Of a stretch of 41,148 bases of DNA, positions 1-41,148 are shown piece by piece. The notes under the pieces were generated by a model, which saw only the letters and a program-made list of their open reading frames with translations, did not search any database and was not told the origin of the DNA. Source of the DNA: Thioalkalivibrio sp. (GTDB lineage Bacteria > Pseudomonadota > Gammaproteobacteria > Ectothiorhodospirales > Ectothiorhodospiraceae); contig JAABTX010000019.1 in NCBI GenBank assembly GCA_011389655.1, positions 1-41,148 on the forward strand, given 5' to 3'. The translations under genes and the position numbers were made by a program. Within the stretch, counting starts at the first letter, position 1; each line of letters opens with the position of its first letter.

Positions 1-10
1 GGCAGTCTGT

Positions 11-36
11 GGTGGGCCCGCTGCGCTTGGCCCACC
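11..36. repeat. Palindromic intergenic repeat downstream of nuoH
   Basis: Perfect 8-bp inverted repeat (GGTGGGCC at 11-18, GGCCCACC at 29-36) with a 10-nt loop, followed by CCTAC. On the minus strand it reads GTAGGGTGGGCC..., a form common among short intergenic repeats of gammaproteobacteria. The whole stretch 1-124 lies just after nuoH, where nuoI would be expected. An ATG overlapping the nuoH stop opens a frame to the window edge, but its residues do not resemble NuoI, so I read 1-124 as a non-coding spacer. Confidence 0.6.
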
Positions 37-124
37 CTACGGGGCTTCCGGTCTTCAGGCGCCTTCCCAACCTTCAACCGCGGGGCCCCGGACCCAAACG
101 CCGCTGCAGACCACGCCCGGCCCA

Positions 125-1282
125 TCACGACCCCAGCCCCCCGAGCGCCCACACGGCGATCGCGGTGACCAGCAGGTTGATCAGGGCCAGCGGCAGCAGA
201 AAGCGCCAGGCAAAGCGCAGCAGCTGATCGTAGCGGAAACGCGGCAGGGACCAGCGCACCAGGATCAGGAAGCCGCACATCAGGAAGACCTTCACCCAGA
301 ACACGGTGACCTGCAGCAGCACGACCAGCACGTGGGGCAGCGCGACCTCCATGCCGCCGGGCAGGAGCAGGCCGGCATCGTTCATGTACGGCAGGTTGTA
401 GCCGCCCAGGAACAGCGTGGTGAACAGCGCCGCAATGATCGCGATGTGGATGAACTCCGCGAACATGAACAGGCCCATCTTCATCGCGCTGTATTCGGTG
501 AAGTAGCCCGCGATCAGCTCCGACTCGGCCTCGGGAAGATCGAAGGGAATGCGCTGGTTCTCCGCCTGCGCCGCGACCAGGAACAGGATCGCCGCGAAGG
601 GCTGCAGGAAGATCCCCCAGGCCGGCAGGAAGCCGAACAGCAACTGCGACTGCTGCTCCACGATGGTAACCAGGTTCACCGTGCCGTAGATCAGGATCAG
701 ACCGATCACCGTCAGCCCCACCACCAGCTCGTAGGAGATCATCTGCGAGCCCGCACGCACCGCGCCGAGCAGGGAGAACTTGTTGTTCGAGGACCAGCCG
801 GCCAGCATCGCGCCGATCACCGCGATGCCCCCCAGCGCGAACACGACCAGCAGGCCGGCGTCCAGCGGGGCCACCTGCATCGAGTAGCTGCGGTCGCCGA
901 AGAACTCGGATGGCCCCTCGAACCAGCCGAAGAAGGTGCCGGGAACCAGTTCGCCACCGAAGGGAATCACCGCGAAGACGGCCAGCACCGGCACGAAGGC
1001 AAACCACGGCGCCAGCGCATAGGCCAGCCCGTCGTAGGAGTTCGGCTTCCAGTCCTCCTTCAGCAGCATCTTCATGCCGTCGGCGAGACCGTGGAACAGA
1101 CCCCACCACACCAGCTTCACCTGGGTGAAGGGGATGCGCAGGTAGGCCCGGTTGGCCCCGATGCGGTCGGACATGATCGCGCTCTGCTTGCGCTCGACCC
1201 ATGTCAGAATCAGCCCGACCGTCATCAGCATCAGCACCGCGTAGACGATGAAGGTACCGTGCACCACGAGGTCCTGGATCAT
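125..1282 (-). CDS. nuoH: NADH-quinone oxidoreductase subunit H (complex I membrane anchor)
   Basis: 385-aa multi-spanning membrane protein, full family length. NuoH lies at the junction of the peripheral and membrane arms of complex I and forms much of the quinone chamber. Visible hallmarks are the early WVERK segment, the GANRAYLRIP-like loop, and AENQRIPFDLPEAESELIAG, the highly conserved acidic loop facing the quinone cavity. About eight hydrophobic helices can be counted. The start is the ATG at 1282, which overlaps the nuoG stop as ATGA; the frame stays open upstream to 1540, but that part is out-of-frame nuoG sequence. The gene is followed by a repeat-bearing spacer rather than immediately by nuoI. 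Assignment is secure. Confidence 0.97.
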   Translation of the reverse strand: MIQDLVVHGTFIVYAVLMLMTVGLILTWVERKQSAIMSDRIGANRAYLRIPFTQVKLVWWGLFHGLADGMKMLLKEDWKPNSYDGLAYALAPWFAFVPVLAVFAVIPFGGELVPGTFFGWFEGPSEFFGDRSYSMQVAPLDAGLLVVFALGGIAVIGAMLAGWSSNNKFSLLGAVRAGSQMISYELVVGLTVIGLILIYGTVNLVTIVEQQSQLLFGFLPAWGIFLQPFAAILFLVAAQAENQRIPFDLPEAESELIAGYFTEYSAMKMGLFMFAEFIHIAIIAALFTTLFLGGYNLPYMNDAGLLLPGGMEVALPHVLVVLLQVTVFWVKVFLMCGFLILVRWSLPRFRYDQLLRFAWRFLLPLALINLLVTAIAVWALGGLGS

Positions 1283-2715
1283 GCGCGGCCCCTGGCGCCG
1301 CCGGGTGCGGCGAGCAGCGGGAAGAGGGTCTCGGCGTCGATCACGCCCTCCGGACGCGGCTGGCAGGGCTCGAAGGCGCTGACCACGCCCTCGAAGTTCG
1401 TGTAATGTCCGCGCCGCTCCGTCTGTATGCTGAGTGGAATGAAGACGTCGGCGTGGCCCACCTCCGGCAGCAGCCAGGAACCGAGAAACACGATCTTCGC
1501 ACCGCGCGGGAGTTGGGCGAAGTCCACGCCCTCGCCCCACACCAGAATCAGGTCCGCATCCTCGCGGATCTCGGGCGCCTCGCTGCCGAACAGGTCCTGG
1601 GCGGCACGGGTGTTCGGGTTCTTGTCGGCACGGATCAGCAGCTCGTCCTCGACCACCTCGCCCTCTTCCGGAAGCTGGTCGGGCTTCACGAAGCTGGTGA
1701 AGCGGTCGCCCAGCGCATTCTGGAAGGCGCGCAGTTCCTCGTTCGAGGCCCAGCTCGACACCAGCGCGATGCGGCGGGTGGACTCCGCGATCAGCGCGCG
1801 CGTCGCCTCGATCGCCTCCATCATCGTGACCCCCGCCCCCTTCTGCAGCGCCTGTTCCGCCCGCGGACGTTCCAGCACTTCGCCCAGATCCCGGCCCCGG
1901 TTGCAGATCCAGGGGCCGTTCACACGCGGGTTCTCAAGCGGCGTTACGCGCAGGATCCGGGTATTGTGCGAGGGATCGAGCGTCTTCAGCTGCCATTCCG
2001 GCTTGCGATGCCACAGCTGCACGGTGCATCCCCGCGCGCAGCGGGGGCAGACGGAAGGCGTGGGTTCGAGGTACCAGACACGGGCCTGGTGAAGGAACGA
2101 GCGGGACAGCAGCGCCCCCACCGGGCAGATGTCGATCACGTTGTCCGAATAGGGATCGTCGTCCAGCGTCCGGTCCTCCGCCGGGCGGACCAGCGCCGAA
2201 TCGCCGCGGTATTCAATGCCGAGCACGTTGGACTTCGACACCTCGCGAGTAAAGCGCACGCAGCGCGAACACAGAATGCAGCGCTCGTTGTCCAGTAGAA
2301 TGCGGCTGGACAGGGGGTAGAACTTCGTGCCCTTGAGCTTCGGTTCGCGCGAGAGTGCGGGCTCGCCGTTGTAGGCGTAGTGGTAGTCCTGCAGCGTGCA
2401 CTCGCCCGCCTTGTCGCAGATCCCGCAGTCCACCGGGTGGTTCAACAGGATGAACTGCAGCATCGCCTTGCGCTGGGCACGCACCGTCTCCGAGTCGGTC
2501 TCGATCCGCATGCCGTCCACCACCGGCATGTTGCAGGCGATGTTGACCCCGCGTCCCTCCTGCTCGACCAGGCACACGCGGCAGTTGCCGACGACCGACA
2601 GCTCCGGGTGCCAGCAGAAATGGGGCACGTAGAAACCGTTGGCCAGCGCCGCCTGCAGCACGGTGGGGTGCTCGCCGGTATCCACCGCCTCGCCGTTGAT
2701 GAAGATCACTGGCAC
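1279..2715 (-). CDS. nuoG: NADH-quinone oxidoreductase subunit G, short form
   Basis: Carries the iron-sulfur chain of the complex I peripheral arm. In order: a 2Fe-2S ferredoxin domain with C-x10-C-x2-C-x12-C; the H-x3-C-x2-C-x5-C motif near residues 93-106 (His-ligated 4Fe-4S cluster); CILCSRC near 145 with a distant CPVGAL Cys; and CPRCARGC near 222 with a further Cys near 271, resembling an N7-type site. Only a small molybdopterin-oxidoreductase-like remnant follows. The protein is 478 aa, whereas typical proteobacterial NuoG is about 680-910 aa. The C terminus is an intact coding end that runs by ATGA overlap into nuoH, so this looks like a compact family member, not a broken gene. The start is a GTG at 2715, overlapping nuoF by 10 bp. 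Confidence 0.93.
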   Translation of the reverse strand: MPVIFINGEAVDTGEHPTVLQAALANGFYVPHFCWHPELSVVGNCRVCLVEQEGRGVNIACNMPVVDGMRIETDSETVRAQRKAMLQFILLNHPVDCGICDKAGECTLQDYHYAYNGEPALSREPKLKGTKFYPLSSRILLDNERCILCSRCVRFTREVSKSNVLGIEYRGDSALVRPAEDRTLDDDPYSDNVIDICPVGALLSRSFLHQARVWYLEPTPSVCPRCARGCTVQLWHRKPEWQLKTLDPSHNTRILRVTPLENPRVNGPWICNRGRDLGEVLERPRAEQALQKGAGVTMMEAIEATRALIAESTRRIALVSSWASNEELRAFQNALGDRFTSFVKPDQLPEEGEVVEDELLIRADKNPNTRAAQDLFGSEAPEIREDADLILVWGEGVDFAQLPRGAKIVFLGSWLLPEVGHADVFIPLSIQTERRGHYTNFEGVVSAFEPCQPRPEGVIDAETLFPLLAAPGGARGRA

Positions 2716-4019
2716 TCGAGGTTCCCTCCGAACTTCGAATGACCGTGTTCGATGTAGTAATCGAATTCGTCGCGGAAGTTGTCGAGCATCGCGGTCGCCG
2801 CGTAGCCGGCGGCGTCACCGAGGCCGCAGATGGTGGTGCCGTCGTTGAAACGGGCAATGTGATAGAGGGTGCCGATGTCCTCGGGACGGCCCTCGCCGGC
2901 CACGATGCGGTCGATGATGCGGTGCATCCAGCCCGTACCCTCGCGGCAGGGCGTGCACTGCCCGCAGGACTCGTGACGGTAGAAACGCAGCATGATCTGC
3001 AGCAGGCGGACCATGCAGGTCCCCTCCGCGATGACGATCATGCCGCCGGATCCGAGGGACGAGCCGGCCGCGCGCAGCACCTCGTGATCCAGCGTCATGC
3101 CCTCGACCTCGCCGGGGGTCAGCACCTTCGCGTCCATGCCGGTCATCACCTGCGAGGAGATGCCACCGGGGATCACCGCCTTCAGCGGCTTGTTGCAGAG
3201 CAGTCCCCCGCAGTCCTCGTGCAGGAACTTGGTCCAGGAATAGCCCAGTTCCACCTCGTAAACGCCGGGGTACCGGATGTGCCCTGAAATCGAGATCAAG
3301 CGCGTCCCCGGGCTCTTCTCGGTGCCGATCTCGCGGAAGGCCTGTGCCCCGTTGCGGATGATCCACGCCATGCTGGCGATGGTCTCGACGTTGTTCACCA
3401 CCGTCGGTGCCTGGTACAGGCCGCGCACCGTCATGCGCGGCGGGCGGTTGCGCGGCCAGGCGCGGGTTCCCTCGATGGACCCCAGCAGCGACGAGGCCTC
3501 GCCGCACACGTAGGCGCCGGCCCCGCGAAAGACGAAGAGATCGCAGGAGAACCCGCTGCCGAGGATATTCTCGCCGAACAGCCCCTCCGCGTACGCCTCC
3601 TCCACCGCCGCGTCGAGCCGCCGCCAGGGCCGGTCGTATTCGCCGCGGATGTAGACGAAGGCGTGGCGCACACCGAGCGCATAACTGCCGAGCAGCATCG
3701 ACTCCAGCAGCGCGTGCGGGTCGTGCTCGAGCACCCAGCGATCCTTGAAGGTGCCGGGCTCGCCCTCGTCCGCGTTCGCGATCAGGTAGTGCGGCTGACC
3801 GTCGTGCGGGTCGATGCCCTGCCACTTGCGTCCGGCCGGGAAGGCCGCGCCGCCGCGACCCTGAATGCCCGAATCGACGATCTCCTGGGTCACGTCCCTG
3901 GGCTGCATCGTCTTCAGCGCCTTGGCCAGTGCCTCGTAGCCGCCGCGCGCGCGATAGCCCGCCAGCGTGTGCGAGTCCGCGGTGATCTCGAAGCCCGTCA
4001 GCACCTTGCGACCGGTCAT
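2706..4019 (-). CDS. nuoF: NADH-quinone oxidoreductase subunit F (NADH/FMN subunit)
   Basis: 437-aa NADH-oxidising subunit that binds FMN and cluster N3, at the tip of the peripheral arm. The glycine-rich GRGGAAFPAGRKW loop near residue 53 and the IANADEGEPGTFKDR segment form the FMN/NADH site. GAGAYVCGEASSLLGSIEG is the conserved nucleotide-binding stretch; the common form has GEETALL, so this is a modest variant. N3 ligands are visible as ESCGQCTPCREGTGWM near 350 with the fourth Cys in TICGLGDAAG near 398. Length is normal. ATG at 4019, one base after the nuoE stop; the end overlaps nuoG. NuoE, F and G together make the dehydrogenase module. Confidence 0.97.
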   Translation of the reverse strand: MTGRKVLTGFEITADSHTLAGYRARGGYEALAKALKTMQPRDVTQEIVDSGIQGRGGAAFPAGRKWQGIDPHDGQPHYLIANADEGEPGTFKDRWVLEHDPHALLESMLLGSYALGVRHAFVYIRGEYDRPWRRLDAAVEEAYAEGLFGENILGSGFSCDLFVFRGAGAYVCGEASSLLGSIEGTRAWPRNRPPRMTVRGLYQAPTVVNNVETIASMAWIIRNGAQAFREIGTEKSPGTRLISISGHIRYPGVYEVELGYSWTKFLHEDCGGLLCNKPLKAVIPGGISSQVMTGMDAKVLTPGEVEGMTLDHEVLRAAGSSLGSGGMIVIAEGTCMVRLLQIMLRFYRHESCGQCTPCREGTGWMHRIIDRIVAGEGRPEDIGTLYHIARFNDGTTICGLGDAAGYAATAMLDNFRDEFDYYIEHGHSKFGGNLECQ

Positions 4020-4020
4020 C

Positions 4021-4494
4021 TCAGTCCAGCCTCTCGAGCAATGCGTCCAGACCCGCGGGGTCCAGGTTCTCGTGATAGGCCTCGTTGACCATCACTACCG
4101 GTGCGGTGCCGCAGGCGCCCAGGCACTCGACGGTCGACAGCGTGAAGCGCCGATCCGGCGTGGTCTCGCCGGGCTGGATGCCCAGCCTCCCGCTGAGGTG
4201 GTCGAGCAGGCGCTCGGCACCGCGCATGGAGCAGGACACGTTGTGGCACACCTGCAGGTGCCAGCGGCCGATCGGCGCGCGGCGCAGCATACCGTAGAAC
4301 GACAGCACCTCCTCGATCTGGATCCGCGGGACACCGAGATATTCGACCAGGCCCTCGATGTCGCCATCGGCGATATAACCTTGATCTTCCTGAATGCGCC
4401 TGAGGCACGGCAGCAGCAGTGTCGCATCGTGACCGGGCGGCAGCCGGGTCTTCAGGCGCTCGAACTCGGGGATCAGGTGCTTCACCGGTCGCAC
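4021..4494 (-). CDS. nuoE: NADH-quinone oxidoreductase subunit E (2Fe-2S)
   Basis: Thioredoxin-fold 2Fe-2S subunit of the NADH dehydrogenase module (cluster N1a). The four ligands appear as CHNVSC near residue 84 and CLGACGTAP near residue 124, the family pattern C-x4-C...C-x3-C. The longest frame starts at a GTG at 4494, giving 157 aa and a 13-bp overlap with nuoD. A second in-frame GTG at 4485 would give the tighter GTGA overlap with the nuoD stop and may be the true start (154 aa). The gene sits one base upstream of nuoF. Confidence 0.95.
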   Translation of the reverse strand: MRPVKHLIPEFERLKTRLPPGHDATLLLPCLRRIQEDQGYIADGDIEGLVEYLGVPRIQIEEVLSFYGMLRRAPIGRWHLQVCHNVSCSMRGAERLLDHLSGRLGIQPGETTPDRRFTLSTVECLGACGTAPVVMVNEAYHENLDPAGLDALLERLD

Positions 4495-5714
4495 TCCCCG
4501 CCGATCATGTTGATGGTGCCGAAGGTGGAGACCACGTCCGCGAGCTGGTAGCCCTCCAGCAGTTTGTGCAGCCCGCCCATGTGCACGAAGCTCGGCGCGC
4601 GCACATGTACCCGGTGCGGGGTGCCGGTGCCGTCGCTTACCAGATAGAAGCCGAGTTCGCCGTTCGCCGCCTCGTGTGCCCGGTAGACCTCGCCCGCGGG
4701 CACCTGCGGACCGTCGATCACCAGCTTGAAGTGGTTGATCAGCGACTCGATCTCCGTGTACACGCGCTGCTTCTCCGGGAAGGTGCAGCGGCGGTCATCT
4801 ACGTTGATCGGGCCTTCGGGCAGCATCTGCATCAGCTGGCGGATCATGTGCACGGACTCGTCCATCTCGCGCATGCGCACGTAGTACCGGTCGTAATTGT
4901 CGCCGTTGATGCCGACCGGCACGTCGAAATCGAGCTCGGAATAGGCGAGGTACGGCGTATCCCGGCGCAGGTCCCGCGCCGCGCCGGTGGAGCGCAGGAT
5001 CGGGCCGGTGAAGCCCCAGTGGACCGCCTGATCGGTCGAGATCACCCCGACGTCGCGGGTTCGGTCGATGAAGATGCGGTTGCGGTCCATCAGCCCGTGG
5101 ATGCGGCCGACGTATTCCTCGTACTGGTCGAGGATCTCTCCCAGGCGCTCCAGCCACCCCTCCGGCAGGTCGTGAGCGAGACCGCCGATCCGACCGTAGC
5201 TGTAGGTGACCCGTGCCCCGGTCAGGTCCGCAAGGTGCTCGTAGATCCAGTCGCGGATGGTCATCAGGTACAGGAAGGCGGTCATCGCGCCCAGCTCCAT
5301 CACCGAGGCGGCGATGCAGGTCATGTGATCCGCGATGCGCGAATACTCGGAAAGCAGCGTGCGCAGATAGCGGGTACGCGGCGTGATCTCGACGCCCATC
5401 AGGGTCTCGACGGCGTCGCAGTAGGCAAAGTTGTTGATCAGCGCCGAGCAGTAGTTCAGGCGGTCCACGAAGGGGATCAGCGTGTGCCAGGTGTGCGCCT
5501 CGCACTCCTTTTCGAAGCCCCGGTGCAGGTACCCGCAGTGCACATCGGCACGCACGACCTTCTCGCCGCTGAGTTCGGCAATGATCTGCAGCGTTCCGTG
5601 GGTCGCCGGGTGCGACGGTCCGATGTTCACGATCACGCCGTCCTCGGTGGACGGCCGGTCGAAGGCGGCGCGCACCGGGTTCGGCAGGGTCTCTTCGTTA
5701 TCCCGCATCGTCAT
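4482..5714 (-). CDS. nuoD: NADH-quinone oxidoreductase subunit D (49-kDa type)
   Basis: 410-aa subunit of the quinone-reducing Q module, related to the large subunit of NiFe hydrogenases but without its metal ligands. It begins with an acidic leader and then the diagnostic NIGPSHPATHGTLQ, followed by HCGYLHRGFEKECE and, at the C terminus, APSFVHMGGLHKLL and the ending GTINMIGGECDR. Length is normal for a stand-alone NuoD, so C and D are not fused here. The start is the ATG at 5714; a second in-frame ATG lies two codons on. It is separated from nuoC by a 181-bp spacer holding a REP-type inverted pair, unusual for two subunits that work as a unit. Confidence 0.97.
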   Translation of the reverse strand: MTMRDNEETLPNPVRAAFDRPSTEDGVIVNIGPSHPATHGTLQIIAELSGEKVVRADVHCGYLHRGFEKECEAHTWHTLIPFVDRLNYCSALINNFAYCDAVETLMGVEITPRTRYLRTLLSEYSRIADHMTCIAASVMELGAMTAFLYLMTIRDWIYEHLADLTGARVTYSYGRIGGLAHDLPEGWLERLGEILDQYEEYVGRIHGLMDRNRIFIDRTRDVGVISTDQAVHWGFTGPILRSTGAARDLRRDTPYLAYSELDFDVPVGINGDNYDRYYVRMREMDESVHMIRQLMQMLPEGPINVDDRRCTFPEKQRVYTEIESLINHFKLVIDGPQVPAGEVYRAHEAANGELGFYLVSDGTGTPHRVHVRAPSFVHMGGLHKLLEGYQLADVVSTFGTINMIGGECDR

Positions 5715-5759
5715 CGACCCGCCGCCGTCGCAGATGCCACCTTCGCGGGAAGGGGCCTC

Positions 5760-5836
5760 GTGGGAGCGGCCTCTGGCCGCGATCTCCGAACCGTCACCGA
5801 GTCTCGAAAACCATCGCGGCCAGAGGCCGCTCCCAC
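5760..5836. repeat. REP-type inverted pair (BIME-like) between nuoC and nuoD
   Basis: Two 24-nt units in inverted orientation: 5760-5783 (GTGGGAGCGGCCTCTGGCC, then GCGAT) and its exact reverse complement at 5813-5836, separated by 29 nt. Each unit is itself hairpin-forming (GCGGCC...GGCCGC). A closely related pair lies at 26091-26164. The form matches the REP elements of pseudomonads and other gammaproteobacteria, which are mobilised by RAYT transposases. No transposase is present in the window. Confidence 0.85.
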
Positions 5837-5875
5837 GGGGGGCGCTCCCACGGGGGGCGCTCCCTCGGGAAGCGT
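5831..5875. repeat. 15-nt tandem repeat abutting the REP pair
   Basis: TCCCACGGGGGGCGC occurs twice in perfect tandem (5831-5845, 5846-5860) and a third, degenerate unit follows (5861-5875). The first unit overlaps the tail of the right-hand REP unit, which suggests slippage or unequal exchange at the REP edge. Confidence 0.7.
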
Positions 5876-5895
5876 TCGCAGAAGTGCCGAGACAA

Positions 5896-6369
5896 TCACT
5901 CGCGGTACCTCACCAGTGGCTGCTCGCGCCCCTTCGGGTAGTCCTTGCGCAGCGGATGCCCCTCAAAGCCCTCGTAGAGCAGGATCGGGCGCAGGTCGTC
6001 GTTGCCCCGGAAGCGGATGCCGAGCATGTCGTGGCACTCCCGCTCCATGTACGCCGCGGCACCGAACAGCGGCACCAGCGTGTCCACCACCGGATCCGTC
6101 CCGGAAACGGCCGTCTTCAGACGCACCCGCACGTGGTCGCGGGTGGAATAGAGGTGGTAGACCACGTCGAAGCGCGGGTCGCGACCCGGCCAATCCACCG
6201 CGGTCACATCCAGGAAGAGATCGAAGCCGAAACCGTCCTTGAGCAGCTTCACGGTATCCAGCAGGGCCTCGCGCGGAATCTGCACCGCAAGCAGGCCGTG
6301 GGCGAAGGTGGCTTCGCGTCCCTCGTCCGCGAGCCGCGAGCGCAGCCTTTCGAGCAGATCGTCGGGCAT
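5896..6369 (-). CDS. nuoC: NADH-quinone oxidoreductase subunit C (30-kDa type)
   Basis: 157-aa subunit bracing NuoD in the Q module of complex I. The family core is visible: FDLFLDVTAVDWPG, a YHLYSTRDHVRVRLK strand pair, the AAYMERECHDMLGIRF segment that carries the E-R-E-x-x-D-x-x-G-I signature, and the ending FEGHPLRKDYP. It is shorter than many NuoC proteins (about 200 aa), mainly at the N terminus. I chose the ATG at 6369, two bases after the nuoB stop; the frame upstream runs across nuoB in another register and is a shadow. A 181-bp repeat-bearing spacer follows before nuoD. Confidence 0.95.
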   Translation of the reverse strand: MPDDLLERLRSRLADEGREATFAHGLLAVQIPREALLDTVKLLKDGFGFDLFLDVTAVDWPGRDPRFDVVYHLYSTRDHVRVRLKTAVSGTDPVVDTLVPLFGAAAYMERECHDMLGIRFRGNDDLRPILLYEGFEGHPLRKDYPKGREQPLVRYRE

Positions 6370-6371
6370 CC

Positions 6372-6866
6372 CTAGAACCGGTCGTTGACGATGGGGTGAC
6401 TGGATCCGGCGATCTTTTCCTGCAGCTGCATGATCCCGTCGATCACCGACTCCGGTCGCGGCGGACAGCCTGGAATGTATACGTCCACCGGGATGATCTT
6501 GTCGATGCCCTGCAGGGCCGCATAGTTCTGGTAGAACCCGCCGCTGGTTGCGCAGACGCCGAAGGCCATCACCCACTTCGGCTCGCACATCTGCTCGTAG
6601 ACCCGGCGCAGGACCGGCGCCTGCTTGTGCGTGATCGTGCCGACCACCATCAGGAGATCGGACTGCCGCGGCGAGAAACGCGGCAGTGCGGCGCCGAAGC
6701 GGTCGGTGTCGTACATCGTGGAGCTCACTGACATGAACTCCATCGCGCAGCAGGCGGTGACGAACGGATAGGGAAACAGCGAGAACTTGCGCGCCCAGCC
6801 GACCAGCTCGTCCTTGCGGGTGGTCAGGTACTCGAAGGCTCCGGTCTTCTCGTGGTCGTGATTCAT
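6372..6866 (-). CDS. nuoB: NADH-quinone oxidoreductase subunit B (cluster N2)
   Basis: 164-aa subunit carrying the terminal 4Fe-4S cluster N2, which reduces quinone. Ligands are the vicinal Cys39-Cys40 in TACCAME, Cys105 in GVCATSGG and Cys134 in IPGCPPRP, the complete NuoB pattern. The sequence ([32 protein letters not shown]) looks more like the NuoB of deltaproteobacteria and acidobacteria than the mitochondrial-like NuoB usual in proteobacteria; this is from memory. The ATG at 6866 is chosen because the extension to 7040 runs back through nuoA-proximal sequence without family similarity. A 133-bp spacer separates it from nuoA. Confidence 0.96.
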
Positions 6867-6999
6867 GCAACCCCCGCTTCGGAACCGTAGGGTGGAAAGA
6901 GCCGAAGGCGGCCATCGGCCGTGCCGGCACATGCGCCGAACACGGTCGCGTTCGGCCGCCGGATCGCGCTGCACTGTTTCGCCTTGTACACAGACCGGG
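6867..6999. other. Non-coding spacer between nuoA and nuoB
   Basis: 133 bp inside the operon. It holds GTAGGGTGG at 6887-6895, the same opening as the minus-strand repeat at 11-36, and a GC-rich segment with GCCGA...TCGGC dyads. A 46-codon frame begins at an ATG overlapping the nuoA stop, but its residues resemble translated repeat, so I do not call a gene. Confidence 0.5.
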
Positions 7000-7365
7000 T
7001 CATGCGCGCACGTCCTCGAGCAGTCCGGACTTCCACACATAAAGCACCAGCAGCACCAGCAGCAGCAGGAAGAACCCGAAGACCAGCAGCAGCGTACCGG
7101 TCAATGGCTGTGCGCCCAGTGCCCACATGAACAGGAAGACGGTCTCCAGCTCGAACAGGATGAAGACCACCGCGATACCGTAATACTTCACGGGCACGGC
7201 CTTCACGTTCAGCCGGTCCACCGGCTCCGCCCCGCACTCGAAGGCTTCCAGCTTCGTGGCAGTGGCCGCGGGCTTCGGACCCAGCGCGCGGTTGACCAGA
7301 AGCATCACCGCAACGAACCCGAGGATCGCCAGCAGATAGAGCAGGAAGATGGCGTAGGAATTCAC
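7000..7365 (-). CDS. nuoA: NADH-quinone oxidoreductase subunit A
   Basis: 121-aa small membrane subunit at the quinone cavity of complex I; first gene of the nuo operon. Three hydrophobic helices are visible: residues about 4-24, a second spanning [22 protein letters not shown], and a third near the C terminus. The loop [12 protein letters not shown] carries the conserved Cys, and the acidic FELE motif in helix 2 is conserved. I chose the GTG at 7365 because helix 1 follows at once; the frame extends to 7455 through repeat-like spacer. No strong Shine-Dalgarno is obvious. The tRNA-Leu/secG context common upstream of nuo in related bacteria is absent; the neighbour is a photolyase gene. Confidence 0.93.
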
Positions 7366-7547
7366 GGCAGAAAGCGGCCCCCGTTTGCTGATCCCTGCTG
7401 GGCGTAACCCGGGCACGCCCCCCGAATGCAACCACGCGCAGTGGGTGTTGCCCACCCGATGATTTGTGGGGGAGCTTAGACATTTCTCACCGCAGAATCC
7501 ACTCCGCGACCCCGCCCGCCTCGACCACGGGGATCGCCGGAGTCGGA
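7366..7547. other. Intergenic region upstream of nuoA
   Basis: 182 bp between the photolyase stop and nuoA. It must hold the nuo promoter unless nuo is read from upstream. A dyad with GGGTG and CACCC arms around 7440-7458 resembles the GGGTGGGC repeat at the other end of the cluster. I see no convincing -35/-10 pair and no tRNA. Confidence 0.4.
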
Positions 7548-9086
7548 TCAGACCATCCGGTCGGCGTCCAGAGCCGCGAGAAAGGCGGCGGAGTCACGCC
7601 GGATCGCGTCGCGGCGTTCCCCCGACATGCGGTCCAGCGTGCGGTAGGGCATTGCCATCCGGGGATTCGCCGCAAGGCGCTCGCGGTTGTCCATCAGGAA
7701 GTTCCAGTAGAGGAAATTGAACGGGCAGGCCCTCTCTCCCAGCTTCGTCTTCGGGCTGTAGGCACAACCGGCACAGTAATCGGACATGCGGTCGATGTAG
7801 GCGCCGGAGGCGGCATAGGGCTTCGAACCCAGCAGCCCGCCGTCGGCGTGCAGGGCCATCCCGTGCGTGTTCGGCAGCTCCACCCACTCGAAGGCATCGG
7901 CGTACACCGCGAGGTACCACGCCTCCACCTCGGCCGGCGAGATCCCCGTGAGCAGGGCGAAGTTGCCGGTGATCATCAGCCGCTGGATGTGGTGCGCATA
8001 GGCGTTGCGACGCGTCGCCTCCACGGTTGCGCGCACGCACCGCATCCGGGTCTCGCCGGTCCAGTAGAACGCGGGCAGCGGTCGCTGCGCGTCGAGAAAA
8101 TTGCTGTCCGCGTACTCCGGCATCAGCAACCAGTACAGCCCGCGCACGTACTCGCGCCAGCCGAGGATCTGGCGCACGAAACCCTCGACGGCCGCCAGCG
8201 GTGCCCGCCCCTCTCGCCAGGCATCCAGCGCGGACTCGCAGACCTCCCGCGGTGCCAGCAGCCCGATGTTCAGATACGGCGAGAGCACCGAATGGAACAG
8301 GAAGTCGCCACCGTCACGCATCGCGTCCTGGTAGTCGCCAAAGCCTGGCAGGAACCTGTCCACGAACTCGCCGAGGGCCGCGAGGGCATCCTCCCGGGTG
8401 ACCGCCCAGCCGAAGCCGTCCAGATCGCCGAAGTGTTCGCCGCAGCGCTCACGCACCAGATCCAGCACCGCCGCGGTCACCGCGTCGGGTGGAAACCGGC
8501 GGCGCGGTGGGGTCCGGAGATTTTCCGGCAGGGCCTTGCGGTTGTCGCTGTCGTAGTTCCAGCGTCCGCCCTCGGGTTCGCTCCCGTGCATCAGCCAGCC
8601 CGTTTCGCGGCGCATCTCGCGATAGAAGAATTCCATGCGCAGGCTCTTGCGTCCCTGCGCCCAGCGCCGAAAGCGTTCCTGCGTGCAGAGAAAACGGGCA
8701 TCCTCCCGGATTTCGACCGGGATTCCGAGGGCCTCCTTCCAGCCCTGCATCATCGCCAGCACCCGCCATTCGCCCGGCGCGGTGACGATCACCCGATCCG
8801 CCGCATGCCGCGACAGCGCGCGGCGCACTTCGCCGCCAAGGGAACCGGTGTTGTCCTGTGCATTCAGCCGCACGTAGTCCACCGGGATGCCCTCGGCACG
8901 CAGCATCGCGGCGAAGTGCCGCATTGCCGACAGGATCAGCACGATCTTCTGTCGGTGGTGGCGCACGTAGGTGGTCTCTTCGTGCACCTCCACCATCAGC
9001 ACCACATCGCGCGTGGCGTCCAGCCCGTCCAGCGCGCTTACGGCGCGGCTCAGCTGATCGCCGAGCACCAGACGCAGGTTCCTCAT
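7548..9086 (-). CDS. Iron-sulfur photolyase/cryptochrome, PhrB (6-4) type
   Basis: 512-aa member of the FeS bacterial cryptochrome/photolyase family (deoxyribodipyrimidine photolyase-related proteins). Agrobacterium PhrB, of this family, repairs (6-4) photoproducts using FAD, a lumazine antenna and a 4Fe-4S cluster. The N terminus MRNLRLVLGDQLS starts the antenna domain. The cluster ligands fall at Cys350, Cys438, Cys441 and Cys454 (YCAGC, then ERACPFNFLYWNF); as I recall, these are the residue numbers of the PhrB ligands, which supports both the assignment and the ATG at 9086. HIQRLMITGNFALL belongs to the FAD domain. The start overlaps the stop of the DUF2256 gene (ATGA), so the pair is co-translated. 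The exact DNA lesion repaired cannot be read from sequence. Confidence 0.9.
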   Translation of the reverse strand: MRNLRLVLGDQLSRAVSALDGLDATRDVVLMVEVHEETTYVRHHRQKIVLILSAMRHFAAMLRAEGIPVDYVRLNAQDNTGSLGGEVRRALSRHAADRVIVTAPGEWRVLAMMQGWKEALGIPVEIREDARFLCTQERFRRWAQGRKSLRMEFFYREMRRETGWLMHGSEPEGGRWNYDSDNRKALPENLRTPPRRRFPPDAVTAAVLDLVRERCGEHFGDLDGFGWAVTREDALAALGEFVDRFLPGFGDYQDAMRDGGDFLFHSVLSPYLNIGLLAPREVCESALDAWREGRAPLAAVEGFVRQILGWREYVRGLYWLLMPEYADSNFLDAQRPLPAFYWTGETRMRCVRATVEATRRNAYAHHIQRLMITGNFALLTGISPAEVEAWYLAVYADAFEWVELPNTHGMALHADGGLLGSKPYAASGAYIDRMSDYCAGCAYSPKTKLGERACPFNFLYWNFLMDNRERLAANPRMAMPYRTLDRMSGERRDAIRRDSAAFLAALDADRMV

Positions 9087-9247
9087 CGGCGGGCGCGCGA
9101 GGCGGAGCGGTGCGTCCTGCGGCAGCGCTCCGAGCAGTAACGCACCTCGTCCCAGTGCGCACGCCACTTGCGCCGCCAGCTGAAGGGTCGACCGCAGTGG
9201 GCGCAGATGCGAGTGGGCAGGTCGGACTTGCGGCGCGTTCGTGGCAT
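9083..9247 (-). CDS. DUF2256-type zinc-ribbon microprotein
   Basis: 54-aa protein beginning MPRTRRKSDLPTR. It has two Cys pairs, CAHC near residue 15 and CSERC near residue 40, separated by the strongly conserved RPFSWRRKWRAHWDEV segment typical of DUF2256. The pairs probably bind one zinc ion. The function of the family is unknown. The ATG at 9247 has a GAGG a few bases upstream. Its TGA overlaps the photolyase ATG, so the two genes form a unit. DUF2256 genes are, as I recall, recurrent neighbours of photolyase-related genes in other bacteria, which suggests a role linked to that enzyme. The strongly basic composition would also allow nucleic-acid binding. Confidence 0.85.
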   Translation of the reverse strand: MPRTRRKSDLPTRICAHCGRPFSWRRKWRAHWDEVRYCSERCRRTHRSASRARR

Positions 9248-9348
9248 CGTGGCCTCGCCGTTCGGTACAGGTGGAGCGGAGCGCTTCGGGAGAGGACCAG
9301 CTACAGTTGCGCGTTCGCGATCCCTGCCCGGGCGCCGGGCGCCAGGCG

Positions 9349-10128
9349 TCAGTCGCGCCCCGCGCGCAGGACTCCGCGCTGACTGGTCTGGATGAATTCG
9401 AGCAGCACCCGGACCTCGGGGATCGTGGTCTCGGCCAGCAGGCGCTCCAGCCGGGCCTTGCGGTCGCCGTGGCCGCGCAGCACCTCGGCGAAGGCCCGGT
9501 GAAGACCCTGGATGCTGGCATCACTGAATCCCTGGCGGCGCAACCCCACCTTGTTGATGCCGATCAGGCGCGCGTAGTTGCCGCTGGCCAGGCAATACGG
9601 CGGCATGTCCCGATTCAGCGCCGAGCCCATGCTGGTGAAGGCATGCGTTCCGATCCGGCAGAACTGATGCACCAGGGTGAATCCGCCAAGCGTGCAGTGG
9701 TCCTGGACCTCCACATGCCCCGCCAGGGAGGCGGCATTCGCGAAGGTGATGTTGTTGCCGACGATGCAGTCGTGGGCGATATGCACGTAGGCCATGATGA
9801 TGTTGTCGTGGCCGATCACGGTCTCGCCGCCGCCCTTTTCCGTGCCGCGGCTCAGCGTGACCGACTCGCGAATCATGTTGCGATCGCCGATCACCAGCCG
9901 CGTGGGCTCGCCGCGATAGCTGCGATCCTGGGGCGCCTCCCCGATGGAGGAAAACTGGTAGATGTGGTTCTCCCGCCCGATTTCCGTGGGACCCTGGATC
10001 ACCACATGCGAGGCAATCCGGGTGCCCGCCCCGATACGCACATTGGGGCCGATCACCGAGAACGGGCCGATCTGTGCCGAGGCGTCGATCTCTGCACTGG
10101 GATGCACGTCGGCGCGCGGGTCGATCAC
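9349..10128 (-). CDS. lpxA: UDP-N-acetylglucosamine acyltransferase
   Basis: 259-aa cytoplasmic enzyme for the first step of lipid A synthesis: transfer of 3-hydroxyacyl from ACP to UDP-GlcNAc. The left-handed beta-helix hexapeptides begin at once ([20 protein letters not shown]). The catalytic His lies in [11 protein letters not shown], and [11 protein letters not shown] and the C-terminal helical part are present. The GTG at 10128 is chosen because it overlaps the fabZ stop as GTGA and matches the family N terminus; the longer frame to 10173 is fabZ sequence. lpxB, which normally follows, is not here: a 101-bp gap with GGCGCC dyads leads to the DUF2256/photolyase pair. Confidence 0.96.
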
Positions 10129-10583
10129 GAATCGATTTCCTTGCCCGCACACATCAGGTCGGCCGTGCAGCACACGGATTCGCCGACACGCGCCTCGGCG
10201 GTGAAGCGCCAGATGCCGCGGACGGTTCTTACGTGCTCCACACGCAGGTGGAGCTGGTCCCCCGGTTCCACCTGGCGTCGGAAACGGGCCTGGTCGATAC
10301 CGACGAACAGATAAAGCTGCTTCTTGTCCTGGTTCACGCCGCGGTGTTCCTCGGTCTTGAACGCGAGCAACCCGGTGGCCTGAGCCAGGGCCTCCAGGAT
10401 CAGCACCCCCGGCATCACGGGCTTGATCGGAAAGTGCCCCTGAAAATAGGGTTCATTGATACTGACGTTCTTCACGGCCTCCAGGTAGCGTCCCGGCTCA
10501 TAATCGACCACGCGGTCGACGAGGAGAAAGGGATATCGATGCGGCAGGTATCGCATCACCTCCATTATGTTGAAACCTTCCAC
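10125..10583 (-). CDS. fabZ: 3-hydroxyacyl-ACP dehydratase
   Basis: 152-aa hotdog-fold dehydratase of fatty acid elongation, converting 3-hydroxyacyl-ACP to trans-2-enoyl-ACP. It competes with LpxA/LpxD for the same substrate, which explains the linkage. [19 protein letters not shown] and [23 protein letters not shown] carry the catalytic His and Glu. The start is a GTG at 10583, supported by AAGGA seven bases upstream; an ATG six codons downstream is a less likely alternative. It lies between lpxD (65-bp gap) and lpxA (4-bp overlap). Confidence 0.97.
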
Positions 10584-10648
10584 GTCGCGATCCTTTTTAC
10601 CGTCAGTCGAATGACGCCCGGTGCGGAACCGGACCTCCCCACGGCCCG

Positions 10649-11683
10649 CTAGCGCTCCGACCGGCCCAGCCGCCGCAGGGCGGCCAGGTTGCGATTCCAG
10701 GCGCGGGCCTCCTGGTGTGGCACGCCGGAGGCGTAATGCCCGGACTCCACGATCGAGCGCGTCACCAGGGTCATCGCGTGGATGGTCACGTAGTCCGCGA
10801 TCTCGAGGTGCCCGAGTATACCGGCTCCTCCGCCGATTGCGCAGTGGCTGCCGATGCGGGCGCTGCCCGCAATTCCCGCGCAGCCGGCAATGGCCGTGTG
10901 GGCACCAATCTGGACGTTGTGGGCGATGTGCACCAGGTTGTCGATCTTCACCCCGTCGCCGATCACGGTGTCGTCGAGGGCGCCGCGATCGATGGTGCTG
11001 TTGGCACCGATCTCCACATCGTCACCGATGCGCACGCGGCCCAGCTGCTCGACCTTGATCCAGCGACCATCCTCCTGCGCCAGGCCAAAGCCGTCGGCAC
11101 CGATCACGGCGCCGGGATGAATGATCACCCTGCGCCCGATCGCGGTGTCCTCCAGCACCACGCAACGGGGGTACAGATAGCCCCCTGCGCCAATCTCGGC
11201 CCCGGCGCCGATGAAGACCCCGGCACCGACGTACACCCCCGAGCCGATGCGGGCCCCGGCGCTGATGGTGGCCCCGGCGCAGATGCGCGCCGAGGCCTCC
11301 ACGTCGGCATCGGGATCGACACGGGCGCCGGCCTCGATCCCTGGACCAAAGACGCGGCGTGAATGCAACAGGGTGCTCAGATGTGCGAAGACCGCATGCG
11401 GGCTGGCGACCAGCACGTAGCTGCGGGAACCGCAATCGAGCCCATCCACGGGGACGAGATCCCGCTGCAGCAGCACGATGCCTGCGCGCGAGGACTGCAC
11501 CGCATCGATGTGCCGGCGGCTCACCGCAAAGGCAATGTGCCGCTCGCCGGCCCGGTGCAGAGGTGCGAGCCCGTGCCCCCTGCGCCCGGGATCGCCGACG
11601 ACCTCGCCGCCGAAGCGCTCGGCGATCTCTGCCGCCGAAAGCCCCCGCTCAGCGGAGCTGCTGCATGGCGGCGATGATGTCAT
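10649..11683 (-). CDS. lpxD: UDP-3-O-(3-hydroxyacyl)glucosamine N-acyltransferase
   Basis: 344-aa enzyme of the third committed step of lipid A synthesis, adding the N-linked hydroxyacyl chain. The N-terminal uridine-binding domain ([17 protein letters not shown]) is followed by many hexapeptide repeats of a left-handed beta-helix from about residue 105. The catalytic His is in [12 protein letters not shown], and [17 protein letters not shown] is a family signature. The only plausible start is the ATG at 11683, which overlaps the end of the skp gene by 35 bp, so translational coupling is likely. The first 14 residues are Ser/Pro-rich because they are read through skp in another frame. Confidence 0.95.
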
Positions 11684-12161
11684 CCGTGATATCGATCCGG
11701 TCGCTGGCGTACAGCACGTTGCGCTCAGTCACGATCAGGTCAACGTTCCGTTCCCGGGCGAGTTCGATGATGGCGTCGTTGATCAGCCGCTGCAGTTTGG
11801 CGAGTTCCTCGTTGCGGCGCACGTTCAGATCCTCGGTGAAGCTCTCCTGGGCCCGCCGGAACTCGCGGGAGCGCGAGGTGAATTCCCGCTCGAGGTCCGC
11901 GCGCTGGTTCGCGGTCATCAGATCCCCCTCGCGTTCGAGCTGGTCACGAAGCCGTTGCAGTTCCTCTCGTTCCGACACCAACTCGGAATCCCGGGGCGAG
12001 AACTCCTTCTCGAGTTCGCGCATCGCCTCCTCCGCCTGCGGGGAGTCCTCGAGGATGTTGTTCATGTTCACGAACGCGACATTCTGCGCGGCCAGCGTTC
12101 CCGGCAGCAGCAGCGCGGCCAGCGCCAGCGCGCCTCCAAGGATCCCGGTTATTCTCTTCAT
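11649..12161 (-). CDS. skp: OmpH/Skp family periplasmic chaperone
   Basis: 170-aa periplasmic chaperone that holds unfolded outer-membrane proteins for BamA. The N terminus [19 protein letters not shown] is a signal peptide with likely cleavage after LAAQ or nearby. The mature protein is a long charged coiled-coil (residues about 50-130, rich in E, R, L, Q), as in Skp tentacles, ending in a short beta strand with [24 protein letters not shown] at 12161 follows a strong AGGAGGGG ribosome site. It lies 49 bp after bamA and overlaps lpxD. Confidence 0.94.
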
Positions 12162-12210
12162 GCCCCCCTCCTGTCTGCAGGGTGGTGTCGATTGCGGCTT
12201 CAGACCCGGC

Positions 12211-14496
12211 TCAGAAACTGGCCCCGAGAAGGAACTGGACGTTCTGGATGTCGTCGCCCGGCTCGTCGCGCAGCGGTTCGCCATAGCTGAAGCTCAGCGG
12301 ACCCACCGGTGACATCCAGGTCAGCGCCAGGCCCGCGGAGGCCCGCAACTCATCCGTCTCGAAGTCATCGAAGCGCTCGTAGACCTGTCCCGCATCCACG
12401 AACGCGCTCATGCGCACCGATTCGTTCTCCGCCGCGAGCGGCAACGGGAAGAAGAGCTCGGCCGAGGCCGTGGTGCGAAAGGCACCGCCGAACGGCTCGT
12501 CGTTGCTGTCCCGGGGCCCGAGGCTGTTGTCTTCGAAGCCACGAACCGAGCGGATGCCCCCCGCGAAGAAGTGCTCGAAGAACGGCAGCGTGTCGGTCCC
12601 ACCATAGCCCTCACCGTAACCCAGGCCAAGCGACAGGCTCAGCGAGTAGTCGTCCGACAGCTTGAAGATCTCCTGACCCTTGTAGGTGAGGCGGTAATAC
12701 TGCAGGTCGCTCCCGGGCAACGCGACGTCCGCACCCAGCCGGTGCCGGCGGCCGGAGGAGGCGAAGATCACCCGGTCGCGGGTGTCATGGGTGTAGGAGA
12801 TCTCGGTCGAGAAGATGTCGTAGCGGTCACCCTCGAGTTCGAGGAAGTCGGTGATCTCCACCGGGGTGGTATCGACGGTCAGGATCTCGATGTTCTCGTA
12901 GCCCGGCTTGATGTTGAGGGTGTCGAACTCCGAGAACGGAATCCCATAGGTCACGTCGGCGCCGAAGCGGTTCGAGGTGAACCGCGAGATGTTCGCCTCC
13001 TCCGCGTCGATCTTCTGGTAAAAGACCGAGAAACCACGCGTCGCGCCATGGATCGAGTAGTGCGGGTTCAGTACGCTGACGTTGAACAGCTGCGAGACCT
13101 GGCTGTTGCTGAGCGAGATCGTCACGCGGTTGCCGCTCCCCATGAAGTTGTCCTGACTCAGGCTGGCGGTCAGCAGGATTCCCTGGCTCTGGGAGAAGCC
13201 CGCCCCCAGCGACAGGGCGCCGGACAGGCGTTCCCTGACCGTGACCTCGAGGTCGACCTGGTCCTCGGTCCCCGGCACCCGGCGCGTCTCGAGGTTCACG
13301 GTCTCGACGAAGGGCAGGCGCTGCAGACGGGTGCGCGAGCGGTCGACCAGATCGCCGTTAAACCACGCGCCTTCCATCTGTCGCATCTCCCGCCGGTAGA
13401 CGGTCTCCTGGGTCCGCGCATTCCCCGTGATGGTGATCCGCCGCACGTAGACGCGGGGCCCCGGGTCCACGAAGAACGTCAGCCCCACCTGCTGGCCCTG
13501 CTCGTCCACCTCCGGGATCGGGTTCACGTTGGCGAAGGCGAAGCCCTCCACCCCCAGGCGGCGGGTGATCCGCTCCGCCGAATCCACCACCTGCCTGCGC
13601 GAGAAGATCTCGCCCGATTCCACCTCGATCAGTTCTTGCAGCTCCTGCGCCGGCACCACGAGGTCCCCCGCGAGGTTCACCTCTCCGATCCGGAATTGCT
13701 CGCCCTCGTCGACGTTGATGGCGATGTAGATGTCGCGCCGGTCCGGGGTCAGCGTGACCTGAGTGGAGTCCACCTCGAAATTCAGGAATCCCGCATCCAG
13801 ATAGCGCGACCGGAGCCGCTCCAGGTCCCCGGCGAGTTTCTCGCGCGAGTAATTGTCCCGCCGGCTGAGGAAGGCCCACCACGGAGGCACGCCCGATTCA
13901 AACCTGCGCGTGATCTCGCGGTTGTCGAAGGCATCGTTGCCCACGACGTTGATCTTGCGGATCTTCGCGACCTTGCCCTCCGCGATCGTGATGTCGACGT
14001 CGACACGGTTGCGCGGCAACTCGGTGATCTCGATATCGATCTCCACGTTGTAGCGGCCGCGGGCCAGGTACTGCTGGCGCAGTTCGTTCTCGATCTGGTC
14101 GAGCACCGTGCGGTTGAACACGCGCCCGGGCTGCAGCCCCACCCCTTCCAGTGCCTCGGTCAGACCCTCTGAGGGAATGTCGCTGTTGCCACTGAAGCGG
14201 ATCTCGTTGATCGCCGGGCGTTCCTCGACGATCACCACCAGCACGTCGTCGCGCCGGGCGAGTTCGACATCGGCGAAGAATCCGGTCTGGTACAGGTCGC
14301 GGATGACCTCGGGGCTGCGGGCATCGTCGAAGACATCCCCGACCTGCACCGGCAGATAGGTCAGGGCGGTGCCCGCGGTGATGCGCTCCAGGCCCTCGAT
14401 CTCGATGTCCTCGATCACATAGGACTGTGCCCAGATAACACCGGAGGCCAGCAGCAGCCCGGCCAGCATCAAACCGCGCACGAGGTGTCGAGTCAT
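12211..14496 (-). CDS. bamA: Outer membrane protein assembly factor BamA
   Basis: 761-aa Omp85 protein, the core insertase of the BAM complex. Signal peptide about 1-24 (RGLMLAGLLLASGVIWAQS), then five POTRA domains to roughly residue 410 (first strand SYVIEDIEIEGLERI), then a 16-strand beta barrel. The L6 loop motif VRGF is present near residue 650 (GGIRSVRGFEDNSLGPR), and the C terminus ends in Phe (FLLGASF), the usual barrel signal. I chose the ATG at 14496; a TTG four codons upstream (14508) is also possible, and neither has an ideal ribosome site. Placed between rseP and skp, the classic order. Confidence 0.96.
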   Translation of the reverse strand: MTRHLVRGLMLAGLLLASGVIWAQSYVIEDIEIEGLERITAGTALTYLPVQVGDVFDDARSPEVIRDLYQTGFFADVELARRDDVLVVIVEERPAINEIRFSGNSDIPSEGLTEALEGVGLQPGRVFNRTVLDQIENELRQQYLARGRYNVEIDIEITELPRNRVDVDITIAEGKVAKIRKINVVGNDAFDNREITRRFESGVPPWWAFLSRRDNYSREKLAGDLERLRSRYLDAGFLNFEVDSTQVTLTPDRRDIYIAINVDEGEQFRIGEVNLAGDLVVPAQELQELIEVESGEIFSRRQVVDSAERITRRLGVEGFAFANVNPIPEVDEQGQQVGLTFFVDPGPRVYVRRITITGNARTQETVYRREMRQMEGAWFNGDLVDRSRTRLQRLPFVETVNLETRRVPGTEDQVDLEVTVRERLSGALSLGAGFSQSQGILLTASLSQDNFMGSGNRVTISLSNSQVSQLFNVSVLNPHYSIHGATRGFSVFYQKIDAEEANISRFTSNRFGADVTYGIPFSEFDTLNIKPGYENIEILTVDTTPVEITDFLELEGDRYDIFSTEISYTHDTRDRVIFASSGRRHRLGADVALPGSDLQYYRLTYKGQEIFKLSDDYSLSLSLGLGYGEGYGGTDTLPFFEHFFAGGIRSVRGFEDNSLGPRDSNDEPFGGAFRTTASAELFFPLPLAAENESVRMSAFVDAGQVYERFDDFETDELRASAGLALTWMSPVGPLSFSYGEPLRDEPGDDIQNVQFLLGASF

Positions 14497-14533
14497 GTCC
14501 TTTGCCAAGTCGATGGGTGCGCTGCCGCCCGGC

Positions 14534-15895
14534 TCAGCCGAGCAGACGCGCGAAGTCGTTGTAGAACGCGAGCAGCATCAGGGCCGCGATCGCGAGCAGG
14601 CCCAGTTGCTGACCGATCATCTGAGTCCGCTCGGAGAGGGCGCTGCCCTTGATCCACTCCGCCACGTTGTACATCAGGTGGCCGCCATCGAGCACGGGAA
14701 TGGGCAGCAGATTGATGATACCCAGCGACACACTGACCAGGGCGAGGAAGCCGAGGAAGGCAGTGGCGCCGATGATCGCGGTCATTCCTGCATACTCGGC
14801 GATTGTAACCGGTCCGGCGATGTTTTTGACCGAGGCCTCGCCGGTGACCATGCGCCAGAGAACGCGCAGCGTGAGGAGGCTGACCTCCCAGGTCCGGGCC
14901 GCACCACTGACGAGTCCCTCCACCGGACCGAGGCGCACCAGCGTGGAGACCTCCTGCATCTGCGGCTGATCCGCGTCGACGCCGGCGCCGATGCGTCCCC
15001 GTCGCTCCCCGTCGATCTCGACCTCCGCGGGAACCACGCGCAGATCCAGCTGGCGGTCTTCGCGCTCGACCCGAAGTTCGAGCGCCTCGCCGGGAGCGGC
15101 CTGGATCCGCTCGACCCAGTCCGCCCAGGAGTCCACCGGTTCGCCGTCGACGGCGAGCACACGGTCGCCCGACTGCAGACCGGCCTCGGCCGCGGGGCTG
15201 CCGCGTTCCACGCTGCCGATCAGGGGCTCCAGTTCCGGCCGGTAGGGGCGTATGCCCAGCCGTCCGAGGAACTGGCCCTCTCCCAGCAGATCCCGGCGGT
15301 TCTCGAGGGGAATGGTTCGCCGGATCTCGCGCCCGTCGCGATCAAGGACCGTGATCTCCACTGCGTCGGCCCGGACCGCGTGATCGAGCAACCTCAGGTT
15401 GGCCTGGTCCCAGTCCTGAACCTGGCGGTCACCCACCATCACGATCTCGTCGCCGTGCTGGAGCCCTCCTGCGGCGGCCGCACTCGTGGGGTCGACCTCG
15501 CCGACGATCGGTTTCAGTCCCGGCACCCCGATCATGAACATCGCCGCGTAGGCGACGATGGCAAACAGAAAATTGGCCAGGGGACCCGCCACGACCACGA
15601 AGTTGCGCGCGCCGAGACGTTTGCGGTTGAAGGCGCGATGCGCCTCGGTCTCGGCCACTGGCGCCTCGCGCTCGTCCAGCATCTTCACGTAGCCGCCCAG
15701 CGGGATCGCGGCGATCACGAACTCAGTGCGGTCACGACCGAACATCCGCCGGTAAATCGGCCGGCCGAATCCGATGGAGAAGCGCAGAACCTTCACACCC
15801 ATCAGGCGCGCGGCCAGGAAATGGCCATATTCGTGGATGGTCACGAGTACGCCAATGGCCACGATGAAGGCGACAAGGCTGGTCAGAATGGTCAT
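14534..15895 (-). CDS. rseP: Site-2 intramembrane zinc protease RseP
   Basis: 453-aa inner-membrane metalloprotease that cuts the anti-sigma factor RseA in the sigma-E envelope stress response and clears signal peptides. The zinc motif HEYGH is at residues 21-25 in the first helix, and the second active-site motif NLLPIPVLDGGHLM is near residue 398. Two PDZ domains lie between (for example IVGEVDPTSAAAAGGLQHGDEI and SPAAEAGLQSGDRVLAVDG). Four transmembrane helices are visible. ATG at 15895, 12 bp after dxr. Its position upstream of bamA fits joint control of outer-membrane assembly. Confidence 0.97.
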   Translation of the reverse strand: MTILTSLVAFIVAIGVLVTIHEYGHFLAARLMGVKVLRFSIGFGRPIYRRMFGRDRTEFVIAAIPLGGYVKMLDEREAPVAETEAHRAFNRKRLGARNFVVVAGPLANFLFAIVAYAAMFMIGVPGLKPIVGEVDPTSAAAAGGLQHGDEIVMVGDRQVQDWDQANLRLLDHAVRADAVEITVLDRDGREIRRTIPLENRRDLLGEGQFLGRLGIRPYRPELEPLIGSVERGSPAAEAGLQSGDRVLAVDGEPVDSWADWVERIQAAPGEALELRVEREDRQLDLRVVPAEVEIDGERRGRIGAGVDADQPQMQEVSTLVRLGPVEGLVSGAARTWEVSLLTLRVLWRMVTGEASVKNIAGPVTIAEYAGMTAIIGATAFLGFLALVSVSLGIINLLPIPVLDGGHLMYNVAEWIKGSALSERTQMIGQQLGLLAIAALMLLAFYNDFARLLG

Positions 15896-15907
15896 TCGCT
15901 CATCAAG

Positions 15908-17107
15908 TCACGGCCTGCTGCCGTATCGGTGCACCCATTGGCCTGCATAGTCCCGCGCCTCGGCGTCGGCCGCAAGAATCCCCTCGAGCGAGTCCGCGGG
16001 GCTCGAGGTCACCGCATCCAGCGTCGCAGCGATGCCCTGCGCGATTGCCGGAAAGCGGATCCGGCGTTCCAGGAAGGCCTCCACCGCCACCTCGTTGGCC
16101 GCATTGAGAATCGTGGTGGCCGTTCCGCCCGTTTCAAGAGCATGGTACGCGAGGGCGAGGCACGGAAACCGCTCGAACGACGGCGGCGTGAAATCCAGAC
16201 GGCCCACCGCGAACAGGTCCAGCGGACTCACGCCCGAATCCATGCGCCGCGGCCAGGCAAGGGTATGCGCGATCGGGGTGCGCATGTCGGGGTTGCCCAG
16301 CTGCGCCAGCACCGATCCGTCCGCATAGGCGACCATCGAGTGCACGACGCTCTGCGGATGCAGCACGACCCGGATCGAATTCGGCTCCAGCGCGAACAGC
16401 CAGCGGGCCTCGATCACCTCGAGCCCCTTGTTCATCATCGTGGCCGAATCCACCGAGATCTTGCGCCCCATGTCCCAGTTCGGATGGGCGCAGGCCTCCT
16501 CCGGCGTGATCTCGCCGAAGCGCTCCAGCGCGCGCTCGCGAAAGGGCCCCCCGGAGGCGGTCAGCCAGATGCCTTCCGCACCACACGACCGCATCGCATC
16601 GCCGCAGGTATAACCCTCGGGAAGGCACTGAAAGATCGCGTTGTGCTCACTGTCCACCGGCAGCAGCTTCGCGCCGCTTCGGGCCACCGCATCGATCAGC
16701 AGCGCTCCGGACATCACCAGCGCCTCCTTGTTCGCGAGCAGCAAACGCTTGCCGGCCTCGGCGGCCGCGAGAGTCGGCAGCAGACCGGCGGCACCGACGA
16801 TGGCGGCCATCACCACGTCGACCTCGGGCCCCGAAACCACCTCGATCAGGGCGTCGACGCCGACCTGGACCTCCGTTGGGACGCCCGCACGCCGGAGCAG
16901 ATCGCGCAGTGCCGCGCCCGCCTCCGGATCCACCATCACCGCCACCGCCGGGCGGTGTATCAGGCACTGCTCGGCGAGCTTCTCGACATTGCTCTGTGCG
17001 GTCAGGGCGTGGACCTCGAAGCGCTCGGGATCCCGTGCCAGCACGTCCAGGGTACTGACCCCGATGCTGCCCGTGGACCCCAGGATGGTGACCCGTTCCG
17101 CCCCCAT
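15908..17107 (-). CDS. dxr: 1-deoxy-D-xylulose 5-phosphate reductoisomerase
   Basis: 399-aa enzyme of the MEP pathway of isoprenoid synthesis, converting DXP to MEP with NADPH. The Rossmann motif ILGSTGSIG is at the N terminus, [10 protein letters not shown] and the metal-binding [12 protein letters not shown] follow, and LTASGGPF and [23 protein letters not shown] are the catalytic-loop signatures. [14 protein letters not shown] closes the domain. Full family length. The ATG at 17107 sits one base after the cdsA stop. Isoprenoid units made here feed the adjacent UppS. Confidence 0.98.
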
Positions 17108-17108
17108 C

Positions 17109-17948
17109 TCAGTGGCTCGCCGGCGCCAGCAGCGCGGTCCAGAGCAACCCCAGCAGGAAGATCGGGGCCGCCGCCGTCAGGCTGTCGACGCGGTCGAGGA
17201 TCCCGCCGTGCCCGGGCAGCAGGGCGCCGCTATCCTTGGCGCCCGCCTCGCGCTTGAGCACGCTTTCCTGCAGATCACCGGCCACGGACACCAGCGCGAC
17301 CACCACGCCCAGCAGGCCGAAGACCAGTGCGTCGATCTCGGACAGCCCAAACAGCCGCGCGCCCCCCAGGGCGACCACGATCGCACCGAGCAGCGCGCCG
17401 AACAGGCCCTCGCGGGTCTTTCCGGGACTGATCTCCGGGGCCAGCTTGCTGCGGCCGAACCTGCGTCCCACGAAATAGGCAGCGCTGTCCGCAGCCGCGA
17501 CCAGCGCGATCAGGTAGAGCACCAGGCTCGGCGCCTGGTCGTGCAGCCAGAGCAGTGCGATTCCTGCCGGGACCAGGGTCAGCAGGCCGCCCGTGCGCAG
17601 GAGAAAGCGGCCCGATGGCCGCGCCGACAGGCCGGGACTGTACCAGGCGAGCCCGACGAACACGAACACCCACCAGATCAGCGCGAGGGCCAGGGCGCCG
17701 AGGTGCCAGACCGACCACCCTGCGGTCCACCACAGCAGCATCAGGAGGGCCAGCAGTGCCGGGATCGCGGCGGCAAAGGTGGCCCGGCTCCCGGCCGAGG
17801 CGAAACCCGCCAGCTGTGCCCATTCCCGGGCGCCGAGGCCCACGACCAGCAGGATGAAGAGTCCGAAGAGCCATGGCGGCGCCAGCAGGATCAGCACGAT
17901 CAGCGGCACCGCAATGGCCAGCGCGGTGAGCACCCGCTGCCTAAGCAT
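17109..17948 (-). CDS. cdsA: Phosphatidate cytidylyltransferase
   Basis: 279-aa integral membrane enzyme making CDP-diacylglycerol, the branch point to all phospholipids. About eight hydrophobic helices are visible starting at residue 7. The C-terminal family signature is present: [12 protein letters not shown], the acidic [21 protein letters not shown], and [12 protein letters not shown], where the two Asp residues bind metal. The ATG at 17948 (MLRQRVL) overlaps the uppS end by 8 bp; the upstream extension is uppS in another frame. Confidence 0.96.
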
Positions 17949-18693
17949 GGGCGGCGCTCCTGGGTTCGCTGGTCCGGCCGAAGCGGCGCTGGCGCCGGGC
18001 ATAGGTGTCGAGTGCCTCCTGGAGTTCCGCCTCCCCTGTCTCGGGCCAGAGTGCATCCAGGAAACAGAGTTCGGCATAGGCCGCCTGCCAGAGCAGGAAG
18101 TTGCTGATCCGCTGCTCGCCACCGGTCCGGATCAGCAGATCCAGCTCCGGCAACCCGGCCGTGCTCAGGAAGGCCTCGAAGGCCTCGGGATCCGGATCCG
18201 GGCCGGAACTCTGCCGGGCCCAGCGCAGCGCCGCCTGCAGGATGTCCCAGCGACCGCCGTAACCAAGGGCCACCACCAGCGTCATGGTGTCGTTCGCGGC
18301 AGTCTGCGCCTCTGCCTCCCCCATGCGCGACCGCAGGTCCCGCGGAAATTGCTCGCGCGCGCCGATGAAGCGCAGCCGGATCCCCTTTTCGCGCAGCTCG
18401 GGGAGTTCCTCCTCGATCGCCGTGACGAAGAGTTCCAGCAGCGCTTCCACCTCGGCCTGCGGCCGTTGCCAGTTCTCGCTGCTGAAGGCGAACAGGGTCA
18501 GCGCGCGCACCCCCCGGTTCGCGAAGAACTCCACCGCCCGGCGGGTTGCCTTCAGACCCGCCCGGTGACCCGCGCTGCGGGGGAGGCCGCGCGCCTCGGC
18601 CCAGCGGCCGTTGCCGTCCATGATGACGGCGACGTGCGCGGGGATGCGGCCAGTCTCGACGGAATCCGGGGCCATCGACGCCAAGGAGGTCAA
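17941..18693 (-). CDS. uppS: Undecaprenyl diphosphate synthase
   Basis: Cis-prenyltransferase making the C55 carrier for peptidoglycan and other envelope polymers. [19 protein letters not shown] contains the catalytic Asp (residue 26 in the longest form); [20 protein letters not shown] and [18 protein letters not shown] are the other family blocks. The longest form begins at a TTG at 18693 that overlaps the frr stop (TTGA), giving 250 aa; an in-frame ATG at 18675 would give 244 aa. A small GGAGG/CCTCC dyad spans this start region. Ribosome-site spacing does not decide. Confidence 0.96.
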
Positions 18694-19247
18694 ACCTCCA
18701 TCAACTCCGCTTCCTTCTCCGCCAGCATCTGGTCGATGCGGGCGATGTGGTCGTCGGTCAGCTTCTGCACGCGCTCCTCGCCCCGATGCTCCTCGTCCTC
18801 GGAGATCTCCTTGTCCTTGACCTCCTGCTTCAGGCTGTGATTCACGTCCCGGCGGATATTGCGGATGGCCACGCGCGCATTCTCCGCCTCGGCGCGCACG
18901 ACCTTCACCAGGTCCCTGCGCCGCTCCTCGGTGAGCGCCGGCAGCGGGACCCGGATCACGGTACCGGCCGTCGCCGGATTCAGCCCGAGGTCGGAGGTCA
19001 TGATCGCCTTCTCCACCTTGCCCACCATGTTCCGCTCCCAGGGCGCCACGGTCAGCGTGCGGGCATCCTCCACGTTCACGTTGGCGACCTGATTGATCGG
19101 CACCTCCGAGCCGTAATACTCGACCATCACATGGTCGAGCAGGCTGGTGTGTGCACGGCCCGTGCGGATCTTGGTGAATTCCGAACGCAGTGATTCCAGC
19201 GTCTTGTCCATGCGCTGGCTGGCATCCTTGAAGGTGGCTTCGCTCAT
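18690..19247 (-). CDS. frr: Ribosome recycling factor
   Basis: 185-aa tRNA-mimic protein that, with EF-G, splits post-termination ribosomes. The three-helix bundle sequence is typical: [42 protein letters not shown], and the second-domain [16 protein letters not shown]. The ATG at 19247 overlaps the pyrH stop as ATGA; an open extension to 19358 belongs to pyrH. Length equals that of E. coli RRF. Confidence 0.98.
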
Positions 19248-19978
19248 TTTCCGGTCCCCTCGACCAGGGTGCCCACGTCCTCGCCCATCACCAGGCGCCG
19301 GAGGTCCCCCCTGGCAAACATGTTCATCACCCGCAGCGGCAGGTTGTTGTCGCGGCACATCACCAGTGCGGTCGTATCCATCACACCGAGCCTCCGCTCG
19401 AGGGCCTCGTCGAAACTCAGGTGCTCGAGGCGGCGGGCATCGCTGTGCCGCATCGGATCGGCGTCATAGACGCCGTCCACCTTGGTGGCCTTGATCATCA
19501 GTTCGGCGTTGATCTCGATCGCGCGCAGGCTGGCGGCGGAATCGGTGGTGAAGAAGGGATTTCCGGTGCCGGCCGCGAACACGACGATACGCCCCTTCTC
19601 GAGGTGCCGCACCGCCCGGCGGCGAATGTAGTCCTCGCACACCTGGTTGATGCGGATGGCGGACATCACGCGGCAGAAACGCCCGTTGCGCTCGATCGCG
19701 TCCTGCAGTGCCAGCGCGTTGATGACCGTGGCCAGCATCCCCATGTGGTCACCGGTGACGCGGTCCATGCCGCCCTCGGCAAGCCCGGCGCCGCGAAAGA
19801 TGTTGCCACCGCCGATCACGATGCCGATCTCGATGCCGAGGCCCGACAGCTCCGACACCTCGCCGGCCACCTGGTCCAGCACGCCGGGGTCGACCCCGTA
19901 GTCCTGCGCCCCCATGAAGGCCTCGCCGCTCAGCTTCAGAAGAATGCGCTTATACGTCGGCTGGCCTGACTGGCTCAT
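19244..19978 (-). CDS. pyrH: UMP kinase
   Basis: 244-aa amino-acid-kinase-fold enzyme phosphorylating UMP to UDP. Signatures: [13 protein letters not shown] at the N terminus, [34 protein letters not shown], the [16 protein letters not shown] nucleotide loop, and [13 protein letters not shown]. Typical hexameric UMPK length. ATG at 19978 follows a 75-bp gap from tsf that holds a CCCTGCGG/CCGCAGGG inverted repeat. Couples directly to frr. Confidence 0.98.
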
Positions 19979-20006
19979 GGGGCCCCTCGATAGCAGTTGA
20001 ACGCTG

Positions 20007-20047
20007 CCCTGCGGCGGGACGGCGGCTGCACCGAGCCCACCGCAGGG
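20007..20047. promoter_or_regulatory. Inverted repeat between tsf and pyrH
   Basis: CCCTGCGG (20007-20014) and CCGCAGGG (20040-20047) form an 8-bp stem around a 25-nt loop in the tsf-pyrH gap. There is no T-tract, so it is not a standard terminator; a processing or attenuation hairpin is possible. Confidence 0.4.
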
Positions 20048-20053
20048 ATCGGA

Positions 20054-20923
20054 TCAGGCGCCTCGCGCCTGCGCCATCACTTCCTCGGCGAAGTTCTCCG
20101 ATTTCTTCTCGATGCCTTCACCGACTTCGTAGCGAACGAAGCCCGCAACGCGGGCACCCCGCTCCTTCAGCAGCTGGCCGACCGTCTGGTCCGGGTTCTT
20201 CACGAATGGCTGCCCGACCAGCGTCACCTCACCCAGGAATTTGCGGATCCGGCCCTCGATCATCTTCTCGACGATCTCCGGCGGCTTGCCCGACTCCTGG
20301 GCCTGCGCGCGGAAGATCCCGCGCTCCTTCTCCACCGTCTCCGCCGGCACCTGGTCCGCGTCGACGCAGATCGGCCGGCTGGCCGCGATATGCATCGCGA
20401 CATCCCTGGCCAGTTCCTCGTCGCCGCCTTCGAGGCTCACGAGGACGCCGATACGGGTCCCGTGCAGGTAGGCCCCGAGCGGACCGACGCCATGCATCCG
20501 ATCGAAGCGCCGCACCCGGATGTTTTCGCCAATCCGGGCAACGAGTGCCGCGCGGCGTTCCTCCAGACTCTGACCCTCGATCCGTACGGCCATCAGGCCG
20601 TCGACATCCGCAGCGTCCGAGGCCAGCGCCGCCCGGGCGCACTCGACGGCAAACTGCTGGAAGTGCGCGTCCTTGGCCACAAAATCGGTCTCGGAGTTGA
20701 CCTCGATGATCACGGCGCGGGGGCCCTCGATGGCAATCTCGATCCGGCCCTCGGCCGCGATGCGCCCGGCCTTCTTGTCGGCCTTGGCCTGGCCGGACTT
20801 GCGCATCAGCTCAATCGCGGCCTCGAGGTCGCCCTCAACCTCGGTGAGTGCCTTCTTGCACTCCATCATCCCGGCGCCGGTGCGCTCGCGCAGCTCCTTG
20901 ACCTGAACAGCAGTGATCTGCAT
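20054..20923 (-). CDS. tsf: Elongation factor Ts
   Basis: 289-aa guanine-nucleotide exchange factor for EF-Tu. The N terminus [28 protein letters not shown] is the UBA-like domain with the family signature, and the core follows with [13 protein letters not shown] (the TDFV motif that invades EF-Tu) and the C-terminal helical module. ATG at 20923 with AGGAG upstream. It follows rpsB after a 59-bp gap containing a strong hairpin, as expected for a partly attenuated rpsB-tsf operon. Confidence 0.98.
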
Positions 20924-20943
20924 GAAAAGACTCCTGAAATGGG

Positions 20944-20972
20944 GCCGGCAGCGCGCTCGCGCTGCGGCCGGC
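20944..20972 (-). terminator. rpsB-tsf intercistronic hairpin (attenuator-like)
   Basis: GC-rich dyad (GCCGGC...GCCGGC outer arms, AGCGC/GCGCT inner arms) in the rpsB-tsf gap with no strong T-run after it. Probably a partial terminator or processing site that sets the S2 to EF-Ts ratio; inferred from position. Confidence 0.45.
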
Positions 20973-20982
20973 GGATACGTGT

Positions 20983-21723
20983 TTAGGATTCGGTGCCGGT
21001 CTCGGCGGCGGCGAACTCCTCCTCCTGGACTGCGGTCGCGCCCGCGCCCTTGGCCTCGATGATGCTGTCCGCAATCGCCGCCACGTAGAGCTGGATTGCG
21101 CGCATCGCGTCATCGTTGCCGGGGATCACGTAGTCCACCCCGGAAGGCGGGTTGTTCGAATCGACGATGGCCACCACGGGGATGCCGCGCTTGTTGGCCT
21201 CGGCCACCGCGATCTTCTCGTAACCGACGTCGATCACGAACATCGCATCCGGCATCCGGTTCATGTCCTTGATGCCGCCCAGGCTGCGCTCGAGCTTGTC
21301 CTGCTCGCGCACCAGCATCAGGGCCTCCTTCTTGTTCAGGCGGTCGATGCTGCCGTCCGCGCGCATCGCCTCGATGTCCTTGAGGCGCTTGATCGACTGC
21401 TTGACGGTGTTGAAGTTCGTCAGCATGCCGCCGAGCCAGCGGTGGTTCACGTAGGGCATGTTGCAGCGCCGCGCCTCCTCGCCCACCACGTCGCGCGCGG
21501 AGCGCTTGGTGCCGACGAAGAGGATCTTGCCGCCGTCCGCGGCCACCTTGCCCAGGAAGTTCAACGCATCGTTGAACATCGGCAGGGTCTTTTCGAGATT
21601 GATGATGTGGATCTTGTTGCGCTCGCCGAAGATGTACGGCGCCATCTTCGGGTGCCAGTAACGGGTCTGGTGGCCGAAGTGCACACCGGCCTCCAGCATC
21701 TGACGCATGGTCACGTAGGACAT
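20983..21723 (-). CDS. rpsB: 30S ribosomal protein S2
   Basis: 246-aa small-subunit protein. [27 protein letters not shown] is the classic S2 N terminus, and [34 protein letters not shown] and [24 protein letters not shown] follow. The ATG at 21723 has AGGAG eight bases upstream; the extension to 21792 is leader sequence. The transcript begins divergently from map and includes a leader of about 124 nt able to form a pseudoknot. Confidence 0.98.
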
Positions 21724-21847
21724 GAGTGTTTCTCCTGAAAGGGTTGGGCCTCCACGTATCCCGGACTGCAACCCGCCGCGCTGGACGGGCACCCAACAGG
21801 CCGTGACGATACGTGTGCGGATTTAGGGTTTTCATTGCCCTGAGGGC
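21724..21847 (-). promoter_or_regulatory. rpsB 5' leader with pseudoknot (S2 autoregulatory element)
   Basis: The predicted leader has two interleaved pairings: CACGTATC (21753-21760) is complementary to GATACGTG (21808-21815), and GTTGGG (21743-21748) to CCCAAC (21792-21797). The order a-b-a'-b' makes an H-type pseudoknot just upstream of the ribosome site. In E. coli, S2 represses its own rpsB-tsf mRNA through a conserved leader; the placement here fits the same role. Confidence 0.7.
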
Positions 21848-21853
21848 GCGCGC

Positions 21854-21883
21854 TTTATAGCATATGAAGCCACTCCAAACCAA
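21854..21883 (-). promoter_or_regulatory. rpsB promoter (extended -10)
   Basis: On the minus strand: TTGGTT (21878-21883), an 18-bp spacer, then TGC-TATAAA with the -10 at 21854-21859. The TG-n before the hexamer makes an extended -10, which would offset the weak -35. Predicted start of transcription near 21847. Confidence 0.6.
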
Positions 21884-21925
21884 GCTCGCGCGCCCCTTCC
21901 AGCGGTGCGCGATCGGATTTTGCCC

Positions 21926-22711
21926 ATGGCAGTCACCATCAAGAGCGCTGACGAGATCGAGCGCATGCGGGTCGCGGGCCGCCTGGCCGCGGAGGTGCTC
22001 GAGATGATCGCCCCGCACGTCGTGGCCGGCGTGACCACGGACGAGCTCGATCGCATCTGCCACGACTACATCGTGGACCATCAGAAGGCGATACCGGCGC
22101 CCCTGAACTACCGGGGTTTCCCGAAGTCGATCTGCACCTCCGTCAACCATCAGGTCTGCCACGGCATTCCGGGTGACCGCATGTTGAAGAACGGCGACAT
22201 CCTCAACATCGACATCACCGTGATCAAGGACGGCTACCACGGCGACACCAGCCAGATGTTCTCCATCGGCAAGCCCAGCATCCAGGCGCAGCGGGCCATC
22301 GATGTCGCCCGCGCCTGCCTCTACCTCGGCATCCGGGAGGTCCGCCCGGGCGCCACGCTGGGGGATATCGGCCACGCGATCCAGACCTACGCCGAGTCCA
22401 ACCGATGCTCGGTCGTGCGCGAGTACTGCGGTCACGGGATCGGCCGTGTCTTTCATGAAGACCCGCAGGTACTGCATTACGGCAAGCCGGGCACCGGTCT
22501 GCGCCTGGAGCCGGGCATGTGTTTCACCATCGAACCGATGATCAACGCCGGCCGGCGGCACACCCGGCTGCTCGCCGACGGCTGGACCGCGGTCACCAAG
22601 GACCACAGCCCCTCCGCACAGTGGGAGCACACGATCCTGGTCACCAGCGATGGCTTTGACATCCTGACCCTGCGCACCGGAGAGACCCCTCCCCAGGCGC
22701 TCGCGGCATGA
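21926..22711 (+). CDS. map: Methionine aminopeptidase, type I
   Basis: 261-aa enzyme that removes the initiator Met from nascent proteins. Metal ligands of the pita-bread fold are visible: DILNIDITVIKDGYHGDTSQMF (two Asp), YCGHGIGRVFHEDPQVLHYG (His), FTIEPMIN (Glu) and WEHTILVT (Glu). ATG at 21926; the bases before it show no clear Shine-Dalgarno sequence. It is divergent from rpsB, as in many gammaproteobacteria, and its stop overlaps the glnD start (ATGA). Confidence 0.98.
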   Translation: MAVTIKSADEIERMRVAGRLAAEVLEMIAPHVVAGVTTDELDRICHDYIVDHQKAIPAPLNYRGFPKSICTSVNHQVCHGIPGDRMLKNGDILNIDITVIKDGYHGDTSQMFSIGKPSIQAQRAIDVARACLYLGIREVRPGATLGDIGHAIQTYAESNRCSVVREYCGHGIGRVFHEDPQVLHYGKPGTGLRLEPGMCFTIEPMINAGRRHTRLLADGWTAVTKDHSPSAQWEHTILVTSDGFDILTLRTGETPPQALAA

Positions 22712-25368
22712 ACGCCGTGGAGCCGGTCCCGGGCGGATCGGAGTTCACCCCCGATGGACCCTCTCTCGAGGAGCTTCGAGCCAATTCCCGCGACACCGCG
22801 CGCTTCCGCGAACACCGGCGCGCCATCGTCTCGGGTCTGAGCCGCGGCTTCGAGACCGGGGCCGACATCGACGCGCTGATCCACGGCCACGCGGCGCAGG
22901 TGGATGCGCTGCTCACGCTGATCTGGGAGCAGCACGGCCTCGGCCACGGCGAAGCCCTGTGTCTGGCGGCAGTGGGCGGCTACGGGCGCGGCGAGCTGCA
23001 CCCATCGTCGGACATCGACATCCTGATCCTCGCCGAGCCCGAATCCGAGGCGGAACACGCGGAGACCATCAGCCGGTTCGTCACCTTCCTGTGGGACATC
23101 GGCCTGGAGGTCGGGCACAGCGTGCGCAGCATCGCGGAATGCGAGCGCGAGGCGGAGAACGACATCACCATCGCAACCACGCTGTTCGAGGCCCGGCTTC
23201 TGGTGGGTCCCGAGGCGATGTACGACCGGTTCCGCGACGCCATGCAACCGGATCGGCTCTGGGATTCGCGGTCATTCTACGCCGCGAAGCTCGCGGAGCA
23301 GCAGACGCGTCACCAGCGCTTCGGCGAAACCGCCTACCGGCTCGAACCCAACGTGAAGGAGGGTCCCGGGGGGCTGCGCGACATCCAGATGATCGGCTGG
23401 GTCAGCAAGCGGCACTTCGCGGCCGAAAAGCTCCGCGAGCTGGTGGACCACGGTTTCCTGCGCGAGGGGGAGTTCCGCGACCTGATCGAGGGCCAGCGCT
23501 TTCTCTGGAAGGTCCGCTTCGCCCTGCACATGCTCACCGGTCGCCGGGAGGACCGCCTCCTCTTCGACCTGCAGCGCGCGCTCGCCAGCACCTTCGGCTT
23601 CACCGATCAGCACGAGAACCTGGGCGTCGAGCAGTTCATGCAGCGCTATTTCCGCACAATCTGCGAATTACAGCGCCTGAACGAGCTGCTGCTGCAGCAC
23701 TTCAACGAAGCCCTGCTGGAGGACCCGGCCTCGCTGCAGGAGCCGAAGCGGATCCACCAGCGTTTCCAGGTGCGGGGCGGGTACCTGGAGCTGGTGCACG
23801 ACCAGGTGTTCATGATCTATCCCCCGGCCCTGCTCGAGGTCTTCCACCTGATCCAGACCCATCCGGAGATCCTGGGCATCCGCGCATCGACCATCCGCCT
23901 GATCCGTGCCCACCTGCACCTGATCGACGGGCAGTTCCGGCGCAACCCGGTCTGTCGCAGGCTGTTCATGACGATCCTGCGCGCGCCGCAGGGCGTCACC
24001 ACGGAGCTGCGCCGGATGAACCGCTTCGGCGTGCTGGGCGCCTACATTCCGGCCTTCGGGCGCATCATCGGCCGGATGCAGTACGACCTGTTCCACGCGT
24101 TCACCGTCGACGAGCACACGCTGAACGTGGTGCGCAATGCCCGCAGGCTGTTCATCCCTGACTTCCATCACGAACTGCCACTGGCCAGCGACATCGCCGC
24201 ACGGATCGAACGGCCGGAGCGCCTGATCCTGGGCGCCCTGTTTCACGACATCGCCAAGGGCCGCGGTGGCGATCACTCCGAACTGGGTGCGCTGGATGCC
24301 CTGCACTTCTGCCAGCACCACGGGCTCGGCGACGAGGACTCCGCCCTGGTGAGCTGGCTGGTGCGCTCCCACCTGCTGATGTCCCTGACGGCCCAGCGCC
24401 GGGACATCTCCGACCCGGAAGTGGTGCTTGGCTTCGCGCGCGAGGTGCGGACCCTGGAGCGGCTCGACCTGCTCTATCTGCTGACCACCGCCGACATCCG
24501 CGGCACCAACCCGGCGCTATGGAACAGCTGGAAGGATTCCCTGCTGCAGACCCTCTACCATGCGACGGTGGCGGTGCTGGAGCGGGGGCTGGACACCCCG
24601 CCGGATGTCGACGAGCAGATCGGGGAGACCTGCAGCGAGGCCCTCCGACTGCTGGCGCGGCGTGGCCTGAACGAGGAGACGGTGGAGGCGATCTGGAGCG
24701 AGTTCGAGGTCGAATACTTCGTCCGGCACTCGGCCGACGAGATCGCCTGGCATACCCGTGCCCTCGCCGGGATCAGGGGTTCCGACCTGCCGCTGGTACT
24801 GGTTCGTCACGAGACACCACGCGGCAGCACCGAGATCTTCGTCTACGCGGAAGACTGCCCGAAGCTCTTCGCCCGAATCGCGAACAGCCTTACGCAGCTG
24901 GGTCTCGACATCGTCGACGCGCGCGTCATCACCACTCACTGCGGGCACACGCTGGACACCTTCATGGTGCTGGAGAGCATGGGACACGCGGTGGAGCCGG
25001 GGTTCCGGGTCGACGAGATCCGCTCCGTGCTCCGCGAACGGCTGCTCGACCCGAGTTTCGACCACCACCCGGTGGAGCGCAGCCTGCCACGACGGCTGAA
25101 GCACTTCGACGTCGACACGCGGGTCAGCTTCAGTCCCGGTGCGCCCGGCACCAGCACACGGATGAACGTCCGCGCACTCGATCGGCCCGGGTTGCTGTCA
25201 ACGATCGGCTGCGTCTTCGCCGACCACGGCATCAACGTGCGCACGGCCAGGATCAGCACCGCCGGAGAGCAGGCGGAGGACCAGTTCCTGCTGGTCAACG
25301 CCGACGGGGGGTCGCTCAGCACGGAAGAGGAGCAGGCGCTGCGGGAACGCCTGCTCGAGGAGATCTGA
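22708..25368 (+). CDS. glnD: PII uridylyltransferase / uridylyl-removing enzyme
   Basis: 886-aa bifunctional nitrogen sensor that uridylylates PII when glutamine is low and removes UMP when glutamine is high. Domains in order: nucleotidyltransferase with GGYGRGELHPSSDIDIL (G-rich loop and D-x-D metal ligands, near residues 90-106); the GlnD linker region; an HD hydrolase with LFHDIAKGRGGDHSELG near 512; and two ACT domains, about 694-757 and 816-870, for glutamine sensing. Length matches E. coli GlnD (890 aa). ATG overlaps the map stop. It ends 37 bp before a tRNA gene on the opposite strand. Confidence 0.98.
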   Translation: MNAVEPVPGGSEFTPDGPSLEELRANSRDTARFREHRRAIVSGLSRGFETGADIDALIHGHAAQVDALLTLIWEQHGLGHGEALCLAAVGGYGRGELHPSSDIDILILAEPESEAEHAETISRFVTFLWDIGLEVGHSVRSIAECEREAENDITIATTLFEARLLVGPEAMYDRFRDAMQPDRLWDSRSFYAAKLAEQQTRHQRFGETAYRLEPNVKEGPGGLRDIQMIGWVSKRHFAAEKLRELVDHGFLREGEFRDLIEGQRFLWKVRFALHMLTGRREDRLLFDLQRALASTFGFTDQHENLGVEQFMQRYFRTICELQRLNELLLQHFNEALLEDPASLQEPKRIHQRFQVRGGYLELVHDQVFMIYPPALLEVFHLIQTHPEILGIRASTIRLIRAHLHLIDGQFRRNPVCRRLFMTILRAPQGVTTELRRMNRFGVLGAYIPAFGRIIGRMQYDLFHAFTVDEHTLNVVRNARRLFIPDFHHELPLASDIAARIERPERLILGALFHDIAKGRGGDHSELGALDALHFCQHHGLGDEDSALVSWLVRSHLLMSLTAQRRDISDPEVVLGFAREVRTLERLDLLYLLTTADIRGTNPALWNSWKDSLLQTLYHATVAVLERGLDTPPDVDEQIGETCSEALRLLARRGLNEETVEAIWSEFEVEYFVRHSADEIAWHTRALAGIRGSDLPLVLVRHETPRGSTEIFVYAEDCPKLFARIANSLTQLGLDIVDARVITTHCGHTLDTFMVLESMGHAVEPGFRVDEIRSVLRERLLDPSFDHHPVERSLPRRLKHFDVDTRVSFSPGAPGTSTRMNVRALDRPGLLSTIGCVFADHGINVRTARISTAGEQAEDQFLLVNADGGSLSTEEEQALRERLLEEI

Positions 25369-25405
25369 GCCCGGGGGCACGCGCTGTATCGGAGGATGGG
25401 CGGAA

Positions 25406-25482
25406 TGGCGTCCCCGGCAGGATTCGAACCTGCGACCTGCCCCTTAGGAGGGGGCCACTCTATCCAGCTGAGCTACAGGGAC
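25406..25482 (-). tRNA. tRNA-Arg (anticodon CCU)
   Basis: 77 nt including an encoded CCA. Acceptor stem GTCCCTG pairs with CGGGGAC (one G-U). The D arm has AGCTCAGCTGGATAGAG. The anticodon stem GCCCC/GGGGC encloses loop CTCCTAA, so the anticodon is CCU and reads AGG. The T arm has GGTTCGAATCC. The orientation is convergent with glnD. Confidence 0.95.
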
Positions 25483-25490
25483 TTGGTGTC

Positions 25491-25496
25491 AGTATA
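25491..25496 (-). promoter_or_regulatory. -10 box of the tRNA-Arg promoter
   Basis: TATACT on the minus strand, nine bases upstream of the mature tRNA 5' end, a normal distance for a tRNA promoter. The candidate -35 (TTTGCC or TTGCCC) is 15-16 bp further up and weak. Confidence 0.5.
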
Positions 25497-25557
25497 ACGC
25501 GCGACGGCGCCGGGCAAAGAGGCCCGTCCCGATCACCAGGCCGGTGCGCCACCACTA

Positions 25558-25577
25558 CCCCGCACCTGCGGGGTTTT
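25558..25577 (+). terminator. Intrinsic terminator-like hairpin
   Basis: CCCCGC, a 4-nt loop (ACCT), GCGGGG, then TTTT on the plus strand. It is the first terminator-like structure downstream of glnD, beyond the oppositely oriented tRNA, so glnD transcripts may run antisense through the tRNA before stopping. The T-run is short. Confidence 0.5.
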
Positions 25578-25626
25578 GCATGCCGGGCGTCCCGTTTGCG
25601 GAGAATGGGTGCAGAGGGAGACGCGG

Positions 25627-26013
25627 ATGGCTACAACGGACAGGAACCTGAACAGCAACGGGTGCACATCGACGCGTGCCGGTGACTCGGCGCGCGAGGC
25701 CGTGCGGCTCCTGGAGCCGCTGATCGGGGTCCGCGGCCAGTACGGCGAACGTACGCTGGAGCTGGTTGAGGTCCTCGCGGAGGGGCCGCATGTCGCGGTT
25801 CTGGATGCGAGTTCCGGACCTCGCATCCAGACGAACCAGTACGGCGATCCCCTGACCCGCCAGCCGCGCATCCTGACGCTCCCCGTGTTCAGCGAGATCG
25901 AGGCGGATGCCCACCCGGTGCTCCGTGCGCTGCTTCCGGACGCGATCCTGGCAGAGCTGCGGCGCCTGATCGAGGCCCCCGGGGACCCGCCGCCCGAGCA
26001 AGGCATGGTGTAG
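25627..26013 (+). CDS. Uncharacterised 128-aa protein
   Basis: I do not recognise a named family. The ATG at 25627 is preceded by GGGAG at a good distance; the frame opens further up at 25576, but that part is terminator sequence. The first 20 residues (MATTDRNLNSNGCTSTRAG) look disordered. A mixed alpha/beta stretch follows with alternating hydrophobics (ERTLELVEVLAEGPHVAVLD) and an unusual conserved-looking GPRIQTNQYGDPLTR loop, then a helix AHPVLRALLPDAILAELRRL. No signal peptide or membrane helix; probably cytosolic. The stop TAG lies inside a repeat (26010-26036), so the last residues may be repeat-derived. The antisense frames here are less protein-like. Confidence 0.7.
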   Translation: MATTDRNLNSNGCTSTRAGDSAREAVRLLEPLIGVRGQYGERTLELVEVLAEGPHVAVLDASSGPRIQTNQYGDPLTRQPRILTLPVFSEIEADAHPVLRALLPDAILAELRRLIEAPGDPPPEQGMV

Positions 26014-26077
26014 GAGGCCAGCCCTCCGGGCGACGAGTCTTTCCGGCACGGGACCGGCGCGAGGGCTCGCCTCCCAC
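26010..26077. repeat. Inverted repeat pair, GTAGGAGGC... type
   Basis: GTAGGAGGCCAGCCCTC at 26010-26026 and, inverted, its relative ending GAGGGCTCGCCTCCCAC at 26061-26077. Each unit is a short imperfect palindrome. This is a second REP-like family, distinct from the pair just downstream. The left unit contains the stop codon of the upstream gene. Confidence 0.7.
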
Positions 26078-26090
26078 GGGAGGGGTGGCT

Positions 26091-26164
26091 GTGGGAGCGG
26101 CTTCCAGCCGCGATCCGGCGTGGCGTTGGTGCCCGGGGCCATCGCGGCCAGAGGCCGCTCCTAC
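26091..26164. repeat. REP-type inverted pair between the orphan gene and tesA
   Basis: Unit 26091-26114 (GTGGGAGCGGCTTCCAGCC, then GCGAT) and its inverted partner at 26141-26164 (ATCGCGGCCAGAGGCCGCTC, then CTAC), 26 nt apart. The right unit differs from the units between nuoC and nuoD at one base only. It lies between convergent genes, a common REP position. Confidence 0.8.
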
Positions 26165-26181
26165 CAGGCGGCCGGTCTTGC

Positions 26182-26811
26182 CTACTCGAGCCGGTCCAGC
26201 ATGGGCTCGAGTTCGCTCCAGACGTTTTCCAGGATGCGGGGTTGTGCCTCCGCGCCGGGATGAATGCCATCATCAAGCATCATCCCGGGCTCCAGCGCGA
26301 CGCCCTCGAGCAGAAAGGGGATGAAGGCAAGGTCTCGCTCGGCCGCGAGATCGGAGAAGACCGAGCGGAACCGGTCGGTGTACATGGGCCCGTAATTTGG
26401 AGGGATCTCGATCCCCACCAGCAGCACCTCGGCGCCCGCGGCTTCCGCGGCGTCGAGCATCGCCTCGAGGTTTCCGCGCATCGCCCGAAGCGAAAGGCCG
26501 CGCAGGCCATCGTTGCCGCCGAGCTGCAGAATCAGGACATCCGGGTGTGTCTCGTCCAGCAGCCCCGGCAAGCGGCTGCGTCCGCCCGCAGTGGTCTCGC
26601 CGCCGACGGAGGCGTTGCGGACATCCCAGCGCGGCTCGCGCTCCGAGAGTCGCATCTCGAGCAGGGAGACCCAGCCCGCGTCACCATCGATCCCGTGCGC
26701 GGCACTGAGTGAATCGCCGAGCACGAGGATTCGATGCACATCGTGGGAATTACCGGCGCCGGAAACACTCCATAGCAACGCGAGAACCATTGTGATCAGG
26801 AAACGAAACAT
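26182..26811 (-). CDS. tesA: TesA-type lysophospholipase/thioesterase (SGNH hydrolase)
   Basis: 209-aa periplasmic esterase, near the 208 aa of E. coli TesA (acyl-CoA thioesterase I / protease I / lysophospholipase L1). A signal peptide is visible (MFRFLITMVLALLWSVSGAG). SGNH blocks: GDSLS with nucleophile Ser34, the Gly in SVGGETTAGG, GGNDGLRG, and DDGIHP near residue 183 with catalytic Asp and His. The ATG at 26811 has GAGGA seven bases upstream, inside the divergent ATPase gene. The start codons of the two genes overlap by two bases. E. coli has the same divergent tesA/ybbA pairing. Confidence 0.94.
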   Translation of the reverse strand: MFRFLITMVLALLWSVSGAGNSHDVHRILVLGDSLSAAHGIDGDAGWVSLLEMRLSEREPRWDVRNASVGGETTAGGRSRLPGLLDETHPDVLILQLGGNDGLRGLSLRAMRGNLEAMLDAAEAAGAEVLLVGIEIPPNYGPMYTDRFRSVFSDLAAERDLAFIPFLLEGVALEPGMMLDDGIHPGAEAQPRILENVWSELEPMLDRLE

Positions 26812-27529
26812 GGATGCATCCTCAAACTCCGTACTGGAGGCCACTGGCCTCGAAAAGCGGATCCACGGACCGAGCGGCTCCCTGGAGATCCTGCGTGGCC
26901 TGTCCCTCGCGGTCCAGCCCGGGGAAAGCCTGGCGATCCTTGGCGCCTCCGGCTCCGGCAAGTCGACCCTGCTGGGTCTCCTCGCTGGTCTGGACGCCCC
27001 GAGCGCAGGAGAAGTTCGGCTGCTCGGGGAAGATATCGGACAGCTGGACGAAGATGGGCGCGCCGCGCTGCGCGCCGGACGGGTGGGTTTCGTGTTCCAG
27101 TCCTTCCAGTTGCTGCCCGCGCTCACCGCGCTCGAGAACGTACTGCTGCCGCTGGAACTCAACCCGGGCAACGACCGGGTCTCCGCGCGCGATCTCACTG
27201 TGCGCGCCCAAACCGCGCTGGAACAGGTGGGCCTCGAGGCACGGGCCCACCACTACCCGCACCAGCTCTCCGGCGGAGAGCAGCAGCGCGTCGCGATCGC
27301 ACGGGCGATCGTCGACCGGCCTGCGGTGCTGTTCGCCGACGAGCCCACCGGAAACCTGGACGCCGAGACCGGCGCGCGGATCATCGACCTGCTGTTCGGG
27401 CTGGCCGGACCCGGCAGCGACGGCAGCACGGGGGGACCCCGGGCCGCGCTCGTGCTGGTCACGCATGATCCGGCGCTGGCACGGCGCTGCGACCGCGTGG
27501 CCCACATCCGCGACGGGGTGCTGGAGTGA
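26810..27529 (+). CDS. ybbA: ABC transporter ATP-binding protein, YbbA type
   Basis: 239-aa ATPase of the MacB/LolD-like group. Walker A GASGSGKST near residue 45, Q-loop in VGFVFQSFQLLPALTALENV, signature LSGGEQQR near 153, Walker B VLFADEPTGNLD near 173-184, and the switch His in LVTHD. The ATG at 26810 gives an N terminus aligning with E. coli YbbA and has AGGA nine bases upstream; the frame is open further upstream but that is antisense tesA. The stop overlaps the permease GTG (GTGA). Probable partner of the permease that follows. Confidence 0.93.
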   Translation: MDASSNSVLEATGLEKRIHGPSGSLEILRGLSLAVQPGESLAILGASGSGKSTLLGLLAGLDAPSAGEVRLLGEDIGQLDEDGRAALRAGRVGFVFQSFQLLPALTALENVLLPLELNPGNDRVSARDLTVRAQTALEQVGLEARAHHYPHQLSGGEQQRVAIARAIVDRPAVLFADEPTGNLDAETGARIIDLLFGLAGPGSDGSTGGPRAALVLVTHDPALARRCDRVAHIRDGVLE

Positions 27530-30024
27530 CGCGGGCGCGCAGGCGCGGGGCCGCCTTCCTGCGCGGCACCCTGCGCGAGTGGCGCAGTCCGGAGCTGCGC
27601 GTGCTGGCGGCCGCGCTGGTGATTGCCGTCGCGGCGGTCGCGGCCGTCGGTTTCTTCACCGATCGCGTGGACCGCGGCATGACCCAGCAGGCGGCGACCC
27701 TGCTGGGAGGCGACCTTGCCGTGGTCTCGGATTCCGCGATCCCCGATCACTGGCTGCAAGAGGCACGCGACCGGGGCCTGAGCGCGACCCGCAGCGCCAC
27801 GCTGCCCAGCGTGCTGTTCACGCCCGACGACGAGTCGCAACTGGTCTCCGTGCGGGCGGTGGATCAGGACTGGCCCCTCAGGGGCGAGGTGCAGCTGCAG
27901 GCTGAGCCGGAGCCGGTGGGCCTTGGCCGCGGGCCGAGGCCTGGCGAGGCCTGGGGTGACGGCGCGCTGCTGCTGTCTCTGGGGCTGGAGACCGGGAGCC
28001 AGGTTGAGCTGGGTTACCTGACGCTGGATCTGGCCGAAGAGATTGTGCTGGAGCCGGATCGCGGCAGTCGCCTCTTCGACATCGCTCCGCGGCTGCTGAT
28101 CCACTTCGACGACCTGGAACGGACCGCACTGATCGGGCCGGGAAGCCGGGTCCGCTATCAGTTTCTCGCCGCCGGGCCACCGGCCGGGGTGGAGTCCCTG
28201 CGCAGCTGGCTGAAGACCGAGATGAGCGCGGGCCAGCGCCTGCTCGATCTGGAGGATGCGAATCCCGAGCTGCGTGAGGCGGTAAGCCGCGCGCGCAGCT
28301 TCCTAGGACTGGCCTCCCTGATGGCGGTACTGCTGGCCGGCGCGGCGATTGCGGTAGCCGCGCACCACTACGCGAACCAGCGCGCGGATGCAGCGGCCGT
28401 GATGCGAGCCCTCGGCGCGAGCCGGCACCGGGTGTTGCGACTCTATTTCCTGCGCGTACTGGCGATTGCCGCCGCCGCCAGCGTTGCGGGCCTGGCACTG
28501 GGCTTTGCTGCACAATTCGTGCTGAGCGGGCTTCTCGCGGACTGGATGGCAACCGAGCTGCCCCCGCCCGGCTGGCGCCCGCTGGTCGCCGGGATGGGCG
28601 TCGGGCTGGTCACCGCCGCCGGCTTCGCGCTCCCGGCCCTGCTGCGCATCGGCCAGGTACCGCCCCTGCGCGTGCTGCAGCGCGACCTGGGGCTGCCGCC
28701 GGTATCGACATGGCTGTCCGCGTCGCTTGCGCTGATCACCTTCGGCGCGCTGCTCTACTGGCAGTCGGCCGATCCCGCGCTCGCCGCGTGGGTGCTGGTG
28801 GGCACCGGCATCGCACTGCTGGTGCTGGGGGCGCTGGGACTGCTGCTGATCATCCTGCTGCGTCCGCTGCGCAACCGGGGGGGCATGGCGATGCGCTTCG
28901 GCCTCGCGAATCTTTCCCGGCGCGGCGGCCTGAGCGCGATCCAGATGGTGGCCTTCAGCATCGGCATCCTCGCGCTGCTGTTGCTCGCGATCGTGCGTGT
29001 GGACCTGCTTTCCGCATGGGAGCAGAACATCCCGCCGGATGCCCCGAACCTGTTCTTCATCAATATCCAGCCAGGACAGGAGTCGGCATTCGCCGATCGC
29101 ATCGAGGACGCGGGGCTGGAACGCCCGACCATGGAGCCGATGATCCGCGGCAGGCTGGTGGAGATCAACGGCGAGCGGGTCTCGGCCGCGGATTTCGAGG
29201 ACGAGCGTGCCCGGCGCCTACTGGAACGGGAGTTCAACCTGTCGTACGCCGAGCAACCGCCGGCACACAACCGCATCGTCGCCGGCCGCTGGTTCGACCC
29301 GTCGCCACCGGCCGGCGAGTGGTCGCTGGAGAGTGGCCTGATGGAGCGCTTCGGACTGAGCCTGGACGACGAACTGACCTTTCGCATTGCGGGCACCCGG
29401 CTCAGTGGCCGCATCACCAGCATCCGCGAGGTCGACTGGGACAGCTTCAAGGTGAATTTCTTCGTGATCGGCCCGCCTGCGCTCCTGGAGGACCAGCCAC
29501 AGACCTACATCACCAGCATCCGCCTGCCCGATTCGATGGAGGCCGAGAAGAACCGCTGGCTGCGCGAGTTCCCCGCAGTGACCGCGATCGACGTCGGCGC
29601 CCTGCTCGCCCAGGTCCGCTCCGTGATCGAACAGGCCACCCGCGCCGTCGAGTACGTCTTCCTGTTCACGCTGTTCGCCGGGCTCACGGTGCTGTATGCG
29701 GCCGTGCAGGCCACACGGGAGGTGCGCAGGCGCGAGACCGCACTCCTGCGGACCCTTGGCGCCCGGCGCCAGCAGATCCGCAACGGTCTGCTCGCCGAGT
29801 TCGGCACCCTCGGGCTGCTCTCGGGACTTCTCGCAGCGGTGATTGCGAGCGCAGTCGGCGGCCTGCTCGCGTGGCAGGTATTCGGGTTCGAATACTCGGT
29901 CAACCCGATGACCTTCCTCTTCGGGATTGCCGGCGGCACCCTGGGCATCGGTCTGGCCGGCTGGCTGGGCACCCGGCGCGTACTCGACCTCGCCCCGCTG
30001 CGGGTGCTGCGCGGCCCCGAGTGA
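27526..30024 (+). CDS. ybbP: ABC transporter permease, YbbP/FtsX type
   Basis: 832-aa inner-membrane protein close in size to E. coli YbbP (804 aa). One helix near the N terminus (residues about 23-43), a large periplasmic region with MacB-like fold, three or four helices between 260 and 380, another group 405-500, a second periplasmic region, and a last FtsX block with three helices from about 705 to the end. Both FtsX repeats carry the typical MRALGASRHRV and LLRTLGARRQQI coupling segments. The start is a GTG overlapping the ATPase stop. A mechanotransmission-type exporter or lipid extractor working with TesA is plausible; the substrate is not shown by sequence. Confidence 0.92.
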   Translation: MTRARRRGAAFLRGTLREWRSPELRVLAAALVIAVAAVAAVGFFTDRVDRGMTQQAATLLGGDLAVVSDSAIPDHWLQEARDRGLSATRSATLPSVLFTPDDESQLVSVRAVDQDWPLRGEVQLQAEPEPVGLGRGPRPGEAWGDGALLLSLGLETGSQVELGYLTLDLAEEIVLEPDRGSRLFDIAPRLLIHFDDLERTALIGPGSRVRYQFLAAGPPAGVESLRSWLKTEMSAGQRLLDLEDANPELREAVSRARSFLGLASLMAVLLAGAAIAVAAHHYANQRADAAAVMRALGASRHRVLRLYFLRVLAIAAAASVAGLALGFAAQFVLSGLLADWMATELPPPGWRPLVAGMGVGLVTAAGFALPALLRIGQVPPLRVLQRDLGLPPVSTWLSASLALITFGALLYWQSADPALAAWVLVGTGIALLVLGALGLLLIILLRPLRNRGGMAMRFGLANLSRRGGLSAIQMVAFSIGILALLLLAIVRVDLLSAWEQNIPPDAPNLFFINIQPGQESAFADRIEDAGLERPTMEPMIRGRLVEINGERVSAADFEDERARRLLEREFNLSYAEQPPAHNRIVAGRWFDPSPPAGEWSLESGLMERFGLSLDDELTFRIAGTRLSGRITSIREVDWDSFKVNFFVIGPPALLEDQPQTYITSIRLPDSMEAEKNRWLREFPAVTAIDVGALLAQVRSVIEQATRAVEYVFLFTLFAGLTVLYAAVQATREVRRRETALLRTLGARRQQIRNGLLAEFGTLGLLSGLLAAVIASAVGGLLAWQVFGFEYSVNPMTFLFGIAGGTLGIGLAGWLGTRRVLDLAPLRVLRGPE

Positions 30025-30063
30025 CGGACCGCGCCGGGCGAGGTGTTTTCCCGGGCGGCCGGA

Positions 30064-30069
30064 TATACT
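30064..30069 (+). promoter_or_regulatory. -10 box immediately upstream of relA
   Basis: TATACT six bases before the relA ATG. Transcription would start at or next to the A of the ATG, making a leaderless mRNA, and no ribosome site is visible upstream. The -35 region (around GTGTTTTCC, 30043-30051) is weak. Confidence 0.45.
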
Positions 30070-30075
30070 GATCCC

Positions 30076-32247
30076 ATGCGTCACTCACTGCTGACCGATC
30101 AGAAGCTGCAGGGGATGGAACGCTCGGCCCTGGTCCGGCACTTCGCCGGCACGGACGCCCCCGACCTTCAGCTGACTGCGGCCATTACCCACGCACTGGA
30201 TTCGGTCGACGAGTCCGGGCTGCAGACCCATCCGCTCGACGTCGCCGAAATCCTGCGCGGACTGAACGTCGACCGCCAGACCCTGATCGCCACGCTGCTG
30301 ATCCCGGCGGTCTTTGCCCGTCGCCTTACCCACGAACAGATGACCCAGCAGTTCGGCGAGGTCGTCACGCGCCTGACCGAGAACGTCAGCGAGCTCGTCC
30401 GGCGGCGTTTCGAGGCCCCGACCGGGCGCCCGGAGCAGGCGGAGCGGCTGCGGCGCATGCTGCTGGCGATGGTGGACGACGTCCGCGCCGTGCTGATCAA
30501 GCTGGCGTTCCGACTGCAGAACCTGCGCCTTGCGGCAAAACGGAACGAGCCCGATGCGGCCCTGCTGGCCCAGGAGACGCTCGACGTGCTTGCACCGCTC
30601 GCGAACCGTCTCGGGATCGGCTCCCTGAAGTGGGAAATGGAGGACCTCTCGCTGCGCATCCTCGAGCCGGAGGCCTACCGGGAGATCGCCAACGGTCTCG
30701 ACGCCAACCGGCGTGCCCGCGAGGCCTATGTCGACACCTTCACGCGCGATCTGCAGAAGGCCCTGGAGGCCGGGGGAGTGAAGGCGCGGGTCTATGGACG
30801 CCCGAAGCACATCTACAGCATCTGGCGCAAGATGCAGAAGAAACAGGTCGTACTGGAGGAGCTGACGGATCTCCGCGCGACCCGGGTAATCGTTGACGAC
30901 CTCTCGGCCTGCTATACCGTGCTTGGCATCGTCCACAACCACTGGCCGCACCTGCCGCGCGAATTCGACGACTACATCGCCAACCCCAAGGACAACGGGT
31001 ATCAGTCGCTGCACACCGCGGTGATCGGTCCGGAGGGCAAGGTGGTCGAGGTCCAGATCCGGACCCGGACGATGCATGAGTTCGCGGAACTCGGGGTGGC
31101 CGCGCACTGGCGCTACAAGGAGGGCGGGCGCGAGGACCAGGCGCTGAACCGCGCGATTGCCTCCCTGCGGCAGCTTCTGGAGTCCGGCGAGGACGATCAG
31201 AACCTGCTCGAGGAGTTCCAGAGCGAGGTACTGCACCAGCGGGTCTTCGTGCTTACGCCCCGCGGCGAGGTGCTGGACCTGCCCGCGGGCGCGACGCCGC
31301 TGGACTTCGCCTATGGCGTGCACACGGAGGTCGGTCACCGATGCCGTGGCGCGAAGGTGGACGGCCGGATCGTGCCTCTGACCTACCGTCTGCGATCCGG
31401 GCAGCGGGTGGAGATCCTGACCACCCGCGAAGGCGGTCCGAGCCGCGACTGGCTGAACCCGAGCCTGGGCTACCTGCAGACCACCCGCGGGCGCAACAAG
31501 GTGCGCAGCTGGTTCCGGCAGCAGAACCAGGAAGAACACCTCGCGAACGGGCGCGGTCTGCTGGACCGGGAGTGCCAGAGGCTCGGCGTGAGCCAGTTGG
31601 ACCAGGAGGATCTGGCCACCCGGCTGGGTTACCGCCGCCCCGCTGACATGCTGATTGCGCTGGGCGCGGGAGATCTCACCACGGCGCAGGTCGCCCAGAA
31701 GCTGCAGGTCGATGCGGCGATACCGATCCCGGCGCTGCGGCCGCGGCGCCGCCCCGTGCGCGACGGGAAGCCCGCCGGTGGCGGCGACATTCACATCCGC
31801 GGCGTCGGCGGGCTGCTGACCAGCCTTGCCAACTGCTGCAACCCCGTGCCGGGCGACCCGATCATCGGCTTCATCACCCGCGGGAAGGGCGTCTCGGTAC
31901 ATCGCCGGGACTGCGTGAACATTCTGCGGTTGCCGGAGGAGAAGCGTCCCCGGCTGATCCCGGTGAGCTGGGGCGAGGAGGCCCCGACCCAGGCAGTGGA
32001 CATGATCGTGGAGGCCCAGGACCGGCCCGGCCTGCTACGGGACATCAGCAATGTCTTCGCGAATGCGAACGTGAACCTGCTGGCGGTTCAGACCCGAACC
32101 CACCCGGTGGACCGTTCCGTGCACATGGAACTGACCGCGGAGGTGGAGGGCCTGAGCCAGCTCAGCGGGCTGTTCGACCGCATCCAGGCCCTGCCCAACG
32201 TGTACAGCGTCCGGCGCCGCTCGACCGTGGACCGGGCCCGGCGATGA
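30076..32247 (+). CDS. relA: GTP pyrophosphokinase RelA
   Basis: 723-aa ribosome-associated (p)ppGpp synthetase of the stringent response. Domains: an inactive HD-like domain (about 20-200) in which the HDxxED catalytic motif of SpoT is absent; synthetase (about 235-350) with RVYGRPKHIYSIWRKM and, from residue 296, EFDDYIANPKDNGYQSLH; TGS (about 388-450); a Cys-rich zinc-finger domain (SLANCCNPVPGD ... VSVHRRDC near 580-620); and a C-terminal ACT domain from about 642. The acidic E-x-D-D motif marks a monofunctional synthetase, as opposed to R-x-K-D in bifunctional enzymes. ATG at 30076; an ATG at 30115 is an alternative if the mRNA is not leaderless. Confidence 0.95.
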   Translation: MRHSLLTDQKLQGMERSALVRHFAGTDAPDLQLTAAITHALDSVDESGLQTHPLDVAEILRGLNVDRQTLIATLLIPAVFARRLTHEQMTQQFGEVVTRLTENVSELVRRRFEAPTGRPEQAERLRRMLLAMVDDVRAVLIKLAFRLQNLRLAAKRNEPDAALLAQETLDVLAPLANRLGIGSLKWEMEDLSLRILEPEAYREIANGLDANRRAREAYVDTFTRDLQKALEAGGVKARVYGRPKHIYSIWRKMQKKQVVLEELTDLRATRVIVDDLSACYTVLGIVHNHWPHLPREFDDYIANPKDNGYQSLHTAVIGPEGKVVEVQIRTRTMHEFAELGVAAHWRYKEGGREDQALNRAIASLRQLLESGEDDQNLLEEFQSEVLHQRVFVLTPRGEVLDLPAGATPLDFAYGVHTEVGHRCRGAKVDGRIVPLTYRLRSGQRVEILTTREGGPSRDWLNPSLGYLQTTRGRNKVRSWFRQQNQEEHLANGRGLLDRECQRLGVSQLDQEDLATRLGYRRPADMLIALGAGDLTTAQVAQKLQVDAAIPIPALRPRRRPVRDGKPAGGGDIHIRGVGGLLTSLANCCNPVPGDPIIGFITRGKGVSVHRRDCVNILRLPEEKRPRLIPVSWGEEAPTQAVDMIVEAQDRPGLLRDISNVFANANVNLLAVQTRTHPVDRSVHMELTAEVEGLSQLSGLFDRIQALPNVYSVRRRSTVDRARR

Positions 32248-32402
32248 ATCCGTCGCCTTCCGAAGGCCGCGGCGCGATGCGGGCCCGGACCGGTCCGCGC
32301 CGTTCAGAAACGCGCGACCCTGCCGCCTCTTCAGGACATGGAGGCCGCCTCTTTTCACCTCTCGGCCGGCCCACGCGCCAGGGGCGGGCGAACTCACGGA
32401 GT

Positions 32403-32429
32403 GATCGGATGGAAACCTGTCATCCGATC
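32403..32429. promoter_or_regulatory. Perfect 9-bp inverted repeat downstream of relA
   Basis: GATCGGATG (32403-32411) and CATCCGATC (32421-32429) with a 9-nt loop, between relA and the small ORF. No T-tract follows, so an operator or a weak terminator are both possible. The rest of 32248-32474 shows no convincing gene. Confidence 0.4.
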
Positions 32430-32474
32430 CGGCTTGTGGCATCTTCCCGCACGCCAAATGTCTGCTGAACGGTC

Positions 32475-32588
32475 ATGCGAATCCTAAAGCTCAAGAACCT
32501 GAAGGAATGCACGCTGTGCCTGGTGACCCTCGCGGTCGTGGCCGGCGCCCCGATCCTGGTATCGATCTTCGTGCTGGTGTGGGACTGA
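32475..32588 (+). CDS. Possible 37-aa single-span membrane protein
   Basis: The frame encodes a basic N terminus (MRILKLKNLKE), then an uninterrupted hydrophobic helix of about 22 residues (CLVTLAVVAGAPILVSIFVL) ending in WD. Topology N-in by the positive-inside rule. Third codon positions are nearly all G or C, as in the neighbours, but that is weak evidence in this genome. No ribosome site is obvious before the ATG. I do not recognise a family; it does not look like CydX or CcoQ. Followed at once by a strong inverted repeat. Confidence 0.4.
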   Translation: MRILKLKNLKECTLCLVTLAVVAGAPILVSIFVLVWD

Positions 32589-32591
32589 GAC

Positions 32592-32632
32592 CACGGCCGT
32601 TGCGCTCGGGGCAGGCCCGAGGGGCGGCCGTG
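32592..32632. terminator. Bidirectional terminator-like inverted repeat
   Basis: CACGGCCG (32592-32599) and CGGCCGTG (32625-32632) enclose a second dyad (CTCGGG/CCCGAG). It lies between the converging small ORF and frdB. No U-run on either strand, so termination efficiency is uncertain. Confidence 0.5.
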
Positions 32633-32667
32633 ATCAGGGACTACGCACACTCCGGGCGGGGTGTGTA

Positions 32668-33441
32668 TCAGCTCGCCGGCAGGATCGCTGCGCGCAGCAT
32701 CTTCCGCCGCATGTAGGCAATCTGAGTCTGAAGGTCCAGGTTCTTCGGACAGACATCCTGACAACCCAGCAGGGTCATGCAGCCGAAGACACCGTTATCA
32801 TCCCCGATCAGATCATAGTAGTCCGCATCGGAACGCCGGTCGCGGGGATCCAGCCGCAGCCGGGCGATCTTGTTCAGTCCGACCGCGCCGACAAAGCCCT
32901 CCCGCATGCGTGCAGTGCCGCAGGCCGCGAGACAGCAGCCGCACTCGATGCAGCGTTCCAGCTCGTAGATCTGCTCGGCGAGCTCCGGTTCCATCCGCTC
33001 TTCGAGCCGTGCGATGTCCACCTCACCGGAGGCATGGATCCACGCCTCAAGCCGCTCGCTCATGCCCCGCATCCACTTGCCGGTATTCACCGACAGATCG
33101 CCGATCAATTCGAAGAAGGGCAGCGGAGCCAGGGTGATCCGCTCGCCGAGGCTGCTGGTCAGCGTGCGGCAGGCCAGGCCCGGACGGCCATTGATCAGCA
33201 TTGCGCAGCTGCCGCAGATACCGGCCCGGCATACGAAATCGAACTGCAGCGATGGCTCCTGGTGGTCGCGAATGTCGTTCAGCGCGACGAACAGGGTCAT
33301 GCTCGGGGCCTCTTCAACCTCGAAGGTCTGCAGGTGCGGCCGGCTCTGCGGATCCTGCGGGTTGTACCGGAGCACACTGATCCTGAGACGGCGGCCCGCG
33401 GCGCCCTCGCCCCGGGCCACCGCTTCCCCGTTCCCGGTCAT
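32668..33441 (-). CDS. frdB: Fumarate reductase iron-sulfur subunit
   Basis: 257-aa electron-transfer subunit. The N-terminal 2Fe-2S domain has [11 protein letters not shown] and a later GLACRTL. The C-terminal domain carries two cluster motifs, [16 protein letters not shown] and [18 protein letters not shown], giving the three-cluster chain of the family. The wording of both motifs and of [20 protein letters not shown] is close to Wolinella FrdB as I remember it, and unlike E. coli SdhB or FrdB. ATG at 33441 overlaps the frdA stop (ATGA). Last gene of the operon. Confidence 0.93.
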
Positions 33442-35420
33442 GGCAGCTTCTCCAGCAGACGTTCGTTACGACCCCGGTACTTCTCCGGCAACAGGGAGGC
33501 ATATTCCATCAATGCCTCCTGGCGCCGGAAGCGATCCGCAGCGCCCAGCCCGTCAACGATCTGCTCGACCTCGGCCAGCCGGGTCTCGGTGTCCGGATGA
33601 TCCACGTGGTTGCGCGTGCCGTAGCCGCGGAACCCGGGGGGCAGTTCCATCGCGTTCACGTCGATGTCCTCGTAGCCGATGGATGGCAGATCGTCGGCCT
33701 CGTCCGCCCAGGTGGCGAGCGTGCGCTTCAGCCAGTCGCGGTCGTTGCGCTGCGGGAAGTCCTCGCGGAAATGGGCACCGCGGCTCTCGGTCCGCAACAG
33801 CGCCCCCTGCGCGACGCACAGCGCGATCTTGAGCATCTTCTGCACGCGGTAGGCGGTCACCAGTTCCGGGTTGGCACCTCGCGTCCCGGTCCGGACCGCG
33901 ATGTTCCGGCTGCGCACCAGGAGTTCGCGCAGCTCGCTGACCGCACTCTCCAGCTCCTCTCCGGTACGGAAGATGCCGACCTTGTCCATCATCACGGCCT
34001 CCATCCGGTCGCGCAGCTCGGTGGCGCTCTCTCCTTCGCCGCGGCCGAGCAGTTCGTCCAGCCGCCGTTGCTCGCGCTCGATGAAGTGGCGCACCAGATC
34101 CGACCCCACGCTCACTGCTCCCGCCTCCGACTCGCAGAAGTCCGCGATGTACTCGGCGACGAGCATCCCCGCCACGACGGTCTCGGCCACGGAATTGCCG
34201 CCGAGGCGATTGAAGCCGTGCAGGTCCCAGCAGGCGGCCTCGCCGCAGGAGAACAGGCCCTTCAGGGTCGGGCTCTGGCCGGTGTGATCGGTCCGGATGC
34301 CCCCCATCGAGTAGTGCTGGGTCGGCCGCACCGGAATCCACTCGGTCACCGGGTCGATGCCGAGGAAGTACTCGCAGATGTCCTTCACCTCGCGCAGGTT
34401 CTTCTCGATGTGCGCGCGGCCCAGCCCGGTGATGTCCAGCCACAGGTGCTCGCCGTAACGGGAGGGCACGCCCTTTCCCTTGCGCATGTGCTCGGTCATC
34501 CGCCGGGACACCACGTCGCGCGAAGCGAGTTCCTTCTTCTCGGGCTCGTAGTCGGGCATGAAGCGGTGGCCATCGACGTCGCGCAGCACACCGCCGTCGC
34601 CCCGGCAGCCCTCGGTGGTCAGGATGCCCGCGGTAATGATCGCGGTCGGGTGAAACTGCACGGCCTCCATGTTCCCAAGCGGCGCGACGCCGGTCTCCAG
34701 CGCCAGTGCGATCCCGGTTCCCTCGCAGATGATCGCATTGGTGGAGACCTTGTAGATGCGGCCATAGCCACCGGTCGCGATCGTCGTGGCCCGGGCCAGG
34801 TAGGCCGTGAGCTCACCCGTGATCAGGTCCCGCACCACCGCCCCGTGACAGCGCCCGCCATCGTGGATCAGGGACAGGGCCTCCTGCCGCTCCAGCACCG
34901 GTATCCCGTGGGCGATGGCCTGGTCGCCGAGGGCATAGAGCATGGTGTGCCCGGTCCCGTCCGAGGTGTAGCAGGTGCGCCACTTCTTGGTGCCGCCGAA
35001 GTCCCGCGCGGTAATCAGCCCGTGGGCATCGTCGTTCTCGGTGATGGTGATCTTCTGCGCATTCACCACGGACTCGCGGTCGCCCCGCGCCACGCGGCTC
35101 CAGGGCACGCCCCACGCCGCGAGCTCACGAACCGCCTTCGGCGCGGTATTCACGAACATGCGCACGACGCGCTGGTCCGCGCCCCAGTCGCTGCCACGCA
35201 CCGTGTCCTCGAAGTGCACGTCCTCGTTGTCACCCGCCCCCATCGCGCTGTTGCCGAGGCTGGCCTGCATACCGCCCTGGGCCGCGGCCGAGTGCGACCG
35301 CTTCGCGGGAACGAGACTCAGGATCAGCGCATCGAGCCCGCGCCGCTTCACGCCAACGGCGACGCGCAATCCCGCGAGACCGCCGCCGATCACCAGCACG
35401 TCCGTGTAGACGACCTTCAT
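33438..35420 (-). CDS. frdA: Fumarate reductase / succinate dehydrogenase flavoprotein subunit
   Basis: 660-aa FAD protein catalysing fumarate/succinate interconversion. The dinucleotide motif [14 protein letters not shown] is at the N terminus; [14 protein letters not shown] contains the His that carries covalent FAD in this family. The active-site blocks are visible: [29 protein letters not shown] and the C-terminal [19 protein letters not shown] at 35420 overlaps the frdC stop. Two assignments are possible (fumarate reductase or succinate dehydrogenase), because type-B enzymes run both ways; the FNR-like promoter favours an anaerobic role. Confidence 0.94.
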
Positions 35421-36214
35421 GGCCTCACCCCCATGTCTCCGGCCGGTGGTGTCGATTCCTGCTGCCAGGTGGGTACGTAACGCTCCCCGACCTGGTCCCG
35501 ATGTTCGATTCCGATCTTCATGTAGGCCCCGAGCGAGGTGAATCCCAGCAGCAGGAAGAACACGATCAAGCCGCGCATCAGCCACTTCAGCCGTCGCCGT
35601 CCAACCGCCGGGTCGCGTGCCGGGAGCCAGCCCCATTTTACCGCGACCCGGTAGGACCCCACCGCCGCGTGGACCACCGCGGTCACCAGCAGCAGCACGT
35701 ATAACGGCCACATCCACTCGCTGACCACGCGGTCGGAAGAGGCGTACGGCCCGATATTCGCAGGCTGCGAAATCATCGTGTACAGGTGCACCGACACAAG
35801 GAAGAACAGCGCGAACCCCGTGTAGACCTGCACCCACCACAGGCTGGTGTCCTCGTGGTGCATCAGCTTGTGATGGTCCCGGTAGACCCGGTACTGGCGG
35901 TAGCTGACCGGGATCCTGCGCACCGCGAGGACCGCATGCAGCACGACGACCGCCAGAATGAACAGGGAGAACAGCGTGATGATGATCGGATAGGGCGTTC
36001 CGAAGATGTAATAGCCCTCGAAGAACATCGTCACCCGGTACATTGCGTCCTTGCCCAGCAGGATCGACGCCTCGGCGAAGAGATGCACCCAGAGAAACAG
36101 CGCCAGGAACAGCCCGGACGCACTTTCCAGGAAATCCAGCCGGGCCGGCCAGAACCTGCCACTGCGGCGCTTCGTCAACGCCGCACCAACCGCAAGATCA
36201 CTCGGAATGCCCAT
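35417..36214 (-). CDS. frdC: Fumarate reductase dihaem cytochrome b subunit, Wolinella type
   Basis: 265-aa single membrane anchor with five helices, binding two b haems and the quinol site. It aligns without gaps to Wolinella FrdC (from memory) through residue 186: haem ligands His44, His93, His143 and His182 and the quinol-site Glu66 are at identical numbers, and [12 protein letters not shown] is nearly the same. Position 180, the essential Glu of the Wolinella E-pathway, is Val. This match fixes the start at the ATG at 36214, preceded by AAAGGTGG; a TTG at 36244 is rejected. First gene of frdCAB, both junctions ATGA. Confidence 0.94.
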
Positions 36215-36280
36215 CAACCCACCTTTCTTCTGGGGAGGAGTCAAGGATGACGGGCCGGCAACGGACAGCCCGACCGCCCC

Positions 36281-36323
36281 ATACTAGAAGCAGGCCCTCC
36301 GGGTGGGTATTGATCCATGTCAC
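36281..36323 (-). promoter_or_regulatory. FNR-like box and -10 of frdCAB
   Basis: TTGATCCATGTCAC on the plus strand at 36310-36323 matches the FNR/ANR consensus TTGAT-N4-ATCAA in 8 of 10 positions. A -10 candidate TAGTAT lies at 36281-36286 on the minus strand. The predicted start near 36275 puts the box centre at about -41.5, the class II activator position, with a leader of about 60 nt. Confidence 0.6.
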
Positions 36324-36361
36324 GAGGGGTGGACCGGCGGCTGTTCGCATTGGTCCGGCAG

Positions 36362-36393
36362 GGCCCGGGGCGCGCAGGCGGGCGCCCCGGGCC
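36362..36393 (-). terminator. Hairpin after the PPK2 gene
   Basis: GGCCCGGGGCG (36362-36372) and CGCCCCGGGCC (36383-36393), an 11-bp perfect GC stem nine bases after the stop. No U-run follows. It separates PPK2 transcription from the frd promoter. Confidence 0.55.
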
Positions 36394-36401
36394 TCGAGAG
36401 G

Positions 36402-37316
36402 TCACACCGTGAAGCGCCCCTCGCGCAGCATCTGGGCGTTCATGATCTCGAGTTCGCGCGCCCCGGACACGACGACCTCCGGATCCGGTACAAAGTCGAG
36501 TTGCGGGTCCAGGCGCTGATAGGGGACCGAGTTCAGGATCACCTTGATCGCGTTCAGCCGGGCCCTGGCCTTGTCGTTGGAACGAATGATGGTCCACGGC
36601 GCCCACGAGGTGTGGGTCTGGCGCAGCATCTCGTATTTCTGGTGCGTGAAATCGTCCCAGCGGTCCTGCGCCTGCACATCGATCTCCGACAGCTTCCACT
36701 GGCGCAGCGGATCGGTCTTGCGGCGTTCGAAACGCCGGGCCTGCTCATCCTTGGTCACGCTGAAGTAGAGCTTGATCAGGATCGTGCCCTGGCGCACGAG
36801 GTCCTTCTCGAAGCCGACCACGCCGTGCATGAAGTTCTCGTACTCCTCGTCGGTACAGAACCCGAAGACCGGCTCGACCATCGAGCGGTTGTACCAGCTG
36901 CGGTCGAACAGCACCTGTTCCCCCCCGTGCGGAAACTGCTCCACGTAGCGCTGAAAGAACCACTGCGACCGCTGGTGCTCGGTGGGTTTGCCGAGCGCGA
37001 CGACCCGGTAGTGCTTCTCGTTCATGTAGCGCGTGATCCGCCGGATGGTGCCCCCCTTGCCGGCGGCATCGCGACCCTCGAACAGGATGATCATCCGCTG
37101 CTGGGTCTCTTCCAGCTGCTTCTGCATCCGGATGAGTTCCGCCTGGTACGGCTTGAGCGCCTGCTCGTGCCGCCTGCGCGCGACCGCGCTGCGCGTCTCG
37201 CGCTTCAGGTCGGCCAGGGATTTCCGAAGCTCGGCGCGTTCCTGCAGCAGCTCATCGACCGATTCCGGTGGCGTGTCCTGGTCCGCCCCACCCCGGTCGA
37301 TTGGCTTGTCCATCAT
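36402..37316 (-). CDS. ppk2: Polyphosphate kinase 2 (PPK2 family)
   Basis: 304-aa kinase using polyphosphate to phosphorylate nucleotides (or the reverse). Walker A EGRDAAGKGGTIRRIT near residue 81, the Walker B-like FDRSWYNRSMVEPVFGFC, and the lid RRKTDPLRQWKLSEID are the PPK2 signatures. A charged coiled-coil precedes the kinase core (about 15-70). One PPK2 domain only; its length fits class I, which mainly phosphorylates NDPs, but the class should be confirmed. ATG at 37316, directly followed by a second ATG, with AGGGGG upstream; a frame to 37394 is rejected because it crosses the promoter. Confidence 0.93.
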   Translation of the reverse strand: MMDKPIDRGGADQDTPPESVDELLQERAELRKSLADLKRETRSAVARRRHEQALKPYQAELIRMQKQLEETQQRMIILFEGRDAAGKGGTIRRITRYMNEKHYRVVALGKPTEHQRSQWFFQRYVEQFPHGGEQVLFDRSWYNRSMVEPVFGFCTDEEYENFMHGVVGFEKDLVRQGTILIKLYFSVTKDEQARRFERRKTDPLRQWKLSEIDVQAQDRWDDFTHQKYEMLRQTHTSWAPWTIIRSNDKARARLNAIKVILNSVPYQRLDPQLDFVPDPEVVVSGARELEIMNAQMLREGRFTV

Positions 37317-37347
37317 GTCTGCCCCCTTGGATTCGTATGATCCCGGC

Positions 37348-37353
37348 AGTATA
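37348..37353 (-). promoter_or_regulatory. -10 box upstream of PPK2
   Basis: TATACT on the minus strand, about 32 bp before the start codon. The -35 region is weak (GATTCA at a 17-18 bp spacing). The 144-bp gap from the phosphoribosyltransferase gene supports a separate promoter. Confidence 0.45.
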
Positions 37354-37460
37354 CCCGGTCCGTAACCATGAATCGTGGGGGCGCCGCAGGCCATCCGTGG
37401 CTCGTCGCCCGGCAGAATTTCCTGCTTGGTGCCGTCCGCAGATCATCACGACCATTCCGG

Positions 37461-38087
37461 CTACGGGTCGTCGACCGCCAGACCGCCGTAGCGGATCACG
37501 CGCTCGAGCTGGCCCGGGTCCAGGACCAGCTCGTGGCGTTCCCGCAGTGCGTCGTGAATGGCCTGCCGGGACTTGGGAATCGGGTCCATGTCCCGGATGA
37601 ACTGTCCCACGTCCTCCACCACGGCCCAGGGATACAACACCCAGCGCCACTCCCGCATCATCTCGGCCTTGAAGTCGGCGCGACGGATGGTGGTGGATTT
37701 TTCGTGGAGAACGGCACTGTGCAGCTCGGCGGGCGCCTGGTCACCCAGATAGGCAAGGGCCGCCTGCAGTGTATCACCGCTGTCGTTGACATCGTCCACC
37801 AGTAGCACCCGCCGACCGTCGATGTCTCCACCGAGCGGGTATTCCACTGTCACCCCCCCGGCAGACTGCGCACCGGCCTCGTAGTGGCCGATCTGGATGC
37901 TCAGCAGTCGCGAGATATCCAGAAAGTCGCAGAGAAACCGTGCGGGCATGAAGCCACCCCGCGCAATGGCCACCACCGTGTCCACTTCCACATCCGCACC
38001 GCGCAGGGCCCGCGCCACCCGATCGCAGGCCTCTACCACCTCGTCCAGGCCGATGAGCCGCACCGGCATCGTGGACGTGTCAGCCAC
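37461..38087 (-). CDS. Phosphoribosyltransferase family protein
   Basis: 208-aa type I PRTase. The PRPP loop RRVLLVDDVNDSGDTLQAAL is at about residues 92-108 and the pyrophosphate loop in VVAIARGGFMPARFL at about 39-53. The sequence resembles the Gpt/hypoxanthine group, which attaches PRPP to a purine base, but the base-specificity residues cannot be read with confidence. The start is a GTG at 38087, overlapping nicotinamidase by 8 bp and preceded by GGAGGTG; an ATG at 38069 is an alternative. Co-transcription with pncA suggests nucleobase or NAD salvage. Confidence 0.85.
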   Translation of the reverse strand: MADTSTMPVRLIGLDEVVEACDRVARALRGADVEVDTVVAIARGGFMPARFLCDFLDISRLLSIQIGHYEAGAQSAGGVTVEYPLGGDIDGRRVLLVDDVNDSGDTLQAALAYLGDQAPAELHSAVLHEKSTTIRRADFKAEMMREWRWVLYPWAVVEDVGQFIRDMDPIPKSRQAIHDALRERHELVLDPGQLERVIRYGGLAVDDP

Positions 38088-38649
38088 CGGTCACCACCTC
38101 CACCCCGGCCTCGCGCATTCGCTCGAGCGCCTTGCGTCCGCCTTCGGCGCTGACCGGGCGTGTTCCCCGTGCGAACAGCATGACCGCGAAGCCTTCCTGC
38201 CTTGCGTCCAGCGCGGTGGCCTCCACGCAGACGTCCTGAGCCAGCCCCGCGATCCAGATGCGCGAGACGCCACGGCGGCGCAGCTCATCGGCGAGCCCGG
38301 TCTGGTCGAACGCGGAGTTCTGATCCTGATCGAAGCGTACGCCCTTGGTCACCTTGACCGTATCCGTGGGCAGCCGGAGCCGCGGGTGGAACGCGGCCCC
38401 GTCCGTGTCCTGTACACAGTGAGGCGGCCATTCGCCACCCTGCGCCTTGAAGCTGATATGTTCCTGCGGATGCCAGTCCCGCGACGCGAACACGGGAATG
38501 CCAGCGGCCTGTGCCCCTTCGATCCAGGGGTTCACGGCCTCCACCACCTCGTCACCACCCTCAATGGGCAACTCGCCACCCGGACAGAAATCGTTCTGCA
38601 GGTCGATGAGCATCAGGGCATCGCCGTTCTGGAATTCCGGGGCTGTCAT
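38080..38649 (-). CDS. pncA: Nicotinamidase
   Basis: 189-aa cysteine hydrolase converting nicotinamide to nicotinate for NAD salvage. The catalytic triad is readable as Asp16 (LIDLQNDFCPGG), Lys102 (VTKGVRFDQD) and Cys141 (AQDVCVEATALDA). The metal site is in SRDWHPQEHISF. ATG at 38649 with GAGGAG upstream. Its product is the substrate of the pncB-type enzyme encoded just upstream. The 127-bp gap to that gene holds a perfect palindrome. Confidence 0.95.
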   Translation of the reverse strand: MTAPEFQNGDALMLIDLQNDFCPGGELPIEGGDEVVEAVNPWIEGAQAAGIPVFASRDWHPQEHISFKAQGGEWPPHCVQDTDGAAFHPRLRLPTDTVKVTKGVRFDQDQNSAFDQTGLADELRRRGVSRIWIAGLAQDVCVEATALDARQEGFAVMLFARGTRPVSAEGGRKALERMREAGVEVVTGG

Positions 38650-38713
38650 GGCTCTCCTCCTTCGTCAATGTGAAAGTCGCGCACCACCGCCCTACTGTCC
38701 CGCTTGCAGGCCA

Positions 38714-38749
38714 GCACCGGGGACAGATTTGCCGATCTGTCCCCGGTGC
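38714..38749. repeat. GGGGACAG palindrome between pncB and pncA
   Basis: Perfect 15-bp arms: GCACCGGGGACAGAT (38714-38728) and ATCTGTCCCCGGTGC (38735-38749) around TTGCCG. Further CTGTCCCCC copies follow at 38756-38764. GGGGACAGAT-type palindromes recur in many gammaproteobacterial genomes. It could also fold as a hairpin in the pncB-pncA mRNA. Confidence 0.75.
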
Positions 38750-38776
38750 GCCGCTCTGTCCCCCGTCCCCCGTCTC

Positions 38777-40153
38777 TCATCCCTCGCCCGCGACGGCCTC
38801 GCGGACCGCGCGCTGATGCTCGGCCAGGGCGTCACTCACGCGCACAGGGTACGGGGGTTCAGCTGTCGCGATTGCACGGACCGCCTGTGGCAATCCTGCC
38901 ACCGAGGCGGCCGCATGCTCGCGCAGGCGGTTGAGGTCGCGCTCGTGGCTGTTCAGGCGTTGGCCCTGTTCCATGACCTTTGCAAGCTGCGGTTCGCCCG
39001 GTCCGTCCTCGTCATGGCGTCCGATCACGTCGCCCGTGAAGATGCCGTCGCGCTGTTCGCGAAACACCTGCTTGCGCCCGGGCAGGATGGGCTTGCCGGA
39101 TGAGAGCTTCAACCGCCCCTGCCCCGCGTACTCCGCGAGCTTGTAGGCGATATCGAGATCGGGAGCGTCACTGGAAACCCCCATGCTCGTGCCCACACCG
39201 AAACCATCGATCGGGGCGCCCGCCGAGACCAGGCGCTGAATCTCGTGTTCATCCAGGCCGCCACTGGCGAAGACCTCGACGCCGTCGAGGCCGGCGGAAT
39301 CCAGGATGCGCCGGGCCTCCCGGGACAGCGCGTCCAGATCGCCGGAGTCCAGGCGCACCGCGCCGACCCGGAACTGCTCACCGAGTTGGTCCCGCAGGTC
39401 CGCCACCCGCCGGACCCCCTCCAGCGTGTCGTAGGTATCGACCAGCAGCACGGTGTCGGGATACAGGCGGGTAAAGGCCTCGAAGGCCTCGTACTCCGTG
39501 CCATGGGCCTGGATGTAGCTGTGTGCCATGGTGCCGCGCACCGGAACCCCGTAGATCCGCCCCGCCAGCACGTTGGAGGTTCCCGCAACGCCGGCGATAT
39601 GGAAGGCCCGGGCACCCTTGATCGCGGCGTCCAGGCCGTGGATGCGTCGGGCACCGAAGTCGAGGACCGGACGCCCCGCCGCCGCGCTCACCAGCCGCGC
39701 GGCCTTCGTGGCCAGAACGGTCTGCAGGTGGATCTGGTTCATCACCAGGGTCTCGACGAGTTGCGCCTCCGGCAGCGGCGCGACGATCTCGAGGATCGAC
39801 TCGTTGGCGAACACCGGTGTGCCCTCCTTCACCGCGTACACGTCACCGGTGAATCGCATATCCGCGAGCCAGCCCAGGAACCGGTCGGAGAAGAGACCCA
39901 GTGATGCCAGATAATCGAGATCCCTCTGCTCGAAGCGAAGATCCTCCAACTGGCCGAGCAGCGAATCGAGACCGCAGGCCAGCAGGTAGTTGCGCCCCGG
40001 CGGCACCCTGCGCACGAAGAGGCTGAACACGGCTGATTCGTGCATGTCCTCCTCCACGTAGGCCTGGAGCATCGTGAGTTCGTAGAGGTCGGTGAACAGG
40101 GCCAGCTCCTGATCACAGGCCGTGACCGGTGCCTCTCGATCTGCGCGGTTCAT
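38777..40153 (-). CDS. pncB: Nicotinate phosphoribosyltransferase
   Basis: 458-aa type II PRTase joining nicotinate and PRPP to NaMN, the committed step of the Preiss-Handler route. LALFTDLYELTMLQAY at the N terminus, DFGARRIHGLDAAIKGAR, AGTSNVLAG, VRGTMAHSYIQAHG (the His here is the autophosphorylation site in the family), VGAVRLDSGDLDAL and FASGGLDEHEI are all present. The form resembles the actinobacterial/archaeal type more than E. coli PncB. ATG at 40153 with GGAGGT eight bases upstream; the frame extends to 40300 without support. Confidence 0.94.
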   Translation of the reverse strand: MNRADREAPVTACDQELALFTDLYELTMLQAYVEEDMHESAVFSLFVRRVPPGRNYLLACGLDSLLGQLEDLRFEQRDLDYLASLGLFSDRFLGWLADMRFTGDVYAVKEGTPVFANESILEIVAPLPEAQLVETLVMNQIHLQTVLATKAARLVSAAAGRPVLDFGARRIHGLDAAIKGARAFHIAGVAGTSNVLAGRIYGVPVRGTMAHSYIQAHGTEYEAFEAFTRLYPDTVLLVDTYDTLEGVRRVADLRDQLGEQFRVGAVRLDSGDLDALSREARRILDSAGLDGVEVFASGGLDEHEIQRLVSAGAPIDGFGVGTSMGVSSDAPDLDIAYKLAEYAGQGRLKLSSGKPILPGRKQVFREQRDGIFTGDVIGRHDEDGPGEPQLAKVMEQGQRLNSHERDLNRLREHAAASVAGLPQAVRAIATAEPPYPVRVSDALAEHQRAVREAVAGEG

Positions 40154-40473
40154 GCGTTCATACCTCCGTGGCAACCATGAATGGCCGGTCATTCGACCGA
40201 CGACGGTCCGCCTCCGGGCGCCCTGCGGTGCGCACCCGCCCTTCCGGGCGGCGACAGCGAACGCGGAACCACGATCCGAGGCTGCAGGGAATCCCGACAC
40301 CGGCGGCTGCAGAGCGCGTGGCAGTGACGATCGACAAGATCAAGCCCTCGATTGCGGCCCTCGCGCAGACGGCGGCATCGCCGTATCGGATGCTCGCGGC
40401 ATCCCTGAATCATAGGCAACCGGGCTCGCGGCTTGTTCCTAGATGTCCCCACCGGGAAAGATGCCTGCAATGT
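40154..40473. other. Intergenic region upstream of pncB
   Basis: 320 bp between the ATP-grasp gene and pncB. A TATGAT hexamer on the minus strand near 40408-40413 could be a -10, with no good -35. Small GC dyads (CGCCCTT...GGGCG) occur near 40228-40242. Open frames exist on both strands but none looks like a protein I know; I call no gene. Confidence 0.5.
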
Positions 40474-41148
40474 TCAGTCCGCGCGCCCGGAGGTCGGACG
40501 GATATCGAATTTGAGGAATTCCTCAACCCTCTTGAAGCGGTCCAGCAGTTGCTTCTGACGGTCGGCGCCGAGAAACACCACCGCGATCTCGTAACTGTAG
40601 CTGTCCTGGAACGACAGATCGCCCAGGCGCGTGCCCTCCTTGACCAGCAGATCCACGCGCGCCTCCGGATAGGCCTCGGCGATCCGGTCGAGGTCCTCCT
40701 GGCTGGGGACCGCCTCGACGACACCATCGCCGATCTTGTCCTTGAAGAGGCGCACCATGAACTTCCCGGCCAGCTTGTGGCGTCCCTGGCGGTAGGGGAT
40801 TTGCGGCTGCCGGCCCAGCGCGAGATCCAGAGCCACCTTCTGATTGGTCGCACCATCGACCATCAGGAACAGCGGCGAATGGGATTTCGAGATCCGCGAG
40901 TTGACCTCCAGCAGCCAGATGCGATCGTTCCTGTGGTCCCAGAAGAACTCGATGTTGAAGGGCGCGCCCTCATAGTCGATGGCCCGGATCAGCCTGCGCG
41001 CCGCCTCGATCATGCGCGCCTGGACCCGACGCGGCAGCTTCGAGGGGTACTGGTACCGCGAGAAGCTCGAGCGATGCCTGCCGGACCGGATCGAATCCAC
41101 CACCCCGAATACCTGCACCGCGCCCTTCCAGGCATAGCCCTCCAGGGT
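40474..41148 (-). CDS. ATP-grasp domain protein (partial, 5' end outside window)
   Basis: The C-terminal 224 residues of a gene that runs off the right edge; the frame stays open to 41148, so apparent starts inside are not real. The ATP-grasp core is visible: APFNIEFFWDHRNDRIWLLEVNSRIS is the metal-binding E...EVNSR motif, preceded by a basic helix and RRVQARMIEAARRLIRA. Such enzymes make carboxylate-amine bonds through an acyl phosphate. A further domain follows (LAGKFMVRLFKDKIGDGVVEAVPSQ), and the end is a helix QKQLLDRFKRVEEFL. The substrate cannot be told. Confidence 0.8.
   Translation of the reverse strand, partial: TLEGYAWKGAVQVFGVVDSIRSGRHRSSFSRYQYPSKLPRRVQARMIEAARRLIRAIDYEGAPFNIEFFWDHRNDRIWLLEVNSRISKSHSPLFLMVDGATNQKVALDLALGRQPQIPYRQGRHKLAGKFMVRLFKDKIGDGVVEAVPSQEDLDRIAEAYPEARVDLLVKEGTRLGDLSFQDSYSYEIAVVFLGADRQKQLLDRFKRVEEFLKFDIRPTSGRAD

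Follow-up and report, generated by a model that had tools for sequence, protein, structure and literature searches.

The dihaem quinol:fumarate reductase encoded in the window (the whole stretch of 41,148 nucleotides of Thioalkalivibrio sp. DNA that was analysed) has Val in its cytochrome b subunit FrdC at the place of Glu180, the E-pathway residue of the Wolinella succinogenes enzyme, and carries a Glu at position 48, close to the haem ligand His44. A comparison of 94 aligned FrdC rows revealed that the two acids replace each other: 70 rows combine Val48 with Glu180, 21 combine Glu48 with Val or Ile at 180, three have neither acid and none has both. It is proposed, with a probability of slightly below one half, that the redox-linked carboxylate has been transferred from helix V to helix I, close to the distal-haem ligand His44, and that compensation would have been re-routed and not simply lost. 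To our knowledge, most evidence for the E-pathway comes from Glu180 mutants of a single enzyme. A direct test of the proton-transfer model would be provided by FrdC proteins that naturally lack Glu180, keep their haem ligands, Glu66 and operons intact and have a new Glu at one site, and the exchange could help to tell electroneutral from electrogenic forms of dihaem complex II by sequence.

Gene assignment of the frdCAB locus

The three genes of the locus follow each other in the order frdC, frdA, frdB (Table 1). Reading of the junctions in the sequence showed that the start of frdA overlaps the stop of frdC and the start of frdB overlaps the stop of frdA, in both cases as ATGA. All three products scored above the NCBIfam cut-offs for the Wolinella-type dihaem quinol:fumarate reductase, whereas FrdC reached 26.6 bits against the b558-type succinate dehydrogenase cytochrome family TIGR02046, below the cut-off of 96. 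The SdhD anchor family TIGR02968 had no match in the window, and the single match in the same genome lies on contig C46. An AlphaFold model of FrdC (pLDDT 89.6) was similar to the Wolinella chain 2bs4_C (Z 28.9, rmsd 4.4 over 244 residues) and to chain 5xmj_C of Desulfovibrio gigas (Z 22.0, rmsd 3.0 over 208 residues). Judged by family scores, haem His residues, Glu66 and fold, the locus is assigned as a dihaem quinol:fumarate reductase operon, frdCAB.

Table 1. Genes of the frdCAB locus and FrdC codons of interest, with their positions in the window
Feature	Position	Strand	Remarks
frdC, dihaem cytochrome b subunit, 265 aa	35417..36214	minus	ATG at 36214, stop 35417-35419; NF010072 324.8 bits (cut-off 187)
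frdA, flavoprotein subunit, 660 aa	33438..35420	minus	NF006383 1142.5 bits (cut-off 663)
frdB, iron-sulfur subunit, 257 aa	32668..33441	minus	NF010071 415.6 bits (cut-off 264)
FrdC codon 48, GAG, Glu, helix I, four residues past haem ligand His44	36071..36073	minus	Val48 in Wolinella and in all 70 Glu180 rows
FrdC codon 66, Glu, quinol-site residue kept	36017..36019	minus	Glu66 in 94/94 rows
FrdC codon 180, GTG, Val (= Glu180 of the Wolinella E-pathway)	35675..35677	minus	Val in 12/12 FrdC-bearing Thioalkalivibrio genomes
FrdC codon 213, Met, helix VI	35576..35578	minus	Lys in 68/70 Glu180 rows
FrdC codon 217, Ile, helix VI	35564..35566	minus	Thr in 65/70 Glu180 rows

Key residues of FrdC

The FrdC protein could be aligned without gaps to Wolinella FrdC (2bs2_C) over residues 13-241 (E 1.6e-69, phmmer against PDB chains), which is farther than the residue 186 named in the initial annotation, and the Wolinella residues given there were correct at the cited positions. 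As that annotation had also claimed, the four haem ligands (His44, His93, His143 and His182) and Glu66 are matched in the alignment and by their codons, and Val lies opposite Wolinella Glu180 with no gap. The four haem His residues are common to all 94 aligned rows. The agreement of all 12 FrdC-bearing Thioalkalivibrio genomes on Val180 means that an annotation, sequencing or alignment slip at this residue can be rejected. Because Glu180 is present in 70 of the 94 aligned relatives, the departure from it, as seen in this alignment, is real and lineage-specific.

Besides the gapless FrdC match, the four haem ligands and Glu66, the window enzyme and the Wolinella enzyme (2bs2, 1qlb) have the same subunit families and membrane-helix pattern, whereas Wolinella combines Glu180, Lys213 and Ser217 with Val48, and the window protein combines Val180, Met213 and Ile217 with Glu48. 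A hydrophobic residue at 180 is shared with the Wolinella variant E180I (2bs4); however, this variant and E180Q (2bs3) both retain Val48 and Lys213. The E180I mutant of Wolinella has reportedly lost its activity. According to the accessible text of PMC6175931, Glu180 is the central proton carrier of the Wolinella E-pathway, with His44 and a propionate of haem bD upstream, and growth on fumarate was stopped by Gln replacements of Glu66 and Glu180, as Guan et al. report there. The D. gigas enzyme (5xmj) has the same dihaem fold and differs in possessing Glu164 (equivalent to 180), Glu193 and a shorter loop, and its His38 (equivalent to His44) has been proposed as the donor to Glu164 and then Glu193 (same source, accessible part). 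In a weak transitive alignment, Glu193 corresponds approximately to position 213.

Glu180 has also been used in Desulfovibrio as an argument for a fumarate reductase and not a succinate dehydrogenase role (PMC4287179), and E-pathway residues have been interpreted in Pelotomaculum (PMC10308238), both as given in the accessible parts of these papers. The Prevotella bryantii enzyme is similarly devoid of an acid at the Glu180 position; it differs in having Trp170 at that place, and the accessible text describes no replacement of the Glu48 type (PMC10739449). An FrdC without Glu180 is not new as such; its exchange with Glu48 was not found for fumarate reductase in the literature searched, which comprised few subscription papers.

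Distribution of Glu48 and Glu180 among FrdC relatives

FrdC loci were collected as the best 80 of 142 relatives, and distant FrdC proteins are therefore under-sampled. The Thioalkalivibrio sample comprised 30 genomes, 23 of them of high quality, with FrdC in 12/30 and in 8/23, respectively; FrdC relatives at 77-94% identity are those of Thioalkalivibrio. Of 369 genomes sampled across the class, 10 matched FrdC (own genome included), and so did 10 of 186 relatives of genome G263, eight of these ten belonging to its genus, g103. The 91- and 94-row sets contain the window and L015-L023/L025 as representatives of loci L001-L010 and L013, which were not included themselves. L014, a partial match of another kind, was excluded, as were the partial matches L111 and L112 (both Glu180) and L119 (Ile180, with position 48 outside the match), and three duplicates were dropped (L113 = L072, L115 = L056, L117 = L059). 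Alignment A2 contained 78 of 81 candidates (without L016, L069 and L074).

In the 21 Glu48 rows, residue 180 is Val in 15 and Ile in six. Lys213 and Thr217, which accompany Glu180 in most of its rows (Table 1), are absent from all 21 Glu48 rows and from the three rows with neither acid. At position 213 the Glu48 rows have Met (18), Gln (2) or Thr (1), and at position 217 Ile (17), Met (2), Leu (1) or Ala (1). One locus, L105, retains Glu180 together with Met213 and Ile217, and Glu180 is thus not strictly dependent on Lys213 and Thr217. The Glu48 proteins form two groups. One is Thioalkalivibrio; the second consists of two metagenome-assembled genomes (MAGs) labelled Helicobacteraceae (L024 and L027) and the gammaproteobacterial genus g103, whose family may be guessed to be Beggiatoaceae. 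Glu48 is kept in 12/12 Thioalkalivibrio rows and in 7/7 rows of g103, the latter down to 66% identity.

Polar residues were compared along positions 22-237: position 48 is the sole gain common to both Glu48 groups, and 180, 213 (Lys) and 217 (Thr) are the sole common losses. Ten columns of the second Glu48 group depart from the Glu180 proteins, and nine of them also depart in Thioalkalivibrio, where 30 of 216 columns do so (1.4 expected, p 5e-8; 7/8 with p 2e-6 when 48 and 180 are set aside, both p values assuming independent columns). The nine common columns are 41 and 48 (helix I), 79 (helix II), 177, 180 and 183 (helix V), and 213, 216 and 217 (helix VI); in the model, all but the one at 79 thus belong to helices I, V and VI. 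Within the same family, Thiorhodospira sibirica (L025/L013) has an FrdC with 53% identity that differs in having Val48, Glu180, Lys213 and Thr217, and it is the sole Glu180 FrdC found in the family (1/17 genomes of other genera).

The three FrdC proteins with neither acid (L106, L109 and L110) indicate that an FrdC need not have a Glu at either of these positions. L106 (genome G334) combines Val48 and Val180 with an additional Glu at position 146 of helix IV, three residues past the haem ligand His143, which is possibly another site for the acid. Among 185 genomes of relatives of G334, four matched FrdC, all of them already in the set, and no further FrdC of the Glu146 kind was found. In L109 and L110 (G276 and G373), Pro181 and Asp172 are present. 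Separately, one TGA was observed within the FrdC match of each of L107, L108 and L119 (G263, G190 and G412). The label of L032, a MAG named Bordetella parapertussis, appears doubtful; its FrdC has Glu180 and clusters with those of Burkholderiales and of other MAGs. A scan of viral contigs found no FrdC relatives.

Evolutionary origin of the Glu48 proteins

The FrdA+FrdB tree (52 rows and 903 columns, built from the window and 51 of the 93 loci that have FrdA; L106 absent, L024 and L027 with partial FrdA and no FrdB) placed Thioalkalivibrio beside Lysobacterales and Thiorhodospira (92/87 and 85/90, neither of them starred) and the second Glu48 group with Sulfurimonas (100/100), and a branch with 100/99 separates the two Glu48 groups. 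A single clade of Glu48 operons was rejected by FrdAB (p-AU 5.6e-5, the group having been defined by the trait before the tree). Since L024 and L027 stand among the Glu180-bearing Sulfurimonas in this tree (99/95), a hand count gives three changes on it. In FrdC the same two loci go with g103 (96/84). FrdC alone, with four or nine trait columns removed, prefers two Glu48 groups and does not reject one (p-AU 0.33 and 0.44; 57 of 94 rows in the second topology test). On the first FrdC tree, parsimony gave two changes at position 48 and four at position 180. Because one Glu48 origin is not rejected by FrdC, the recurrence may reflect exchange of frdC between operons, and both convergence and such exchange are possible.

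These data bear on the explanation that one ancestral frdC type lost Glu180, that Glu48 is incidental, and that this type hitch-hiked from a single origin by exchange of frdC between operons. The single Glu48 clade allowed by FrdC and the conflicting positions of L024 and L027 in the two trees speak for it. On the other hand, the FrdC data agree with the position that FrdAB gives to Thioalkalivibrio (a tree constrained in this way was not worse), the window has an overlap between the frdC and frdA genes, and drift would not give the retention of Glu48 found throughout Thioalkalivibrio and g103. This explanation is considered improbable. A broader proposal, put forward tentatively and with clearly less confidence than the relocation itself, is that the carboxylate shifted from Glu180 of helix V to Glu48 of helix I more than once, with two changes on the FrdC tree and three on the FrdAB tree. 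Coupled proton transfer in dihaem complex II would then need a single carboxylate close to the haems, wherever in the sequence it stands, and the Glu48 enzymes would represent natural second-site revertants of E180I.

Second complex II and quinone genes of the host

Members of Thioalkalivibrio are haloalkaliphilic sulfur oxidisers. An SdhD-type anchor was found above the cut-off in 27/30 genomes of the genus, including 23/23 of high quality and the own genome, and FrdCAB is therefore a second complex II. This weakens the suggestion of the initial annotation that the enzyme runs mainly as a succinate dehydrogenase, and a reading as a succinate dehydrogenase only was rejected, as the own genome encodes the SdhD-type anchor elsewhere.

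MenD and MenB were both above their cut-offs in the same six of 30 Thioalkalivibrio genomes (G008, G010, G012, G014, G017 and G027), UbiA was above the cut-off in 25/30 genomes including the own one, and MqnA/MqnD were found in none of the 30. In the own genome (99.63% complete), MenB and MenD were not over the cut-offs and MqnA/MqnD were not found; likewise, no MenB or MenD above the cut-offs was found in G003, G015 and G016, three other high-quality FrdC-bearing genomes of the genus. Among high-quality genomes, Men genes were present in 4/8 with FrdC versus 0/15 without it (Fisher p 0.008, uncorrected for kinship). Related literature exists on Thioalkalivibrio (PMC5744179) and on rhodoquinone (PMC11707229, PMC5953543 and PMC9814641).

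The use of another quinone, also suggested in the initial annotation, thus finds some support for the host from the Men, Mqn and Ubi genes of its genome, but fails to explain Val180. If Val180 and Glu48 were an adaptation to ubiquinone or rhodoquinone in hosts that had lost menaquinone, the four FrdC-bearing genomes without MenB and MenD above the cut-offs would fit; however, Glu48 with Val or Ile at 180 also occurs in MenB-positive genomes, namely 7/7 tested genomes of g103 and 4/8 high-quality FrdC-bearing Thioalkalivibrio (with both MenB and MenD). The state is found with and without menaquinone genes and is therefore not a quinone switch. Moreover, assembly gaps may hide genes, G003 (96% complete) being without a UbiA match too. 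Adaptation to another quinone is the least probable of the explanations considered, and menaquinone loss as the cause of Val180 was rejected.

The genomes of the three FrdC proteins with neither acid (G334, G276 and G373) are all without MenB over the cut-off, as would be expected if one acid were needed with menaquinol as donor. MenB over the cut-off is also missing in G190 and in the own genome. The converse fails, because the Men-less G190 has Glu180 and four Men-less Thioalkalivibrio have Glu48.

Proposed proton transfer in the Glu48 enzymes

The view that the enzyme should not use the E-pathway through residue 180 is supported by the fixation of Val180 in 12 FrdC-bearing genomes and the replacement of Lys213 and Thr217 by Met and Ile; a proton path through this residue is not possible in the window FrdC. 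In the favoured mechanism, Glu180 in the middle of helix V and Lys213 and Thr217 of helix VI have given way to Val, Met and Ile, and a new Glu48 stands on helix I, one turn from the distal-haem ligand His44 towards the periplasm. Beside the distal haem, Glu48 may take over the redox-linked protonation coupled to haem electron flow, could exchange protons with the distal haem or the quinol site, and would require an onward proton route to the cytoplasm; turnover may stay near electroneutral. Position 48 lies four residues past His44 and therefore on the same face of helix I, and residue 48 may face the haems. This orientation goes along with the menaquinone pocket of D. gigas, to which helix 1 contributes residues 36, 37, 40 and 41, without 42 (equivalent to 48), in the accessible text of PMC6175931. 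By counting along the helices within the helix limits of the model, Glu48 is estimated to be about 9 A nearer the periplasm than position 180. Lancaster reportedly described in 2005 that the high-potential haem is reoxidised more readily with the help of Glu180 deprotonation. In that case, the carboxylate would have shifted from the high-potential haem towards the low-potential one.

The initial annotation had regarded an electrogenic enzyme as a possible consequence of Val180. In such an enzyme, the E-pathway would be dismantled and electrons would cross uncompensated, Glu48 serving only for proton release at the periplasmic quinol site, and this design would suit a succinate:quinone reductase driven by the membrane potential, like that of Bacillus. 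The electrogenic reading draws its strongest support from the missing Lys213 and Thr217, with Val, Met and Ile at 180, 213 and 217 of the window protein and a largely non-polar set in the 21 Glu48 rows; Glu48 also lies on the periplasmic side, like the invariant Glu66. Oxidation of menaquinol by fumarate, however, yields too little energy to push charge against the membrane potential, and an SdhD-type anchor is already encoded elsewhere in the host genome. In published systems, the dihaem Sdh of Mycobacterium smegmatis, which has no acid at the Glu180 place and keeps the Glu66 equivalent, was read as lacking a canonical E-pathway (accessible part of PMC7447783), whereas the Prevotella enzyme with Trp at the Glu180 place is reported to build no proton-motive force (accessible part of PMC10739449). 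Given the latter result and the new Glu48, an electrogenic enzyme need not follow from Val180, and it is considered somewhat unlikely.

Of these two mechanisms, re-routed compensation is preferred to the electrogenic one, since every protein that has undergone the exchange retains the acid at 48 and the exchange is found on unrelated operons. Several findings speak against re-routing: Glu48 is offset towards the periplasm by the estimated 9 A; the cytoplasmic half of the old route has become largely hydrophobic, as would rather be expected of a pathway that was lost; the FrdC topology tests leave room for frdC exchange between operons; and three FrdC proteins have no Glu at either position.

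Genes adjoining frdCAB

Upstream of frdC, on the same strand, genes named by eye as PPK2-like kinase, phosphoribosyltransferase, nicotinamidase-like and nicotinate phosphoribosyltransferase-like were observed at 36402-40300, and their order is conserved in L015. At the other end of the locus, a SpoT/RelA-like gene (also named by eye, 30076-32247) is convergent to frdB, and it adjoins frdB also in L016, L020, L021 and L023.
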